From Alteromonadales bacterium alter-6D02 (GTDB lineage Bacteria > Pseudomonadota > Gammaproteobacteria > Enterobacterales > Psychrobiaceae): 64,000 nt of DNA. The notes under the pieces were generated by a model that saw nothing but the letters and a program-made list of their open reading frames with translations, had not been told where the DNA came from and made no database searches. Position numbers and translations under genes: made by a program. This document shows, piece after piece, positions 1-64,000 of the stretch. The first letter of the stretch is position 1. Each line of letters starts with the position of its first letter. The DNA is taken from positions 62,001-126,000 of the forward strand of contig PIZK01000023.1 of the NCBI GenBank assembly GCA_002835545.1. Reading direction: 5' to 3'.

Positions 1-1
1 T

Positions 2-241
2 CCTAGCCTATTCGCTAGTTTGGCTACCCATTTTTACCAAACAGAAAAATACGAACTCGCTTATATTTGGACGCAGATATCGGCCCTAGCTGGGCTTAGC
101 CCAAATGAATATACTTCACTGAAGAGAAAACTGTCAGATTTAACAATAGATACAGATAAGCTTAACGAAATAGCGGAACACACCTACGAATCAATCTATG
201 ACCTAGACTTTGTTGCTCCTCCACAAAGTGGCAGTAACTAA
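2..241 (+). CDS. C-terminal end of an unidentified protein (partial)
   Basis: The reading frame is open from the left edge to a TAA at 239-241, so the gene begins outside the window. The visible 79 residues are mostly helical in character and hydrophilic, with a Tyr/Trp-rich segment (YELAYIWTQISALAGL) that loosely resembles a Sel1/TPR-type helix pair. I do not recognise the family. A TTG at 20 could in principle start a 73-residue protein, but the frame continues upstream without a stop and there is no ribosome binding site in front of it. The gene stops 13 bp before the HexR operator. Confidence 0.5.
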   Translation, partial: PSLFASLATHFYQTEKYELAYIWTQISALAGLSPNEYTSLKRKLSDLTIDTDKLNEIAEHTYESIYDLDFVAPPQSGSN

Positions 242-253
242 ATTTAAAGTTGC

Positions 254-268
254 TGTAATAAAATTACA
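254..268. promoter_or_regulatory. HexR operator upstream of hexR
   Basis: TGTAATAAAATTACA is a perfect 6-3-6 inverted repeat. It matches the HexR consensus TGTARTwwwAYTACA known from comparative studies in Shewanella and relatives. It sits about 80 bp before the hexR start codon. A possible promoter follows (TTGCAA at 286-291, CATATT at 310-315, 18-bp spacing). Autoregulation of hexR, and of pykA by read-through, is inferred. Confidence 0.8.
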
Positions 269-312
269 ATATTAAAGTAATTTAATTGCAAAGTACGCCT
301 AAAGTATGTCAT

Positions 313-346
313 ATTGCCTGTAAATAATTTACAGGCAATTTTTTTT
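313..346 (+). terminator. Perfect 13-bp hairpin plus T-tract in front of hexR
   Basis: ATTGCCTGTAAAT (313-325), one base, ATTTACAGGCAAT (327-339), then an unbroken T-run to 346. This has the form of a strong rho-independent terminator, presumably for the gene ending at 241. It ends directly at the hexR ATG, and its right arm contains the only Shine-Dalgarno-like bases (AGG at 333-335). Confidence 0.7.
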
Positions 347-1201
347 ATGAACGTATTAGAGCAAATTACCGTCAGTTTAAATAAGTTGAGTCGGTCTGAG
401 CGCAAAGTGGCTGATGCAATTTTAGCCTCTCCGAAGTCTGCTATACACTCTAGTATTGCAACCTTAGCTAAGTTAGCTGATGTGAGCGAACCGACTGTTA
501 ACCGTTTTTGCCGAAGAATGGACACAAAAGGCTTTCCTGATTTCAAACTACATCTTGCACAAAGTTTGGCTAATGGGACGCCTTATGTAAATCGCCACGT
601 TGAAGAAAGCGATAGTGTCGAAGATTATACCAATAAGATTTATGAAGCCACATTAGCCAGCCTCGACCGAAGTCGACAGATGGTTGATACCGTTTCTATT
701 AACAAAGCTGTCGATATTTTAACGCAAGCGAAAAAGATTTCCTTTTTTGGTCTCGGAGCATCAGCCGCTGTAGCACAAGATGCCCTCAATAAGTTTTTCC
801 GCTTTAATGTGCCGGTGCAAAGTTTTCAAGATGGCTTAATGCAACGCATGAGCTGTATTAATTCATCCGATGGTGATGTTGTCATCTTAATTTCACATAC
901 AGGGCGTACAAAGTCATTAGTAGAATTAGCGATAATGGCTAAAGAGAATGATGCGACAGTGATTGGTATTACCGCGACAGACTCCCCCCTGGCCAATGAG
1001 TGTAATTTAGTTATTTCTTCGGAAGTTCCAGAAGATACTGACTTATACATGCCAATGGCATCTCGGATTGGGCAACTCGTTATCATCGATGTATTGGCCA
1101 CGGGCTTTACATTGCGTCGTGGAAGTAAGTTTAGAGACAACTTACAGAAAGTTAAGCAAGGTATTAAAGAGTCTCGGTTTAACAAGTTATTGGAAAATTA
1201 G
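347..1201 (+). CDS. hexR: HexR, RpiR-family transcriptional regulator
   Basis: 284 residues from the ATG at 347. Residues 1-77 form an RpiR-type helix-turn-helix domain (SVSEPTVNRFCR-like recognition segment, here DVSEPTVNRFCRRM). A SIS sugar-phosphate binding domain follows at about 125-265 (SFFGLGASAAVAQDA, then VILISHTGRTKSLVELA). The known family role is repression of, or switching between, glycolytic, Entner-Doudoroff and gluconeogenic genes, with 2-keto-3-deoxy-6-phosphogluconate as effector. The adjacent pykA and the HexR operator at 254-268 support the assignment. A longer frame from a TTG at 314 would translate through the hairpin and adds no family sequence, so I prefer ATG 347, although it lacks an exposed Shine-Dalgarno sequence. 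Confidence 0.9.
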   Translation: MNVLEQITVSLNKLSRSERKVADAILASPKSAIHSSIATLAKLADVSEPTVNRFCRRMDTKGFPDFKLHLAQSLANGTPYVNRHVEESDSVEDYTNKIYEATLASLDRSRQMVDTVSINKAVDILTQAKKISFFGLGASAAVAQDALNKFFRFNVPVQSFQDGLMQRMSCINSSDGDVVILISHTGRTKSLVELAIMAKENDATVIGITATDSPLANECNLVISSEVPEDTDLYMPMASRIGQLVIIDVLATGFTLRRGSKFRDNLQKVKQGIKESRFNKLLEN

Positions 1202-1293
1202 TTTACATTTAGAACTAATAGTCAGATTTTCACTAGGTTGTGTATTCCCCTTCCAACCTAAAACTAACAAGCGTAAACAAGCTGGAAAAAACT

Positions 1294-2736
1294 ATGTCAA
1301 CTTTTAGAAGAACGAAGATTTTAACTACATTAGGTCCATCAACTGATACTCCTGAGGTATTAGAGCAATTGATCCAAGCTGGTGCTAATGTAGTCCGCTT
1401 AAACTTTTCTCACGGCAGCGCTCAAGATCATATCGCTCGTGCAGAAATGGTTCGTGCAGCGGCCAAGAAACTAAACACTTACGTCGGTATCTTAGGTGAC
1501 TTACAAGGCCCTAAAATTCGTGTTGCGCGCTTTAAAGAGGCAAAAATTCAATTAGCCATTGGCGATGTATTTACACTTGATGCTGCCCTTGATAAAGACA
1601 GTGGTGATCAAAACCAAGTAGGTCTTGATTACTCTGAATTACCAAATGATGTTGAACCAGGTGACATGTTGTTACTTGATGACGGTCGTGTTCAATTACG
1701 TGTTACATCTATTGATGGCAGTAAAGTGATCACTGAAGTCGTTATCGGCGGTCCATTGTCAAATAACAAAGGAATCAACAAACAAGGTGGTGGTTTAACG
1801 GCTGACGCATTAACAGACAAAGATAAAGAAGACATCATTACTGCCGCTGAAATAGGGGTTGAATACTTAGCGGTTTCATTCCCACGTAATGGCGATGAGA
1901 TGCGTTATGCGCGTAATCTTGCTGAAAAGGCCGGTTTAAAAACCAAACTGGTAGCAAAAGTTGAACGTGCCGAAGTTGTTGCTACGGATGAAGCGCTAGA
2001 CGATGTTATCCTTGCATCCGATGCAGTTATGGTTGCACGTGGTGATTTAGGTGTTGAAATAGGTGATGCTGAACTGGTTGCCGTTCAAAAGAACATTATA
2101 GGACGTACTCGTACTCTTAATCGTGTTGTTATTACTGCAACACAGATGATGGAATCAATGATAACAAGCCCAATGCCAACTCGAGCCGAAGTAATGGACG
2201 TTGCCAATGCCGTACTCGATGGTACTGATGCCGTGATGTTATCTGCTGAAACGGCCGCTGGTGACTACCCAATTGAAACAGTACAAGCTATGGCAAATGT
2301 TTGTTTGGGTGCAGAAAGCCACCCTTCTATCGTTAAGTCACGTCACCGTATGCAAGAAGAGTTTAACTCTGTTGAAGAAACTATCGCATTATCGACAATG
2401 TACGCCGCGAATCACATGACAGGAATTAAAGCTATCGTCGCATTAAGTGAGTCAGGTGCAACACCGCAGTTGATGTCGCGTATAAGTTCACACCTACCTA
2501 TTTACTGTTTATCACGTCATCACGCAACATTAGCTGCTGCTGCACTATACCGCGGCGTATACTCAGTAAAATTTGATTCGACTCAAGTAGACTCAGATAG
2601 CTTAACTATGTCTGCTCTTGCTGAATTAAAGATTCAAGGCCATGTGAGTGAAGGTGACTTAGTACTATTCACCTGTGGTGACCGTATGGAAACTGTCGGT
2701 GGTACAAATACTTGTAAGATTTTAAAAGTTAAATAA
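1294..2736 (+). CDS. pykA: Pyruvate kinase
   Basis: 480 residues, the usual length of type II bacterial pyruvate kinase, catalysing phosphoenolpyruvate plus ADP to pyruvate plus ATP in the cytoplasm. Near the N-terminus are the conserved [10 protein letters not shown] and VRLNFSHGS segments. The active-site region has KVERAEVV and the [10 protein letters not shown] loop, and [19 protein letters not shown] and [18 protein letters not shown] follow. The C-terminal allosteric domain is complete. I start it at ATG 1294, where the family N-terminus ([15 protein letters not shown]) begins; the frame is open 18 codons further upstream without homology. It lies 92 bp after hexR on the same strand and has no HexR site of its own, so co-transcription is likely. 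A terminator follows. Confidence 0.95.
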
Positions 2737-2754
2737 TTCTACATTTAGCAAATA

Positions 2755-2787
2755 AAAAGCCGCTAATTTTCGTTAGCGGTTTTTTTG
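2755..2787 (+). terminator. Terminator of pykA
   Basis: CCGCTAA (2760-2766), a 6-base loop, TTAGCGG (2773-2779), then eight T. An A-run precedes the stem, so it could also act for the gene arriving from the minus strand. Confidence 0.9.
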
Positions 2788-2836
2788 TACCAAGGGGTCA
2801 ACTCAAAGACAACTTTTCATCAAGTGCATCATTTAG

Positions 2837-4153
2837 CTATGGTAATAACCCTGAACGTAGGTCATCTATCACCTTCCCGTCATTGGCTAAGCTACCTTGA
2901 GTGACCAACTCAACGGTCCCCGATAGATTGGTGACTGCTCTAAGCGTCTCAGCTAAAGCAACGCTCAACGTTTGCTGTTCATCAACACTCAGTACGGTGA
3001 AGTCTACCTCGCATTGCAATGACATAACGTCATTATTATTATGCTGTGTAATGTTCAGTCGCAGTTTAAACAATGTCTCATATTTATCACGAATAGACTC
3101 TATTTGTTCTGGATGAACGAACATTCCCTTCACTTTCGCCGTTTGATCAGCACGCCCTAACCAACCTTTTAACCGTTTATTGGTGCGTCCACACGAAGTA
3201 GTTTGTGATACAAACGCTGACAAATCACCAGTAGCGAAACGGATTAACGGATAGTCTCTGTTGAAACTCGTGACCACAACCTCTCCAATCTCACCATTCG
3301 CTACAGGAGCACCACTTCCAGGACGAACGATTTCGACAATAATGTCTTCAGCAACCACCAGCCCTTCATTACGTTCACTCTCATAAGCGATCAATCCGAT
3401 ATCTGCACTAGCATAAGCCTGTTTGACCAGAATGCCACGATGCAAAAACTCCTGTTGTAAGGTTTCAGGTAATGCTTCACCAGTGACTAATGCTTTATTG
3501 ATGGAAGTGACATCGCGGCCTTGCTCATCTGCTTTATTTAAAATAATATTTAAAAATGATGGTGTACCACTATAAGCTGTCGGTCTAAGCATTTCGATAA
3601 TTTCAAGCTGCTGCTCTGTTTGACCTGGGCCTGCTGGTATCACCCGTGCGCCACAGGCGCGAGCACCAGAATCCATAATAAAACCGCCCGGTGTCATATG
3701 ATAGGATAAACAATTAAGCACTAGATCATTTGACGTAAAATTAGCCGCTGCAAAGGCATTTCCCATACGCCACCAGTCATCACTGGTTGATTCTAATTCA
3801 AATATGGGTCCCGGTGAGCGGAACACCCTTGATACGCGACCACTTTCAGCATTAATATCACCAAATGGTGGACACTCTTTTTGCAGTCTAATCAAGTCTG
3901 ACTTTCGTGTGACAGGGATTGTCGCTAATTGTTCTAGAGTCGTCACACTCGAGGCCTTAACAGACTGTAAATGATTGCGATAATAAGCTGATTCAATCTG
4001 ACAAAAGTTAATAAAATCGGGGAGTTTCGCCAACAATGTTTGTTCTCGCACAGCTGCTGGCTGAAATGGTTGCTCAAAGCTTTGTAGCTTATTCATAGAA
4101 GGTTGCTCTTTTTTTGTATCAGTAAAGGCGGTCTCTGTGATAATAGAAACCAT
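2837..4153 (-). CDS. Phenylacetate-CoA ligase-like AMP-binding enzyme
   Basis: 438 residues, close to the usual size of PaaK-type ligases, which adenylate a carboxylic acid and transfer it to CoA. Family features include YYRNHL and IPVTRKSDLI near the N-terminus, the central SGTPSFL segment, and the C-terminal RFATGDLSAF / KGWLGRADQTAKVKGMFVHP motif of the mobile domain. It is the last gene of the importer operon, starting 16 bp after livF. The first ATG (4153) has no clear ribosome binding site. A second Met at 4096 is an alternative start and gives a more typical N-terminus. The substrate is unknown; aromatic or other carboxylic acids are possible by family. Confidence 0.8.
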   Translation of the reverse strand: MVSIITETAFTDTKKEQPSMNKLQSFEQPFQPAAVREQTLLAKLPDFINFCQIESAYYRNHLQSVKASSVTTLEQLATIPVTRKSDLIRLQKECPPFGDINAESGRVSRVFRSPGPIFELESTSDDWWRMGNAFAAANFTSNDLVLNCLSYHMTPGGFIMDSGARACGARVIPAGPGQTEQQLEIIEMLRPTAYSGTPSFLNIILNKADEQGRDVTSINKALVTGEALPETLQQEFLHRGILVKQAYASADIGLIAYESERNEGLVVAEDIIVEIVRPGSGAPVANGEIGEVVVTSFNRDYPLIRFATGDLSAFVSQTTSCGRTNKRLKGWLGRADQTAKVKGMFVHPEQIESIRDKYETLFKLRLNITQHNNNDVMSLQCEVDFTVLSVDEQQTLSVALAETLRAVTNLSGTVELVTQGSLANDGKVIDDLRSGLLP

Positions 4154-4169
4154 TTAAGGGCACAGCGTA

Positions 4170-4991
4170 TTATAGCCAGCGCTTACGACGTTTATATGAT
4201 TTTAAGTTCTTAAAGCTTTTACGCTCTTCATTACCGCCACCTAGATAAAACTCTTTAACGTCTTCATTATTGAGTAATTCATCTTGCGTGCCATCAAGCA
4301 CAATTTTTCCAGACTCCATAATGTAACCATAATTCGCCGCTTTAAGTGCATAGTTAGCATTTTGTTCCACCAGCAGCATCGTAATTCCTTGCTCACGATT
4401 AATCTGGCCAATGATGCTAAACACTTCTTTAACAAGTAACGGTGAGAGCCCCATGGACGGCTCATCAAGACAGATCATTTTAGGTCTCGCCATTAACGCA
4501 CGGCCAATTGCCAACATTTGTTGTTCACCGCCAGAAAGATACCCAGCTAAGCCTGTACGTTCTTTTAATCTTGGGAAATAATTAAATACCATTTCGATAT
4601 CTTGATTGATTTGAGAGTCATTTCGTGTGTAAGCGCCTAATTTAAGGTTCTCAATCGCAGTCATATCTTCAATGATTCGTCTACCTTCCATAACTTGGAA
4701 CACCCCACTTCGAACGACATCCTCCGCATTCTTATTATCTATACGCTCTCCCATGAACGTAATATCACCTTTAGTAACCTCCCCATCTTCACTTTTCAAT
4801 AAGCCAGAAATGGCCTTTAACGTTGTTGATTTTCCCGCTCCATTTGGACCAAGTAATGTCACCACATCCCCCTCCGGAACGGCAAGGCTGACACCACGTA
4901 AAACTTGAATAACCTCATCATATACAACTTCAATATTGTTAACTGTAAGGATTGGGTTGGCTGGTTGAATATTAATTGCTGGTTGTGACAT
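4170..4991 (-). CDS. livF: ABC importer ATPase, LivF type
   Basis: 273 residues. Walker A is GPNGAGKSTT, the signature is YLSGGEQQMLAIGRAL, Walker B is MICLDEPSMGLSP, and the switch His-type segment is MLLVEQNA. This is the standard LivF form of branched-chain (HAAT) transporters. The C-terminus carries an extra basic tail (KSYKRRKRW) not typical of LivF. It pairs with LivG at the other end of the same operon to energise LivH/LivM. The symbol reflects family only. The interleaved CoA ligases make a carboxylic acid more likely than an amino acid as substrate. Confidence 0.88.
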   Translation of the reverse strand: MSQPAINIQPANPILTVNNIEVVYDEVIQVLRGVSLAVPEGDVVTLLGPNGAGKSTTLKAISGLLKSEDGEVTKGDITFMGERIDNKNAEDVVRSGVFQVMEGRRIIEDMTAIENLKLGAYTRNDSQINQDIEMVFNYFPRLKERTGLAGYLSGGEQQMLAIGRALMARPKMICLDEPSMGLSPLLVKEVFSIIGQINREQGITMLLVEQNANYALKAANYGYIMESGKIVLDGTQDELLNNEDVKEFYLGGGNEERKSFKNLKSYKRRKRWL

Positions 4992-5042
4992 AGATACTCC
5001 AATATAAATAGCTGGGGTAAGGGACTTACCCCAATGAAATGA

Positions 5043-6290
5043 TTAATAACCTAACCAATCAACGCGACGGTCTAATGTAACTTGAGATACCTTTTCAATG
5101 GCAATATCACCGCCATTGTAGTTACCTTGATAAATATTCACTTGGTTAATACCACGATGGTCATCAGCTTTCCAATTGGCTGCAAGACAGACACCTTCTA
5201 GGCCTTTTGGCACCCAGTTATCACGAGCGTACATGCCTTTTTTGATATTTTCCCCTGTGATCCCTCCGTTTTCTTTTGCCCACTCCATGGCCTCTTTCAT
5301 GAAGTAGGTTGAACATACCCCTCGCATATAATGATGGACACGTTCTTTCTGTCCTTTAGGATCTGACATCTTAGAGATCTCCTTAATCAAGGCCATGCCA
5401 GGTGACGTGTCGGTCCAAAACGGTGTCATTGTTGGAAAGACATAATTCTTGATACCTTCGCCACCCGCTTGAAAGATCTTCTTATCGCCTCCCCAAATGT
5501 TCGACATGAATTGAATATTGGTACCGACAGTGTTACAGGACTTGACTAACGACAACACCGACCCCCCTAAATTACCAATATAACCATAATTAGAACCAGA
5601 ACTTTTCAGGCTTAAACACTGCGCTTTGAAGTCTCCAGGTTTCATAGAAATAACCACAGACGGCATTACTTTAAATCCGAGCTCCTGAGCATATTCGGCA
5701 CAAGCAGCCTTAGGCGCATTTGGAAAGGGGTGATTAGCACCAATGTGAGTAAATTTAGGTTGCCCTTGGTTGCCTTTCTTCTTCCAGTCAGCTGCTGCCC
5801 ACTGAACTAAACCGCGACATGCATCAGAATAAGACGCACCATAAAAAAAGTTATAAGGCGCAGGTTTCTTCGTATGCGGATTCTTACCTTGCGGATCGGT
5901 TAAATGTCCCGAATAAGATGCTGAGAATACCGGTGTCTTATCTTTGGCCACAAAAGAGATCAGCGCTTCCGTGTCAGCCGTTCCCCACCCTTGCATCGCT
6001 ACCATCTTTTTGCGTGAATGCCATTTTTTATATGATGCAATCGCTTGAGGTACTTTATAAGCGTAATCGATTGTTTCATATTCCAAAGCAGTACCTTTTA
6101 TACCACCATTTTTATTGATATAAGCCAGGGAATCTCTCACACCATCAGCGTAATTTTTTCCCACAAACGCCGTTGGCCCAGACATATCAGCAAGGTGACC
6201 GACAAACACGGAATCTTTTGCTTGTGCTTGGCTTGCTACGCCCACTGTAAGACAGCTTAAAATAGAAGTTACTAATACTTTCTTTTGCAT
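5043..6290 (-). CDS. Periplasmic substrate-binding protein of the Liv-type importer
   Basis: 415 residues with a Sec signal peptide (MQKKVLVTSILSCLTVGVASQAQA, cleavage predicted after AQA). The mature part is a type I periplasmic binding fold (Peripla_BP_6): FVGHLADMSGPTAFVGKNYADGV at the N-terminus, then NKNGGIKG. It is larger than LivJ/LivK of enteric bacteria (about 345 mature residues) and contains several cysteines (C at the CRGLVQW, ACAEY, KSCNTV and GVCSTYF segments), so disulphides are possible. It lies between livM and livF. Ligand not deducible from sequence alone. Confidence 0.88.
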   Translation of the reverse strand: MQKKVLVTSILSCLTVGVASQAQAKDSVFVGHLADMSGPTAFVGKNYADGVRDSLAYINKNGGIKGTALEYETIDYAYKVPQAIASYKKWHSRKKMVAMQGWGTADTEALISFVAKDKTPVFSASYSGHLTDPQGKNPHTKKPAPYNFFYGASYSDACRGLVQWAAADWKKKGNQGQPKFTHIGANHPFPNAPKAACAEYAQELGFKVMPSVVISMKPGDFKAQCLSLKSSGSNYGYIGNLGGSVLSLVKSCNTVGTNIQFMSNIWGGDKKIFQAGGEGIKNYVFPTMTPFWTDTSPGMALIKEISKMSDPKGQKERVHHYMRGVCSTYFMKEAMEWAKENGGITGENIKKGMYARDNWVPKGLEGVCLAANWKADDHRGINQVNIYQGNYNGGDIAIEKVSQVTLDRRVDWLGY

Positions 6291-6355
6291 TGTTATTTCC
6301 TTTTTTGTACTGATTATTATTGTTTAGTTATTACTGTTTGTGACTTGATTTGTGA

Positions 6356-7429
6356 TTAATATGAAAATGGATAAAATTTCCAATAGTTTTTAATTTGTGC
6401 CCAGCGATGGGCCATACCTTCTGGCTCGAAAATTAAGAACAGGATAATTACCAAGCCAATGGCCATCTCTTTGATGTAAGCAAGGCCATCCACGACCATC
6501 GGTATGTTGCCCCAATCAGTCATTTTCATCATGCCTACCCCACCTTCGAGTACCTCTGGTAAGAACACCATAAAAACAACGCCCATTAAGGTGCCTTTAA
6601 CAGAACCTAAGCCACCGATAATAATCATCGCTAAGAACTGTATAGACATGAAGATAGTGAACCCTTCCGCCGAAACATAACCTAAGTAATGAGCATAAAG
6701 CGCACCACCAATACCTGCATAAAATGAAGACACACCAAATGAGAGCAAACGGTATTTATTCAGTTTAATCCCCATTATTTCTGCTGATAGGTAATGGTCA
6801 CGCACAGCGACAAACGCACGACCTTCACGAGAACGCATTAAGTTACACCCCCAGATGTACATAAACACTAGAGCAAACAACGCGATATAGAAGAAACTTT
6901 CATCTGTATCAAAGACAATACCCATTAGTGAAATAGGTTCTGCAGAGGCTCCGGCTGAGCCACCAGAAAACCACTCCGCCCGAGCAAAGAAATCTTCAAG
7001 AATGAATTGTGCAGCTAAGGTGGCGATAGCAAGGTATAGCCCTTTAATCCGAGACGCCGGCAGGCCAAATAGCATCCCCACTGCCATAGTGATAAAACCG
7101 GCCATGGGAATACATAACCAAACAGGAATACCAAACGAGGTATTCAGCCAGGCAGATGTAAACGCACCCACTCCAAAAAAGGCACCATGACCCAGTGATA
7201 TTTGACCGGTATAACCGACTAAGATATTTAACCCTAGCGCAGCAATCCCCAAATATGACACTTGGATGAACAGCGTTAAATAGTAAGCATCTAATACCAT
7301 TGGCGCTGCACAAAGTAGTGTGATAGCGGCAATCGCGACTAATCGAATAGTGTTAGTCTCATAAATCGTATCATCTTGTTTATAGCTGGTACGGAAATCT
7401 CCGCACGGTCGCATCATTAAACTCGACAT
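6356..7429 (-). CDS. livM: ABC importer permease, LivM type
   Basis: 357 residues from the Met preceded by an AGGAG box five bases upstream; the frame is open 20 codons further but that part lacks a ribosome binding site. A cytoplasmic N-tail of about 25 residues is followed by roughly eight to ten membrane segments. Family motifs are LGLNILVGYTGQISLGHGAFFGVGA and IIIGGLGSVKGTLMG. It forms the inner-membrane channel with LivH. The C-terminal half includes the EAA-like segment for ATPase contact. It follows livH by 87 bp. Confidence 0.88.
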   Translation of the reverse strand: MSSLMMRPCGDFRTSYKQDDTIYETNTIRLVAIAAITLLCAAPMVLDAYYLTLFIQVSYLGIAALGLNILVGYTGQISLGHGAFFGVGAFTSAWLNTSFGIPVWLCIPMAGFITMAVGMLFGLPASRIKGLYLAIATLAAQFILEDFFARAEWFSGGSAGASAEPISLMGIVFDTDESFFYIALFALVFMYIWGCNLMRSREGRAFVAVRDHYLSAEIMGIKLNKYRLLSFGVSSFYAGIGGALYAHYLGYVSAEGFTIFMSIQFLAMIIIGGLGSVKGTLMGVVFMVFLPEVLEGGVGMMKMTDWGNIPMVVDGLAYIKEMAIGLVIILFLIFEPEGMAHRWAQIKNYWKFYPFSY

Positions 7430-7516
7430 AAAAACTCCTGAAATTAGGTTGAGTAGCAGGTATCCCCTATGAACATCACCTGCTAACATGACTTTGTACT
7501 GTGTATCGTAATATCA

Positions 7517-8410
7517 CTAAATACGTTCGATATCTTTAGTGCCAAATAAGCCGTAGGGTTTGAACCATAAGATAATCAACAGGACATAAAATGGCGCAAT
7601 GTCATACATATTGCCGACATGGAGATATTGACTATCGAAGAATTCAGCCACGTTCTCGAGCACCCCAATCGTTAAACCACCAACAATGGCACCCACAACA
7701 GAATCTAACCCGCCTAAAATAACAGCAGGGAATACCTTAACGCCCATCGTTGATAATGAGTTTGATACACCATTAACCAAGCCGATAACTACACCAGCTG
7801 TTGCTGATAACGTCGCAGCAATACCCCAGCTCATCGCAAAGACCTGTTTCACTGAAATACCCAAACTTTGTGCAATCTGCTGATTAAATGCGGTCGCTCG
7901 CATCGCCAAACCATACTTCGAGTACTTAAAGAACAGGAAGAACGCCACCATAATCGCTAATGAAATTACCGTACTCATCAAATAAGCCATTTCTATGTTA
8001 AGACCTAGAATTTGTACACTTTCACTTTCAAATACCTTGGGATAACTCTGTGGTGACACGCCAAATATCCACTTCATTAGTGATTGGAAGAAAATAGATA
8101 GGCCAATGGTGATCATAATTACCGAGATAATCGGCTCACCAATCATTGGCCTGAGTACCACCATCTGTAGTAATACGCCAAACAGAGCCATAAACACCAT
8201 GGTGAGAATAAAACCCATAAAGAATGGCAGTTGAAAGTAAGTTAGAAACGCCCAACAGACCCACGCACCGACGAGTAGAAACTCCCCTTGGGCAAAGTTG
8301 ACAATTTGTGTTGATTTATACACCAGCACAAAGCACATCCCGACCACGCCGTAAAGCAAACCAACAATGATCCCGTTCACAATGAGCTGCATTAATAATT
8401 CAAAATTCAT
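7517..8410 (-). CDS. livH: ABC importer permease, LivH type
   Basis: 297 residues, the normal length. Hydrophobic throughout with the family signatures LLYGVVGMCFVLVYKSTQIVNFAQGEF near the N-terminus and VFPAVILGGLDSVVGAIVGGLTIG near the C-terminus. The start overlaps the end of the upstream ligase by 4 bp (ATGA type), which indicates translational coupling of ligase and permease. Partner of LivM. Confidence 0.9.
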   Translation of the reverse strand: MNFELLMQLIVNGIIVGLLYGVVGMCFVLVYKSTQIVNFAQGEFLLVGAWVCWAFLTYFQLPFFMGFILTMVFMALFGVLLQMVVLRPMIGEPIISVIMITIGLSIFFQSLMKWIFGVSPQSYPKVFESESVQILGLNIEMAYLMSTVISLAIMVAFFLFFKYSKYGLAMRATAFNQQIAQSLGISVKQVFAMSWGIAATLSATAGVVIGLVNGVSNSLSTMGVKVFPAVILGGLDSVVGAIVGGLTIGVLENVAEFFDSQYLHVGNMYDIAPFYVLLIILWFKPYGLFGTKDIERI

Positions 8411-10359
8411 GACACTTTCCTCTCTAAACTAGGGCTAGTCGACTCAATGCTTGGTGTAATTAATGTTTCAACATTGAGCTTAGTTTGAATCCGTGTTTTA
8501 GTGCCGTCTTGGAATACAATCATTGTATCAATATCAACAGCTTGCGCGTCATCATAAACAGATTCAATAATGTCACCATACTTCTCGGCCACCACCCCTC
8601 GGCGAACTTTACGGGTACGAGTTAGCTCTCCATCGTCAGCATCTAGCTCTTTATAAAGCAAAACGAATTTATGGATCTTCTGCGCAGGTGGGAGAGTTTC
8701 ATTGACGCGAGCAACTTCTTCACTGAGTTTTTGATAGACCTCAGGAAGTGATGAAAGATTGGTATAATTAGTAAAAGCAAGACCTTGCTGTTCTGCCCAT
8801 TTTGATAAAATACTAAAGCGGATACATATCAACGCGGATAGATAAGGTTTATCTTTACCCAGAATCACTGCTTCGCCGATAAAGGATGAGAATTTTAGCT
8901 TGTTCTCAATGTATTGCGGTGAGTATTGAACATCGTTACTAGTGCGAGCCAAGTCTTTAATTCTATCGATAACAACTAAATGACCTGACGGTTTAAAGTA
9001 ACCTGCATCACCGGTATGCATCCACCCATCTTTAACATCTTCATCGTAAGCAGTTTGATTGTTAAGGTAACCTGTAAACATCCCCACGGTTTTAGCGATG
9101 ACTTCCCCTAACCCTTCTTTATCAGGGTTAATGACTTTAATCTCTGCACTGTCGAAACATACACCAACACTGTCATAATCAACATCGTCCTCTTTGTGAA
9201 TAGTGTAGGCACCGCACATTTCTGTTTGGCCATAAAGCTGACGTAGCGGTACTCCAATAGTTTGAAAGAACTTAAAGGTATCAGGCCCCATGGCAGCACC
9301 ACCCGTTGCGGCAGACTTTAGGAATGAAAACCCAAGACGGTCGCGTAATGCCTTCATTAATAACCATTCCGCTAAACGCGAAGTTTTACCTTGTTCACGG
9401 TAACGATCAGCTCGCGCCATCGCAAAGTCATATAAGCGACGTTTAAGGGGGGTTGAGTCCATCATTCTTGCTTGCACATCGGCTAGGATCCCTTCCCAAA
9501 CCCGAGGTGCTAAAAGAACAAAGTGAGGGCCTATTTCACGAAGGTCAGACATCAACGTTTCTTGTTCTTCGACAAAATTGACCACTTGCCTGGCAATCAA
9601 TGCCTGACCTACCGCATACACTTGCTCCATAATCCATGGCAGAGGGAGTACTGATACATAGTTATCACCAGGCTGGCGGGGATCGGCACGTAAATACGAA
9701 CTACAGTGTTGAACAAAATTGCCACCATTGAGCAGCGCAATTTTGGGTTTAGACGTCGTACCCGACGTGGTGCAATATATCGAAATGTCGTTTGCAGATG
9801 TCGCGTCCACCAGCTCATCGTAGCGCTTAGCATGCGTTTTATCTATTCGCTGGCCACGCTCATAAATCGTTTCAACACTGATTAAACGTTTATCGTCATA
9901 TTTACGCATACCGCGTTTGTCACAATAAACAATGTGCTTAACCTTTGGGATTTTGTCGCCTAGTTCAAGCAACTTATCACACTGTTCTTCATCTTCAGCA
10001 ATGACTACAGTCGCGCCACTACTATCAAGTAGATAAACGACTTCATCGTGCATTGAGTCTTGATAAATACCTAACGAATAGCAACGCATTGCATGAGCTG
10101 CAACTTCACCCCACACCCACTCGGGACGATTATCACCGATTAGCGCCACAGCATCCTCTGGGTTAATATCCATATCAAGTAGCGCTAACGTAATCCACTT
10201 AACTCGGTTGTGATAGTCGAGCCAAGTAAACTCATTCCAAATACCGAATTCTTTCTCCCGCATAGCAATATCTTGCGGAAAATGTTGCGCATTGTGACGC
10301 AATATTTTGGGAAACGTATCTAGTTCCCCCATATCAAAAGTATTTAATTGATCACTCAT
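8407..10359 (-). CDS. Long-chain acyl-CoA synthetase-like AMP-binding enzyme
   Basis: 650 residues, the length of FACS/FadD15-like synthetases. The P-loop is slightly variant, SIYCTTSGTTSKPKIA (Ser where Gly is usual in TSGTTGKPK). The adenylation motif is QLYGQTEMCGAY, and DGWMHTGDAGYFKPSGHLVVIDRIKDL is the hinge region. It activates a carboxylate to an acyl-CoA via an acyl-AMP. It is inserted between livG (1-bp TAATG overlap) and livH (4-bp overlap), so its synthesis is tightly tied to the transporter. I infer vectorial activation of the imported acid; the substrate is not known. Confidence 0.85.
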   Translation of the reverse strand: MSDQLNTFDMGELDTFPKILRHNAQHFPQDIAMREKEFGIWNEFTWLDYHNRVKWITLALLDMDINPEDAVALIGDNRPEWVWGEVAAHAMRCYSLGIYQDSMHDEVVYLLDSSGATVVIAEDEEQCDKLLELGDKIPKVKHIVYCDKRGMRKYDDKRLISVETIYERGQRIDKTHAKRYDELVDATSANDISIYCTTSGTTSKPKIALLNGGNFVQHCSSYLRADPRQPGDNYVSVLPLPWIMEQVYAVGQALIARQVVNFVEEQETLMSDLREIGPHFVLLAPRVWEGILADVQARMMDSTPLKRRLYDFAMARADRYREQGKTSRLAEWLLMKALRDRLGFSFLKSAATGGAAMGPDTFKFFQTIGVPLRQLYGQTEMCGAYTIHKEDDVDYDSVGVCFDSAEIKVINPDKEGLGEVIAKTVGMFTGYLNNQTAYDEDVKDGWMHTGDAGYFKPSGHLVVIDRIKDLARTSNDVQYSPQYIENKLKFSSFIGEAVILGKDKPYLSALICIRFSILSKWAEQQGLAFTNYTNLSSLPEVYQKLSEEVARVNETLPPAQKIHKFVLLYKELDADDGELTRTRKVRRGVVAEKYGDIIESVYDDAQAVDIDTMIVFQDGTKTRIQTKLNVETLITPSIESTSPSLERKVS

Positions 10360-11159
10360 TAACTGATCTCCTCTAACTGCTCATTCTCGTCCTCAATCCC
10401 TAAGTAAGCCCGTTTAACATAAGGGTCAGCCATAACATCATCAGGTAAACCACAAATTAGTTTTTTACCAAAATCAAGGACCATCACTTGATCTGAAATA
10501 TCCATCACCACCCCCATGTCATGCTCAATCATCACTATGGTGATGCCAAACTCCTGATTTAGATCGAGAATATAACGGGCCATGTCTTCCTTTTCCTCAA
10601 GGTTCATTCCCGCCATTGGCTCATCAAGCAAGATTAATTTTGGCTTTAACGCCATGGCACGGGCGAGTTCAACGCGCTTACGCAGCCCATAAGACAGCGT
10701 TCCGGCCACTGATTTGCGAATATGAGAGATTTCTAGAAAATCTATGACTTCTTCAACCTCACGGCGATGCTCGAGTTCTTCTTGTTGGGCTTTACTTGCC
10801 CAGTAGAGTGGCCCCGTCAACCAGTTGTTCTTTAACATATGGTGACGTCCAACCATGATGTTCTCTAATACACTCATATGACCAAATAACGCTAAGTTCT
10901 GGAATGTCCGGCCCATGCCAAGATCTGCACGGTCATTGGGTTTCAAATGAGTAACATCTTTGTTATTAAAACTTATTGAGCCACTGTTAGGTTGATAGCG
11001 ACCCGAAATGCAATTGAGCATCGATGTCTTGCCGGCCCCGTTCGGGCCGATAATTGAAAAAACAGCGCCTTGCTCAACTTCAAAGCTAACATCGGTGAGC
11101 GCTTTAACGCCACCAAAGGCCAGCGAGATGTGTTCTACTTTTAGTATTGGTTTTGACAT
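10359..11159 (-). CDS. livG: ABC importer ATPase, LivG type
   Basis: 266 residues. Walker A is GPNGAGKTSM and the Q-loop region is GRTFQN. The signature is degenerate (TLSYGLRKRVELARAM instead of LSGGQ), as is common in LivG. Walker B is LILLDEPMAGMN, and the switch His segment is TIVMIEHDMGVVM. The C-terminal LivG extension (RAYLGIEDENEQLEEI) is present. Its stop overlaps the ligase start by one base. It is separated from the porin by 92 bp that contain a perfect palindrome. Confidence 0.9.
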   Translation of the reverse strand: MSKPILKVEHISLAFGGVKALTDVSFEVEQGAVFSIIGPNGAGKTSMLNCISGRYQPNSGSISFNNKDVTHLKPNDRADLGMGRTFQNLALFGHMSVLENIMVGRHHMLKNNWLTGPLYWASKAQQEELEHRREVEEVIDFLEISHIRKSVAGTLSYGLRKRVELARAMALKPKLILLDEPMAGMNLEEKEDMARYILDLNQEFGITIVMIEHDMGVVMDISDQVMVLDFGKKLICGLPDDVMADPYVKRAYLGIEDENEQLEEIS

Positions 11160-11178
11160 ACCAACCGCCTAATAATTA

Positions 11179-11194
11179 TCACTGTCGACAGTGA
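11179..11194. promoter_or_regulatory. Perfect 16-bp palindrome between porin and livG
   Basis: TCACTGTCGACAGTGA is fully self-complementary without a loop, more like a dimeric regulator site than an RNA hairpin. It lies 20-35 bp before the livG start. No regulator can be named from the sequence. Confidence 0.45.
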
Positions 11195-11251
11195 GGTTCT
11201 TCACTATCAGAAATAAACAAAAGAAATGAACGATGAATCGCAATTCGCTTC

Positions 11252-12301
11252 TTACAGGGTATATTGCAAAGAAATCTGCGCGTAATTTGAATCAGCGTTT
11301 TGCTCATCCATCGAGAAGTTTCCGACTTCAAAACCCACAGCTAATTGTTTAGTAATGTTATTGAAGAGGTTAACGCTCCACTGAGAACGCTCAGCACCTG
11401 AGACATCTGCGTCTATTTTTCCGTAGAGTACCGTTGAGCGAAGGTTTTCATCCCAAAAATGACGATAGGCTGCTAAATAAGAAGTAACATCTTCGACTTT
11501 TTCATCGACTAAGTCTTTAGCCGCTGCCACACCGACATAACGACCGAGCTCACCTTGATGAATCTGGAATCTGAAATCATCTTTACCAATAGACTGAATG
11601 CGACCTGCGATCGATGCTCCAAAAGTACTTTTGTTTTCACCTGATACAGTGGTTAGGCTTCGCGCTAAACCAGAAACAGAAACACTTCCCCAATCGCCTT
11701 TAGCGTTATAACGAGCAACGACATCTGGTACATTGTCATTACTTGGATCGCCGCCCCACGATTCAGGGTTTTCTACAGAGAATTGAAAGTTTCCTGTGGT
11801 GTATCGCAATTGACCTTGCCTAATAAAGACTAAGCCTGTTGTCGCACCAGCAAAGTCCGCCGATTCGGGGATCGCACTAGTATTCATGAATGTCGACCAC
11901 GTCTGCCCCGCTGTAATTCCTTTATATTTGATAAAAGCATGGCGTAAGCGTGGGTTGGCTGAGTTAGAAACAATCTGATTGCCGCCACCACCAAGAAAGT
12001 CCAGTTCGATATAACCCATCAAATCGCCATGAACGTATTTAGTATTAAAGCGGGTTTCATTGGCATTAATTCTAAACTGAGACGCGCTCTCATCGAGTAC
12101 AGCGCCCGTACCAATCCAAAAGTCACGGTAGGCAACATCACCGTCAACATAGCGACCATCGATTTTGATATAACCACCAAACGAAATTGTGTCCTCGTCT
12201 GATATCTTTATTTCATAGCCTGCTGATGCCACGCTACTTGCACCGAGTAAAGTGGTAGCAACTAACATTTTTGCATAATTATTCTTAGCTAATTTAATCA
12301 T
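11252..12301 (-). CDS. DcaP-like outer-membrane porin
   Basis: 349 residues with a signal peptide (cleavage near SVASA/GYE). The mature part alternates as in a beta-barrel and ends in Leu after an aromatic-rich last strand (YAQISLQYTL). The motifs SFGGYIKIDGRY, FRINANETRFNTK and AGQTWSTFMN match the DcaP family, whose studied member in Acinetobacter passes dicarboxylates and phthalate-like acids. It is the first gene of the importer operon and supplies the outer-membrane step. Its promoter region is shared with the divergent sensor kinase and holds the 14-bp repeats. Confidence 0.8.
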   Translation of the reverse strand: MIKLAKNNYAKMLVATTLLGASSVASAGYEIKISDEDTISFGGYIKIDGRYVDGDVAYRDFWIGTGAVLDESASQFRINANETRFNTKYVHGDLMGYIELDFLGGGGNQIVSNSANPRLRHAFIKYKGITAGQTWSTFMNTSAIPESADFAGATTGLVFIRQGQLRYTTGNFQFSVENPESWGGDPSNDNVPDVVARYNAKGDWGSVSVSGLARSLTTVSGENKSTFGASIAGRIQSIGKDDFRFQIHQGELGRYVGVAAAKDLVDEKVEDVTSYLAAYRHFWDENLRSTVLYGKIDADVSGAERSQWSVNLFNNITKQLAVGFEVGNFSMDEQNADSNYAQISLQYTL

Positions 12302-12378
12302 TCATACTTCCTTGGTTGTCTTGTTGTTTTTTATTAATCCTACCCCTCGCGTTAAAATCAACAATTGGAATTACGGGC

Positions 12379-12462
12379 TAGCACTCGGTGCTTAACACTA
12401 AACAACTAACGCTTTTAAATTAGTGCTTTACATTTAGTCCTTAAGGACTAGTACTTTCTTTC
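12379..12462. repeat. Six direct repeats at an exact 14-bp period (iterated operator candidate)
   Basis: The repeats start at 12379 (TAGCACTC), 12393 (TAACACTA), 12407 (TAACGCTT), 12421 (TAGTGCTT), 12435 (TAGTCCTT) and 12449 (TAGTACTT). The core TARYNCT is kept in all six; T1, A2, C6 and T7 are invariant. The fifth copy forms part of a perfect 16-bp palindrome, TAGTCCTTAAGGACTA (12435-12450). The array lies in the divergent region between porin and kinase. Binding by the neighbouring LuxR-type response regulator is an inference. Confidence 0.75.
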
Positions 12463-12534
12463 GTCGATAGTTTTTATATTGATGAGGTCTTTTATGGTAA
12501 GTTTTACCGTATGTGGTAGTTGTCTAGGAAGTGT

Positions 12535-15500
12535 ATGTTTTCAAACTGGTTACTAATCAATGTTAGCCTCGGTTATATCGGCCTGTTATTTCTGATTGCT
12601 CACCTAGGTGGCAAATACCGACATCAACTCGCTGAAAGACAACACACCATCATTTATGCCCTATCTTTGGGGGTATATTGTACTTCGTGGGGTTTTTTAG
12701 GCACATCAGCACAGGCTGCCAACAACTCTTTTACCTACTTATCCGTTTATTTAGGTCCGATCTTATTATTTATTTTTGCTTGGCCGCTAATACAACGAAT
12801 CATAAAAACGAGTTTAGCGCTTAAAATCACTTCTATTGCAGATCTCCTTTCTGCTCGTTTTGGAAAAGCACGAAACCTAGCTGTGTTAGTAACAATCGTC
12901 GCCTTGATTGGTACCTTGCCTTATATAACACTCCAACTTAAAGCCATCATTTACTCATTCACTATATTGCAACAGGAGCAAAACCTAAGTGAGTGGAAGC
13001 TTGGATTAATTATTAGTGTCATCCTTGCCATCTTTACCATGATCTTTGGTATCCGCACCATCAATGTCACCGAACGGCACCCAGGTGTTATGATAGCCAT
13101 AGCATTTGAGTCATTAATTAAATTAACAGCTTTTTTAATGGTGGGACTCTTTGTTAGTTTTGTCGTTTATGATTCCCCCATCGAAATCATTAACTTAGCT
13201 ATTGAGCAACAAGCCATCTCTAAGCAGTTTGAGCCCGGTAATTTTGTGGCAATGGTTGGGTTACTAATTATTGTGATGTCGGCTTTTTTGTGTTTGCCAC
13301 GCCAATTCCAAGTGATGTTTGTTGAAATTAAAGACAAAAAACACAGTAGTTGGGCCCGTTGGCTACTCCCCGCTTACATATTAATTTTTGCACTGTTCGC
13401 CGCACCAATCGGCTTAGCGGGAAAGCTAAATTATGGGGAGTCCTTACAATCGGCTGCGTACGTTTTATTTTTACCCGCCTATGATGGTGAAATATGGCTG
13501 TCATTGTTTGCGTTTATCGGCGCAATCTCTGCTGCTAGCTCAATGGTTATTGTTTCAACTATTGCATTAAGCACGATGTTAAGTAATGAAATTGCTTTCC
13601 CACTACTGTTTAAACTGACTAAGCAAAAACAGCAGTATTACGATCGATTTAAAGCTCAGTTGCTATTAACCCGCAAACTGCTCGTTGTTGTTGTCATTGC
13701 GTTAAGTTATGCAATGTTAATTCTCTCCCCTGCTGATACACTCGCGTCATTAGGTGAGGTCGCCTTTGGAGCAATAGCACAGATAGGACCGAGTTTGTTA
13801 GCTGCTTTCTTTTGGCGCAGAGCAACATTAGTGGGTGTATTAACAGCAATTAGTACAGGGTTTTCTATCTGGGTGCTGTTTAATTTAATGCCTCAATTAG
13901 GTCTGTATACACACCCATTACTAAACACTAACTGGCCTGCGACAACCACAATAACGTTAATTGCCTTAGCAGCCAACATCACAGTGCTGTATAGCGTTTC
14001 GGTATCGACGCGGCAAAGCATTCGTGAACAGATGCAAAGTAAATATTTTAACCAATCAACCGACAAACCACTGTGGCAATTCACAAAACAGCCGAACATA
14101 GAAATTAGAGAGCTTGAATGTCTTGTCGCGCGCTTTATCGGTGATCAGAAGGCAAAAGCCTGTTTTACAAGCTTTATTGCTACCACCGAAGCAGACAAAC
14201 CCAAAGATTATAATCAAGCGCTAATCCTTCATACTGAGCAAACGCTAGCCAGTATTATGGGCGCTGCCTCAGCAAAGCTTGTAACCTCGTTTGCATTAGG
14301 CGGTCGTGATATTGCTTTTGATCAGGTCGCCGACCTTGTTGAAAAGAACTCTACCCAACAACTCGAATTTAATCGCACGGTATTACAGCGCGCAATTGAA
14401 AATGCCAGCGAAGGCATCTCAGTAATCGATAGCGAACTCACTTTAGTGGCTTGGAATGACAAATACCTTGATATCTTTAACTTCCCAAAACACTTAATTT
14501 ATATCGGGGCACCGATCTCAGAACTAATACGCTTTAACCTAACACAACAGCATAACGTGTTAGATATTGAACATCAGGTACAAAAGCGCCTAACCTATAT
14601 AAAACAAGGAAGTCGACATAGTTCAGAGCGTCAACTTAAGAATGGCAAGGTAATACATATTGAGGGCAATCCTATCCCTGGTGGTGGCTTTGTTATGATC
14701 TTTAGTGATATTACCGTTTACCGTCAAACAGAAGCATATTTAAAAGAAGAAAATGATGACTTAGAAAACCGAGTTGAAAAGCGAACAAGTGAATTAGAAA
14801 AAGCTAACCAAGAGCTTGAACTTGCCAACTTAGAGCTGGCACAAGCGCAGCAGCGTGCAGAACAAGCCCATCTCAAAAAGAGCCAATACTTAAGAGCCTG
14901 TAGTCACGACCTATTACAACCACTCTCTGCCGCACGATTATTCTCTTCAGCGCTGAGCTTAAGTCCTCGTGTGAATGCTCAAGAACGTGAACAAATGGAT
15001 CAGATTAACACTTCATTAGAAATAGCGAATACCCTATTACAAGATCTTAACGAGATGGCACGTATTGAGAGTGGCAATATCACGCCTGATATACGAGTAT
15101 TTAGCATCAATGAACTCTTTGACAAGCTGGTGGCAGAATTCAATGCTATGGCAGGCGAGTATAAAGTAAAGTTTCGTTACCATCATTCAAGGTTATACAT
15201 TAAAAGTGACCTAACCCTGCTTTCTCGAGTGATTCAAAACTTTTTAAGTAATGCGTTTCGTTACAGTAGGCAAGGACAGGTCGTACTGGGTTGCCGTCGA
15301 CGAGGTGATTCAGTGACAATTCAAGTGATTGATACGGGTCCCGGCATCCCTCAATCAATGCAACAAAAGGTGTTTAATCAATTTACACAATTGTCTGGTA
15401 ATCAATCTACGATTGGACCGAAAGGACTTGGCTTAGGTTTAAACATTGCGCAAAGTCTAGCTAAGCTCTTAGGCCACCCACTAGGTTTACGCTCAGCCCA

Positions 15501-16047
15501 AGGACATGGCAGCACATTCGAAATCACCGTCCCGACAGCTCAAAAACCAGTTATATCCGCTAAGCTTTTCCCTAATCAGCGGATCTCTCTCAAGGAAGTA
15601 GGCGTACTGTGTGTGGATAATGAGCCACAAGTACTGGCAGCGATGACCGCCTTACTTACAGGGTGGCAATGTAACGTTTTTAGTGCATCTACACCAGAAC
15701 AAGCCTTAACCCTGTTTTCACAGCACAAAGATCAGATAGATATCCTACTAATAGATTATGAGTTAACAGATGAAATAGATGACCAAACGCTAGTCAAACC
15801 ACGTGACGATAAACAAGAGGCTGTGTTCAATGGGATTGGCTTAACTCAGCAGTTACGAAGTCAACGGTCGTACCCACTTCCAGCGATTTTGATCACAGCA
15901 ACCAACGATGAATTTGTTAAAATAAATGCTAAACGACATAATATAGCGTTTTTGGCAAAGATTATTAAACCACTAGCACTTCGCTCATTAATGAGTGCAT
16001 TATTAGCACAGACCTTAAAAGATAATTACCTTAGCCGGGAACGATGA
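12535..16047 (+). CDS. CrbS/MxtR-like hybrid histidine kinase with sodium:solute symporter domain
   Basis: 1170 residues. Residues 1 to about 490 are a polytopic SSS (PutP/ActP-like) domain. A PAS domain lies at about 614-732 (IENASEGISVIDSEL). A coiled coil is at about 735-782. The HisKA/HATPase module follows with phospho-acceptor H791 in SHDLLQPL and N-box QNFLSNAFRYS. A receiver lies at about 1022-1158 with phospho-acceptor D1074 (LLIDYEL), Thr in LITAT and Lys in KIIKPL. This is the architecture of CrbS/MxtR, which control the acetate switch with a LuxR-type regulator. I chose ATG 12535 because AGGAAG lies just upstream; a TTG at 12520 is in frame but lies in front of that box. Divergent from the porin operon, which it may control. 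Confidence 0.85.
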   Translation: MFSNWLLINVSLGYIGLLFLIAHLGGKYRHQLAERQHTIIYALSLGVYCTSWGFLGTSAQAANNSFTYLSVYLGPILLFIFAWPLIQRIIKTSLALKITSIADLLSARFGKARNLAVLVTIVALIGTLPYITLQLKAIIYSFTILQQEQNLSEWKLGLIISVILAIFTMIFGIRTINVTERHPGVMIAIAFESLIKLTAFLMVGLFVSFVVYDSPIEIINLAIEQQAISKQFEPGNFVAMVGLLIIVMSAFLCLPRQFQVMFVEIKDKKHSSWARWLLPAYILIFALFAAPIGLAGKLNYGESLQSAAYVLFLPAYDGEIWLSLFAFIGAISAASSMVIVSTIALSTMLSNEIAFPLLFKLTKQKQQYYDRFKAQLLLTRKLLVVVVIALSYAMLILSPADTLASLGEVAFGAIAQIGPSLLAAFFWRRATLVGVLTAISTGFSIWVLFNLMPQLGLYTHPLLNTNWPATTTITLIALAANITVLYSVSVSTRQSIREQMQSKYFNQSTDKPLWQFTKQPNIEIRELECLVARFIGDQKAKACFTSFIATTEADKPKDYNQALILHTEQTLASIMGAASAKLVTSFALGGRDIAFDQVADLVEKNSTQQLEFNRTVLQRAIENASEGISVIDSELTLVAWNDKYLDIFNFPKHLIYIGAPISELIRFNLTQQHNVLDIEHQVQKRLTYIKQGSRHSSERQLKNGKVIHIEGNPIPGGGFVMIFSDITVYRQTEAYLKEENDDLENRVEKRTSELEKANQELELANLELAQAQQRAEQAHLKKSQYLRACSHDLLQPLSAARLFSSALSLSPRVNAQEREQMDQINTSLEIANTLLQDLNEMARIESGNITPDIRVFSINELFDKLVAEFNAMAGEYKVKFRYHHSRLYIKSDLTLLSRVIQNFLSNAFRYSRQGQVVLGCRRRGDSVTIQVIDTGPGIPQSMQQKVFNQFTQLSGNQSTIGPKGLGLGLNIAQSLAKLLGHPLGLRSAQGHGSTFEITVPTAQKPVISAKLFPNQRISLKEVGVLCVDNEPQVLAAMTALLTGWQCNVFSASTPEQALTLFSQHKDQIDILLIDYELTDEIDDQTLVKPRDDKQEAVFNGIGLTQQLRSQRSYPLPAILITATNDEFVKINAKRHNIAFLAKIIKPLALRSLMSALLAQTLKDNYLSRER

Positions 16048-16125
16048 TTACCAAAGCCCGCAGCTCGAAAGAAAGAACGTTTGGCTATTAAATAAAATTA
16101 AAAACTAACTTTACCAAGTCAGTCT

Positions 16126-16794
16126 TTAGATACGAGCACCGTTTGGTAACACAGCATTAGCAAGTTGTAATTCATTTAACATGATGACAGCTTGCGTGCG
16201 GTTTTTAACACCCAGTTTGAGAAAGATGGTGCTTGCGTGGCTTTTAATCGTCGACTCAGATAAGCCAAGCTCGTAGGCAATTTGTTTATTAAGCAAACCA
16301 TCGGCAAACATCAATAAGATTTTATGCTGCTGTGGGGTCAACGAGGTAATACGCTCATCAGCCTCAGTTGACTGTTCAACGTTATGGTTATGTGATTCGC
16401 CCGGTAGCCAGACATTGCCGGCTAATACCTCATTAATCGCAAGAACCATTTCTGGCACAGGTGTAGATTTAGGTATGTAACCGCAAGCCCCTTGACTCAT
16501 GGCTTGATTGATTGAATCACTGTCTTCGATTCCAGACACAATAACCACGCCTAATTGCGGGTAAAGCTGTCTAATGTTCATCAAGGTATTAAAGCCCTGA
16601 CCACCTGGGATATCCAGATCAAGTAATAGCAAATCAGCCTGTTGCTGTGCTAACAAAGCTTCTAAAGCAGAAATAGTGTCAACTTCTGATACCTGCGCCT
16701 CATTGATATTTGTTTCAAGCATCATTGACAGTGCTTGACTGAACAAAGGGTGGTCATCCGCTATTATTATTTTTATTTGGGGTACCATATCCAT
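16126..16794 (-). CDS. LuxR/NarL-type response regulator, CrbR/ErdR-like
   Basis: 222 residues from the ATG preceded by AAAGG at good spacing; the open frame extends 31 codons further without homology. The receiver has the acidic pair IIADDHPLF, phospho-acceptor Asp in LLLLDLDIPG, and Lys in GYIPKSTP. The C-terminal LuxR helix-turn-helix has LTPQQHKILLMFADGLLNKQIAYELGLSESTIKSH. It converges on the kinase gene (3' ends 78 bp apart) and is the obvious partner. CrbR/ErdR proteins activate acs and related acid-use genes; control of the porin/Liv/ligase operon is inferred from location and the repeat array. Confidence 0.85.
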   Translation of the reverse strand: MDMVPQIKIIIADDHPLFSQALSMMLETNINEAQVSEVDTISALEALLAQQQADLLLLDLDIPGGQGFNTLMNIRQLYPQLGVVIVSGIEDSDSINQAMSQGACGYIPKSTPVPEMVLAINEVLAGNVWLPGESHNHNVEQSTEADERITSLTPQQHKILLMFADGLLNKQIAYELGLSESTIKSHASTIFLKLGVKNRTQAVIMLNELQLANAVLPNGARI

Positions 16795-16980
16795 TACAGC
16801 CTTTAATTGTTGATATAGGTTGCGCCTGTAGTTTGCATAGATCGTTACTGATATGAAACCGATTAAGAAAGTTTTCAGGCGCGCCATATTATTGATTAAT
16901 AATACAGCGAACGCCTTGAGAAGTTCAAGCGATAAACGACGATTAAAAGCTATAAATACAATTAAGTAATAAGCTTATAA

Positions 16981-17799
16981 TTAGTCGTAAATTGTCGGGA
17001 TTGGCTGTCGCTTATGTGCTGTCCGTTTGTAGATTGCAATCAAGCGCGCTTCAACGTCAGCATGGACATCTTTGCCTTCTAAGAAATCATCAATCTCATC
17101 GTAGGTCATACCTAATGCGTCTTCGTCAGTCAGCTGCGGCTTATCACATTCTAGATCCGCTGTAGGCGCTTTATGCACTAGGGCATCTGGGGCTTTTAAG
17201 TACGTTGCTAATGCACGTACTTGCCGTTTATTTAAACCAAATAAAGGGGCAAGGTCACATGCACCATCACCAAACTTAGTGTAAAAGCCTGTAATATTTT
17301 CAGCTGAATGATCTGTCCCTATCACTAAGCCACCAGTTAATCCTGCAACGTGATATTGTGCAGACATTCTCATCCTAGCTTTAAGGTTTCCTTTAACAAA
17401 ATCTTGATTAACACCATCAGCAACAGTGATTTGATTCCCTATTGTCTCTAAATCTAATGAGTCTGCGGCAGCTTTTACATTGATAGTTAATGAATTTGAA
17501 GGTTGAATGAAATCTAAGGCTAATTGCGCTTCGTCTTCATCACGCTGAGTCCCATAAGGTAAACGCACGGCATAAAACGTATAAGGCTGGTTTGGGGTAA
17601 TTTGATTGAGTTGTTCGACGGCTAATTGAGCTAAACGACCTGTCAACGTTGAGTCGATGCCACCACTTATCCCAAGCACTAAAGACTTAGCGCCACTGTT
17701 GTTCAACGTTTCTTGAATAAATGCGATACGACGGTTCACCTCGAACGCAACGTCAATGGTTGGTTCTACCTTCATTTGTTCAATGATTTCTTGTTTCAT
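16981..17799 (-). CDS. nadE: Ammonia-dependent NAD synthetase
   Basis: 272 residues, the normal size of the single-domain NadE without a glutaminase domain. It adenylates nicotinic acid adenine dinucleotide and amidates it to NAD+. The PP-loop [13 protein letters not shown] lies at about 42-54. Further motifs include [31 protein letters not shown] and the P2-type [28 protein letters not shown]. It is transcribed on its own, between the response regulator and the degenerate integrase. Confidence 0.95.
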
Positions 17800-17848
17800 T
17801 GTACTCTTCTTTAAAATTAACTAATTGTTTACGATATCTATTAATAGA

Positions 17849-19066
17849 TCACCCACCATACCATTGTTCTAAACCAACAGCTATACTCGGGCAGTCTGAT
17901 TCAATGGCTAAATATCCACTGAGATTATCATGAAACAAATAAGCTATCACTAGTGGGTTTATTTTTAACGTGATCATCGCATGTTTGATATCGCTAAGTA
18001 ACTGTGTCATTGAAACCCTTTCCTGATGGACATCAAAGATAAAGCGTTGCTGGGCTTTGGCTAGTGCCCTAGAGTCCATGTTTCTATCTTGTTTTGCCCT
18101 AGCCCCTTTGCCAGGGAAAAGGTACAAACTTTCTCGATTAGTAAACTCAGTCACAACTTCTTTTAGTAACGCCTTTAGTGGCCCGGTTACTGGAATAGAT
18201 TTACCCGTTAACTTGCCATCACTTCCTCTCAATAGCCACCGGTTTGCTTTTATATCCTGTCGATAGCTCTGGCAGATTGTTGATAAACTTTGCCCAGTTA
18301 AAATTTGTAAGCGCAGTGTGAATAAAAAAGCTGAACGTCTAGTCGCTTTACTTGCTCGAAAATATATACCTTTTAATTGAGCACCACTGAGAATTGCGTC
18401 ACCATCACGAGGTTCTCGACTATTGAGATCACTATTAGATAAATCAGTCGACCCAAAAAAAGAAGGATCCACTTTCTTGATCGGTTGGTGTGTTAGATAT
18501 TGTTGATCAACAGCAAAACTTAACAAAGCTTTTAACTGACTCAAAATGACTTTCGCTTGGCTTTTTTTACCGGCTGAAACTAACGGCTTGAGCACCCTAA
18601 CCTCGACCAATCGTTGGCTGATTTTACTTAATTCAACACTACCAATTTTAGGTAAAATATCTACCTCAAAATTACGTTTTGCATCTTGAGAATTTTTGTA
18701 CTTTTTCATGATGAAATCAGCCCCCTTAAAACGCCAAAACGTCTTAAGTTTGACAGTCTGTTTTTCAGCCTCAAATTTCATTTGTACAATGTCTTTACCT
18801 TGTTTGACAAGAGGTTCGATTTGCATGGCAATACGTCTAGCAGTACCGACGTCCATTGTTGAACTGTTACCAATAAAATAATTAACTTGGCGGCCGTTTC
18901 GACCGCCAAGCCGATAATAGAAGTAATAACTAATCAAACGGTAACCATCAGAATTAGTTTTCCCAAACCTCGCATGAAAGCCACTAATCTGACTATCATT
19001 TACTCTTGTGACCTCAAGGGAACACTTTGCCAGCTCAGCTGCTGAAATACGCAATTTAAGATTCAA
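17849..19066 (-). pseudogene. Degenerate tyrosine recombinase (integrase-like), catalytic residues lost
   Basis: 405 residues if started at the TTG at 19066 after a GGTGG box; the frame is open to 19222 but the added hydrophobic segment is not family-like. The N-terminal part resembles the arm-binding domain of P4-type integrases (YRLGGRNGRQVNYFIGNSSTMDVGTARRIAMQI, then VKQGKDIV). The SAM-like core and a catalytic-like domain follow. The first catalytic Arg of the TGxR box is replaced (LTGQSLSTI). The HxxR box has no match (VSMTQLLSDIKHAMI). A His remains in LFHDN, and the Tyr (GYLAIES) is at unusual spacing. The frame itself is intact, so this may be an expressed DNA-binding relic rather than decaying DNA. 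Function unknown. Confidence 0.55.
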
Positions 19067-19987
19067 AAAACCACCACCCAACAAATTAAAGCACAAATGT
19101 AGCACACCCAAAGAACACTTAAAAGCCATATAATAACACTTAAGCACCCAGAACGGTAAAAACCCATCTACAAACCCTAAAGAGTGCAAAAATGAAAAAA
19201 TAATGAACAAAATTGTCATCAATCTCTATTTTTTCAAATTTAGACAACACAGGCCAAGAGAAAAACAACAAATTAATACAACCATTTAAAACGGTCAAAC
19301 TTAAACAAGTAAGCTTAAGATGTAGTACGTATCAGAACTAACAATGAAGCTCCCCCTTGCTCTTTTCTGTTTCTACAGTGTGAAAATAAATTGTTATTAC
19401 CTTCTACGAACACGGGATTTGTGATTGTTCTTCTGCTATATCATTGTAGAGAAAGCTCATAAACCTTAAACTACCGAGTCAATATTATGGCGCTTTTTAC
19501 ATCAGGACATTAATAGAAAAACATGCTTTTTTTTAGTCCAACTTAAGAGCAAAATCCATAACAGAAACCACCAAAAATAAGTGTCACAAAAAGCGAACAT
19601 TGGCAATCAAGATCAAAGGATAATAAGTAATAATTAGAGAGTTGAAAGTAGTGTTATTTGACGGAGTTTAGATTATTGAATAACCGTCTACATATTAACA
19701 ATAATCGGCTAAAAATTAGAATACTCTGTGACAGAATCCTTTATGGTCAAATTTATTAAAACCCCATACAAAGGATCATTTCGATGCTAATTATCTTAGG
19801 TGATTTTAAGGTTTGAATTAAACGATGAGATTAGTGACTATTCATAAGTCTGCTGTCCCTGATCTCAGGTTCTCCATTCTTATCGTGTCATCTCGCAAAA
19901 AGTAACTTGTTTCATTTAAAGTAATGGTGTTTCACTGCAACAAAATTTATAATGCGCTTTTATTGTAAATACTGCGTAGGAACTCCA
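19067..19987. other. Gene-free stretch upstream of the helicase gene
   Basis: About 920 bp without a credible reading frame on either strand. It is AT-rich with several A/T runs. I see a weak inverted repeat GACGG (19660-19664) / CCGTC (19684-19688). I found no tRNA-like fold, no attachment-site-like duplication and no clear terminator. It may hold the promoter and a long 5' leader of the helicase, as cold-induced DEAD-box genes often have, but I cannot show it. Confidence 0.4.
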
Positions 19988-21304
19988 TTGTCATTCTCTT
20001 CATTTGGCTTAGATAAACGACTCACCTCCTCTCTTGAGCATTTAGGTTTTGACCAAGCAACACCTATTCAATCAGAGGCGATCCCTGTAGCGATGAGCGG
20101 AAAAGATATCCTTGCCTCATCACAAACAGGCTCAGGTAAAACAATAGCGTTTTTATTGCCTATTATGCAGCGATTACTACGTCAAAAAGCATTTAGTAAA
20201 CGTGACCCTCGTGCTCTTATATTGGCACCAACACGCGAACTAGCTGCTCAGGTATTCCAAGACTTTAAAAAGCTTGCTGCGGGTACTCGCCTTAACGCAA
20301 CCTTAATTGTTGGTGGTGAGTCTTTTAATGATCAAGCAAAAGTTCTTCGCAAAGAGCCTGATATTATCATTGCAACACCTGGCCGCATTGCAGATCATCT
20401 AGAGCATCGCCATATTGCTTTAAATGCTCTTGAAGTGTTGGTGTTAGATGAGGCAGACCGTATGCTCGACCTAGGATTTGCCACAGCATTACGTCATATC
20501 AATAAGCAAGCTGATCATCGCAAACGGCAAACAATGCTGTTTTCAGCGACCATTGATGATAAAGAAATAAAAAACCTAAGTGTTGAAGTGTTACAAGACG
20601 CCAAACGAATCGAAATCGGTCACAGCACTGACAAACACAAGAATATAACGCAGAAAATGTACCTTGCCGATCACTTGGATCATAAAGAAGCATTGCTAAA
20701 AGCTATCTGTGAGCAGCCATTTGAGCAAATGTTAATTTTCACTGCGACTAAACATGACAGTGATCGTCTAGCGCAATGGTTAATAAGTCAAGATGTTAAC
20801 GCCGCAGCCTTACATGGTGACATGCCGCAGTCAGCACGTAATAAAGCTATGGATGACTTTAAACGCACTATCAGTAAAGTACTTGTTGCTACCGATATTG
20901 CTGCCCGTGGTCTTGACATAAAACACGTTAGTCATGTTGTTAACTTTGACCTTCCAAAACATCCAGAAGACTTTATCCATCGTATAGGGCGTACCGGACG
21001 GGCTGGTAATAACGGCGTCGCAATATCGCTGGTAAGTAAGAAAGACTGGCAAAGTCTTGAACGGATTCAACTACTGTTAAAAACTAACTTCAACTTCACT
21101 ACTATTGAAGGACTACAAGCAAAATTCAAAGGTATTAAGCCAAAGCAACCAAAAGTGGCTAAGAAAGTTGATTACCGTAAAAATAACAAGCCAACTTACA
21201 AAAAAGCGCTAAAGAAAGACAAACCAGCTAAAAAACTAGATAAGTCATTCGTCAATGCAGTCGAAGTCGGCCACATTCCAATGAAACGCAAGAAGAAAGA
21301 CTAA
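19988..21304 (+). CDS. DEAD-box ATP-dependent RNA helicase
   Basis: 438 residues from the TTG at 19988, which follows TAGGA at 7-8 bp and gives the typical N-terminus SFSSFGLDKRL; the ATG at 19952 would add 12 non-homologous residues. Motifs in order are the Q motif (FDQATPIQSEAIP), Walker A SSQTGSGKT, PTRELAAQ, VLDEADRML, LFSAT, VATDIAARGLDI and HRIGRTGRAG. A Lys-rich C-terminal tail (about 380-438) should bind RNA non-specifically. It resembles SrmB/RhlE-group helicases that act in ribosome assembly or RNA decay; I cannot fix the exact subfamily. Confidence 0.88.
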   Translation: MSFSSFGLDKRLTSSLEHLGFDQATPIQSEAIPVAMSGKDILASSQTGSGKTIAFLLPIMQRLLRQKAFSKRDPRALILAPTRELAAQVFQDFKKLAAGTRLNATLIVGGESFNDQAKVLRKEPDIIIATPGRIADHLEHRHIALNALEVLVLDEADRMLDLGFATALRHINKQADHRKRQTMLFSATIDDKEIKNLSVEVLQDAKRIEIGHSTDKHKNITQKMYLADHLDHKEALLKAICEQPFEQMLIFTATKHDSDRLAQWLISQDVNAAALHGDMPQSARNKAMDDFKRTISKVLVATDIAARGLDIKHVSHVVNFDLPKHPEDFIHRIGRTGRAGNNGVAISLVSKKDWQSLERIQLLLKTNFNFTTIEGLQAKFKGIKPKQPKVAKKVDYRKNNKPTYKKALKKDKPAKKLDKSFVNAVEVGHIPMKRKKKD

Positions 21305-21366
21305 TAGCTAGTGCTAGTCTCAATTCATTATTAGTACACTTTTCAATCACAAGCAACAATTGATAG

Positions 21367-21399
21367 CAGCCCTAAACGGATTAAATCTCTTTAGGGCTG
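21367..21399 (+). terminator. Hairpin after the helicase gene
   Basis: CAGCCCTAAA (21367-21376) pairs with TTTAGGGCTG (21390-21399) across a 13-base loop. The T-tract after it is poor (TCACTTT), so termination is plausible but not certain. Confidence 0.5.
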
Positions 21400-21882
21400 T
21401 CACTTTAATCAGTTATGTCTCTAGTTAAGTCACATAAGTTAAAATATCAATCCCATTAAATAATCAACAAAGTTTATAACTCGAATAAACAGATGAGAAC
21501 ACAGGTTTTACGTTCCAAGTGAACCTAAGTATCAACATCCATGTCGCTAAGGTATTTTTTATCCAATAGAGTTGTTCTATATAGATAAGAAATATCGACG
21601 CTATCATATGTTTAAACTGTGAAAAACGATCACATTATTAATGGAGTTATCACCATTGCTTTTAAGCCAAACTGAAGCTAACGCATCTCCATCACTACCG
21701 AGAAACCTGGGCAAGAGAATTAATCAAGACGTATAAATCGTTCGAATATATACCCATGAGTAACACGCCAACCTCTCGCACAAACGTATAATAAGTCGAG
21801 TCTACGAATCAAATACGTAGAGGAGCACTTATACAATGCGCACAAATAGTTGCCATAGTAGAAATGACAATGCTGTCATAAC
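21400..21882. other. Gene-free stretch between helicase and ihfA terminators
   Basis: About 480 bp with no convincing gene. A short hairpin TCTACG (21801-21806) / CGTAGA (21816-21821) precedes an AGGAG box and an ATG at 21836, but the frame behind it only runs antisense through ihfA. I see no RNA gene. Confidence 0.4.
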
Positions 21883-21912
21883 AAAAAAGCCAGCTGTTAC
21901 GCTGGCTTTTTA
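21883..21912 (-). terminator. Terminator of the pheS-pheT-ihfA operon
   Basis: AAAAAAGCCAGC (21883-21894), loop of six, GCTGGCTTTTT (21901-21911). Read on the minus strand it directly follows the ihfA stop codon and ends in a T-run. It is symmetrical enough to work in both directions. Confidence 0.9.
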
Positions 21913-22209
21913 CTATTTCTTAGCTTCTAATTGCTCTACACGAGCTTTGAGCTTTTGTCCTGCTCTGAAGGTCACCACACGGCGAGCTGAAATAGGAATA
22001 TCTTCTCCCGTTTTTGGATTTCGACCTGGACGTTCAGATTTATCACGCAGATCAAAATTACCAAATCCAGAGAGTTTGATTTGCTCACCATTCTCTAAAC
22101 AGCCACGAAGCTCTTCAAAGAAGAGTTCAACCATATCCTTGGCTTCTTTTTTACTAAAATCCAGTTTTTCAAATAGATGTTCTGCCATCTCGGCTTTAGT
22201 TAGGGCCAT
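21913..22209 (-). CDS. ihfA: Integration host factor alpha subunit
   Basis: 98 residues, the normal size. It has the HU/IHF fold with the DNA-intercalating arm [29 protein letters not shown], and IhfA-specific N-terminus [16 protein letters not shown]. It forms a heterodimer with IhfB (encoded at 42644-42934) that bends DNA by about 160 degrees. It starts 3 bp after pheT, as in enteric bacteria, so it is in the pheS-pheT operon. Confidence 0.95.
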
Positions 22210-22212
22210 AAA

Positions 22213-24600
22213 CTAGTCTCTTAATGTTGCACCAAATGAATCATTAGCAGCTTGTACAGCTTTCTCAACCACCAATGCGATCTCTTTTTCTTCCAAGGTA
22301 CGAGTTGAATCTTGCAATGTTAATGCGATTGCTAAACTCTTATAACCTTCTTCGATACCTTGACCACGATATACATCAAATAAGTTTATTCCAACTAACT
22401 GATTTTCGCCAACATTTTGAATGCTTTTTATCACATCTTTTGCGTTAACGTCATCTTTTACTACTAATGCGATGTCACGTCGATTAGCTGGAAACTTAGA
22501 CTGGGCAACGGCTTCAGGTAATTTCCGTTGCAACAGAGCAGCCTGAGTAATTTCGAAAACGATTGTGCGTCCATTTAAGCCCAAAGCCTTCTCATGCTGT
22601 GGGTGAATCGCACCAATAAAGCCAACTGACTCATCATTAACAAATATTTCTGCAGACTGACCCGGATGAAGTGCCGATAAGTTTGCTTTTCTAAACTCAA
22701 ACTTTCCAATGTCGGCAGATAATTCCATTAATGCTTCTAAATCCCCTTTCAAGTCGAAGAAATCGACTGAACGGTTTTCGATATCCCAATGCTCATCACT
22801 GATACCACCAGCAATCACACCAGAAATCATAGGGTCTTGTGAAATGCCATGTTCACTTTCACTATTAGGGTAAAAACGTAAACCCGTTTCAAATAGACGA
22901 ACACGACCTTGTTGGCGTTTTTGGTTATTACTTACCGCCTGTAACAAACCTGTCCATAAGCTAACACGCATCACTGACATATCTGCCGAAATTGGGTGCG
23001 GCAAGACTTTTGCGTCTAACTCAGGAAACAGAAGCTGCTGCTTCTTAGGGTCAACAAAACTATAAGTAATTGCTTCGTTAAAACCACGAGCAACTAATAC
23101 ATCTCGCAACTTACGTACTGGCAATTGCTTTTCATTATGTGCGCTCATGCTTAGCGTAGCTGTTGGCGACACATTAGGAATGTTGTTATAGCCATACACT
23201 CGAGCAACTTCTTCAACTAAGTCTGACTCGATATTGATATCAAAGCGGTATGACGGTGAACGACAAACCCAACCTTGCTCAGTCACAGTTACATCGATTC
23301 CTAAGCGAGTCAGGATCTCACTGATTTCTTCATCAGCGATAGTGATTCCAATAATGCGAGCGATACGCGAACGACGTAACTCAATATCAACAACTTTAGG
23401 TAAAGCTTCTTGAGATACCGCTTCAACAACAGGCCCCGCCTGTCCACCAACAATTTCTAATAAAAGATTTGTTGCACGTTCCATTGCATCCGACTGCAGT
23501 TCAAAATCAACACCACGCTCATAACGATGCGATGCATCTGTGTGTAGACCGTATTTACGTGCTTGTCCTGCAATCGCTAATGGTGCAAAGAATGCACTTT
23601 CTAAGAAGATATCTTGCGTTTGCTCAGTAACACCACTGTCCTGACCACCGAAAATACCAGCAATCGCAAGTGCTTTATTGTTATCAGCAATGACAAGTGT
23701 ATCTTGATTAAGCTTTGCTTCGTTACCGTCTAGTAACGTTAATGTTTCATCAGTATTTGCAAGGCGAACATCAATTGCGCCATCGATTTTAGCTAAATCG
23801 AATGCATGCATTGGATGACCCAGTTCTAATAGAACATAGTTGGTTACATCAACAACAGGATCGATAGAACGAATACCACTACGACGAAGTTTCTCTGTTA
23901 GCCAAAGTGGAGAAACTGCATTAAGGTTAATGCCCTTAATCACACGGCCTAAGTAACGCGGGCAAGCTTCATTCGCTGTTAATTTAATCTCAACAGTATC
24001 ATCAATTGAAACCTGCGCTGGAGAAATAGATACCGGCGTGATTTCGGTACGGTTTAATACCGCAACCTCACGTGCTAGACCTTTAATACCAAGGCAGTCA
24101 GCACGGTTAGCGGTTAAGTCAACATCAATAGTGACATCATCTAATGATAAGTATTCACGCACACATGTGCCGATTGGCGCATCGCTAGGTAGCTCTAAAA
24201 TACCATCACTATCATCAGCCATGCCTAATTCGCTAAACGAACACAACATGCCGAATGAAGGTTGACCACGTAATTTTGCTTTTTTAATCTTGAAATCACC
24301 GGGTAACACTGCACCGACTTTTGCCACAGCTACTTTTAAGCCTTGGCGGCAGTTTTTCGCCCCACAAACAATATCAACTAATTCGTCGTCACCAACATTA
24401 ATTTTGGTCACTTGCAATTTATCAGCATCAGGATGTTGTCCACACTCGACAACTTCACCAACAACAACATTTGTAAAAGACGCTGCAACAGGAGTTACGT
24501 CATCAACTTCTAAACCAGCCATTGTGAGTTGTGCTGACAATTCGTCACTCGTTACATTTGGGTTAACCCATTCACGTAACCATGATTCGCTAAATTTCAT
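22213..24600 (-). CDS. pheT: Phenylalanine-tRNA ligase beta subunit
   Basis: 795 residues, the standard length. The N-terminal tRNA-binding (EMAP-like) domain begins near residue 40 ([26 protein letters not shown]). The B3/B4 editing domain, the B5 domain ([18 protein letters not shown]) and a C-terminal ferredoxin-fold anticodon-binding domain ([17 protein letters not shown]) follow. With PheS it forms the alpha2-beta2 enzyme that charges tRNA-Phe. It follows pheS by 12 bp. Confidence 0.96.
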
Positions 24601-24612
24601 GCTAATAGAACC

Positions 24613-25637
<1,025 letters not shown>

Positions 25638-25683
25638 GATATTAAATTGTTTTTGAAAGGCGATAATTCTACGTCATGACAAC

Positions 25684-25709
25684 ATCAATAGCTAGGCTAG
25701 GCTATTGAT
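25684..25709. repeat. Inverted repeat upstream of pheS
   Basis: ATCAATAGC (25684-25692) and GCTATTGAT (25701-25709) form a perfect 9-bp stem with an 8-base loop. There is no T-tract next to it on the minus strand. It may be an operator or part of the leader RNA. Confidence 0.45.
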
Positions 25710-25800
25710 AATTGGTCGATGATCATGCATTTAATCACATTTTTTAGTAGTTTTTACCTATAAAGGCAGCACACCACGCTTAAATAATATTCATTCTCAA

Positions 25801-26793
25801 TTATGTGAAATCTCGAAGAATTAATTTACCTTTGGTTTGATTCATTGCAATCCGTTCAAAAGCTACACTTACTTCATCATAACGGTAGCTTGTATCGATA
25901 ACAGGTTTAAGCCGTCCAACCTTAAAGCACTCACTGAATTGTTTCTCAAACTCACTCACAAGTTGTTGTTTATACACTAACGAGCGGTTTCTGAGTGTGG
26001 ATGATGTCAGTGTCACCCTTTTTGACAGTAATTTTGCAAAATCTAAACGCTCACCATACCGGCCACCCAACATAGCAAGATTGACAATAGTCCCATCAAT
26101 AGCTACTACATTGATGTTTCTGGTTAGGTACTTTGCCCCGATGAAATCAACGATAACATCGACACCTGATGTTTTTGTGCGCTGTACTATTTCCGTTTCG
26201 AAGCAACTCTGCTGATAATTGATACAATGATCTGCACCCAGTGACAGTGTAAATTGCGCTTTATCATCACTACTGACGGTGGTAAAAACCTCAGCACCAA
26301 CTGCTTTAGCAAGCTGTATTGCAGCAGAGCCAACACCACTTGCACCAGCGTGTATTAATACCCTTACGTGCCCCTGCGCTATCCGCTCATTTAACTTCGC
26401 AATCATAAATAGTGCTTGATAGGCCGTTAAAAAAGCCTCTGGAATGGCTGCGGCTTCAACAAAGCTTAATCCCTGTGGTATTGGCATAACACACACTTCT
26501 GGCACAACCACTTGTTCGGCGTAGCCCCCTCCAGATAATAACGCCATCACAGCCTGTCCCACTTCAAACTTTGAATTCTTCGGCGCACTCCTCACTACCC
26601 CAGCGACCTCTAGCCCAATAACATCACTTTCACCTACCGGCGGTGGGTATTTACCAGCAAGTTGCAATAAATCAGCTCGGTTAACACCACTTGCTTTAAC
26701 GTCTATTAACACGTCATTGACTTTCTTGATTACAGCAGGCTGTTCAGCAACAACCAAGTTATCTCCAGCTCTGCTGGGTATTAAACATTTCAT
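25801..26793 (-). CDS. NAD(P)H quinone oxidoreductase (PIG3-like zinc-free MDR family)
   Basis: 330 residues. GroES-like N-terminal domain with SGVNRADLLQLAGKYPPPVGESDVIGLEVAGVV, then a Rossmann fold with the cofactor loop HAGASGVGSAAIQLAKAVGA. The zinc ligands of alcohol dehydrogenases are absent. The sequence follows the TP53I3/QorB-like group, which reduces quinones with NADPH. It lies upstream of pheS on the same strand but with a gap of about 180 bp that contains hairpins, so separate transcription is likely. Divergent from rlmI. Confidence 0.85.
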   Translation of the reverse strand: MKCLIPSRAGDNLVVAEQPAVIKKVNDVLIDVKASGVNRADLLQLAGKYPPPVGESDVIGLEVAGVVRSAPKNSKFEVGQAVMALLSGGGYAEQVVVPEVCVMPIPQGLSFVEAAAIPEAFLTAYQALFMIAKLNERIAQGHVRVLIHAGASGVGSAAIQLAKAVGAEVFTTVSSDDKAQFTLSLGADHCINYQQSCFETEIVQRTKTSGVDVIVDFIGAKYLTRNINVVAIDGTIVNLAMLGGRYGERLDFAKLLSKRVTLTSSTLRNRSLVYKQQLVSEFEKQFSECFKVGRLKPVIDTSYRYDEVSVAFERIAMNQTKGKLILRDFT

Positions 26794-26977
26794 GATCTCA
26801 CCCTAAAAACTTCACTTTAATGTCACGCTAATTTTTCTCATTAACAATTGCAACTTATTTTACCTGTGCCAGTCCACAACTCGACGTACTAACGTTTATA
26901 TAACCACGATTTATGTTGCCTATCGATCACCTTCCCCGTAGAATCGCGCCACTATTTTTCGATTAGAGAAACCTCTT

Positions 26978-28168
26978 ATGCACCCTTCAATTATTCTTAA
27001 GCCCGGTCGTGAAAAAGCACTTAATCGACGTCACCCTTGGATTTTTTCCATGGCGATTAAAAAAGTTTCAGGTAAACCTGAGCTAGGGGAAACAGTCGAC
27101 ATACTTGATCATAACGGAAACTGGTTAGCGAGAGGGGCATACTCACCACAGTCACAAATTAGGGTTCGTATTTGGAGCTTCGATCAACAACAAAATATTG
27201 ATCAAGCGTTTTTTACAGCACGTGTTGAACAAGCCTTTTTATCACGTCAGGCTCTAATCAAAGAACAAGGGTTGACCGGATTTCGTCTAATTGCTGCTGA
27301 GTCTGACTACTTGCCAGGAGTTACCGTTGACCATTATGACAATACACTTGTATGTCAACTACTCAGTGCTGGGGCTGAATATAACCGTCACCTAATCATT
27401 GCTGCATTGGAAGCGGTCTTTCCACAACATACTATTTATGATCGCTCAGATGTTGACGTCCGTAAAAAAGAAGGACTTGCCAAGACACAAGGTGAAATCA
27501 AAGGTGTGCTTGAAGGTGGCTTAAGCATTATCGAAGAAAATGGCGTTAAAATTCTTGTTGATATTAAACAAGGCCATAAAACTGGTTTTTATTTTGACCA
27601 ACGTGATAACCGCCGCATCGCTGGTGAATTCTGTAAAGATAAGACAGTACTTAACTGTTTCAGCTATACAGGTACATTCGGTATCTATGCATTAAACAAT
27701 GGTGCCAAACATTTCACCAATGTTGATTTATCACAACCGGCACTGGATATTGCGAAACAAAACATCGAACTAAATAACCTTGACTTATCTCGCGTTGATT
27801 TTGTTCAAGCTGACGTTTTTAAACTGCTTAGAAAATACCGTGAAGAGGGCCGCACCTTCGATGTAATCATATTAGACCCACCTAAATTTGCTGATAATAA
27901 AGCCCAACTTACAGGGGCCTGTCGTGGTTATAAAGATATCAACATGGTTGCAATGCAGTTACTGAACCCAGGTGGCACCTTATTAACGTATTCATGTTCA
28001 GGATTAATGTCTGCGGATCTGTTTCAGAAAATTGTCGCTGATGCCGCTCTTGATGCGCGTCGTGACGCCCAAATTATCGCCAGACTATCGCAAGCTTCTG
28101 ACCACCCAATTGCAAGCACCTTCCCTGAGGGCTTCTACCTCAAAGGACTGGCATTAACTGTTTTATAA
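26978..28168 (+). CDS. rlmI: 23S rRNA (cytosine-1962-C5) methyltransferase
   Basis: 396 residues, the length of RlmI (YccW). N-terminal PUA domain ([25 protein letters not shown] ... GETVDIL), a linker with DVRKKEGL, and a Rossmann methyltransferase domain with [20 protein letters not shown] (SAM binding) and [13 protein letters not shown]. The segment TYSCSGLM contains the catalytic Cys typical of m5C enzymes. It is probably in one unit with the Lon-like gene 51 bp downstream. Confidence 0.93.
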
Positions 28169-28219
28169 GTTACAATTAACCTAACACACTGATTAAAAAT
28201 AAATTAAGGATAAACTCAT

Positions 28220-30292
28220 TTGAATAATTCGGTTAGTCTGCGCCTAGAGCAACTTGGCTTTGATCAACAAAAAGCATTAGCTTTGCTTGAAAATAACGCT
28301 TGGCTAGATGCTAAGGGCTTAAGCTTAGGTCAAGAGCGAGCAGAAAATGCATTTGAGTTTTTTTCCACACCACACTGTCACGACCAACACCTTTTTATGC
28401 TCGGTTACCCAGCGATTGATAGTAAAGCGCTCATCAGAGAGTTACTACTATCGCACCCTTTATCAAGTGATAATGTTTATGATGCAGTCTACTGTGAAGA
28501 TGTTAAAAACCCTCGCAAGCCTGTCTGTTTAACACTGCCTAAGGGTCAAGGGCTTAAGTTTTCTCGTTTAGTTAATTCGTGGCTAAAGCAATCGGCAACG
28601 TTATTGGCAGCACAAGAAAAAGAATTTAAACAACTGCAACAACAAAAGCTTAGCGCTAACCCAGAACATATAGAAGAAACCTTTGTAACCAGTGCTTTCA
28701 GTGATCATATCAACCCGCTTCTTACAGTATTCAAACGATTACCAGAAGTTAAATCATACTTAAGCGATCTAGCCAAACAACTTGATTACGGCTACCAACT
28801 AAGTCACCCTGTTGTATGTAATAATTTTGTCAGTCACCAAGGTGATGACCAATTTCCTATCGTTTTTTGTGACAATCCAGACAGTGTCAAATTGTTTGGC
28901 GACATCGCTATTGTTACAGAGCAAGGGACGACGGTTGCCAACCACCACTTATTACAACCTGGATTACTACACCAAGCGAACGGTGGTGTATTAATCCTGC
29001 CTGCCGAACGCTTACTAGAAAATCCTGAACTGTGGTTTGAGTTAAAATCATCATTGTTTGACCACCAAATCAAATGGCGATGTAGCAGCCAATGGCTTGA
29101 TCCAGAGTCAATGGACTTACGACTACAAATTATCTTAGTCGGCGACTCAATGGCATATAAGGGCTTTTTACATCTAGACCCTGATATCATTCAATTATTT
29201 CCATTAATCGCAGAAGTTAACCATCAATACTCGCTTGACACCGAATCAGCCTATATAAGTTACGCAGGCTATTTACAGAATATCGCTAGACGCAGTAATT
29301 GTAACGATCTGACCAACGCTGGCTTAGTGTGTTTAATGAATTTTTCTTCAATGCTCATCGAGCATCAACATAAAGTGTCTCTTGATAGTGCGATTTTCAA
29401 ATCGCTTATCCAGCAAGCTCAGACATTTGTCGATGTTAAAGACCAGTTTATTGATGAACCACACATTGAACAAGCCATTGCAGCTTATAACTTACGTAAA
29501 AACCGTATCGCACAATACAGTTTTGAAGCGATAAAAGAGAAACAATTACTATTAGTTACTCAAGGACAGGCTATCGGGCAAATCAACGCTCTCTCAGTTC
29601 TTGATACCGATTTAGACTGCTTTGGTGAACCATCTCGTGTAACTGCCGCTGTCTACTTAGGTAACGGCGAAATAGATGATGTTGAACGAAAGGTCGACTT
29701 GGCCGGGAATATTCACGCAAAAGGTGTTGCGATATTAACCTCCTATTTACACCAAAAATTTGCCCTCGAAGATGATATCCCCCTTGCCGCCAATCTGGTT
29801 TTCGAGCAATCCTACCAAGGAATAGATGGTGATAGTGCTGCGATGGCTAGCTTATTATGTTTACTGTCGGCCTTCGCAGACAAACCGCTTGAGCAAGGAA
29901 TAGCTGTTACTGGCGCGATGGATCAATTTGGGAATATCTTAGCCATTGGTGGGGTTAATGAGAAAATATCAGGGTTTTACAAGGCCTGTGAAGTCAATGG
30001 TTTTGGTAAACGCCAAGGCGTCATTATTCCAATGAGCAATATCAACAACCTCAATTTGACACCCAAAATAAGACAAGCTGTCAAAGATAAGCGCTTTTAT
30101 ATCTACCCGGTCAGTCACATTGAGCAAGCTATTGAATTAGTATTTAGTCTAACAGCAGGACAAGTGAATGAAGATAGCACCTACCCACAAGATTCATTGT
30201 ACGGTGCTATAAAGCAACGTATTGATAAGCTTAACAGTCATGACCACCAACCCGAATCACTTTGGGATAGGCTTAAATTTTGGACTAATTAA
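28220..30292 (+). CDS. Lon-like protease of the YcbZ group with degenerate ATPase part
   Basis: 690 residues from a TTG start (AAGGA about 9 bp upstream). The C-terminal Lon protease domain is complete: EQSYQGIDGDSAAMASLLCLL has the catalytic Ser and GGVNEKISGFYKACE the catalytic Lys. The N-terminal AAA-like region lacks a normal Walker A (LMLGYPAIDSKAL) and Walker B (GGVLILPAERLL), as in E. coli YcbZ. ATP-dependent unfolding is therefore doubtful. It is followed by fabA, the same neighbour as ycbZ in E. coli. The substrate is unknown. Confidence 0.82.
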   Translation: MNNSVSLRLEQLGFDQQKALALLENNAWLDAKGLSLGQERAENAFEFFSTPHCHDQHLFMLGYPAIDSKALIRELLLSHPLSSDNVYDAVYCEDVKNPRKPVCLTLPKGQGLKFSRLVNSWLKQSATLLAAQEKEFKQLQQQKLSANPEHIEETFVTSAFSDHINPLLTVFKRLPEVKSYLSDLAKQLDYGYQLSHPVVCNNFVSHQGDDQFPIVFCDNPDSVKLFGDIAIVTEQGTTVANHHLLQPGLLHQANGGVLILPAERLLENPELWFELKSSLFDHQIKWRCSSQWLDPESMDLRLQIILVGDSMAYKGFLHLDPDIIQLFPLIAEVNHQYSLDTESAYISYAGYLQNIARRSNCNDLTNAGLVCLMNFSSMLIEHQHKVSLDSAIFKSLIQQAQTFVDVKDQFIDEPHIEQAIAAYNLRKNRIAQYSFEAIKEKQLLLVTQGQAIGQINALSVLDTDLDCFGEPSRVTAAVYLGNGEIDDVERKVDLAGNIHAKGVAILTSYLHQKFALEDDIPLAANLVFEQSYQGIDGDSAAMASLLCLLSAFADKPLEQGIAVTGAMDQFGNILAIGGVNEKISGFYKACEVNGFGKRQGVIIPMSNINNLNLTPKIRQAVKDKRFYIYPVSHIEQAIELVFSLTAGQVNEDSTYPQDSLYGAIKQRIDKLNSHDHQPESLWDRLKFWTN

Positions 30293-30319
30293 TCATTCAT
30301 TGGCTCATCGGAGTTGTTT

Positions 30320-30337
30320 AGCGAACAACTGTTAGCT
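30320..30337. promoter_or_regulatory. FabR-like operator upstream of fabA
   Basis: AGCGAACAACTGTTAGCT is an 8-2-8 inverted repeat with one mismatch. It resembles the FabR site of enteric and Vibrio fabA/fabB promoters (AGCG-ACA / TGTT-GCT type). It sits 36 bp before the fabA ATG. FabR adjusts the unsaturated to saturated fatty acid ratio; no fabR gene is in this window. Confidence 0.6.
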
Positions 30338-30373
30338 AATCTAGCGGCCGATTTTAATACAATGGTTTATGAG

Positions 30374-30889
30374 ATGTCTAAACAATCAAGCTACTCAAGA
30401 GAAGATTTATTAGCCAGTGGTCGTGGTGAGTTATTCGGTCCAGGCAATCCACAATTACCTGCACCAAATATGTTAATGATGGATCGCATCGTTAGTATGA
30501 CTGAAGACGGTGGTACTTACGGTAAAGGTGAGATAATCGCTGAACTCGATATCACCAAAGATTTGTGGTTCTTTGACTGTCACTTTATCGGCGATCCTGT
30601 TATGCCTGGTTGTTTAGGTTTAGACGCGATGTGGCAGCTTGTTGGCTTCTACCTTGGCTGGGTTGGCGGAAAAGGCCGTGGACGTGCTCTGGGTGTGGGC
30701 GAACTAAAATTCACTGGTCAAGTTTTACCAACAGCGAAAAAAGTGACATACAAAATCAACATGAAGCGTGTGATCAACCGTAAATTAGTTATGGGACTTG
30801 CTGATGCAACAATGGAAGTTGATGGACGTGAAATTTACAATGCAAAAGATTTAAAAGTAGGTCTTTTTACTGACACTGCGGCCTTTTAA
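30374..30889 (+). CDS. fabA: 3-hydroxydecanoyl-ACP dehydratase/isomerase
   Basis: 171 residues from the ATG at 30374, the same size and N-terminus as other FabA proteins ([16 protein letters not shown]). The frame also reads open from a TTG at 30314, but that part crosses the FabR-like site. Active-site residues H70 ([15 protein letters not shown]) and D84 (GLDAMWQ) are present. It dehydrates 3-hydroxydecanoyl-ACP and isomerises the product, starting unsaturated fatty acid synthesis. Confidence 0.96.
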
Positions 30890-30903
30890 GTTTTATTGTT
30901 TTA

Positions 30904-30925
30904 ATGCGCTACATCTGTAGCGTAT
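30904..30925 (+). terminator. Hairpin after fabA
   Basis: ATGCGCTAC, loop ATCT, GTAGCGTAT: nine pairs including one G-U. The following bases (TTTCCCC) give only a short T-run. Confidence 0.5.
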
Positions 30926-31154
30926 TTCCCCCTCACCTGTTATATACTCTTCTACTATCTCTTTAGTCGACATTTTACTTTTTTTGCATAACCTTATTTA
31001 TACAATGCTATTTATGTTGTATATTTGATTCTGTATATCCATCAATTAATCAATATGTCCAAGCATCTGCGAAATTATTTTAATGTAGCCTTTCAAAGGG
31101 TTTAGTAATAAACGTCTTTTTCAAAATAAGAATAACTAATCAAATTGAGTATGA

Positions 31155-32198
31155 ATGAATAAGAATATTTTAGAGTCAGTCATAGAAATCACTAAGCAAC
31201 GAGATTCCGAAGCTTTCGGGATTAGTTTATTAGCGACTATTTCTGAGTTAGTCCCTAATGCATTTATTTCTTTATTTCAAAAGGTGCTCTATCCGACGCC
31301 TCACTTTGAAGTATCCTCAACACTATCCACCCAAAAAGATGAACATGGCATTGAAAGTTACATATGGGATACTAAGCTACCGGAAGCGACTAAAGAATAC
31401 ATAAAAGTTAATGTTTCAAAGTTAATTCAAATGACGGTTTATCAAAGCGCCGACGGTATGTATCATACGTTTATTCCTATTAATATTGATGAGAATGTCA
31501 GTTACGCGGTCGACGTTGCCTCAGAGCAACGCCATTCAAAAGACCTCGACTCACTAATTGCCATCACTAAACTAAGTCAAAACTTCTATTCAGTGCTAGC
31601 AATCAGTGAAAGAGATACGTTAACGGGCTTATTTAACCGCCGTACTTATGAACAAAAATTAAATTCGCTACTCACTAAACAATATAACAATCAACAACAC
31701 CCACTAAACACCTGCGAAGGACAAGAACATCGCCAGCCCAAGGCCCTTGGCCATACATGGCTAGCAATGATTGATATAGACCACTTTAAAAAGGTCAATG
31801 ATGAAATTGGGCACATGTACGGTGACGAAGTGTTGCTAGTCCTGTCTCAGTTAATGCAGAAGTCGTTTCGAGCTAACGATTTATTATTTAGATTTGGTGG
31901 TGAAGAGTTTGTCATTATTTTTGAGCCGACCAGTAAAGAGAACGTTGCTAATTTACTCGAACGTTTTAGAAAAATCGTCTCCCAATATCACTTTCCTCTA
32001 GTAGGGCATATAACAATAAGTTGTGGCTATGCAAAAATAACAACACATGATCACGCACCCACTATTTTAAATAATGCAGACCAAGCGTTGTACTTCGCTA
32101 AAGATCATGGCCGTAACTGTGTTTATAACTATGAAAATCTATGTGCCGAAGGTGAGATACAATCGCCTATTAATGACGGTAATATTGAACTGTTTTAG
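31155..32198 (+). CDS. Diguanylate cyclase with uncharacterised N-terminal domain
   Basis: 347 residues. Residues 1 to about 150 form a cytoplasmic sensory-like domain without membrane segments, possibly GAF-like, which I cannot assign. The GGDEF domain starts at ERDTLTGLFNRRTYEQ and carries the active-site motif GGEEF at 248-252. The inhibitory site RxxD (RAND) lies five residues before it, so feedback inhibition by c-di-GMP is likely. A Gln/His-rich insertion (QYNNQQHPLNTCEGQEHRQPK) splits the early part of the domain. It stands alone, with a terminator shared with htpG downstream. Confidence 0.88.
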   Translation: MNKNILESVIEITKQRDSEAFGISLLATISELVPNAFISLFQKVLYPTPHFEVSSTLSTQKDEHGIESYIWDTKLPEATKEYIKVNVSKLIQMTVYQSADGMYHTFIPINIDENVSYAVDVASEQRHSKDLDSLIAITKLSQNFYSVLAISERDTLTGLFNRRTYEQKLNSLLTKQYNNQQHPLNTCEGQEHRQPKALGHTWLAMIDIDHFKKVNDEIGHMYGDEVLLVLSQLMQKSFRANDLLFRFGGEEFVIIFEPTSKENVANLLERFRKIVSQYHFPLVGHITISCGYAKITTHDHAPTILNNADQALYFAKDHGRNCVYNYENLCAEGEIQSPINDGNIELF

Positions 32199-32357
32199 GT
32201 GACTATTTAGCCATCTTGAGTGGCTTTTAATAAGCGCATTTCTGTGATGCGCCGAAACGTTTTATGCTATTAAACCTATATTAAAATATTCTCTGAGGTA
32301 AGTTCACAGACCTTAGATAAAATGTTTAGCGAATCGACTTTTTACGCCTCATAAAGA

Positions 32358-32391
32358 AAAAACCACTATTAATCGCTTAATAGTGGTTTTT
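32358..32391. terminator. Bidirectional terminator between the cyclase gene and htpG
   Basis: AAAAACCACTATTAA (32358-32372), loop TCGC, TTAATAGTGGTTTTT (32377-32391). It is a perfect 15-bp stem with T-runs on either strand, between two converging genes. Confidence 0.92.
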
Positions 32392-32412
32392 AATTTTCTA
32401 CACTGCTAGGTA

Positions 32413-34329
32413 TTATGCTTTTGCTAAATCTAGCATCAATTCATTCATCTTATTGATGAATCCTGCTGGGTCTTCTAATGAACCACGCTCAGATAGTTGT
32501 GCTTGACGGTATAAAACATCGACCCACTTTTCAAAACGAGCTTCGTCTTGTTCATCGGCTAAATGCTTAACCAGTGTATGCTCAGGGTTAAATTCAAAGA
32601 TAAACTTAGTTTCAGGTACAGGCTGACCAGCCGCTTCCATCAGTTTGATCATTTGGCTAGTCATATCATTGCCATCAGATACGATACAGCTCGGTGTGTT
32701 GGTTAAACGGTGTGAAACTCGTACATCTTTAACCTCATCACCTAATACTGTTTTAATACGTTCGGCAACGGTTTCAAATGCTTTGTCAGTCTCAGCTTGC
32801 TTCTCTTTGGTCGCTTCATCTACTTCACCAAGATCAAGATCTGCTTTTACAACTGATTGAAGTTGTTTGCCATCGAACTCAGTCAGGTGACTCATCAACC
32901 ACTCATCAATGCGATCAGACATTAATAATACTTCATAACCTCGACTTCTTAACTGTTCTAAATGCGGGCTATTTTTAGCGGCTTGGAAGCTATCAGCAGT
33001 AATGAAATAAATTGACTCTTGGCCTTCTGGCATACGTTCAATATATTCTTTAAGCGACACAGTCTGCTCGCTTGTGTCAGCATGAGTTGAAGCAAAACGT
33101 AATAATTTAGCAATGGCTTCCTTATTCGCTGCATCTTCAGCTGGGCCTTCTTTTAAGACCTGACCAAACTCTTTCCAGAATTTTTGATATTTCTCAGCAT
33201 CTTTGTTACCTAAACGATCTAACATTTGTAAGACACGCTTAGTACAACCATTACGCATTTGTTGCGTTACTTTGTTTTCTTGCAAAATCTCACGAGATAC
33301 GTTTAACGGTAAATCATTTGAATCGACTAACCCTTTAACAAAGCGTAAATACGTTGGCATGAACTGTTCAGCGTCATCCATAATAAATACACGTTGCACA
33401 TATAGTTTTAACCCTGTGCTTGACTCTCGATTGTACATATCCCATGGCGCGCGAGCAGGAATATAAAGTAAGCTCGTGTATTCTAATTTACCTTCAACTT
33501 TATTATGTGCCCAAGTCAGCGGGTCTTCAAAGTCATGAGCAACATGTTTGTAGAACTCATTATAATCGCTGTCTTCTAGCTCTGATTTACTTAATGTCCA
33601 AATTGCTGTCGCTTTATTAACAGGAGCCCAAGATGCCGGGATTGCAGGAATTTTTTCACCGTCTGGGCCATCTTGTTCTGCAACTTCTTCATTAAACATT
33701 TCCACAGAAATTGAAATATGGTCAGAGTACTTACTGATCACCTGCTTAAGGCGATAATCATTTAAGAACTCTTCTTCACCTTCATTTAAATGAAGAATAA
33801 TTTCCGTACCACGCTCTGCTTTGGTGATATCAGTTAAGTCATAACTGCCCTTACCTTCTGATTCCCAACGAACACCTTGGTCTGCACTAGTACCCGCTTT
33901 ACGTGTGTTAACAGTTACACGGTCAGCAACAATGAATGAAGAATAGAAACCAACACCGAATTGGCCAATCAGTTGGCTGTCTTTCGCTTGATCACCCGTT
34001 AAGTTAGAAAAGAACTCTGCCGTACCCGACTTTGCAATCGTACCAAGATGCTCAATAACATCATCTCGGTTCATACCAATACCATTATCATTAATAGTAA
34101 TAGTACGCGCTTCTTTATCAAAGCTAACACGAACGCGAAGCTCACCGTCATCTTCATATAATGCACTATCTTCTAACGCTTTAAAGCGTAACTTATCAGC
34201 AGCATCCGCAGCATTAGAAACTAATTCACGTAAGAATATTTCTTTATTTGAGTAAAGTGAATGGATCATCAATTGAAGAAGTTGTGTCACTTCTGTTTGA
34301 AAGCCATGAGTTTGAGTTGTTTCTGACAT
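32413..34329 (-). CDS. htpG: Chaperone HtpG (Hsp90 family)
   Basis: 638 residues, full length. The GHKL ATPase domain has [16 protein letters not shown]-type motif (here [21 protein letters not shown]), DNGIGM and [11 protein letters not shown]. The middle domain has the catalytic-Arg region ([11 protein letters not shown]), and the dimerisation domain ends in a helical tail. ATP-driven chaperone of the cytoplasm. It is preceded by a sigma-32 promoter. Confidence 0.97.
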
Positions 34330-34397
34330 TCCTGAACTCCGTTATATTTAACATACTAAAATGATGTTGCAGTTATTCTGCAAACCGTTAACTAAAG

Positions 34398-34424
34398 AAA
34401 TGGGGCGCAATTTGGGGATTTCAA
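34398..34424 (-). promoter_or_regulatory. Sigma-32 (heat-shock) promoter of htpG
   Basis: On the minus strand: GTTGAAA, 13-bp spacer, CCCCATTT, about 70 bp before the htpG start codon. This is nearly identical to the sigma-32 consensus (CTTGAAA, 11-16 bp, CCCCATNT). Confidence 0.85.
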
Positions 34425-34545
34425 CTAGTGAAAAGACTTTTTTCAACTTTAGTGGTGTAAGTGGATAAAAACTCGGCAACTAAACCGCAACGCCCTGACT
34501 AGAATCTGTCAAGGCGTTGTTCAATTTATTAGCACTTATAATATG

Positions 34546-36339
34546 TTAAAACATATCATTAGGCATGGCCATCACTGAAGATGCCCCCGCATAAATTGTA
34601 TCAATATGAGCTTGTTGTTTTGGCAGTAAACGAGCAAAAAAGAATTGCCCAACACATAATTTATTGTCATAAAATGGGTTATCGCTACTAAGCTGACTCG
34701 CTTTTGCTTTAACCGACATCATGCACCACATATATGCATAAGCTGTATAACCAAACGCATTAAGATAATCGACAGCATTAGCGTTTAACTCATTACCATC
34801 GTTTGAGCGCTCAAGCATTGTTTGAGTAACACTCTCTAAGCGGTCGACTGCAGAACTCAATTGCTCTAACATTGCTGAAATTTGTGATGTTTGATCACTG
34901 ACATTTTCAGTATCAATAAACCCCCTAATCTCGCCGATAAATAGATTAAAGTCTTTTGCGTTATTCATCGCAACCTTTCTACCAATCAGGTCTAATGCCT
35001 GTATTCCGTTTGTACCTTCATAGATTTGTGCAATGCGAACATCACGAACAAGCTGCTCCATGCCCCATTCACGAATATAACCATGACCACCAAAGACTTG
35101 TTGAGCAAGGATAGTAGATTCTAAACCAAGATCGGTAAAAAATGCTTTTGCTACTGGTGTTAGCAATGCAACTAAACAACTCGCCTTTTGCTTAACCTCC
35201 TCGTCCTCGCTGTACTTTGCTAAATCAAGTTGTTTGGCGATGTACAGTGCAAATGCACGACTGGCCTCATTGTTAGCACGCACAGTTAACAACATTCGAC
35301 GTACATCACCATGTACAATGATAGGATCAGCATCCTTAGTTACATCTCGAAGTTCACCGTGGCCTTTACTTTGGCGTCGATCCTTTGCGTATTCACTCGC
35401 TCCCTGATAGGCCATCTCACCACAACCGATTCCTTGAATACCAATCGACAAACGTTCGTAGTTCATCATTGTAAACATGCACGCGAGGCCTTTGCCTTTC
35501 TCACCGATAAGGTAGCCTTTCGAAGCATCAAAATTCATAACACAAGTTGACGATGCTTTAATGCCCATTTTGTGTTCAATTGAACCACAGCTGACATTGT
35601 TTGCAGTTGTTAGTTGATCATTTTCTACATTAATTTTTGGAACCAAAAATAATGATATGCCACGGGCGCCCGGTGCAGCATCAGGTAGCTTAGCTAACAC
35701 AAGATGAATGATATTTTCATTTAAATCATGTTCACCACCAGTGATAAATATCTTGGTCCCGGTGATGTCATAACTGCCCTGTTCATTCGGAACCGCTTTT
35801 GTTCTAATTAAACCTAAATCAGTGCCACTGTGCGGTTCAGTTAGACACATCGATGCAGACCAACGACCGCTGTATAAAGGCGGAAGAAATTGTTCTTTGA
35901 GCGAATCGCTGCCATGTGCGTTTAACGCTAAGCATGCTCCAGAGGTTAAGGTTGGGTAAAGTGTAAATGAAGTATTTGCTGAATACATCATTTCGTCAAA
36001 CAAAACCCCCAACATTTTAGGCATTCCCATGCCTCCGTATGTTGGTTCTCCGCAAAGACCACTCCAGCCACCTTCCGCAAACGTATTGAATGCCTCTTTA
36101 AAGCCTGTAGGTGTTGTGACTTCGCCTTGGTTAAATGTAGCCCCTTCTTCATCACCAATTCGGTTTAACGGAGCAATCAACTGACTTGCCAGTTTTCCTG
36201 CCTCTTCAAGAATAGCCTCAGCAGTATCAACATCAACAGCCTCTTGCAAAGTCGGTATTCCCTGCCAAAGTGTTTCTACATCAAAAACTTCTTTTAACAA
36301 AAAACTCATATCTTGTAACGGTGGTTGATACTCAGTCAT
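34546..36339 (-). CDS. Acyl-CoA dehydrogenase with C-terminal extension (DmdC-like)
   Basis: 597 residues, about 200 more than short-chain dehydrogenases; the surplus is the extra C-terminal helical domain seen in DmdC-like and related enzymes. FAD/substrate motifs are CLTEPHSGTDLGLIRTKA, ITGTKIFITGGEHD, YERLSIGIQGIGCGEMAYQGA and the region QQVFGGHGYIREWGMEQLVRDVRIAQIYEGTNGIQALDLIGRK. It oxidises an acyl-CoA to the 2-enoyl-CoA. Relatives act on 3-methylmercaptopropionyl-CoA or on fatty acyl-CoAs, and I cannot choose from sequence. It stands alone, divergent from the large sensor kinase. Confidence 0.87.
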   Translation of the reverse strand: MTEYQPPLQDMSFLLKEVFDVETLWQGIPTLQEAVDVDTAEAILEEAGKLASQLIAPLNRIGDEEGATFNQGEVTTPTGFKEAFNTFAEGGWSGLCGEPTYGGMGMPKMLGVLFDEMMYSANTSFTLYPTLTSGACLALNAHGSDSLKEQFLPPLYSGRWSASMCLTEPHSGTDLGLIRTKAVPNEQGSYDITGTKIFITGGEHDLNENIIHLVLAKLPDAAPGARGISLFLVPKINVENDQLTTANNVSCGSIEHKMGIKASSTCVMNFDASKGYLIGEKGKGLACMFTMMNYERLSIGIQGIGCGEMAYQGASEYAKDRRQSKGHGELRDVTKDADPIIVHGDVRRMLLTVRANNEASRAFALYIAKQLDLAKYSEDEEVKQKASCLVALLTPVAKAFFTDLGLESTILAQQVFGGHGYIREWGMEQLVRDVRIAQIYEGTNGIQALDLIGRKVAMNNAKDFNLFIGEIRGFIDTENVSDQTSQISAMLEQLSSAVDRLESVTQTMLERSNDGNELNANAVDYLNAFGYTAYAYMWCMMSVKAKASQLSSDNPFYDNKLCVGQFFFARLLPKQQAHIDTIYAGASSVMAMPNDMF

Positions 36340-36538
36340 CTATCTTTCTCCTGTCAAGCCAATAATCAAACATACCATTTAAACACCCGTTTACTTTATA
36401 CTATTTTTATTTAATTGTTAATGACGTAATACACTTTTCTCATTAGCTATTTGTCGTAAAAACACAGATAAATGAACTATGCTTAATGTAATTACGCCAC
36501 CCAGTGGCACTATTCCTTTAAAAAGTATAGGTCATCTT

Positions 36539-39500
36539 ATGTTTGATAAAATGAAACTATCTACTATGTTAGCTTTTGGCTTTGGCATGATAGTCGCTTT
36601 GTTTATTGCAACATCCACCTTGTCCTACTATGCGATTTCAGATAGTACTAAAGGATTTAGTGAGTATAGAAATTTAGCTAGGGATACAAACCTTGCTGGT
36701 CGCTTACAAGCAAATATGTTGTTCGTACGGTTATTCGTTAAAGAGTTTTTTAAGACCGGCGATCAAAGTAGCGTCAATAATTACCGTTCTCGATTGAAGA
36801 AACTACAAAGTTTTTTGGATGAAGCGAGGACACAAATCCAAGAGCCTTCTAGAGCGAGGCAAGTTGCGCTGATTAGCGAATCAATCGACGATTATGTGCA
36901 AAACTTCGATATCATCATCGATATGAAGACGAAAAGAGATGATCTTGTTTTTAATAACCTCGATCCTACCGGTATCATCATGCGCACAAAACTATCTTCG
37001 CTAATTGAAAGCGCATACGCTGATAACGCTCCTGATATTGCTTACTATGCAGGTCGGATACAGGAACGTGTTTTATTAGCTCGCCTCTATGCCAATAAGT
37101 TTTTAAACACCAACTCCAATCAAGCAGCGTTACGCTTTAAAAAAGAAATCGGTATCGAAATAGACACCCTTGCGACAACACTAAGCCCACAACTTACCGA
37201 TACTAATCGACGATTATTTTTTGCTACATTCCAAACATCCCGTGCAGCTTATATCGAACATTTTGATGCCATTGAAAAGCTTATCCTTGAAAGAAATGCC
37301 ATCATCAATAACCAACTAGACAGGATTGGCCCCATCATCTCACTTGCTGCAGAAGACGTTAAGCTTTCTGTAAAAAGCGATCAAGATAAGCTCGGACCTA
37401 AGGTACAACAGGACAATGAATATTCAACCTTGGTGATTAGCGTCATTTCCATAATTGGTTTATCCGGCTCAATGTTAGTGGCTTGGCTAATTACCGTACA
37501 AATTAAAAAACCCATTGGAGGTGAGCCCTTAGAAATAATGGGCGTGACGACTGAGGTGGCCAGAGGTAATACAGATATAAATTTCCCTCAAGAAGCGTCG
37601 CTATCGGGTATCTTTTTAATGCTAAAAACTATGGTCGATGCACTAAATAACAAAGTCAATATTGCCCAAGAAATTGCGCGCGGAAATTTAGACGTTAAGG
37701 TTGAACTAAGCTCGAGTAAGGATACCCTCGGCATCGCCCTGCAACAAATGGTCGTACAATTGCGTGAAAGAGACAATAAAATCACTGAAGAAACTCAGGC
37801 TAAAGCACTGATACTTTCAGACTTAGAGCGACAGGATTGGTTAAAAACACAGATTGCAGCTGTCAATAATGTATCTCAAGGAGTGATTAATCATTCAGAA
37901 TTATGCCAACGCGTTATCACCATCATCTCAAAATCACTCCAAGCTGCTCAAGGCGTGATCTATATCGTTAAAAAAGAAGACTCAAAATTACTTAAATTAT
38001 ATGGTTCATACGCATTTAACAAAAGAAAATCTAACGATAACACCATAGAGTTTGGACAAGGGCTGGCTGGTCAATCTGCCATAGAAAAAGAATCAATCGT
38101 GTTAGTTAATGTTCCTCAAGAACATACAACCATTACTTCTGCATTAGGGAAAAGTGCACCGCTCAATATCATAGCCACCCCTATTTTATTTCAAGATGCA
38201 ACTATTGGTGTCATCGAAGTGGCATCATTTAATCACATCACAGAAATACAGCAAGATTTTATGGAGCAAGTGGCTGATAACCTTGGTGTCATTATCAACA
38301 GTGTAAGCAGTCGTAAACAAGTAGAACAGCTCTTGAAAAACTCAAAACAACAAGCGGAAGTCCTTACATTTAAACAACAAGAGCTAGAACAAGCGAATGA
38401 GGTGCTGCAGAGTAAAACGGAGCTCTTAACCATCTCAGAAGAAAATTTAAAACAGCAAAGTGAGGAGCTAAGAGCTTCAAATGATGAACTCTCGGATAAG
38501 CAACGCTCGTTGCATCAACAAAAGAAGAAAATAGAACAATCGCAAAGAGAGTTAACGACCAAAGCCGAAGAATTAGCACAAGCGAGCAAATATAAGTCTG
38601 AATTTCTCGCCAATATGAGCCATGAACTCCGTACTCCATTAAACAGCCTGCTTCTTCTTGCTAAAGGGCTCAGTGAAAATAAAAAAAATAATTTAGACAA
38701 AATAGAAGTTGAAGACGCACAAATAATTTATCGAGGTGGCCAAAATTTATTACTTTTGATTAATGATATTCTTGATCTTTCTAAAGTAGAAGCAGGCAAG
38801 CTAACACTTCATATAACTGCTGTTGAAGTTAACTCTATAGTCGAAAACTTAAAACAGTTATTTGCTCCAATGGCCAAGGAGAAATCAATCGAGTTCGATG
38901 TCGACGTCGATAGCCAAGTACCGACTGTTATAGAAACAGATAGCCTTAGGATAGAACAAATCTTACGTAACCTCCTCTCCAACGCGATAAAGTTTACAGA
39001 AGTAGGTCATGTCCGGTTGGCGATAAAGCTCATTAAAACACCAGCAGGAGGTGCTCAAGGGTCGCTTTCAGCAACTGATAGTGTCATTTTCTCCGTCATC
39101 GATAGCGGTATTGGTATCCCGCAGAATAAGATAGAGTCAATTTTCGAAGCTTTTCAACAACAAGATGGCTCAACAAGTCGTAAATATGGAGGAACAGGAT
39201 TAGGCTTAACCATAGCAAAAGAGCTCACCCATTTATTAGGTGCCAATATCAGTATCCAAAGCGAAGTTAACAAAGGGAGTACATTTACACTGGCAATCCC
39301 ACTCAATGAACTGCCCATGAAACAAACTGAGATAGAATCAGCACTAACTATAGAGACTAACACGAGTAAAGAATCAGTTGACAGTGCAACAGACAAACCA
39401 CAACCGCAGCAAGCTTTCCCGGCTATTCGAACAGACCTGCCTAAGCTGCCTGATGAGAGTAAAGTACTAATATCAACGACAGATCAAGACTTCAAAGATA

Positions 39501-40267
39501 AAGTACAACAGTTTGATAAAAATGTATTAATCGTAGACAGTCTACTTGACGCGTGCGTGGTTGCCGTTAACTCGACAATCGAAGTATTTGTAATTGATCA
39601 TCCTCTGACAGATGACCAAATACAACAATTGGTAATGTTTGTTAGAACCCTTGCTGAAGCACCCGTTAAGGTTTATTTCACAATACCCGAAAGAGACAAT
39701 AATTGTGTCGACTCAATATTACCTTACATAGATGAAGAGCAAGGTGATATTAACTTACTAAATAAACACAATGACAGTGAGCTAGATATATTATTTCAAA
39801 ACGTAGGAGACCAAAAGTTAGTTCTTGCCACTAAGAACACGCACAGTCACTTATTATTAGAGCACATAAAAATACTACTCATTGATACAGATATGCGTTT
39901 TGCATATTCGCTATCAAAACAATTACTCAGTGTTGGGGCTCATGTTGACATGAGTAATACGGAACAATATGCAATAGAACTGTTAGCGACAGAAGGTTAT
40001 GACTTAATCATCATTGATCCCGCACTCAATGAACAAGCAACAGACTGTGTAAACACAATTACTGCAATACGGGATCTAGCGGACTACGCAGAGAAGCCGT
40101 TAATGGTGCTTACGGATCAGCACAATGAAGCAGCACAACAGCGGTTTTTAACTCATGGCGCGAATATTTTTGTATCAAAACCAATACATTTTGATATTCT
40201 CATACCATTGATATATCTCAATCTCTATTCGATTGGTACATCTGTAAACGAAAAAGCCGATGACTAA
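36539..40267 (+). CDS. Large hybrid sensor histidine kinase with HAMP, GAF and two receiver-like domains
   Basis: 1242 residues from ATG 36539, which has AGGT six bases upstream; ATG 36479 would add 20 residues. TM1 lies near residues 9-33. A long helical periplasmic domain (to about 295) suggests an HBM-like sensor. TM2 is near 305-325 and a HAMP-type segment with KKPIGGEPLEIM follows. A GAF domain lies at about 450-595 and a Gln/Glu-rich coiled coil at 595-700. The kinase has H-box FLANMSHELRTPL, N-box RNLLSNAIKF and GTGLGLTIAKEL. The first receiver-like domain (KVLISTTDQD ... VFVIDHPLTD) looks atypical. The last has IDTDM, IIIDPALNE, VLTDQ and SKPIH and looks functional. No cognate regulator lies nearby, and the ligand is unknown. 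Confidence 0.82.
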   Translation: MFDKMKLSTMLAFGFGMIVALFIATSTLSYYAISDSTKGFSEYRNLARDTNLAGRLQANMLFVRLFVKEFFKTGDQSSVNNYRSRLKKLQSFLDEARTQIQEPSRARQVALISESIDDYVQNFDIIIDMKTKRDDLVFNNLDPTGIIMRTKLSSLIESAYADNAPDIAYYAGRIQERVLLARLYANKFLNTNSNQAALRFKKEIGIEIDTLATTLSPQLTDTNRRLFFATFQTSRAAYIEHFDAIEKLILERNAIINNQLDRIGPIISLAAEDVKLSVKSDQDKLGPKVQQDNEYSTLVISVISIIGLSGSMLVAWLITVQIKKPIGGEPLEIMGVTTEVARGNTDINFPQEASLSGIFLMLKTMVDALNNKVNIAQEIARGNLDVKVELSSSKDTLGIALQQMVVQLRERDNKITEETQAKALILSDLERQDWLKTQIAAVNNVSQGVINHSELCQRVITIISKSLQAAQGVIYIVKKEDSKLLKLYGSYAFNKRKSNDNTIEFGQGLAGQSAIEKESIVLVNVPQEHTTITSALGKSAPLNIIATPILFQDATIGVIEVASFNHITEIQQDFMEQVADNLGVIINSVSSRKQVEQLLKNSKQQAEVLTFKQQELEQANEVLQSKTELLTISEENLKQQSEELRASNDELSDKQRSLHQQKKKIEQSQRELTTKAEELAQASKYKSEFLANMSHELRTPLNSLLLLAKGLSENKKNNLDKIEVEDAQIIYRGGQNLLLLINDILDLSKVEAGKLTLHITAVEVNSIVENLKQLFAPMAKEKSIEFDVDVDSQVPTVIETDSLRIEQILRNLLSNAIKFTEVGHVRLAIKLIKTPAGGAQGSLSATDSVIFSVIDSGIGIPQNKIESIFEAFQQQDGSTSRKYGGTGLGLTIAKELTHLLGANISIQSEVNKGSTFTLAIPLNELPMKQTEIESALTIETNTSKESVDSATDKPQPQQAFPAIRTDLPKLPDESKVLISTTDQDFKDKVQQFDKNVLIVDSLLDACVVAVNSTIEVFVIDHPLTDDQIQQLVMFVRTLAEAPVKVYFTIPERDNNCVDSILPYIDEEQGDINLLNKHNDSELDILFQNVGDQKLVLATKNTHSHLLLEHIKILLIDTDMRFAYSLSKQLLSVGAHVDMSNTEQYAIELLATEGYDLIIIDPALNEQATDCVNTITAIRDLADYAEKPLMVLTDQHNEAAQQRFLTHGANIFVSKPIHFDILIPLIYLNLYSIGTSVNEKADD

Positions 40268-40280
40268 TGTCATCGGCTTT
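40253..40280. terminator. Terminator shared by the sensor kinase gene and pyrF
   Basis: AAAGCCGATGA (40253-40263), six-base loop holding the kinase stop codon, TCATCGGCTTT (40270-40280). On the minus strand it ends in GGCTTTTT, a good terminator for the lapA-lapB-pyrF operon. Confidence 0.85.
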
Positions 40281-40304
40281 AAAAGCAAGGTATTACTGCT
40301 GTGT

Positions 40305-41006
40305 TTATTTGGCTAGCGATTGATTGATATCGCGTAGTACCTCTGATGGGTTATCAGCTTTAGTAATTGGGCGACCAATGACTAGGTAGTCACTCCCCGC
40401 GGCAACGGCTTGCACTGGCGTCATAATACGTTTTTGATCGCCAACGGCACTACCCGCAGGTCGAATACCAGGCGTGACAAGGTTGAACTCTTGACCCAAT
40501 AACGATTTTAGTTTTTTCGCTTCTTGCGCGGAACACACCACACCGTCTAAGCCACACTCTTTAGTTAATGTAGCAAGTCTCTCTACATGCTGGTCAAGTG
40601 GTGCATCAATACCAATTAAAGGTAACTCTGCTTGCTCCATACTGGTTAACACTGTAACAGCAATCAATAGTGGTGCTTTGTCACCGTAAGGCACAAGCGC
40701 TTCTTTAGCCGCTCGCATCATTTTCTCGCCACCCGTTGCATGAACATTAACCATCCATACACCGAGTTCTGCGGCTGCAGTCACGGCCTTAGCAACGGTA
40801 TTAGGAATGTCATGAAATTTTAGATCGAGAAAAACATCAAAGCCTTTGTCTACCAATGCTTTAACGAATTCAGGGCCAAAATAAGTAAACATCTCTTTAC
40901 CAATCTTAAGGCGACAGCTATCCGCTGAAATACTATCGACAAATGCTAAAGCTTGCTCTTTGTTGTCAAAATCTAACGCAACAACGACTTTTGATTGATT
41001 AATCAT
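40305..41006 (-). CDS. pyrF: Orotidine 5'-phosphate decarboxylase
   Basis: 233 residues, the usual length. Motifs: [13 protein letters not shown] at the N-terminus, the catalytic [11 protein letters not shown] segment (Lys/Asp charge network), and the phosphate-binding region TPGIRPAG with [12 protein letters not shown]. It makes UMP in pyrimidine synthesis. It follows lapB by 30 bp, the same order as in E. coli. Confidence 0.96.
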
Positions 41007-41035
41007 GAATTCCTCAAATATATAACGTAAAACTT

Positions 41036-42190
41036 TTAATCGCCGTCTAGACCACGAATAGGTTTAATACTACCCCAGCCTTGACATGACGGACATTGCC
41101 AGTGAATATTTCTGGCACTAAAACCACAACTCTTACAACGATAACGCGGCCTAATTTTCAGTTGCTCACCAACGAGAACGCGTAAATGATTTAAACTATC
41201 TTTAGCACGCCCTTCTTCTGCGTCATTAAGCTGAATTAACATTAATTCATGAAAACCATTAATGCTCGGCGCTTGAATTAGATGATCGGTTATCGTTTGC
41301 TCTAATTGTTGCTGACTCAGCTTAGGCTGCATAATTTGCAACTTGGCTAACAAGGTAGCAATACCCGCCCCTTTTTGAAGCGCGTCATCAAACTTCTGAA
41401 CCAATTGTTCATTTTGATTTCTTTGGTGATAACACTGAATAAAGAGGTCAATGGCTTCACGAAAGTAATCAATATCTTGCGCTAAAAACTGATCAATCAC
41501 TAATTGGCAATCAGCAAGCTTATTATTATCGAGGTAGTGCTTTCCTAGTATTAATCTAGCTCGAACACATCCCGGATCGGTAGACAAAGCGGTTTTTAAT
41601 AAACTAATGTCTTGTGAATCCTGCTCAAGATAAAGCTCGCAATAAAAGTGAGCTAAAGCACGGGTTAAACAACCATTACCGCGCTGCCCTAGTTTCTGAG
41701 CAGTTTGAATGGCAAGCTGCCAATCCTTAGTTTGCTGATATAAACTCACTAAATGATGCAGCGCACGTTCACCAAACTCTTTACTCACCGAAAGTTCGGT
41801 AAAAATCTCTAAACTACGGTCAATCAATCCTGCTTGGAGGTAATCATTACCAAGTTCGTAGAGCGCATTATCACGTTGATGGTCCGTTAAATTTGGCCGA
41901 GCTAATAGATTTTGGTGAACGCGTAATGAACGGTCCACTTCACCACGTTGTCGAAACAAACGTCCAAGTGCTAAATGGGTTTCAATTGTCTCATTATCAA
42001 CTTCGACTAACGCAATGAATTGATCAACAGCTTTATCGGGCTGATCAGACAATAGGTAATTTAGGCCTGCGACATAACTTTTTGAATAGTCACTCGCATG
42101 ACGTTTGTGTTGATGCCCTGCACTGCGACGGCCCATATACCAACCATAGGCCGCTGCAATAGGCAGCAACAGAAACAACAACTCAAACAT
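41036..42190 (-). CDS. lapB: Lipopolysaccharide assembly protein B (TPR protein with rubredoxin-like tail)
   Basis: 384 residues from the Met at 42190, which gives the typical N-terminus [24 protein letters not shown]; the start overlaps lapA by 8 bp. One N-terminal membrane helix is followed by about nine TPR units facing the cytoplasm. The C-terminal zinc/rubredoxin domain has [23 protein letters not shown]. In E. coli LapB (YciM) helps FtsH degrade LpxC and so limits lipopolysaccharide synthesis. The gene is essential in several bacteria. Confidence 0.94.
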
Positions 42191-42488
42191 TAGAAGTGAT
42201 TTGTTTTTCTTGTGTTGGTGCAACTACTGGTGCTGGACTATCAGCTAAACGCGTAATTTTCTTGTTTGCTATGTTAAGTTTGATTTTTAATCCGATGTAT
42301 AATGAGTAAAAGATAAACCAACAAATGACAAAGCCTGAAATGAAGGCTAAACCAATAACATGACTGACATTAAAACTACCTTGAGCGATCAGGTAATTAA
42401 TAGTCACCATCTCTTTATTACTTGCACTAAAGATCATTGCCATGACGAAGAACAGAATGACAACAATTGTTGCTATGACCGATTTCAT
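42183..42488 (-). CDS. lapA: Lipopolysaccharide assembly protein A
   Basis: 101 residues with two membrane helices (about 5-22 and 43-68), DUF1049 family (YciS). The conserved core is ASNKEMVTINYLIAQGSFNVSHVIGLAFISGFVICW. It partners LapB in the inner membrane. The name is shared with, but unrelated to, the biofilm adhesin LapA that LapG and LapD act on. Confidence 0.9.
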   Translation of the reverse strand: MKSVIATIVVILFFVMAMIFSASNKEMVTINYLIAQGSFNVSHVIGLAFISGFVICWFIFYSLYIGLKIKLNIANKKITRLADSPAPVVAPTQEKQITSNV

Positions 42489-42574
42489 TGGAGCTCCTTG
42501 CTAATAAAGTTTATATGGCTTCATTATCTAAGAAATTGTGCAGCGTGACTAGCCATAATTTATTAAAAAGCAAT

Positions 42575-42601
42575 AAAAAAGCGACCCTAGGGTCGCTTTT
42601 A
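42575..42601 (-). terminator. Terminator of ihfB
   Basis: AAAAGCGACCC (42577-42587), TA, GGGTCGCTTTT (42590-42600). The stem is perfect. It separates ihfB from lapA, so lapA-lapB-pyrF needs its own promoter in the remaining 90 bp. Confidence 0.9.
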
Positions 42602-42643
42602 TAATCGCTTGTTAAATAAGACCTCACCTAAGTGATGAATTAT

Positions 42644-42934
42644 TTAAGCATTAAGGCTGGCATTGACTCGTTCACGAAGCTCTTTACCTGGTTTAAAGTG
42701 AGGTACATATTTTGCACCTAACTCAACCGTTTCACCTGACTTAGGATTGCGTCCTGTACGTGGTGCACGATAGTGTAATGAAAAACTACCAAAGCCACGA
42801 ATTTCAATACGATCACCTTCAGATAAAGTATTAGCCATCAAATCAAGCATGTCTTTAACAGCCGACTCAATATCTTTAGCAGATAAGTGTAATTGTTTCA
42901 GGGCTAACCTTTCGATTAATTCTGATTTAGTCAT
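42644..42934 (-). CDS. ihfB: Integration host factor beta subunit
   Basis: 96 residues with IhfB features: [74 protein letters not shown]-bending partner of IhfA (21913-22209). It lies 67 bp downstream of rpsA, as in other gammaproteobacteria. Confidence 0.96.
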
Positions 42935-43001
42935 AAACCTTCCTTTTTGCTATTACTATTACTATATAGATGAGGCGTTTACACGCCTCAACCACATCAT
43001 A

Positions 43002-44672
43002 CTAGTCGCGGTTTGCGTTTTTGAACGCTTCAGCCATCGCATTTGAAGAGAAGCTCTCTTCAGCGTTGTTGATGCTATCAACTGCAGATTTCTCTTCAGC
43101 TTCGTCTTTAGCACGGATTGATAAGCTAACAACACGGTTCTTACGATCAACACCAACAAACTTAGCTTCAACTTCTTGACCTTCAGATAGCTCTGTAGAA
43201 GCATCTTCAACACGGTCACGAGAAATGTCAGCTACACGGATGTAACCTTCAACGCTATCTGCTAACTCAACAGTTGCGCCTTTAGCGTCAACAGCAGTTA
43301 CCTTACCTTTAACAATAGCACCTTTTTTGTTTTCTGACAGGTAGTTATTGAAAGGGTCTTCTTCAGATTGCTTGATACCAAGGCTGATACGCTCACGTTC
43401 TGCATCTACTGCAAGAACAACAGCTTCGATTTCGTCACCTTTAGAGAAATCACGTACTGCATCTTCACCAGCAACATTCCAAGAAATGTCAGAAAGGTGA
43501 ACAAGACCGTCGATACCACCGTCAAGACCGATGAATACACCGAAATCTGTGATAGATTTGATCTTACCAGAAACGCGATCGCCTTTAGCGAACTTAGAAG
43601 AGAACTCTGACCAAGGGTTAGCAACACATTGCTTAAGACCTAGAGAAATACGACGACGCTCTTCATCGATGTCAAGAACCATAACTTCCACAGTGTCATC
43701 TAAGCTAACAACTTTAGATGGGTGGATGTTTTTGTTAGTCCAATCCATTTCAGAAACGTGTACTAGACCTTCAACGCCTTCTTGAATCTCAACGAAACAA
43801 CCGTAATCTGTTAGGTTAGTTACGCGACCAGTAAGCTTAGTACCTTCTGGGAAACGACCCGCGATTGATACCCATGGATCTTCACCCATTTGCTTAAGGC
43901 CAAGAGAAACACGAGTTTTCTCACGATCGTACTTAAGTACACGAACATTGATTTCGTCACCAACTGCAACGATTTCGCTTGGGTGCTTAACACGTTTCCA
44001 AGCCATATCAGTGATGTGTAGAAGACCATCGATACCGCCAAGATCAACGAATGCACCGTAGTCAGTAAGGTTCTTAACGATACCTTTAACTTCGATACCT
44101 TCTTGAAGGTTAGCTAGTAACTCTTCACGCTCTGCACTGTTTTCAGTTTCGATAACTGCGCGACGAGAAACAACAACGTTGTTACGTTTTTGGTCAAGTT
44201 TGATAACTTTGAATTCTAATTCTTTACCTTCAAGGTGAGAAGTATCACGTACTGGACGTACATCTACTAATGAACCAGGTAGGAAAGCACGGATAGTATT
44301 CACTTCAACAGTGAAACCACCTTTAACTTTACCGTTGATAACACCAACGATAGTTTCTTGCTCTTCGAAAGCTTTCTCAAGAACGCCCCAAGACTCGTGA
44401 CGCTTAGCTTTCTCACGAGAAAGTTGAGTTTCACCAAAGCCATCTTCCATAGCATCGATTGCAACGTCAACAACGTCGCCAACAGCTACTTCTAATTCAC
44501 CAAGTGCGTTTTTGAATTGGTCAGCAGAGATTGGGCTTTCAGATTTAAGACCAGCGTCTACTAATACAGTACCACGTTCGATACGAACTACAGTACCTTT
44601 TACAATCGAACCAGGACGGGTTTCAAGTTCTTGAAGAGACTCTTCAAACAGTTGAGCAAAAGATTCAGTCAT
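43002..44672 (-). CDS. rpsA: 30S ribosomal protein S1
   Basis: 556 residues (E. coli 557), started at the Met of [24 protein letters not shown]; the frame is open seven codons further. Six S1 repeats are visible, with typical VxLGLKQ endings ([36 protein letters not shown]). The first two bind the ribosome (S2), the others mRNA. The 107-bp leader after cmk may serve S1 autoregulation, known in E. coli. Confidence 0.97.
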
Positions 44673-44779
44673 GTTTAAATTCACATTTTTCAATCCATCT
44701 ATGCATCCGGCAACAATGGGGTTGTTAATTAATACTCTATCAATCCTTGACTGAGTAATAGGGTTTATTAGTTCTTTAT

Positions 44780-45466
44780 CTACATTTCGATGCTGTTAGC
44801 TGCATGTTCAACAACTTTAGCTAACACTTCATCAATAGATAAACCTGTCGAATCAACGACTAGTGCATCATCGGCCGGTACAAGCGGTGCAACACTTCGG
44901 TTACGATCTCGCTCATCACGTTCGCTGATCTCACTTAAAAGGGACTGGATATTAGCATCAAAGCCCTTTTCTTGCAACTGGTTATAGCGTCGTTGAGCGC
45001 GCTCTTCGGCGCTCGCCGTTAAGAAAAATTTAATTGGTGCTTGTGGAAAAACAATGGTCCCCATGTCACGGCCATCTGCAATTAAACCATCGCTGGTCAA
45101 AAATGCTCGTTGACGACGTAATAATGCTTCACGAACACGAGGGAAAGCGGCGACTTTAGACGCGCTATTCCCCACTTTTTCATTACGAATTTCGCGAGTC
45201 ACGTCCTCACCTTCAAGGATCACTTTAATGACGCCTGATTCACTATCACTAACAAAACGAACGTCTAAATGCCCTGCTAACGGTGTTAACGCGTCCTCGT
45301 TATCGAGGGCTACATTGTGATGAATGGCTGCTAATGCTAGCACGCGGTATATTGCACCGCTGTCAAGTAAATGCCACCCTAACTTATCAGCTAATAATCT
45401 CGCGATAGTTCCTTTACCAGCACCGCTTGGGCCGTCAATTGTTATCACTGACAAATTTTCTGCCAT
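44780..45466 (-). CDS. cmk: Cytidylate kinase
   Basis: 228 residues. The P-loop [17 protein letters not shown] lies at the N-terminus, followed by [15 protein letters not shown] and the [30 protein letters not shown] segment. It phosphorylates CMP and dCMP. It is placed between aroA and rpsA in the conserved order. Confidence 0.96.
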
Positions 45467-45692
45467 TGTTTACTCCTACGAACCTGATATTACAATAGGC
45501 TTATTATTTTAATTATCTTATTGGTCTTGTACTTATTAACTAGTACTAAATACTTAGAAAGACACCAAATTTCGGGACATATACTACAGTAGCCAGACAC
45601 AAGATGAAATCGTTAAACAAAGATTTAACCTTTTATTAATGTTAAATAATGTTTCTATGATTTAAATCACTATTCACCGACCACGTTTTTGG

Positions 45693-46973
45693 TCAGCAAA
45701 TCGATCGAAAACAATCAAAATACGTAGGAAATGTTTTTGCGGTACAACCAGGATCATTGATGGTTACAGGTGTATCGCTTAACGCAACCAACGAAAAACA
45801 CATTGCAATGCGATGATCATTATAGGTATCAATCGCGGCATGGGCTAATGACGTCGGAGGAGTCACCGTTATATAATCGTGCCCTTCATCAACTGTCGCG
45901 CCAACCTTTCTTAACTCAGTTGCCATGGCAGCTAAGCGATCAGTCTCCTTAACACGCCAGTTATAAATATTGCGGATTGACGTTGGACCTTTTGCAAATA
46001 AAGCCGTCGTCGCTATCGTCATTGCAGCATCAGGGATATGATTCATATCAAGATCAACACCTGATAGTGTATCTGCTGTCACAGTGATTGAATGCGGCTG
46101 CCACTCAACCTTAGCGCCCATAGCTTCAAGAACGTCAGCAAAGTGCTTATCACCTTGAACAGAATCGGAGCCCACACCGGTAACAGTGACACTGCCACCC
46201 TTTATCGCAGCAGCAGCTAAAAAATAGCTAGCAGAAGAAGCATCGCCTTCGACATGAACTACACCTGGCGATACATAACTTTGCTGACCTTTAATGCTAA
46301 ATGACTGTAGGTTAGTGTGCGACACTTCAACACCAAACTTTTTCATTAGATCAAGAGTAATTTCGATATAAGGTTTTGAAACAAGTTCACCGACGATTTC
46401 AATGTCGATATCACCGTCGGCTAATGGCGCAGCCATTAAGAAGGCGGTAAGAAATTGACTAGACACAGAACCATCAATTTGCACTTTACCACCGCTGATA
46501 CCAGTACCCTTAATTGTCACTGGTGGGAAACCCTCAAAATCATGATATTTAATATCACAACCCATCGCTTGTAATGCTTCAACTAATGAATCAATTGGTC
46601 GCTCAGACATACGCGGTTCACCCGTTAAGGTAAACTCGCCCCGCCCTAAACACAGTGCTGCACACAATGGACGCATCGCTGTACCTGCATTACCTAAGAA
46701 TAATTCACAAGAACCATCAAAATTTAATGACCCGCCATTACCTTCAACAATACACTCAGTGCGATCATCGCTTAGCTGATAAGAAACATTTAGCGTCTCA
46801 AGTGCGTTAAGCATATGACGAATATCGTCACTATCAAGTAAATTCTTAATCGTTGTTTGCCCTTGAGCCAATGCCGCCAATAATAGCGCACGATTAGACA
46901 AACTTTTTGAACCGGGTAAATTAACAGTGCCATTAACTGCAGATATTGGCGAAAGCGTTAGCGAATCCATCAT
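45693..46973 (-). CDS. aroA: 3-phosphoshikimate 1-carboxyvinyltransferase (EPSP synthase)
   Basis: 426 residues (E. coli 427). Motifs: [37 protein letters not shown] and [17 protein letters not shown], and near the C-terminus [22 protein letters not shown] and [13 protein letters not shown]. The class I signature [10 protein letters not shown] predicts glyphosate sensitivity. The second Met (46970) is an equally possible start. serC, usually just upstream, is missing here. Confidence 0.96.
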
Positions 46974-47245
46974 GTTCCTTTTAAATAATAACGTGTGTAA
47001 TTTAATTACATTGGAAACTTATAATGCCAGCGTAAACGCAACTTGCCAATAATAAATGTTACCTATTTGGTCGAATGAATTGTAAAAATGAATTTTTATT
47101 ACAAACTGAACAAAAGTGAAGAATTATTATAAAAAGGAATCTTTAAACCAGTCCCAAACACCAAAAGAGTAATTAGGAAAGATATCGATACCTAAAGCTG
47201 ATTTAGCAAGTTAAAGGATAAGCAAGCCTAGACCCGCACTAAACA

Positions 47246-47470
47246 TCAGAAATAGCGATAACGAAAGAATTTAACAGTACTGCGTAAATAAACAGCGTGA
47301 TTGCCCCACTGTCTAGCCCCTAATGAATGCTTAAGATACGAAAGCTGTTCTTCCGTAAAACTGTTCTGTACATTTTCAGGCATGCGCTCCAACAGTTTCG
47401 CCAAAGCAATTTCTTGCTTTAACAAACTTGCTGCTGATGGCTCTTTATCAAGGCTCATTTCAGGTTTCAC
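47246..47470 (-). CDS. Small conserved-looking protein of unknown function
   Basis: 74 residues from a GTG at 47470 with GGAAA five bases upstream; an in-frame ATG lies at 47458. The protein has an amphipathic helical N-terminal half (SLLKQEIALAKLLERMPENVQNSFTEEQLSYLKHSLGARQWG) and a basic aromatic end (TVKFFRYRYF). No signal peptide or membrane segment. I believe similar short proteins occur in related bacteria but cannot name the family. It lies between aroA and the broken ugd, on their strand. Confidence 0.55.
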   Translation of the reverse strand: MKPEMSLDKEPSAASLLKQEIALAKLLERMPENVQNSFTEEQLSYLKHSLGARQWGNHAVYLRSTVKFFRYRYF

Positions 47471-47535
47471 AGCATTTCCAAACTCTCGTGACTTTGAATA
47501 TTAATACCCAAAGTCAACGCTATTAACTAGTTGTC

Positions 47536-48898
47536 TTATTGATTATTTGAAACTGACAGTCCACGCCCGATACTGTAGTAACTGATCCCTTTAGTCGCCA
47601 TTCGGCTAGGCTCAAACAAATTACGCCCATCGAAAATGATTGGCTGAGTCAGTAGCTCTTTGATTACGTCAAAATCAGGTGCTTTAAAATTTTGCCACTC
47701 TGTACCAATAATCAAAGCGTCCGCATCCTTCAACGCAGCCTCTTTAGTACCCATCAGTGCGAGTTCAGGCTTATTCCCGTAGATTCGTTGGGTTTCGTTC
47801 ATTGCTTCAGGGTCGAATGCTTGTACATTTGCGCCAGCGGCCCATAGCTGCTCCATTAACACACGACTTGGTGCCTCTCGCATATCATCTGTATTTGGTT
47901 TGAACGAAAGTCCCCAAAGAGCAAATGTTTTTCCTTCTAGGTTGTCGGCTCCAAATTGTGTCTCGATATAGTCAAATAACTTATTCTTTTGACGGTAGTT
48001 AACGGATTCGACCGCCTTAAGAATCTTCGACTCATACCCGATTGCGTCAGAGGTACGAACGAGTGCCTGAACATCTTTCGGAAAACAAGAGTCTCCATAA
48101 CCGCACCCTGGGTAGATAAATTGAAAGCCAATACGTGAATCAGAACCTATGCCCTGCCGCACGTGCTCGATATCGGCACCAACGTGTTCAGCAATATTTG
48201 CCATTTCATTCATAAAACTAATTTTAGTAGCTAACATACAATTAGCGGCATACTTCGTTAATTCGGCGCTTCGAATATCCATGACAATAATCTTTTCATG
48301 GTTACGGTTGAAAGGTGCATACAATTCACGCATCAACTCTTCTGCCATTGATGAGTCTGTGCCAATCACTATTCGAACTGGGCGTTTACAGTCTCCAACA
48401 GCGGCACCTTCTTTTAAAAACTCAGGGTTTGAAACCAAAGAGAACCCCAACTCTTCACCACGCTGCTCTAATACAGATTCAACTTGTTTTTTCACTTTAT
48501 CTGCAGTGCCAACTGGGGCGGTTGACTTATCAATGATGACTTTATAAGAGTTCATGTGCGTAGCAATAGTTTCGGCGACCTTAAGAACATATTTCAGATC
48601 AGCTGAACCATCTTTATCAGGTGGCGCACCAACGGCTATAAATTGTAATTCACCAAAATCAACATCAAATTTAGCATCAGCTGTAAATACAATTTGGCCT
48701 TGTTCAAAGTCACTTTTGACTAAAGGAGTCAGACCCGGTTCATATATAGGAATAATACCATTTTGAATGGTCGTGAATTTTTTTGGTCGACATCAACACA
48801 ACAAACATCATGACCAGCATCGGCTAACACTGCCGCTCGTACAAGGCCAACACAACCAATACCCAAAAATGTAACTTTTATCTTTGATTTCTTTCCAT
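47536..48898 (-). pseudogene. ugd: UDP-glucose 6-dehydrogenase, broken by two frame lesions
   Basis: From about 48555 to 47536 the frame is intact: catalytic Cys in [12 protein letters not shown], the NAD-dehydrogenase C-terminal domain [17 protein letters not shown], and [13 protein letters not shown]. The N-terminal Rossmann part ([31 protein letters not shown]) is present upstream but in another frame. One extra A in the A7 run (48778-48784, T on the plus strand) would restore reading. A second lesion lies beside the ATG at 48896-48898: one extra A in the following GGAAAG joins that ATG to the family N-terminus. The enzyme makes UDP-glucuronate for polysaccharides. Sequencing error in homopolymers is the main alternative to real decay. 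Confidence 0.75.
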
Positions 48899-48958
48899 AA
48901 AATTTCGCGCTAATTAATGCATGATTAATTTAAAAGTTTGAACTATAGATTTTATTAC

Positions 48959-48984
48959 GGGCTCATTTCTACAGAAATGAGCCC
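48959..48984. repeat. Perfect 26-bp inverted repeat upstream of ugd
   Basis: GGGCTCATTTCT (48959-48970), AC, AGAAATGAGCCC (48973-48984). It lies 61 bp before the ugd ATG on the minus strand. No T-run follows on either strand, so an ordinary terminator is unlikely. Confidence 0.6.
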
Positions 48985-49143
48985 AGACTAAGCAAAAATG
49001 ACAGCGCCGTCACACTTTAATTGAACGAGCAGCAAAGCTGTAACTAAATCTCTTATTTAGAACAGGCTTGAGTCCGCCTAAGAATTATTGCTTGCTACTT
49101 TTTTTTTTATTGTTTTATAATTAAATAACTTTAACCGACATGG

Positions 49144-49785
49144 ATGGGCATTACTTTGAAACAAATTGCTGTTCTTGTTGGTTTTTTCGCTTTATTATTG
49201 CCATCATTGTCTCAAAGCTCTTGTAATGGGTATTTTTCATCCCACTTTTTCTGAACTTGAGCAACAGTGTAATCTTAACGCTGTATACAGAGCGCAAGAC
49301 TGGCAAAAAGTTCTTAATGATAACCGAGATGGTAATGAATGGGTCAAACTTAATCGTATTAAACACTTCTTTAATAAAGAGATAGCTTATCAAGATGATC
49401 TTCCACTCTGGGGGAAGAAAGGTTATTGGGCTTCACCATTTGAAACCATTGGCCGCAGCAAAGGAGATTGCGAAGATTATGCCATTGCAAAGTTTTCTCG
49501 TTTACTGCGCTTGGTATTCCTGAAGACAAGCTAAGGCTCATGTATTTTCTACACCTGAAAGTTAATTAACCACACGTGGTTTTAATCTATCTAAAAAACC
49601 CGACATCTGTACCTTTAGTATTAGATAATAATAATCAACGAGTGTTACCAGCGAATAAAAGAAAAGAGCTTAGACCAATTTATAGCTTTAACGGCAATGG
49701 TTTATGTCTTTCAAAAGCTAGAGAGCGCGGGCGAAAAGTAAGTAACAGCAAAGCAGTATCAGCATGGAACAAGTTATTACTTTAA
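49144..49785 (+). pseudogene. lapG: LapG-type periplasmic cysteine protease, broken
   Basis: The gene can be rebuilt across three lesions. A signal peptide (KQIAVLVGFFALLLPSLSQS) starts at ATG 49144. One surplus T in the T5 run at 49233-49237 shifts the frame before HPTFSELEQQCN. A missing T at 49493-49496 breaks AKFFSFTALGIPEDK. A TAA at 49567-49569 replaces the expected Gln of the NQPH segment. The catalytic Cys (GDCEDYA), His (PHVVLIY) and Asp (PLVLDN) are all still present, and the end PIYSFNGNGLCL is typical. LapG cuts large adhesins off the outer membrane. The intact lapD downstream is its known regulator. Confidence 0.75.
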
Positions 49786-49851
49786 ATAGAATCAGATAAC
49801 AACAGAATATTAGCGAGTATCCAATAAGCTGGCTAGGTAAAGGACAACAAC

Positions 49852-51864
49852 ATGAAGCAACACGCTAAAACTGCAGGAATCAGTTTACGAACACAGCTAT
49901 ATGGCTTAGTTATCGGCATTGCATTAGTGACATTAATCGGTTCGCTATGGATCAGTATAGAAAATACCCGTAGTTATCTTAATGAACAAATGGAAACACA
50001 CGCTCAAGACACTGCGACGAGCTTGGGACTCTCTATTTCACCTTATATGAACGAAGAAGACGCGGTTATAGTCGAGACGATGGTTTCTGCCATATTCGAC
50101 TCAGGCTACTACAAGTTATTAACCTTAACCGATGTCAATGGCAATGTTATCTTAGAGCGAAATAACCCTACATTTGTTGACGGCGTCCCACAGTGGTTTA
50201 TCGAGACCTTTACATTGTCTCCACCCATTATGCAAACAGAAGTCAACAATGGCTGGAATATTGCTGGTGTATTAGCGCTTCAGAGTCATCCCGGTATTTC
50301 TTATGATAAATTATGGCAGCAGAGTGTAAATAGCACATATTCAGGCTTAATTATTTGCTTTATCGCGCTATTTCTCGCTCATTTAATCCTACGAGAGGTT
50401 CTACTCCCCCTCTCTCAGGTTGAAAAGCAAGCCCAAGCCGTTTGCCGTAAGCAATTTCCCATTATCGCAAACCTGCCGATGACCAGAGAATTAAAAGCGG
50501 TTGTAACTGCAATGAACACTATGGTCAGTAATATACAAACAACATTTGATCAAATGAGCAAGCATGCCGAGAAATTAACTCATGATGCTTTTATAGATCA
50601 TTTGACCAATTTGGGGAACCGCCGTTCTTTTGAAAATCAATTTGACGCTGACAATCAAGAGATGAATTTAAATGATAGTGCCACTTTGGGGATGATTCAG
50701 CTACCTTCTCTATCAAAGATCAATAATGAACTAGGTTATAAAGCCGGCGACGAATATGTTTGTCTCACCGCAGAATTAGTTCAACAACACCTACAAGCGT
50801 TTGGCGGTGCAAAACTTTTCCGTACTGGTGGCGGTTGCTTTTTCTTTATGATAAAAGACACAAGCCAAGATGTTTTACATATGTGTGAACGTTTACAAGA
50901 GCAATTTAGCGCTTTATGCTCTAAAGGTTACCCTGAAGGCTTTGCTGAGATTATTGCTACATCTTATAGTAAAAAAGATAACCTAAGTTCATTACTTGCA
51001 AAGCTTGATACCCTACTAACACAAGAAGGTTCAGCAACAAAAGAAGGTATTGTCTATTCTACTCATCATAGTCATGATATACATGGTTTACATGAATGGA
51101 GTGATTTAATTGATAATTTAGTACAAAGTAATGATGTTAAATTTTCTTTCCAGCCTGTTCTAGCTTCGTCTCAAAGTGAAGTTATCTATTACGAATTATT
51201 TAGCCAGTTTTATTTTGATGAACAAAGTATTGCCAATAATCAACTATTTGCAATGGCAGAACGCTTAAATAAGTCTCAAGAATTAGACAAAATGGTTCTA
51301 ACTAGTCTATCTATGCACGAAAAGTTTTCTTCTGAAACAAAGCTAGCTATCAATTTAACTCATCAGTCTGTTCATGATATCAACTTCAGAAATTGGTTAG
51401 CAAAGTTCTGCGAAAAACATGCAAAAAATTTACCTCACTTAGTCTTTGAGATTAACGAAGATGCAATTCTAGCCTCAATCGAATCCAGCCAAGATTTCAT
51501 TCAGATGATAAAACGATATGATATAGAAATCTGTATCGAGCGGTTTGGCTCAAGCTTTACCTCATTCAAATACCTTAAAGGTTTAGATGTTGATTTCTTA
51601 AAAATTGATGGGTCATATATTCGTGATTTAGATAAGCATCCAGAAAATAATTACTTTATTCAGGCTGTCACCCAAATTGCTCATGGTGTCGGAATCAAGG
51701 TCCTAAGCTCTCATGTAGAAACAGTAAACAGCCTTGAGCTTCTGAAGGACCTTCACTGTGACGGTATGCAAGGTAACCATATTCAACAGACATTCGCACT
51801 AGTATCAAATAATCTCTCTAGTACATGTAAATATTCGCCACTTCAACTCGAATCAAGTCAGTAG
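49852..51864 (+). CDS. lapD: LapD-type c-di-GMP receptor with degenerate GGDEF and EAL domains
   Basis: 670 residues. TM1 lies near 17-36, the periplasmic LapD/MoxY-type domain at about 37-155 with the conserved Trp (VPQWFIETF), then TM2 at about 160-183 and a HAMP segment. The GGDEF site is replaced by TGGGCFFF, so it is inactive. The EAL motif is replaced by YYELFSQF and the later catalytic segments differ (IEICIERFGSS, QGNHI), so it should bind rather than cut c-di-GMP. In other bacteria LapD bound to c-di-GMP holds LapG in the periplasm and so keeps the adhesin on the surface. It follows lapG by 66 bp. The gene itself is intact. Confidence 0.88.
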   Translation: MKQHAKTAGISLRTQLYGLVIGIALVTLIGSLWISIENTRSYLNEQMETHAQDTATSLGLSISPYMNEEDAVIVETMVSAIFDSGYYKLLTLTDVNGNVILERNNPTFVDGVPQWFIETFTLSPPIMQTEVNNGWNIAGVLALQSHPGISYDKLWQQSVNSTYSGLIICFIALFLAHLILREVLLPLSQVEKQAQAVCRKQFPIIANLPMTRELKAVVTAMNTMVSNIQTTFDQMSKHAEKLTHDAFIDHLTNLGNRRSFENQFDADNQEMNLNDSATLGMIQLPSLSKINNELGYKAGDEYVCLTAELVQQHLQAFGGAKLFRTGGGCFFFMIKDTSQDVLHMCERLQEQFSALCSKGYPEGFAEIIATSYSKKDNLSSLLAKLDTLLTQEGSATKEGIVYSTHHSHDIHGLHEWSDLIDNLVQSNDVKFSFQPVLASSQSEVIYYELFSQFYFDEQSIANNQLFAMAERLNKSQELDKMVLTSLSMHEKFSSETKLAINLTHQSVHDINFRNWLAKFCEKHAKNLPHLVFEINEDAILASIESSQDFIQMIKRYDIEICIERFGSSFTSFKYLKGLDVDFLKIDGSYIRDLDKHPENNYFIQAVTQIAHGVGIKVLSSHVETVNSLELLKDLHCDGMQGNHIQQTFALVSNNLSSTCKYSPLQLESSQ

Positions 51865-51872
51865 TTCTCTTT

Positions 51873-51909
51873 GTAGCCTTGGAGGTGCGGTTCTTTACTC
51901 CGAGGCTAC
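51873..51909 (+). terminator. Hairpin after lapD
   Basis: GTAGCCTTGGAG (51873-51884) pairs with CTCCGAGGCTAC (51898-51909), 12 pairs with one G-U, 13-base loop. Only scattered T follow (TGTTGTTG), so termination is plausible but weak. Confidence 0.5.
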
Positions 51910-52010
51910 TGTTGTTGAGATACTTTTTAACCACTCACCCACCCCGATGTATACAATATCCCAATGTCTTGTTAGAGTACTTTCTCTTATTCTGACATGG
52001 ACTATTTGGC

Positions 52011-54782
52011 ATGAACAAAACTATTGCTTCTTTCTTTTTACTCTTTGCATTCTTAAGTTTGACTACATTCTCTAGCTTTGCACAAAAAAGTCCTATTGAA
52101 TATTCTGATATCATGAAGTTTCAAAGTATTAAGCAAACCGTGATATCAGATGACGGCGACTGGGTTGCTTATCAAGCACAACCCGATAGAGGCGATGCTA
52201 TTGGCTATGTCCATAATGCAAATAGTAATACCACGTTTGAGGTAGAGTTAGGGACTAAGCCCGTCTTTAGTGATAACAGCCAATTTGTTGCTTTTATTCA
52301 GCCACCGAGCTTACTTAATCATACTAATGCCACGCCAAAGGAAAGAAAGAAACTTAGCAAGCAATTAGTGGTGCTCAACCTGTCTACTGGAGAGAGAACT
52401 CACTTTAACCATCTTGATAGCTTTCAATTTTCTTCTGGCAGTCAGTATTTGGCCGTGCTAGCTAAAACACCTTCACCAGACAACCAAGAGTCAGGCGACA
52501 AAAGTATCAATAAAAAGAAGAAACTCTATAATAAAGGCGCTATCGGCGATAAACTCGTTGTTATTGATCTACAATCTAACCAATCTCATACCTACCCAAA
52601 TGTCGCAAGCTTCGCTTTTTCTACCAACAAGCAGTGGTTGGCACTGGCAACGTCAACAAAAACTGGTGAACAGAACGCTATTGATGTCATTAATCTAACG
52701 ACCGAACAGCAGCAAACGTTATTCCAAGAGCCAGCCTTGTCAATTGAACAACTCGCGTGGAGTGATAAAGGAACTAAACTAGCGTTTCTAAAAGGTAGCT
52801 ATCAAGAAAAAGTAAAAAAACGTTCACATTCACTGCATATTTGGCACTCAACCAGTCACTTTAAAACAATAAAAACTAACAAAAAAGGTTGGTTTATAAG
52901 TAACAAACATCCACTTAAATGGAGTTTTGACAGTAAACGCGTTTTCTTTGGTTATAGTCCGAGTATTATTAGTAAAACAAAGAGCACTACACTCAGTCAA
53001 AGCCAACTATTTGATGTGAATACCATCCTCGCTAAAAAAGAGATGCAAACTTGGCATCACCAAGATACGACAGTAAAAACTCAGGATAAAGTTGATTACA
53101 ACAAGAAAAATTACGACTACTACCTTGCCAGTGTTAACGTTAAACGCAGTAAAGTAGTACAGCTGGCTGATAAGTCATTACAAGATATTCGAATTGTTAA
53201 GAATCGTCATGCATTAATCGGCATTGATTACCGCCCATACCAACGTCAATCAACCTGGAATGGTTGGTATTTTGATGCTTATCGCATTGACTTAAATAAT
53301 GGCAATAAGTCACTTATTGCAAAAAATATCCAACATGCTGGTGCACTTAAAATCAGTGAAGATGGGCGCTATATCAGTTTTATTAAAGAAGGTCATTTGT
53401 GGGCTTATGATAGCGTTAAACAAAAGAGTAAACAGCTATCAACCGCGCTAGGTCAGATATTCGTTGATGAAAACAATGACCGACCACAACCGGCAAGGCC
53501 TTATGGAATCAAAGGCTGGTTAAAGGGTACTGATAAATTAATCGCTTATGATAAATTTGATATTTGGCAGTTTGACTTTAGCTCTACCAAGGCACTAAAA
53601 CTTACCAGTGGCTTTGGCCGCGAGCATCACCGCCGCTTACGCATCATCAATACTGACAAAGAGCAACCGTTCATCAGTGATAACGACTTGCTGTTATTAT
53701 CTAGTTTTAACACAGACACCAAGCAATCAGGTTTTTTCACCTTAGTCGCCAAGTCGCGCCAATTATCAAAACTGCTTGAGGGTGATCACCGTTATCGCTT
53801 TATCGCTAAAGCGAAGAATAAACCATCGTATGTGTTTACGCGCGAGAGCTACCGCGAGTTCCCAGACCTTTGGTTAGCTCAGTCAAGCTTTAGCAACGCA
53901 CAAAAGATCAGCCAGTTAGGAAAACAAACCACTCCGTATATTTGGGGCGATTCAGAATTAATCTCTTGGCAAACAAACGATGGTGATACTATCCAGGGTC
54001 GCTTAATCAAACCCGATAACTTTGATACGACAAAGCGCTACCCTGTGCTCGTTTATTTTTACGAGAACTACAGCGATCGTTTACACCACTTTACACCAAT
54101 GGTGATTAACCACCGTCCAAACTTTCCATTTTACAACTCTCACGGCTATGTGATTTTTCAGCCAGACATTAAGCAAATCATCGGCCAACCCGGTGACGCC
54201 ATGGTTAAATCTATTGTGCCTGGTGTGCAAAAAATTATTGAGCTTGGTATTGCAGATAAAAATGCAATAGGCCTACATGGTCACAGCTGGGGTGGTTATG
54301 GTACGGCTTACGCTGTGACTCAAACCGATATCTTTAAAGCCGCAGTTTCAGGAGCGCCCGTCTCGAACATGACGAGTGCCTATTCCGGTATACGCTTAAA
54401 ATCAGGCTTAGCAAGACAATTTCAATATGAAACGGGTCAAAGCCGACTCGGTGCTAGTTTATGGGAGCAACGACAGCTATATATTGATAGCTCACCACTC
54501 TTTTTTGCCGATCGGGTGAACACTCCCCTGCTGATTCAGTTTGGCGACGTTGACGATGCTGTGCCTTGGCAGCAAGGGGTTGAGTTGTTTTTAGCCCTAC
54601 GTCGCCTCGATAAAGACGCGATTATGTTGCAATATGAGGGTGAACCCCATCATTTGAAGAAGTACCCGAATAAATTAGATTACACTATCAAAATGAAAGA
54701 GTATTTTGACCACTATCTACTCAATAAACCTGCTCCACAATGGATCAATGAAGGCGAAGCTTTCCGCCCAGCGCCTGATTAA
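52011..54782 (+). CDS. Secreted S9-family (prolyl oligopeptidase-like) peptidase
   Basis: 923 residues with a signal peptide (MNKTIASFFLLFAFLSLTTFSSFA). An N-terminal seven-bladed propeller-like region with WD-type repeats (WAYQ, FAFSTNKQWLAL, LAWSDKGTKLAFL) is followed by an alpha/beta hydrolase domain from about residue 660. The nucleophile is S759 in GLHGHSWGGYG; the Asp is in GDVDDAVPW and the His in YEGEPHHLKKY. It is longer than POP or DPP IV and of the marine S9 type. It probably takes up a role in peptide use together with the M17 aminopeptidase encoded next, though a terminator separates them. Confidence 0.85.
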   Translation: MNKTIASFFLLFAFLSLTTFSSFAQKSPIEYSDIMKFQSIKQTVISDDGDWVAYQAQPDRGDAIGYVHNANSNTTFEVELGTKPVFSDNSQFVAFIQPPSLLNHTNATPKERKKLSKQLVVLNLSTGERTHFNHLDSFQFSSGSQYLAVLAKTPSPDNQESGDKSINKKKKLYNKGAIGDKLVVIDLQSNQSHTYPNVASFAFSTNKQWLALATSTKTGEQNAIDVINLTTEQQQTLFQEPALSIEQLAWSDKGTKLAFLKGSYQEKVKKRSHSLHIWHSTSHFKTIKTNKKGWFISNKHPLKWSFDSKRVFFGYSPSIISKTKSTTLSQSQLFDVNTILAKKEMQTWHHQDTTVKTQDKVDYNKKNYDYYLASVNVKRSKVVQLADKSLQDIRIVKNRHALIGIDYRPYQRQSTWNGWYFDAYRIDLNNGNKSLIAKNIQHAGALKISEDGRYISFIKEGHLWAYDSVKQKSKQLSTALGQIFVDENNDRPQPARPYGIKGWLKGTDKLIAYDKFDIWQFDFSSTKALKLTSGFGREHHRRLRIINTDKEQPFISDNDLLLLSSFNTDTKQSGFFTLVAKSRQLSKLLEGDHRYRFIAKAKNKPSYVFTRESYREFPDLWLAQSSFSNAQKISQLGKQTTPYIWGDSELISWQTNDGDTIQGRLIKPDNFDTTKRYPVLVYFYENYSDRLHHFTPMVINHRPNFPFYNSHGYVIFQPDIKQIIGQPGDAMVKSIVPGVQKIIELGIADKNAIGLHGHSWGGYGTAYAVTQTDIFKAAVSGAPVSNMTSAYSGIRLKSGLARQFQYETGQSRLGASLWEQRQLYIDSSPLFFADRVNTPLLIQFGDVDDAVPWQQGVELFLALRRLDKDAIMLQYEGEPHHLKKYPNKLDYTIKMKEYFDHYLLNKPAPQWINEGEAFRPAPD

Positions 54783-54800
54783 AATACATTGAGTCTTATC

Positions 54801-54829
54801 AGGGCATAAGTATTGACTATGCCCTTTTT
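54801..54829 (+). terminator. Terminator of the S9 peptidase gene
   Basis: AGGGCATA (54801-54808), nine-base loop, TATGCCCT (54818-54825), then T to 54829. Confidence 0.85.
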
Positions 54830-54950
54830 ACACCGCCCTTAATAATTCCACCAAAAAGTACTTAGATCGGGGTATACTCTATTTATCGGTATTTGCCATT
54901 TATTGGCTAATAACTTAATAATAAAAAACAAGAACAATATAGGAAGTCTT

Positions 54951-56309
54951 ATGTTTCTTAATACTAATATAGCCTCTGGCACCCCATTGTATGTCCTCGA
55001 TAAGAATGACTTTATCACTTGGGAAACAATGCAAGATTCAATGACTATCAATTGGCTAATCAATACTAAGTTCTCAGGCCATGGTGTGTCTATTATTCCT
55101 AATACCGATGGCTCATTACGGTGTGTTATTTTCGTCACTGACACCCCATCGGATCATTTCGCTTGTGGCGATTTAGCCACACAGTTACCAAGCGGACATT
55201 ATGTGTTAAACACCAAACCTGAACTAATCAAAGCCTCTGCTTTTGGTTGGCTTGCCGGTTGTTATCGTTTTACTCGATATAAAGAGAGCACACAAGAGCT
55301 ACCAACGTTAGCGATTAAGGACAGCGCACTAGTTAACGAAGTGACGATTGAAGCCACAGCTACTGCATTGGTTCGAGATTTAGTCAATACGCCTGCCGCA
55401 GATATGATGCCTCAGAACCTTGCCGAAACCGCCCACGAACTGACACGGCAATTTGGCGGTTCAGTCACACAAATCGTTGGTGATGAGTTATTGAGCCAAA
55501 ACTACCCGACGATTCATGCTGTTGGGCGCGCTAGTGTTCATCAACCACAACTGATTGACTTAATATGGGGTGATGATGCTAACCCACAAATCACGCTAGT
55601 TGGTAAGGGGGTTTGTTTTGATAGCGGTGGCTTAGATCTAAAACCAACTGCTGGTATGCGCTATATGAAAAAAGACATGGGCGGTTCAGCTCACGTATTG
55701 GGTCTTGCTCATTTAATCATGGCGAACAATTTACCCGTGCGCTTGCGTGTATTAATTCCTGCTGTAGAAAATGCTGTTTCTGCTAATGCACTACGCCCAG
55801 GTGATGTTATTACAACGCGTAGTGGTCTTACAGTCGAGATTGATAACACAGATGCTGAAGGACGTTTGGTATTATGTGATGCTATCAGTGAAGCAATGAA
55901 TGATTCACCGGAAATGCTTATCGATTTTGCGACACTAACAGGTGCAATGCGTGTCGCTTTAGGCACTGAGTTACCAGGCTTTTTCTCAAGTAATAAACAG
56001 ACAGCCCTTGATTTAATGTCAATTGGTGAGAGCAATAGTGACCCTGTATGGAATATGCCATTACATTCACCTTACAAAAGCCTCTTAAAAAGTGAGATTG
56101 CTGATATGAGTAATTGCGCAGCAGGCCCATTTGGTGGCGCGATTACTGCGGCGCTTTACTTAAAAGAGTTCACCGCTAACCACCCTAATTGGCTTCACTT
56201 TGACATTATGGCTTGGAATAATCGTAAACTCTCAGGCCGCCCAATCGGTGGCGAAGCCTTTGGTGTACGTACTGTATACCATTACTTAGCCCAGAAATAC
56301 GCTAAGTAG
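54951..56309 (+). CDS. M17-family leucyl aminopeptidase-like enzyme
   Basis: 452 residues from ATG 54951 (AGGAAG upstream); the frame is open 16 codons further upstream without homology. The C-terminal M17 domain has the metal/active-site motifs VGKGVCFDSGGLDLKP, MKKDMGGSAHVLG and the family signature NTDAEGRLVLCDA, followed by DFATLTGAMRVALG. All metal-binding Asp/Glu/Lys residues appear kept. The N-terminal domain is divergent from PepA, closer to the shorter PepB-like or unnamed marine type. Cytoplasmic, two-metal aminopeptidase. Confidence 0.88.
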   Translation: MFLNTNIASGTPLYVLDKNDFITWETMQDSMTINWLINTKFSGHGVSIIPNTDGSLRCVIFVTDTPSDHFACGDLATQLPSGHYVLNTKPELIKASAFGWLAGCYRFTRYKESTQELPTLAIKDSALVNEVTIEATATALVRDLVNTPAADMMPQNLAETAHELTRQFGGSVTQIVGDELLSQNYPTIHAVGRASVHQPQLIDLIWGDDANPQITLVGKGVCFDSGGLDLKPTAGMRYMKKDMGGSAHVLGLAHLIMANNLPVRLRVLIPAVENAVSANALRPGDVITTRSGLTVEIDNTDAEGRLVLCDAISEAMNDSPEMLIDFATLTGAMRVALGTELPGFFSSNKQTALDLMSIGESNSDPVWNMPLHSPYKSLLKSEIADMSNCAAGPFGGAITAALYLKEFTANHPNWLHFDIMAWNNRKLSGRPIGGEAFGVRTVYHYLAQKYAK

Positions 56310-56338
56310 TCAGTCCTTTCTTAAATCAAACTGATTAA

Positions 56339-56412
56339 CCAGGGCCTTTGATACCGCGTGACGCCCTGGTGATCTCTTTATCCAGGGCCTTTGCCACAGT
56401 GTGAGACCCTAA
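56339..56412. repeat. Tandem hairpin repeats between the M17 and lyase-like genes
   Basis: CCAGGGCCTTTG occurs at 56339 and again at 56382, a 43-bp offset. The first copy folds with GCCCTGG at 56363-56369; the second is imperfect (GACCCT). They may terminate the aminopeptidase transcript, though no T-run follows. Confidence 0.6.
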
Positions 56413-56498
56413 TTAGTAACCCCTGAACTACACAGCGCCGTGCAAGTTACTAAAAGTAGATTAAGCTTAGATCATCACTAGTCAATGAGGTTAGTCTG

Positions 56499-57992
56499 AT
56501 GCGTTTGCTTTTGCTTAGTTTGCTATTTCTTTCTCACTCACTCATCGCGCAGGTGTATTGGTCACAAGGCTCGCATCAATTAAAAGATGGCGCGACCAAA
56601 ACTTATGCTGATCGTTCAGCAAAAATTCCGTGGCGAAAACCGTTTGGTGACTTCCTAGATAAAAATGGCACGCCCTACGGCAACACGCCTTTTTCATCAA
56701 CCGTTATTAAAGACATTGATCGTAGCCGGGTCGAACGAATTGATATTTTACCTCTGCTCAAATATTGGGCAAGGCATGAAAATAGTTACCACGGCATCTA
56801 TTTAAAAGGTATTTTAGGCGGTGAAGCATCTTTTTATAGCAGTGAACATCAAAACAAAAAACCCTATATTGAGATCACCACAAACTCGCAACGGCTTAAA
56901 TTCGCCATTACGCGTGATACTAGCTTTCACCCAAGCACCAATAAATCCCTTGGACACTTCGATGTGTTTAGTGTATCTGGCTCAGCGGCGAGCTTATTAG
57001 CTATCGATCCAAGTTTTCAAGCATTATCACTTAAGAATATTTCACGAGCACAGCTGGTTTTGACCACAACAAACAAACAACACAGAGCGATTACATTAGG
57101 TACTTTTGCTGTTGCAGCAATCGACAATAAGCAACAAACAAAATTGGGGATCGCCAAAAATTTTCCACAAGACTTGAAAATCACATCACATCAAGCTGTA
57201 ATTTTTAGTGAAGATTTTAGCGCTAAAACTTCACTATTTAATCGATATAAAACGCCCCGCTGGCGTAAGTTCCTCACTCAGATCCCAGATTATAGCCAGT
57301 ATCAATTAGTTGGTACTCCAATAAATAAATCTAAATTTACCCCATTGCTCACTCAAGCCCTTGAGCTTACCTTCACTCCAAAAGGGTCTTTGGCACTAGG
57401 CGGTATGTATAAATTTAAGCAACTGCTGGGCTATGAGCCGGAGCAGATGTATTTTCGTTATTACTTGCGCCTTGGTGATAAATGGCAGCCACGAGATGGT
57501 GGAAAACTTCCAGGTTTTGCAGGAACTTATAATAAAGGTGGTTGGGGGGGGCGTAAATCTAATGGGTTTAATGGTTGGTCTACACGCGGGGCATATGGCC
57601 TTCCAGCTTCTGCTAATTCAAGTTTTTCAGGCGCAACCCCGATAGGAAACTACGTCTATCAAGCAAAAAGCGATGGAAACTACGGCTACGTCGATTTTTG
57701 GCACGGTACAGCGCCAAAACTTGAACGAAACAAGTGGTATTGCATAGAGCAGTTTGTAAAGTTAAATACTGTTGGCAAAGCAGATGGAGTTATCAGGGCA
57801 TGGGTTAATGGTGTCGAGGCATTTAATAAAACAGACTATGAGTTTAGAAAAACACAGCAACTTAAAATAGAGTCTGTTTGGATGAACTTTTATCACGGCG
57901 GAACAACCAAACCAAATAAAACCTATCGTGTTTACATTGATAATATTGTTATTGCCCATGATTACATTGGGCCTATGGTGATTGGGCGGTAA
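56499..57992 (+). CDS. Secreted polysaccharide lyase-like protein (DNRLRE-like plus PL14-like fold)
   Basis: 497 residues with a signal peptide (MRLLLLSLLFLSHSLIA). Residues about 40-130 resemble the DNRLRE domain (WARHENSYHGIYLKGILGGEASFYSSEHQNKKPYIEITT). The C-terminal 260 residues resemble the concanavalin-like region of polysaccharide lyase family 14 and related alginate lyase-type proteins: MYFRYYLRLG, GGKLPGFAGTYNKGGWGGR, NRWYCIEQ-like NKWYCIEQFVKLNT, and MNFYHGG. Substrate and catalytic residues are not certain. It is flanked on both sides by repeated hairpins. Confidence 0.6.
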   Translation: MRLLLLSLLFLSHSLIAQVYWSQGSHQLKDGATKTYADRSAKIPWRKPFGDFLDKNGTPYGNTPFSSTVIKDIDRSRVERIDILPLLKYWARHENSYHGIYLKGILGGEASFYSSEHQNKKPYIEITTNSQRLKFAITRDTSFHPSTNKSLGHFDVFSVSGSAASLLAIDPSFQALSLKNISRAQLVLTTTNKQHRAITLGTFAVAAIDNKQQTKLGIAKNFPQDLKITSHQAVIFSEDFSAKTSLFNRYKTPRWRKFLTQIPDYSQYQLVGTPINKSKFTPLLTQALELTFTPKGSLALGGMYKFKQLLGYEPEQMYFRYYLRLGDKWQPRDGGKLPGFAGTYNKGGWGGRKSNGFNGWSTRGAYGLPASANSSFSGATPIGNYVYQAKSDGNYGYVDFWHGTAPKLERNKWYCIEQFVKLNTVGKADGVIRAWVNGVEAFNKTDYEFRKTQQLKIESVWMNFYHGGTTKPNKTYRVYIDNIVIAHDYIGPMVIGR

Positions 57993-57993
57993 A

Positions 57994-58177
57994 CAGAGAT
58001 CCTGAGTAAAACACCCTCAGGACGACGCTTAGGAGATGACGACTGGGTGGAGATGGCTGTGAGAAGAGGACAATGGTTGGCAACCCCAACACAACATCGT
58101 CTTCCCGACAGGGGTTTAGCCGGGATCTTTGTTTATTAACAAGCGAGGTCCAGAGATCCCCCTCAGGACCTCGCTTG
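57994..58177. repeat. Paired related hairpin elements after the lyase-like gene
   Basis: Two copies of a CAGAGATCC...CCTCAGGAC element begin at 57994 and 58151. The first forms TCCTGAG (58000-58006) / CTCAGGA (58016-58022). The second is framed by a perfect 12-bp stem CAAGCGAGGTCC (58140-58151) / GGACCTCGCTTG (58166-58177). The latter lies between converging genes and may act as terminator. No gene is visible in this stretch. Confidence 0.6.
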
Positions 58178-58187
58178 CAAATTATTG

Positions 58188-58712
58188 CTAACGAACTACC
58201 ATGCCCAACGCTTTCAAGTTATCTACCATGTTAAGTGCCGCATTTTTAGGTTCGATATCATCATCAATCTTTGCGATTCGACCTTCTTTATCGATGTAAA
58301 ACGTCACGCGACTGGCAACACGAAACAGGTTGAGTACTTCATAAGCTTTCGCTGTCTCTTTAGTTGGATCGCTTAACATTGGAAAGTCGGCTTTGGTTTT
58401 TTTGGCAAAGTCGATATTGTCTTCAATAGGGTCAACACTGGCCATAAAATAGCTAACATCAAAGGCACGAATTTTTTCACCATGCTTAACTAATGATAAA
58501 CACTCAATCGTACAGCCACGTGTATTGGCCATCGGGAACCAAGCAAGTACCACTGCTTGGCGGCCACGATAATGACTAAGCTTATAGGTCTTACCGTTGG
58601 TCGCCTGAAGCTCAAAGTCAGGTGCCATATCACCGACCTTTAGTTCATCAGCTTGGCTGCAGGTGCTTAGTGAAATCAACAACGCACTTAATAATGTAAA
58701 TAAAATTTTCAT
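58188..58712 (-). CDS. Exported Bcp-type peroxiredoxin
   Basis: 174 residues with a signal peptide ([21 protein letters not shown]); a Cys at 18 could also suit a lipoprotein, though the lipobox is poor. The thioredoxin-fold AhpC/TSA domain has [13 protein letters not shown], with peroxidatic C67 and second C71 spaced as in Bcp. It should reduce peroxides in the periplasm, unlike cytoplasmic Bcp. It follows hrpA by 11 bp, so it is in its operon. Confidence 0.82.
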
Positions 58713-58723
58713 AATTTTCTCTT

Positions 58724-61700
58724 TTATAATGATTTTTTATAATCGGCGATTTTCTGCTTAACTCGTTTTTCCGATATCGGGAATTTTGTACCCAGTGTTT
58801 GGGCAAATAAGGACACTCTCAGCTCCTCAATCATCCAACGAATCTCAACGAGTGAGGCTGGCATAATTGCGGTTTTACCGAGTTTATTAACCAACGCTTG
58901 GTATTCTTTATTGACCGAATCAATAGCAATGGTCACGATACGGTCTTTGTTGGGGTCTACGGGTAACTTTTCGAGACGGCGTTCAACTGCTTTTAAATAG
59001 CGATGCAAATCGTCTAAACGATGATGGCCAACTTCGGTCACAAACCCCTTAAAGACGAGCTTTTCAAGTTGTGATTTAATATCGCCATGAGCCATCACCA
59101 TATCAAGTGAGACCTTACCTTTAAGTTTTTTGTTAATCGCATTAAGCAAACTCAGACATTGCTCAACTTTCTCGGCAATAACTACCCCTTGGTCAGCAAG
59201 CTCCGCTCGAACAATATCACGTAACTGATTAAACTTACTTTCATCATCAACCGTCGTATTATGTTTCTCAATGATACTATCAACAGCTGCAGCAATAATG
59301 TCATCAATTAACACATTAACTTGCCCAAAACCATGATAGTAGAGTCCCAATTTCGCTTTGTTGGGAAGCGCACGCTGCATATAGGCTATCGGTGAAGGGA
59401 CATTAAGTAGCAGCAACTGCCTTAAACCAACCAAATTGCTTTGCTGAGCTAGTCCTTCGTCATCAAATAGCTTTATCTCGACACTTTGCTTATTCGCGAC
59501 CAGCGCCGGATACGCTTTTATTTCAAACTGACCACGTTTTGAGGTGTAGCTCGCTGGTAACGAGCCAAAGTTCCATTGAGTAATATCTTGTTGTTCAATA
59601 CCTTTATCAGCGACTTTAGCGAGCGACTGAGAAACTTGACCACTGAGCTCTTCTTGAAGCTTGGCTAAATCGCGGCCTTGTTTGATTAACTTGTATTTAT
59701 TACGGCCAACGTTTTTCTCAATTTTATAATTGATAAATAAATGTGGGGTAAGTTGACTGCTATCCCAATTGTCTAATTCAATTCTCACGCCTGACATTCT
59801 GAGTAATTGTTTAGCCATGGCATCTACCATTCGACCCTGCATCACAGGCATCGTATCTAAACACGCACTGGCATAATTAGGTGCAGGAACGAAATTACGG
59901 CGCAACGATTTAGGTAATGACTTAATTAACGCAATCACTTTCTCTTCTCTGAGGCCATTGACTTGCCAATCAAAGCCATCTTGAGTGACTTGGTTTAATA
60001 ACTCGATAGGGATATGGACACTGACCCCATCATCAATATCACCAGGTTCAAAATGATAGGATAGCTGGAAGGTTAAGTTTCCTTGCTGCCAAGTATCTGG
60101 GAAGTCATTTTTGCTAACCGTCTTTGCATCACTTCGCATTAAAGCTTCAATGTCAAAGTCGAGCAATTTTGGCTGCTGCTTTTGTGCCTTACGCCACCAG
60201 CGCGTTAAACTGCTTTCACTTGAGATATCTTGTGGGAGTTTCTCGTCATAAAAACGAAACAGATCTTCTTCATCAATCAAAATATCACGGCGACGTGACT
60301 TGTGTTCAAGTTCTTCAACTTGCTCTACAAGCTTTAGGTTATGGCGATAGAAGTTTAATTGACTATTTAGTTCTCCTTCGACAAGACCTTGGCGGATGAA
60401 AATTTCTCGAGCCTCTACTGGCTTAATCGGTGTATAGTCGACTTTGCGTTTCGTGACGATAATCACGCCGAATAAGCTCACTTGTTCAAAAGCAACAACA
60501 CGAGCCGCCTTTTTTTCAAAGTGCGGTTCACTGTAGCTTTTCTTGACTAAATCACCCGCTAAGGGCTCGATCCATTCAGGCTCTATTTTTGCGGCAACGC
60601 GGCCAAATAAGCGAGAAGTTTCTACCAACTCCGAGACCATCGTCCACTTTGGCGGTTTTTTTGCTAATGCTGAACCGGGGAATATAAAGAACTTAGCATT
60701 GCGCGCGCCGCTAAATTCATTGTTATTTTCTTTAAACCCAATATGACTTAACAAACCCGATAGGATGGCCTGATGCACACTTTGCCAATTAGGCTCATTA
60801 CTTTTTACACTGATGCCCTGCTCCGAAAGCACTTGCACTAGTTGCGCATATAAATCTTGCCACTCCCTTATTCGTAAGTAATTAAGGAATTGTTCGCGAC
60901 ACAGCTTGCGAAAACGAGAATTTGATAGTGCTTGTTGCTGTTCTTGCAGGTAATCCCACAAATTCACAAAGGCAATAAAATCTGAGGTTTTATCAATAAA
61001 ACGTTGATGTGCCTGATCTGATTTCTGTTGATATTCTAGTGGCCGCTCGCGTGGATCTTGAATACTCAACGCTGAGGTAATAATTAATAGCTGTTCGAGC
61101 GAACCATTATTATTTGCTTCAATGACCATTCGTGCTAAACGAGGATCAATGGGTAATGAAGCGATTTTCTTACCAATTTCGGATAAGCTTAATTGCTCAT
61201 TAGCAGAAAACTTACCTTTTTTATGTTCTTTAGATAAAGCACCGATCTCTTCAAGTAACCGAACACCATCATTAATATTTCGACTATCGGGTGGCTGAAT
61301 GAACGGAAACGCTTCGATATCCCCTAACCCTAATGACACCATCTGTAAAATAACCGAGGCTAAATTGGTCCGCAAAATCTCAGGATCGGTAAATAGCGGG
61401 CGCGCGTCAAAATCAGCTTCGCTATATAAGCGAATACACACACCTTCAGCCACACGGCCACAACGTCCTTTTCGTTGATTAGCACTGGCCTGCGATACTT
61501 TTTCAATGGGTAGGCGCTGAACTTTAGTTCGATAGCTATAGCGACTAATACGTGCCGTCCCAGGGTCTATAACATAGCGAATTCCAGGCACCGTCAAGGA
61601 TGTTTCTGCAACATTAGTGGCTAATACAATGCGCCTTTTATTACTCGACTTAAAGATTTTAGATTGTTCGGCATAACTTAATCGTGCATAAAGGGGTAAA

Positions 61701-62680
61701 ATATCGGTATGAACTAAATTTCTTTTGGCTAACGCATCACTGGTATCACGAATTTCCCTTTCGCCATTCATGAAGATTAATATATCCCCCGGGCCATGCG
61801 CAACGAGTTCATCAACGGCATCAAAAATTGATTGCAATTGATCCTTGTCTTGGTTTTGTTCATCTATATGATAACGAACTTCTACGGGAAAGGTTCGCCC
61901 GCTCACTTCAATGACAGGGGCATCGTTAAAATGGGAAGAGAACCGTTTGGTATCAATGGTAGCAGATGTCACTATGACCTTTAAATCCGGACGTTTAGGT
62001 AATAAACGTTTAAGGTAGCCTAGAAGGAAATCAATATTTAAACTTCTTTCATGGGCTTCATCGATGATAATAGTGTCATAGCGATTTAAAAAAGGATCGT
62101 GTGCAATTTCCGCCAGTAAAATACCATCGGTCATTAGCTTAACATAAGTATTATCATTGAGTTTGTCAGCAAAACGTACTCTAAAACCGACAACTTGGCC
62201 GAGTTCGCTGTCTAGTTCACTGGCAATTCGTTCTGCAACGCTTCTTGCGGCTAATCGTCTAGGCTGAGTGTGACCAATTAGCCCCTTTTGCCCACGCCCT
62301 AGCTCGAGACAAATTTTAGGTAGCTGGGTTGTCTTTCCTGAACCCGTTTCCCCCGCGACAATTACCACTTGGTTATTGGCAATAGCGGTAGCAATGTCGT
62401 CTTTAAGCTGGCTTACAGGTAACTGTTGCGGGTAAGTAACCTTTGGCGCATTAGTCACACGGTGTTGGTATCGAGATAATGCGGCCTCGCAGTCACTGGC
62501 GATTTTTTCTAAACTTTTGGCTTTACGCTCTTGCTGCTTAATTTTATTTAAACCACGCAACCTTGCCCTAATCTTGATCCCATCTAAAAGCATACAGTCA
62601 TGCGAACTTGCTTTAAGCTGCGAAATAAGTTGTTGTGGTGTTATTGTGCTATCTGTAGGAGGCGAGTTTTGGTCAGTCAA
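58724..62680 (-). CDS. hrpA: ATP-dependent RNA helicase HrpA (DEAH family)
   Basis: 1318 residues, the length of E. coli HrpA (1300). Motifs: [72 protein letters not shown] and [18 protein letters not shown]; helicase-associated, OB-fold and the long HrpA C-terminal domain (DUF3418) follow. In E. coli it takes part in mRNA processing and ribosome rescue from stalled complexes. The reading frame is uninterrupted. Confidence 0.95.
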
Positions 62681-63061
62681 AATACGAGAAGTCTTTAAGA
62701 ATATATTCCCTTATATTATCAAATATTAAAGATAAAGGGCAAACTTGATTGGTCAAGGTGCAAATAGATTCGACTGACAAACAATGGTGTTATTGAAAAG
62801 CGTTGAGTAAGCGCTTATAGTAAAATTATTGAACGAGTATTATGCAACTTTAGAGTCATGTCGTCAGTGAAAGCGCCATATTTTTAATCTGAGGCATGCT
62901 TCTTGCTTTATTTAGAGCCTGTAAATAATTTTTTTGTACCTCTTATTTCTTCGTGTCTCTTAATAGTATCAAAGAAACAGCACTACACTAGAACACTGAC
63001 TCGGCACACGCACCATTAGTCGTTAATAGGCCACTTAAGTGTATATAGAAAGGAAAATAAT
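62681..63061. other. Divergent intergenic region between hrpA and the MASE1 sensor
   Basis: 381 bp with no gene. It contains a candidate sigma-54 promoter (62893-62906) and AT-rich DNA with a T-run at 62930-62936. No clear hairpin was found. Confidence 0.4.
62893..62906 (+). promoter_or_regulatory. Candidate sigma-54 promoter for the MASE1 sensor gene
   Basis: GGCATGCTTCTTGC has the invariant GG and GC elements 10 bp apart and the form GGCAYG-N4-TTGCT; only the base before GG (A for T) departs from the core. Transcription would begin about 145 bp before the start codon. Confidence 0.4.
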
Positions 63062-64000
63062 TTGAATGTTGAAAGTTTTTTCCCTCGGTTTAGTACAGCG
63101 GTCATCCTCTTTGTAGCCTATATTGGTTCTGCGTTTTTGTTCGCCAGTTTTAGCCCTCAATCACAAATTGTCTCCTTTTGGCCACCCGCTGGTATAGCAC
63201 TGGCCGGAGTACTTTTACTTGGTTGGCGCTTCATTCCTTTTATTATTCTTGGTTCCTTCACCTTTAACTCAATGATTCAATGGAGCCCATCGACAGATCT
63301 TGTCCCATTTACCATCATTGGTTTACTCATTGCCTGTAGTTCAGCATTTCAAGCACTTATTAACGCAAAAGTACTTGAAATGCTCAAGATCGACATATTA
63401 GATGCTCCCTCAGTCAAATGTTGTGTTATTTTTATCGCTGTCACTTTCATTAGCTGTTTGTTTAGTGCTCTGGTTGGGAATACAGTACTTAATGTCGCAA
63501 CACAGCCTAATAATGTGTTTGATCTTCCTTGGCATAACGTGTCGGTGTGGTGGCTAGGCGACTTTATCGGTGCGATCACGTTGTGCCCAATAGTACTCAG
63601 CCTTTTAGTAAAACGTACGCAATATGACTTAATTAAAAGTATTACTTTGCCAATGATTTTTTTAGTTATTACCATTCAATTGTTTCAACAATATGTGGAG
63701 CAAGAAGTTGCTGATGACACTGTGGTGGATTTCAATACGAAAGCAAAAGTTGTTGAAAACAATCTGAGAAACAATATTAATCACTATGTTAATACACTGA
63801 ACACACTCGCTAATCAAATATCATTAGACCCACAGCTCACTAGTAAAGAATTCAGCGAAAAAGCACTGTCTTTAATTGAGCAAAACTCTGGTATCAAAGC
63901 ATTATCTTGGAATCCATTAATTCACCAGCGATACCTCGACGCATTCATCGAAAAAAATCAAAAAACCTTTCCCGGCTTTAATGTTAAAGGTGCGCCTTTA
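63062..64000 (+). CDS. MASE1/CHASE membrane sensor protein, N-terminal part
   Basis: 313 codons from TTG 63062 (AAAGGA about 9 bp upstream), continuing past the window end. The first 200 residues are a MASE1 domain with about eight membrane helices: FWPPAGIALAGVLLLGWRFIP and VSVWWLGDFIGAITLCPIVLSLL are characteristic. A periplasmic CHASE domain begins near residue 225 (NNLRNNINHYVNTLNTLANQIS ... GIKALSWNPLIHQRYLDAF). The output domain is off the window; in this family it is usually GGDEF, GGDEF/EAL or a histidine kinase. Confidence 0.8.
   Translation, partial: MNVESFFPRFSTAVILFVAYIGSAFLFASFSPQSQIVSFWPPAGIALAGVLLLGWRFIPFIILGSFTFNSMIQWSPSTDLVPFTIIGLLIACSSAFQALINAKVLEMLKIDILDAPSVKCCVIFIAVTFISCLFSALVGNTVLNVATQPNNVFDLPWHNVSVWWLGDFIGAITLCPIVLSLLVKRTQYDLIKSITLPMIFLVITIQLFQQYVEQEVADDTVVDFNTKAKVVENNLRNNINHYVNTLNTLANQISLDPQLTSKEFSEKALSLIEQNSGIKALSWNPLIHQRYLDAFIEKNQKTFPGFNVKGAPL

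Follow-up and report, generated by a model that had tools for sequence, protein, structure and literature searches.

A conserved array of TA-sharing inverted sites as a putative operator between a CrbS-paralogous kinase gene and a porin/Liv-ABC/ligase operon

A gene for a hybrid histidine kinase and a minus-strand porin/Liv-ABC/ligase operon lie divergently at this locus, and the intergenic region between them carries heptamers in a strict phase. In the window, by which we mean the whole stretch of 64,000 nucleotides analysed, the heptamers are found at 12379 (TAGCACT), 12393 (TAACACT), 12407 (TAACGCT), 12421 (TAGTGCT), 12435 (TAGTCCT), and 12449 (TAGTACT). The six TARYNCT copies at exact 14-bp steps reported in the initial annotation were thus reproduced at every position, as were the invariance of T1, A2, C6, and T7 in all six heptamers and the presence of a perfect 16-bp palindrome (TAGTCCTTAAGGACTA, 12435–12450). 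The description of the copies as direct repeats holds for the 14-bp repetition itself, but the unit is better read as a 16-bp inverted site with dyad symmetry, composed of a heptamer, 2 bp, and an inverted heptamer (7-2-7), of which each repeat is the left half. The site consensus is TARNNCY-NN-RGNNYTA, and the TA that closes one site also opens the following one; the period is 14 bp (16 minus 2) because neighbouring sites overlap by their TA. The array is also longer than six copies, since a degenerate extra site (12365–12380) is present on the operon promoter side. The coordinates of these elements and of the surrounding genes are collected in Table 1.

Table 1. Positions in the window of the genes, sites, and predicted promoter elements.
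Feature	Position	Strand	Remark
Periplasmic substrate-binding protein	5043..6290	-	
LivM-like permease	6356..7489	-	
LivH-like permease	7517..8410	-	
AMP-forming acyl-CoA ligase	8407..10359	-	
LivG-like ABC ATPase	10359..11159	-	
DcaP-like porin, operon gene 1	11252..12301	-	
Predicted -10, TAGGAT	12337..12342	-	16 bp from TTGTTG; read by sequence
Predicted -35, TTGTTG, porin operon	12359..12364	-	abuts terminal site
Terminal site, operon-proximal	12365..12380	-	TAGCCCGTAATTCCAA on minus strand; outer half fits, inner half degenerate
Site 2	12379..12394	.	TAGCACTCGGTGCTTA; TA common to neighbours
Site 3	12393..12408	.	TAACACTAAACAACTA
Site 4	12407..12422	.	TAACGCTTTTAAATTA
Site 5	12421..12436	.	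TAGTGCTTTACATTTA
Site 6	12435..12450	.	TAGTCCTTAAGGACTA, perfect palindrome; proposed loading site
Last heptamer, TAGTACT	12449..12464	+	inverted half unrecognisable
Hybrid histidine kinase, CrbS paralogue	12535..16047	+	putative transporter-like N-terminal domain; PAS, HisKA, HATPase, REC
LuxR/NarL-type response regulator, candidate array binder	16126..16887	-	3' of kinase

When the window is taken alone, the significance of the array is borderline, because the consensus and the period were picked after the fact. Runs of more than one TARYNCT at period 14 occur on either strand of the window at the array alone, and a scan restricted to period 14 gave four invariant columns in 0 of the 60 Markov copies generated from the window. 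In a free scan for six copies at periods of 8–40, on the other hand, four invariant columns were found in 3 of the 60 Markov copies, and the window itself has a second place, at period 38, where four are reached; this is the argument that could be made for a chance origin in intergenic DNA that is AT-rich. Tandem Repeats Finder, as run on the window, did not include the array among its repeats.

The comparison between loci was more informative. The ligase alignment was scanned against genome contigs with the best 80 named loci retained, and the kinase gene was divergent from the operon in 16 of these best 80, which belong to Colwellia, Litorilituus, Pseudocolwellia, Thalassotalea, Shewanella, Parashewanella, and one MAG called Oceanospirillaceae. 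(The kinase on the contig with this last title, L076, groups with those of Colwelliaceae, and the contig is possibly misbinned or transferred.) The comparison set consisted of 19 intergenic regions, that is, those of the 16 named loci, the window, and the genomes G004 and G037. With the half-site defined as TANNNCY or its complement and the expected pair counts derived from shuffles, same-strand pairs in the 19 loci numbered 59 at 14 bp (1.0 expected), 34 at 28 bp (1.0 expected), 29 at 42 bp (0.9 expected), and 14 at 56 bp. Forward-to-reverse pairs in the same loci were in excess at +9 (24 versus 0.5), at −19 (27 versus 0.5), and at −5, which corresponds to TA sharing (37 versus 5.1). Same-strand pairs at 7 bp were enriched too (31 versus 1.1), and the 14-bp step is thus not absolute. 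The count in the 14-bp phase was above that of the locus's own 200 shuffles in each locus (p 0.005 to 0.03), with p-values that overstate the significance because the compared loci are related. Furthermore, when the phase was anchored on the operon-proximal conserved 16-mer, which avoids picking the best phase, TA was present at 0 and 14 bp upstream in 19/19 loci and at 28, 42, and 56 bp in 12, 13, and 11 of the 19, compared with a mean of 1.75 off the 7-bp grid; in a thinned set of 11 loci, the corresponding counts at 0, 14, 28, 42, and 56 bp were 11, 11, 7, 8, and 7 against a background of 0.97. The 59 pairs against 1.0 over the 19 loci and the anchored grid refute chance, to which we attach a negligible probability. 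The array, whose absence from orthologous regions had been named in the initial annotation as evidence against it, does recur there and is accepted as real because it is conserved across 19 related loci. As judged by these comparisons, it is a conserved series of predicted overlapping CrbR/NarL-type sites in a 14-bp register, ending at a likely promoter.

The 19 loci also provide natural variants of the array, with unit numbers from about 3 to 7, in addition to losses within the same genus. L055 and L085 have just three half-sites in phase. In five loci of the Colwellia group, the in-phase run ends after three or four units and is followed by a second cluster that is out of phase. A small second site cluster nearer the kinase and out of phase was observed in L070, L074, L075, L077, and L081, where it is perhaps for the kinase promoter. 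A block like TATGTTAAATTT..ATAACA, recognised by eye, is conserved between the array and the kinase in L070, L074, L078, L083, L084, and L090, and it could be a −10 element of the kinase gene or a CRP-like site.

The letters of the site were tallied over 95 units as T1 86, A2 80, C6 78, G11 62, T15 79, and A16 89, in a count that is not independent, as the units were picked by score for these same letters. A phase of this kind might also be preserved by copying rather than by function, if the array were a relic of tandem duplication (minisatellite). Exact 14-bp copies are indeed found in L084, and the likeness of adjacent units at non-motif columns is higher in L084 and L085 (0.75 each) and in L069 (0.62). 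At the eight non-motif columns of the window, however, adjacent units are alike at 0.45, compared with 0.38 between species, and both the motif columns and the abutment to the promoter are kept across genera. Apart from a contribution in L084, a minisatellite origin was thus rejected, and we regard it as very improbable.

As for the type of site, NarL sites are inverted heptamers 2 bp apart (7-2-7), each taking one dimer, and the sites described here have the same 7-2-7 form; the window regulator is similar to NarL as well (1a04, E 4.5e-21). We know of no regular 14-bp tiling of NarL sites with a shared TA. In the accessible text of a study of CrbR/ErdR (PMC5715377), the ACTU is described as an imperfect 7-2-7-like inverted repeat, e.g. 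TACGACTAAAGTCTAAA, which is needed for activation, lies immediately ahead of the acs promoter (−52 to −36), and occurs once per promoter, at acs, actP, and two further genes. So far as that text describes it, the ACTU and the present sites share an inverted ACY..RGT-like core and the regulator family, and their positions relative to the promoter may be similar, whereas the 14-bp tiling, the paralogous kinase/regulator, and the different operon are particular to the locus studied here.

The operon-side end of the array appears to be tied to a promoter. TTG immediately follows the terminal 16-mer in 19/19 loci, including L077, in which the marker used to locate the 16-mer already contained TTG. 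A box-scoring script took the abutting TTG as the −35 element in 15/19 loci, and for the window it favoured boxes 3 bases further along (TTGATT-N17-ATTAAT). Seven loci have N16 with a TANTAT/TATGAT-like −10 element, and six Shewanella loci have N17 with CATCTT. If the abutting TTG is the −35 element, the centre of the terminal site would be near −42.5 (about −46.5 in the other register), not far from where the ACTU lies before acs (−52 to −36). In the terminal site, C6 is present in 19/19 loci and G11 in 0/19, with only the outer half kept, and this element may be a half-site. At the opposite end, the distal contiguous site has the joint best core in 15/19 loci when the site order is scored by the core ACYNNRGT (rank sum 12.5 versus 25.0 expected; permutation p 0.003, which is approximate for related loci). 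The combination of a terminal site with TTG, followed by 14-bp steps, could serve as a rule for finding promoters of this type.

We consider it likely that the repeats serve as an array of operators for a LuxR/NarL-type regulator in its phosphorylated form, presumably the one encoded at 16126–16887, which would be driven by the kinase and load stepwise to the promoter. In this mechanism, the CrbS-like kinase (12535–16047) would drive the adjacent response regulator, one dimer of which would occupy each 16-bp inverted site, with the shared TA setting the dimers every 14 bp. The first dimer would load on the distal and most symmetric site (12435–12450 in the window), and the weaker sites would then be filled by the recruitment of further dimers toward the operon, until the last one, at about −42.5 and beside the −35 element, contacts RNA polymerase for class II activation. 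The outcome would be a steep switch of the porin/Liv-ABC/ligase operon in response to the signal, and the distal end of the array may also act on the divergent kinase gene. The signal is probably a carboxylate, which we propose because of the kinship of the kinase to CrbS, the ligase, and the DcaP-like porin.

The geometry of such an assembly would be unusual. By arithmetic at 10.5 bp per turn, a 14-bp step makes an arc of about 480 degrees, successive dimers are rotated by about 120 degrees, and after 42 bp (4 turns) the fourth dimer lies on the same face as the first. Because each 14-bp step rotates by about 120 degrees, the stacking of neighbours on the same face cannot explain the strict phase, and contact between the tiled dimers may be made through the shared TA. 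The closest analogue found in the literature is BvgA at Pfha and Pptx, which, according to the accessible text of PMC7250471, is arranged as head-to-head dimers in a row with a spacing of 22 bp, corresponding to two turns and one face; at Pfha, the most upstream site is the best, and the row ends with a site directly next to the −35 element. Within what that text covers, the present array is alike in its LuxR-family regulator, in having the distal site as the best one, and in having its last site abut TTG, as far as can be read from sequence, but differs in its 14-bp step with shared TA and rotation of about 120 degrees, as opposed to 22 bp on one face. The spacing peaks in the 19 loci were indeed at 14, 28, and 42 bp, and 22 bp was not singled out (5 observed). 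For RpuR, the regulator of another SLC5/STAC kinase, the accessible text of PMC9100948 reports that a repeat between −80 and −43 at mctP is required for full activation; this is likewise a repeated element for a regulator paired with a related kinase, although mctP, as described there, has one imperfect direct repeat and not an inverted array that shares TA. No 14-bp tiling by LuxR-type regulators was found in the literature searched, most subscription journals being outside the search; the site is thus known in kind, and the tiled arrangement was not found there. The array offers a case in which the assembly of a response regulator out of phase with the helical repeat of DNA can be tested.

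More tentatively, and with somewhat less than an even chance in our estimation, the dimers might form a continuous helical coat in which each protomer covers 7 bp and each dimer 14 bp, with a rotation of about 120 degrees from dimer to dimer and three dimers to every four turns; the coat would start at the distal end, reach the −35 element, and use TA as the dimer joint. If true, cooperative assembly would have a second geometry in addition to the one-face 22-bp arrangement of BvgA. The same overlap could also mean that the sites are alternative registers that are not fillable together, in which case the array would concentrate or buffer the regulator locally. Neighbouring sites do have two base pairs in common, neither 14 nor 28 bp coincides with the helical repeat, direct spacings of 7 bp also occur, and the odds of this explanation are raised because the terminal site seems to be only a half-site. 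Alternative registers, however, have no need for one phase across five or six sites or for a fixed contact at −35, and the distal-best polarity fits stepwise loading. We therefore judge them rather unlikely and retain stepwise loading as the preferred mechanism.

Further details concern the neighbouring kinase/regulator pair and its relationship to the CrbS/R system. The start codon of the kinase gene (ATG) was assigned by comparison with relatives, and the true start of the regulator is probably at codon 32 or 34. Residues 2–498 of the kinase match a solved histidine kinase chain (10ed, E 4.4e-53), and the C-terminal domains were detected; the N-terminal part gave no Pfam SSF match, as was also the case for the acs-linked kinase of the same genome. 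This second such kinase, 39% identical, is beside acs (G000:C16:20952–24368 and 24728–26596). In a tree of 46 kinases, obtained by a quick method with several long branches and built without reference CrbS from Vibrio or Pseudomonas, the window kinase fell in a 24-row clade (SH-aLRT 100) and the acs-linked kinase of its own genome outside it. The window system is thus regarded as a CrbS/R paralogue because its kinase falls apart from the acs-linked one, and the label of CrbS-like kinase holds as to kinship but not as to identity, the acs-linked CrbS-like kinase being elsewhere on the same contig. Against the ErdR model NF041830 (curated cut-off 390), the window regulator scored 194.3 bits and the acs-linked regulator 253.8 bits, both below the cut-off. 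The two regulators (the adjacent one and the acs-linked one, G000:C16:20087–20815) are 45% identical and have near-identical recognition helices, and the sites could be common to both because these helices are nearly the same.

The distribution of the array nevertheless favours the adjacent regulator. Among the best 80 loci, at least four in-phase half-sites were present upstream of the operon in 15 of the 16 loci with the kinase (three in the other one) and in 0 of the 61 assessable operon loci without it, 3 of the 80 not being assessable; the 61 kinase-less loci had 2 in-phase half-sites in 47 cases, 1 in 10, and 3 in 4. The GC content was below 50% in 14 of the 61, and none of these 14 reached four. 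Within the genus of the window, the count was 7 in its own genome and 5 in G004, both with the kinase, compared with 2 or 3 in G003, G005, G006, and G007, in which kinase matches were at most 44% identical. The regulator gene was near the kinase in 16/19 loci, and the misses were two contig ends and L081, where its absence near the kinase is real. Among 95 loci (L054–L148), five or more in-phase half-sites clustered within 90 bp only in this intergenic region, in 11 loci and in L068, the latter representing the region of the window itself; of 60 Markov copies, each of 64 kb, 1 reached five in-phase half-sites. Around kinase orthologues without the adjoining operon (G009, G014, G027, G034, G050, and G055), clusters did not exceed 3 in the stretches examined. 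Taken together, the conservation and the co-occurrence with the kinase support the proposal in the initial annotation of a phased operator linked to the kinase and regulator encoded next to it, and they predict which operon is targeted by a CrbS paralogue, so far unstudied, of marine Colwelliaceae and Shewanellaceae.

It could still be argued that the binder is the acs-linked CrbR-type regulator, alone or sharing the sites with the adjacent one, and that the array is an expanded ACTU. Besides the similarity of the two regulators, the form of the site equals that of the ACTU, and G003, which has no orthologue of the kinase, keeps a perfect pair of sites sharing TA before the same operon. The arrays of at least four half-sites, however, track the paralogous kinase as described above, and the four genomes of the same genus that have acs-linked kinases but no paralogue reach at most 3. 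Nor, for the most part, were similar arrays present upstream of acs: among 28 of 30 acs loci that were assessed (L163 and L171 were too short), 26 promoters had at most 3 in-phase half-sites. The two exceptions, which speak for the acs-linked regulator, are G034 (L154) and G009 (L159) of one genus, with overlapping sites that share TA and 4–5 half-sites in phase. We consider binding by the acs-linked regulator improbable on balance, and the adjacent regulator is kept as the candidate binder.

To extend the search beyond this region, a 44-bp sequence profile (R1) was used genome-wide, with 150 of 1006 first-look candidates scored, so that arrays elsewhere may be missed. In the window's own genome, R1 gave 6 matches at E ≤10, two of them (E 0.04 and 3.1) to the window array, and when 39 genomes were searched, matches at E ≤0.1 were obtained in 8. 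A match in the own genome that outscores the window array is at G000:C6:241827 (E 0.003, both strands), where three in-phase ACTU-like units are present upstream of a DUF3718 gene (L179/L195, G000:C6:241827–241866). This array was not seen in six same-genus orthologues, and one ACTU-like site was recognised by eye in about three of them. The matches in G017, G026, and G030 appeared by eye to be 7-bp or TTAAG-type simple repeats, such as a simple tandem array of the 7-mer CCCTTAA in L191 (G030:C1:88292–88333), and another match was found in G010. Near-exact 14-bp tandem repeats with half-sites were observed between unrelated genes in L193 (G004:C15:65327–65367) and L189 (G034:C23:10407–10446), and ACTU-like sites were present upstream of a DUF1302 outer-membrane-type gene in L188 (G003:C63:19652–19683).
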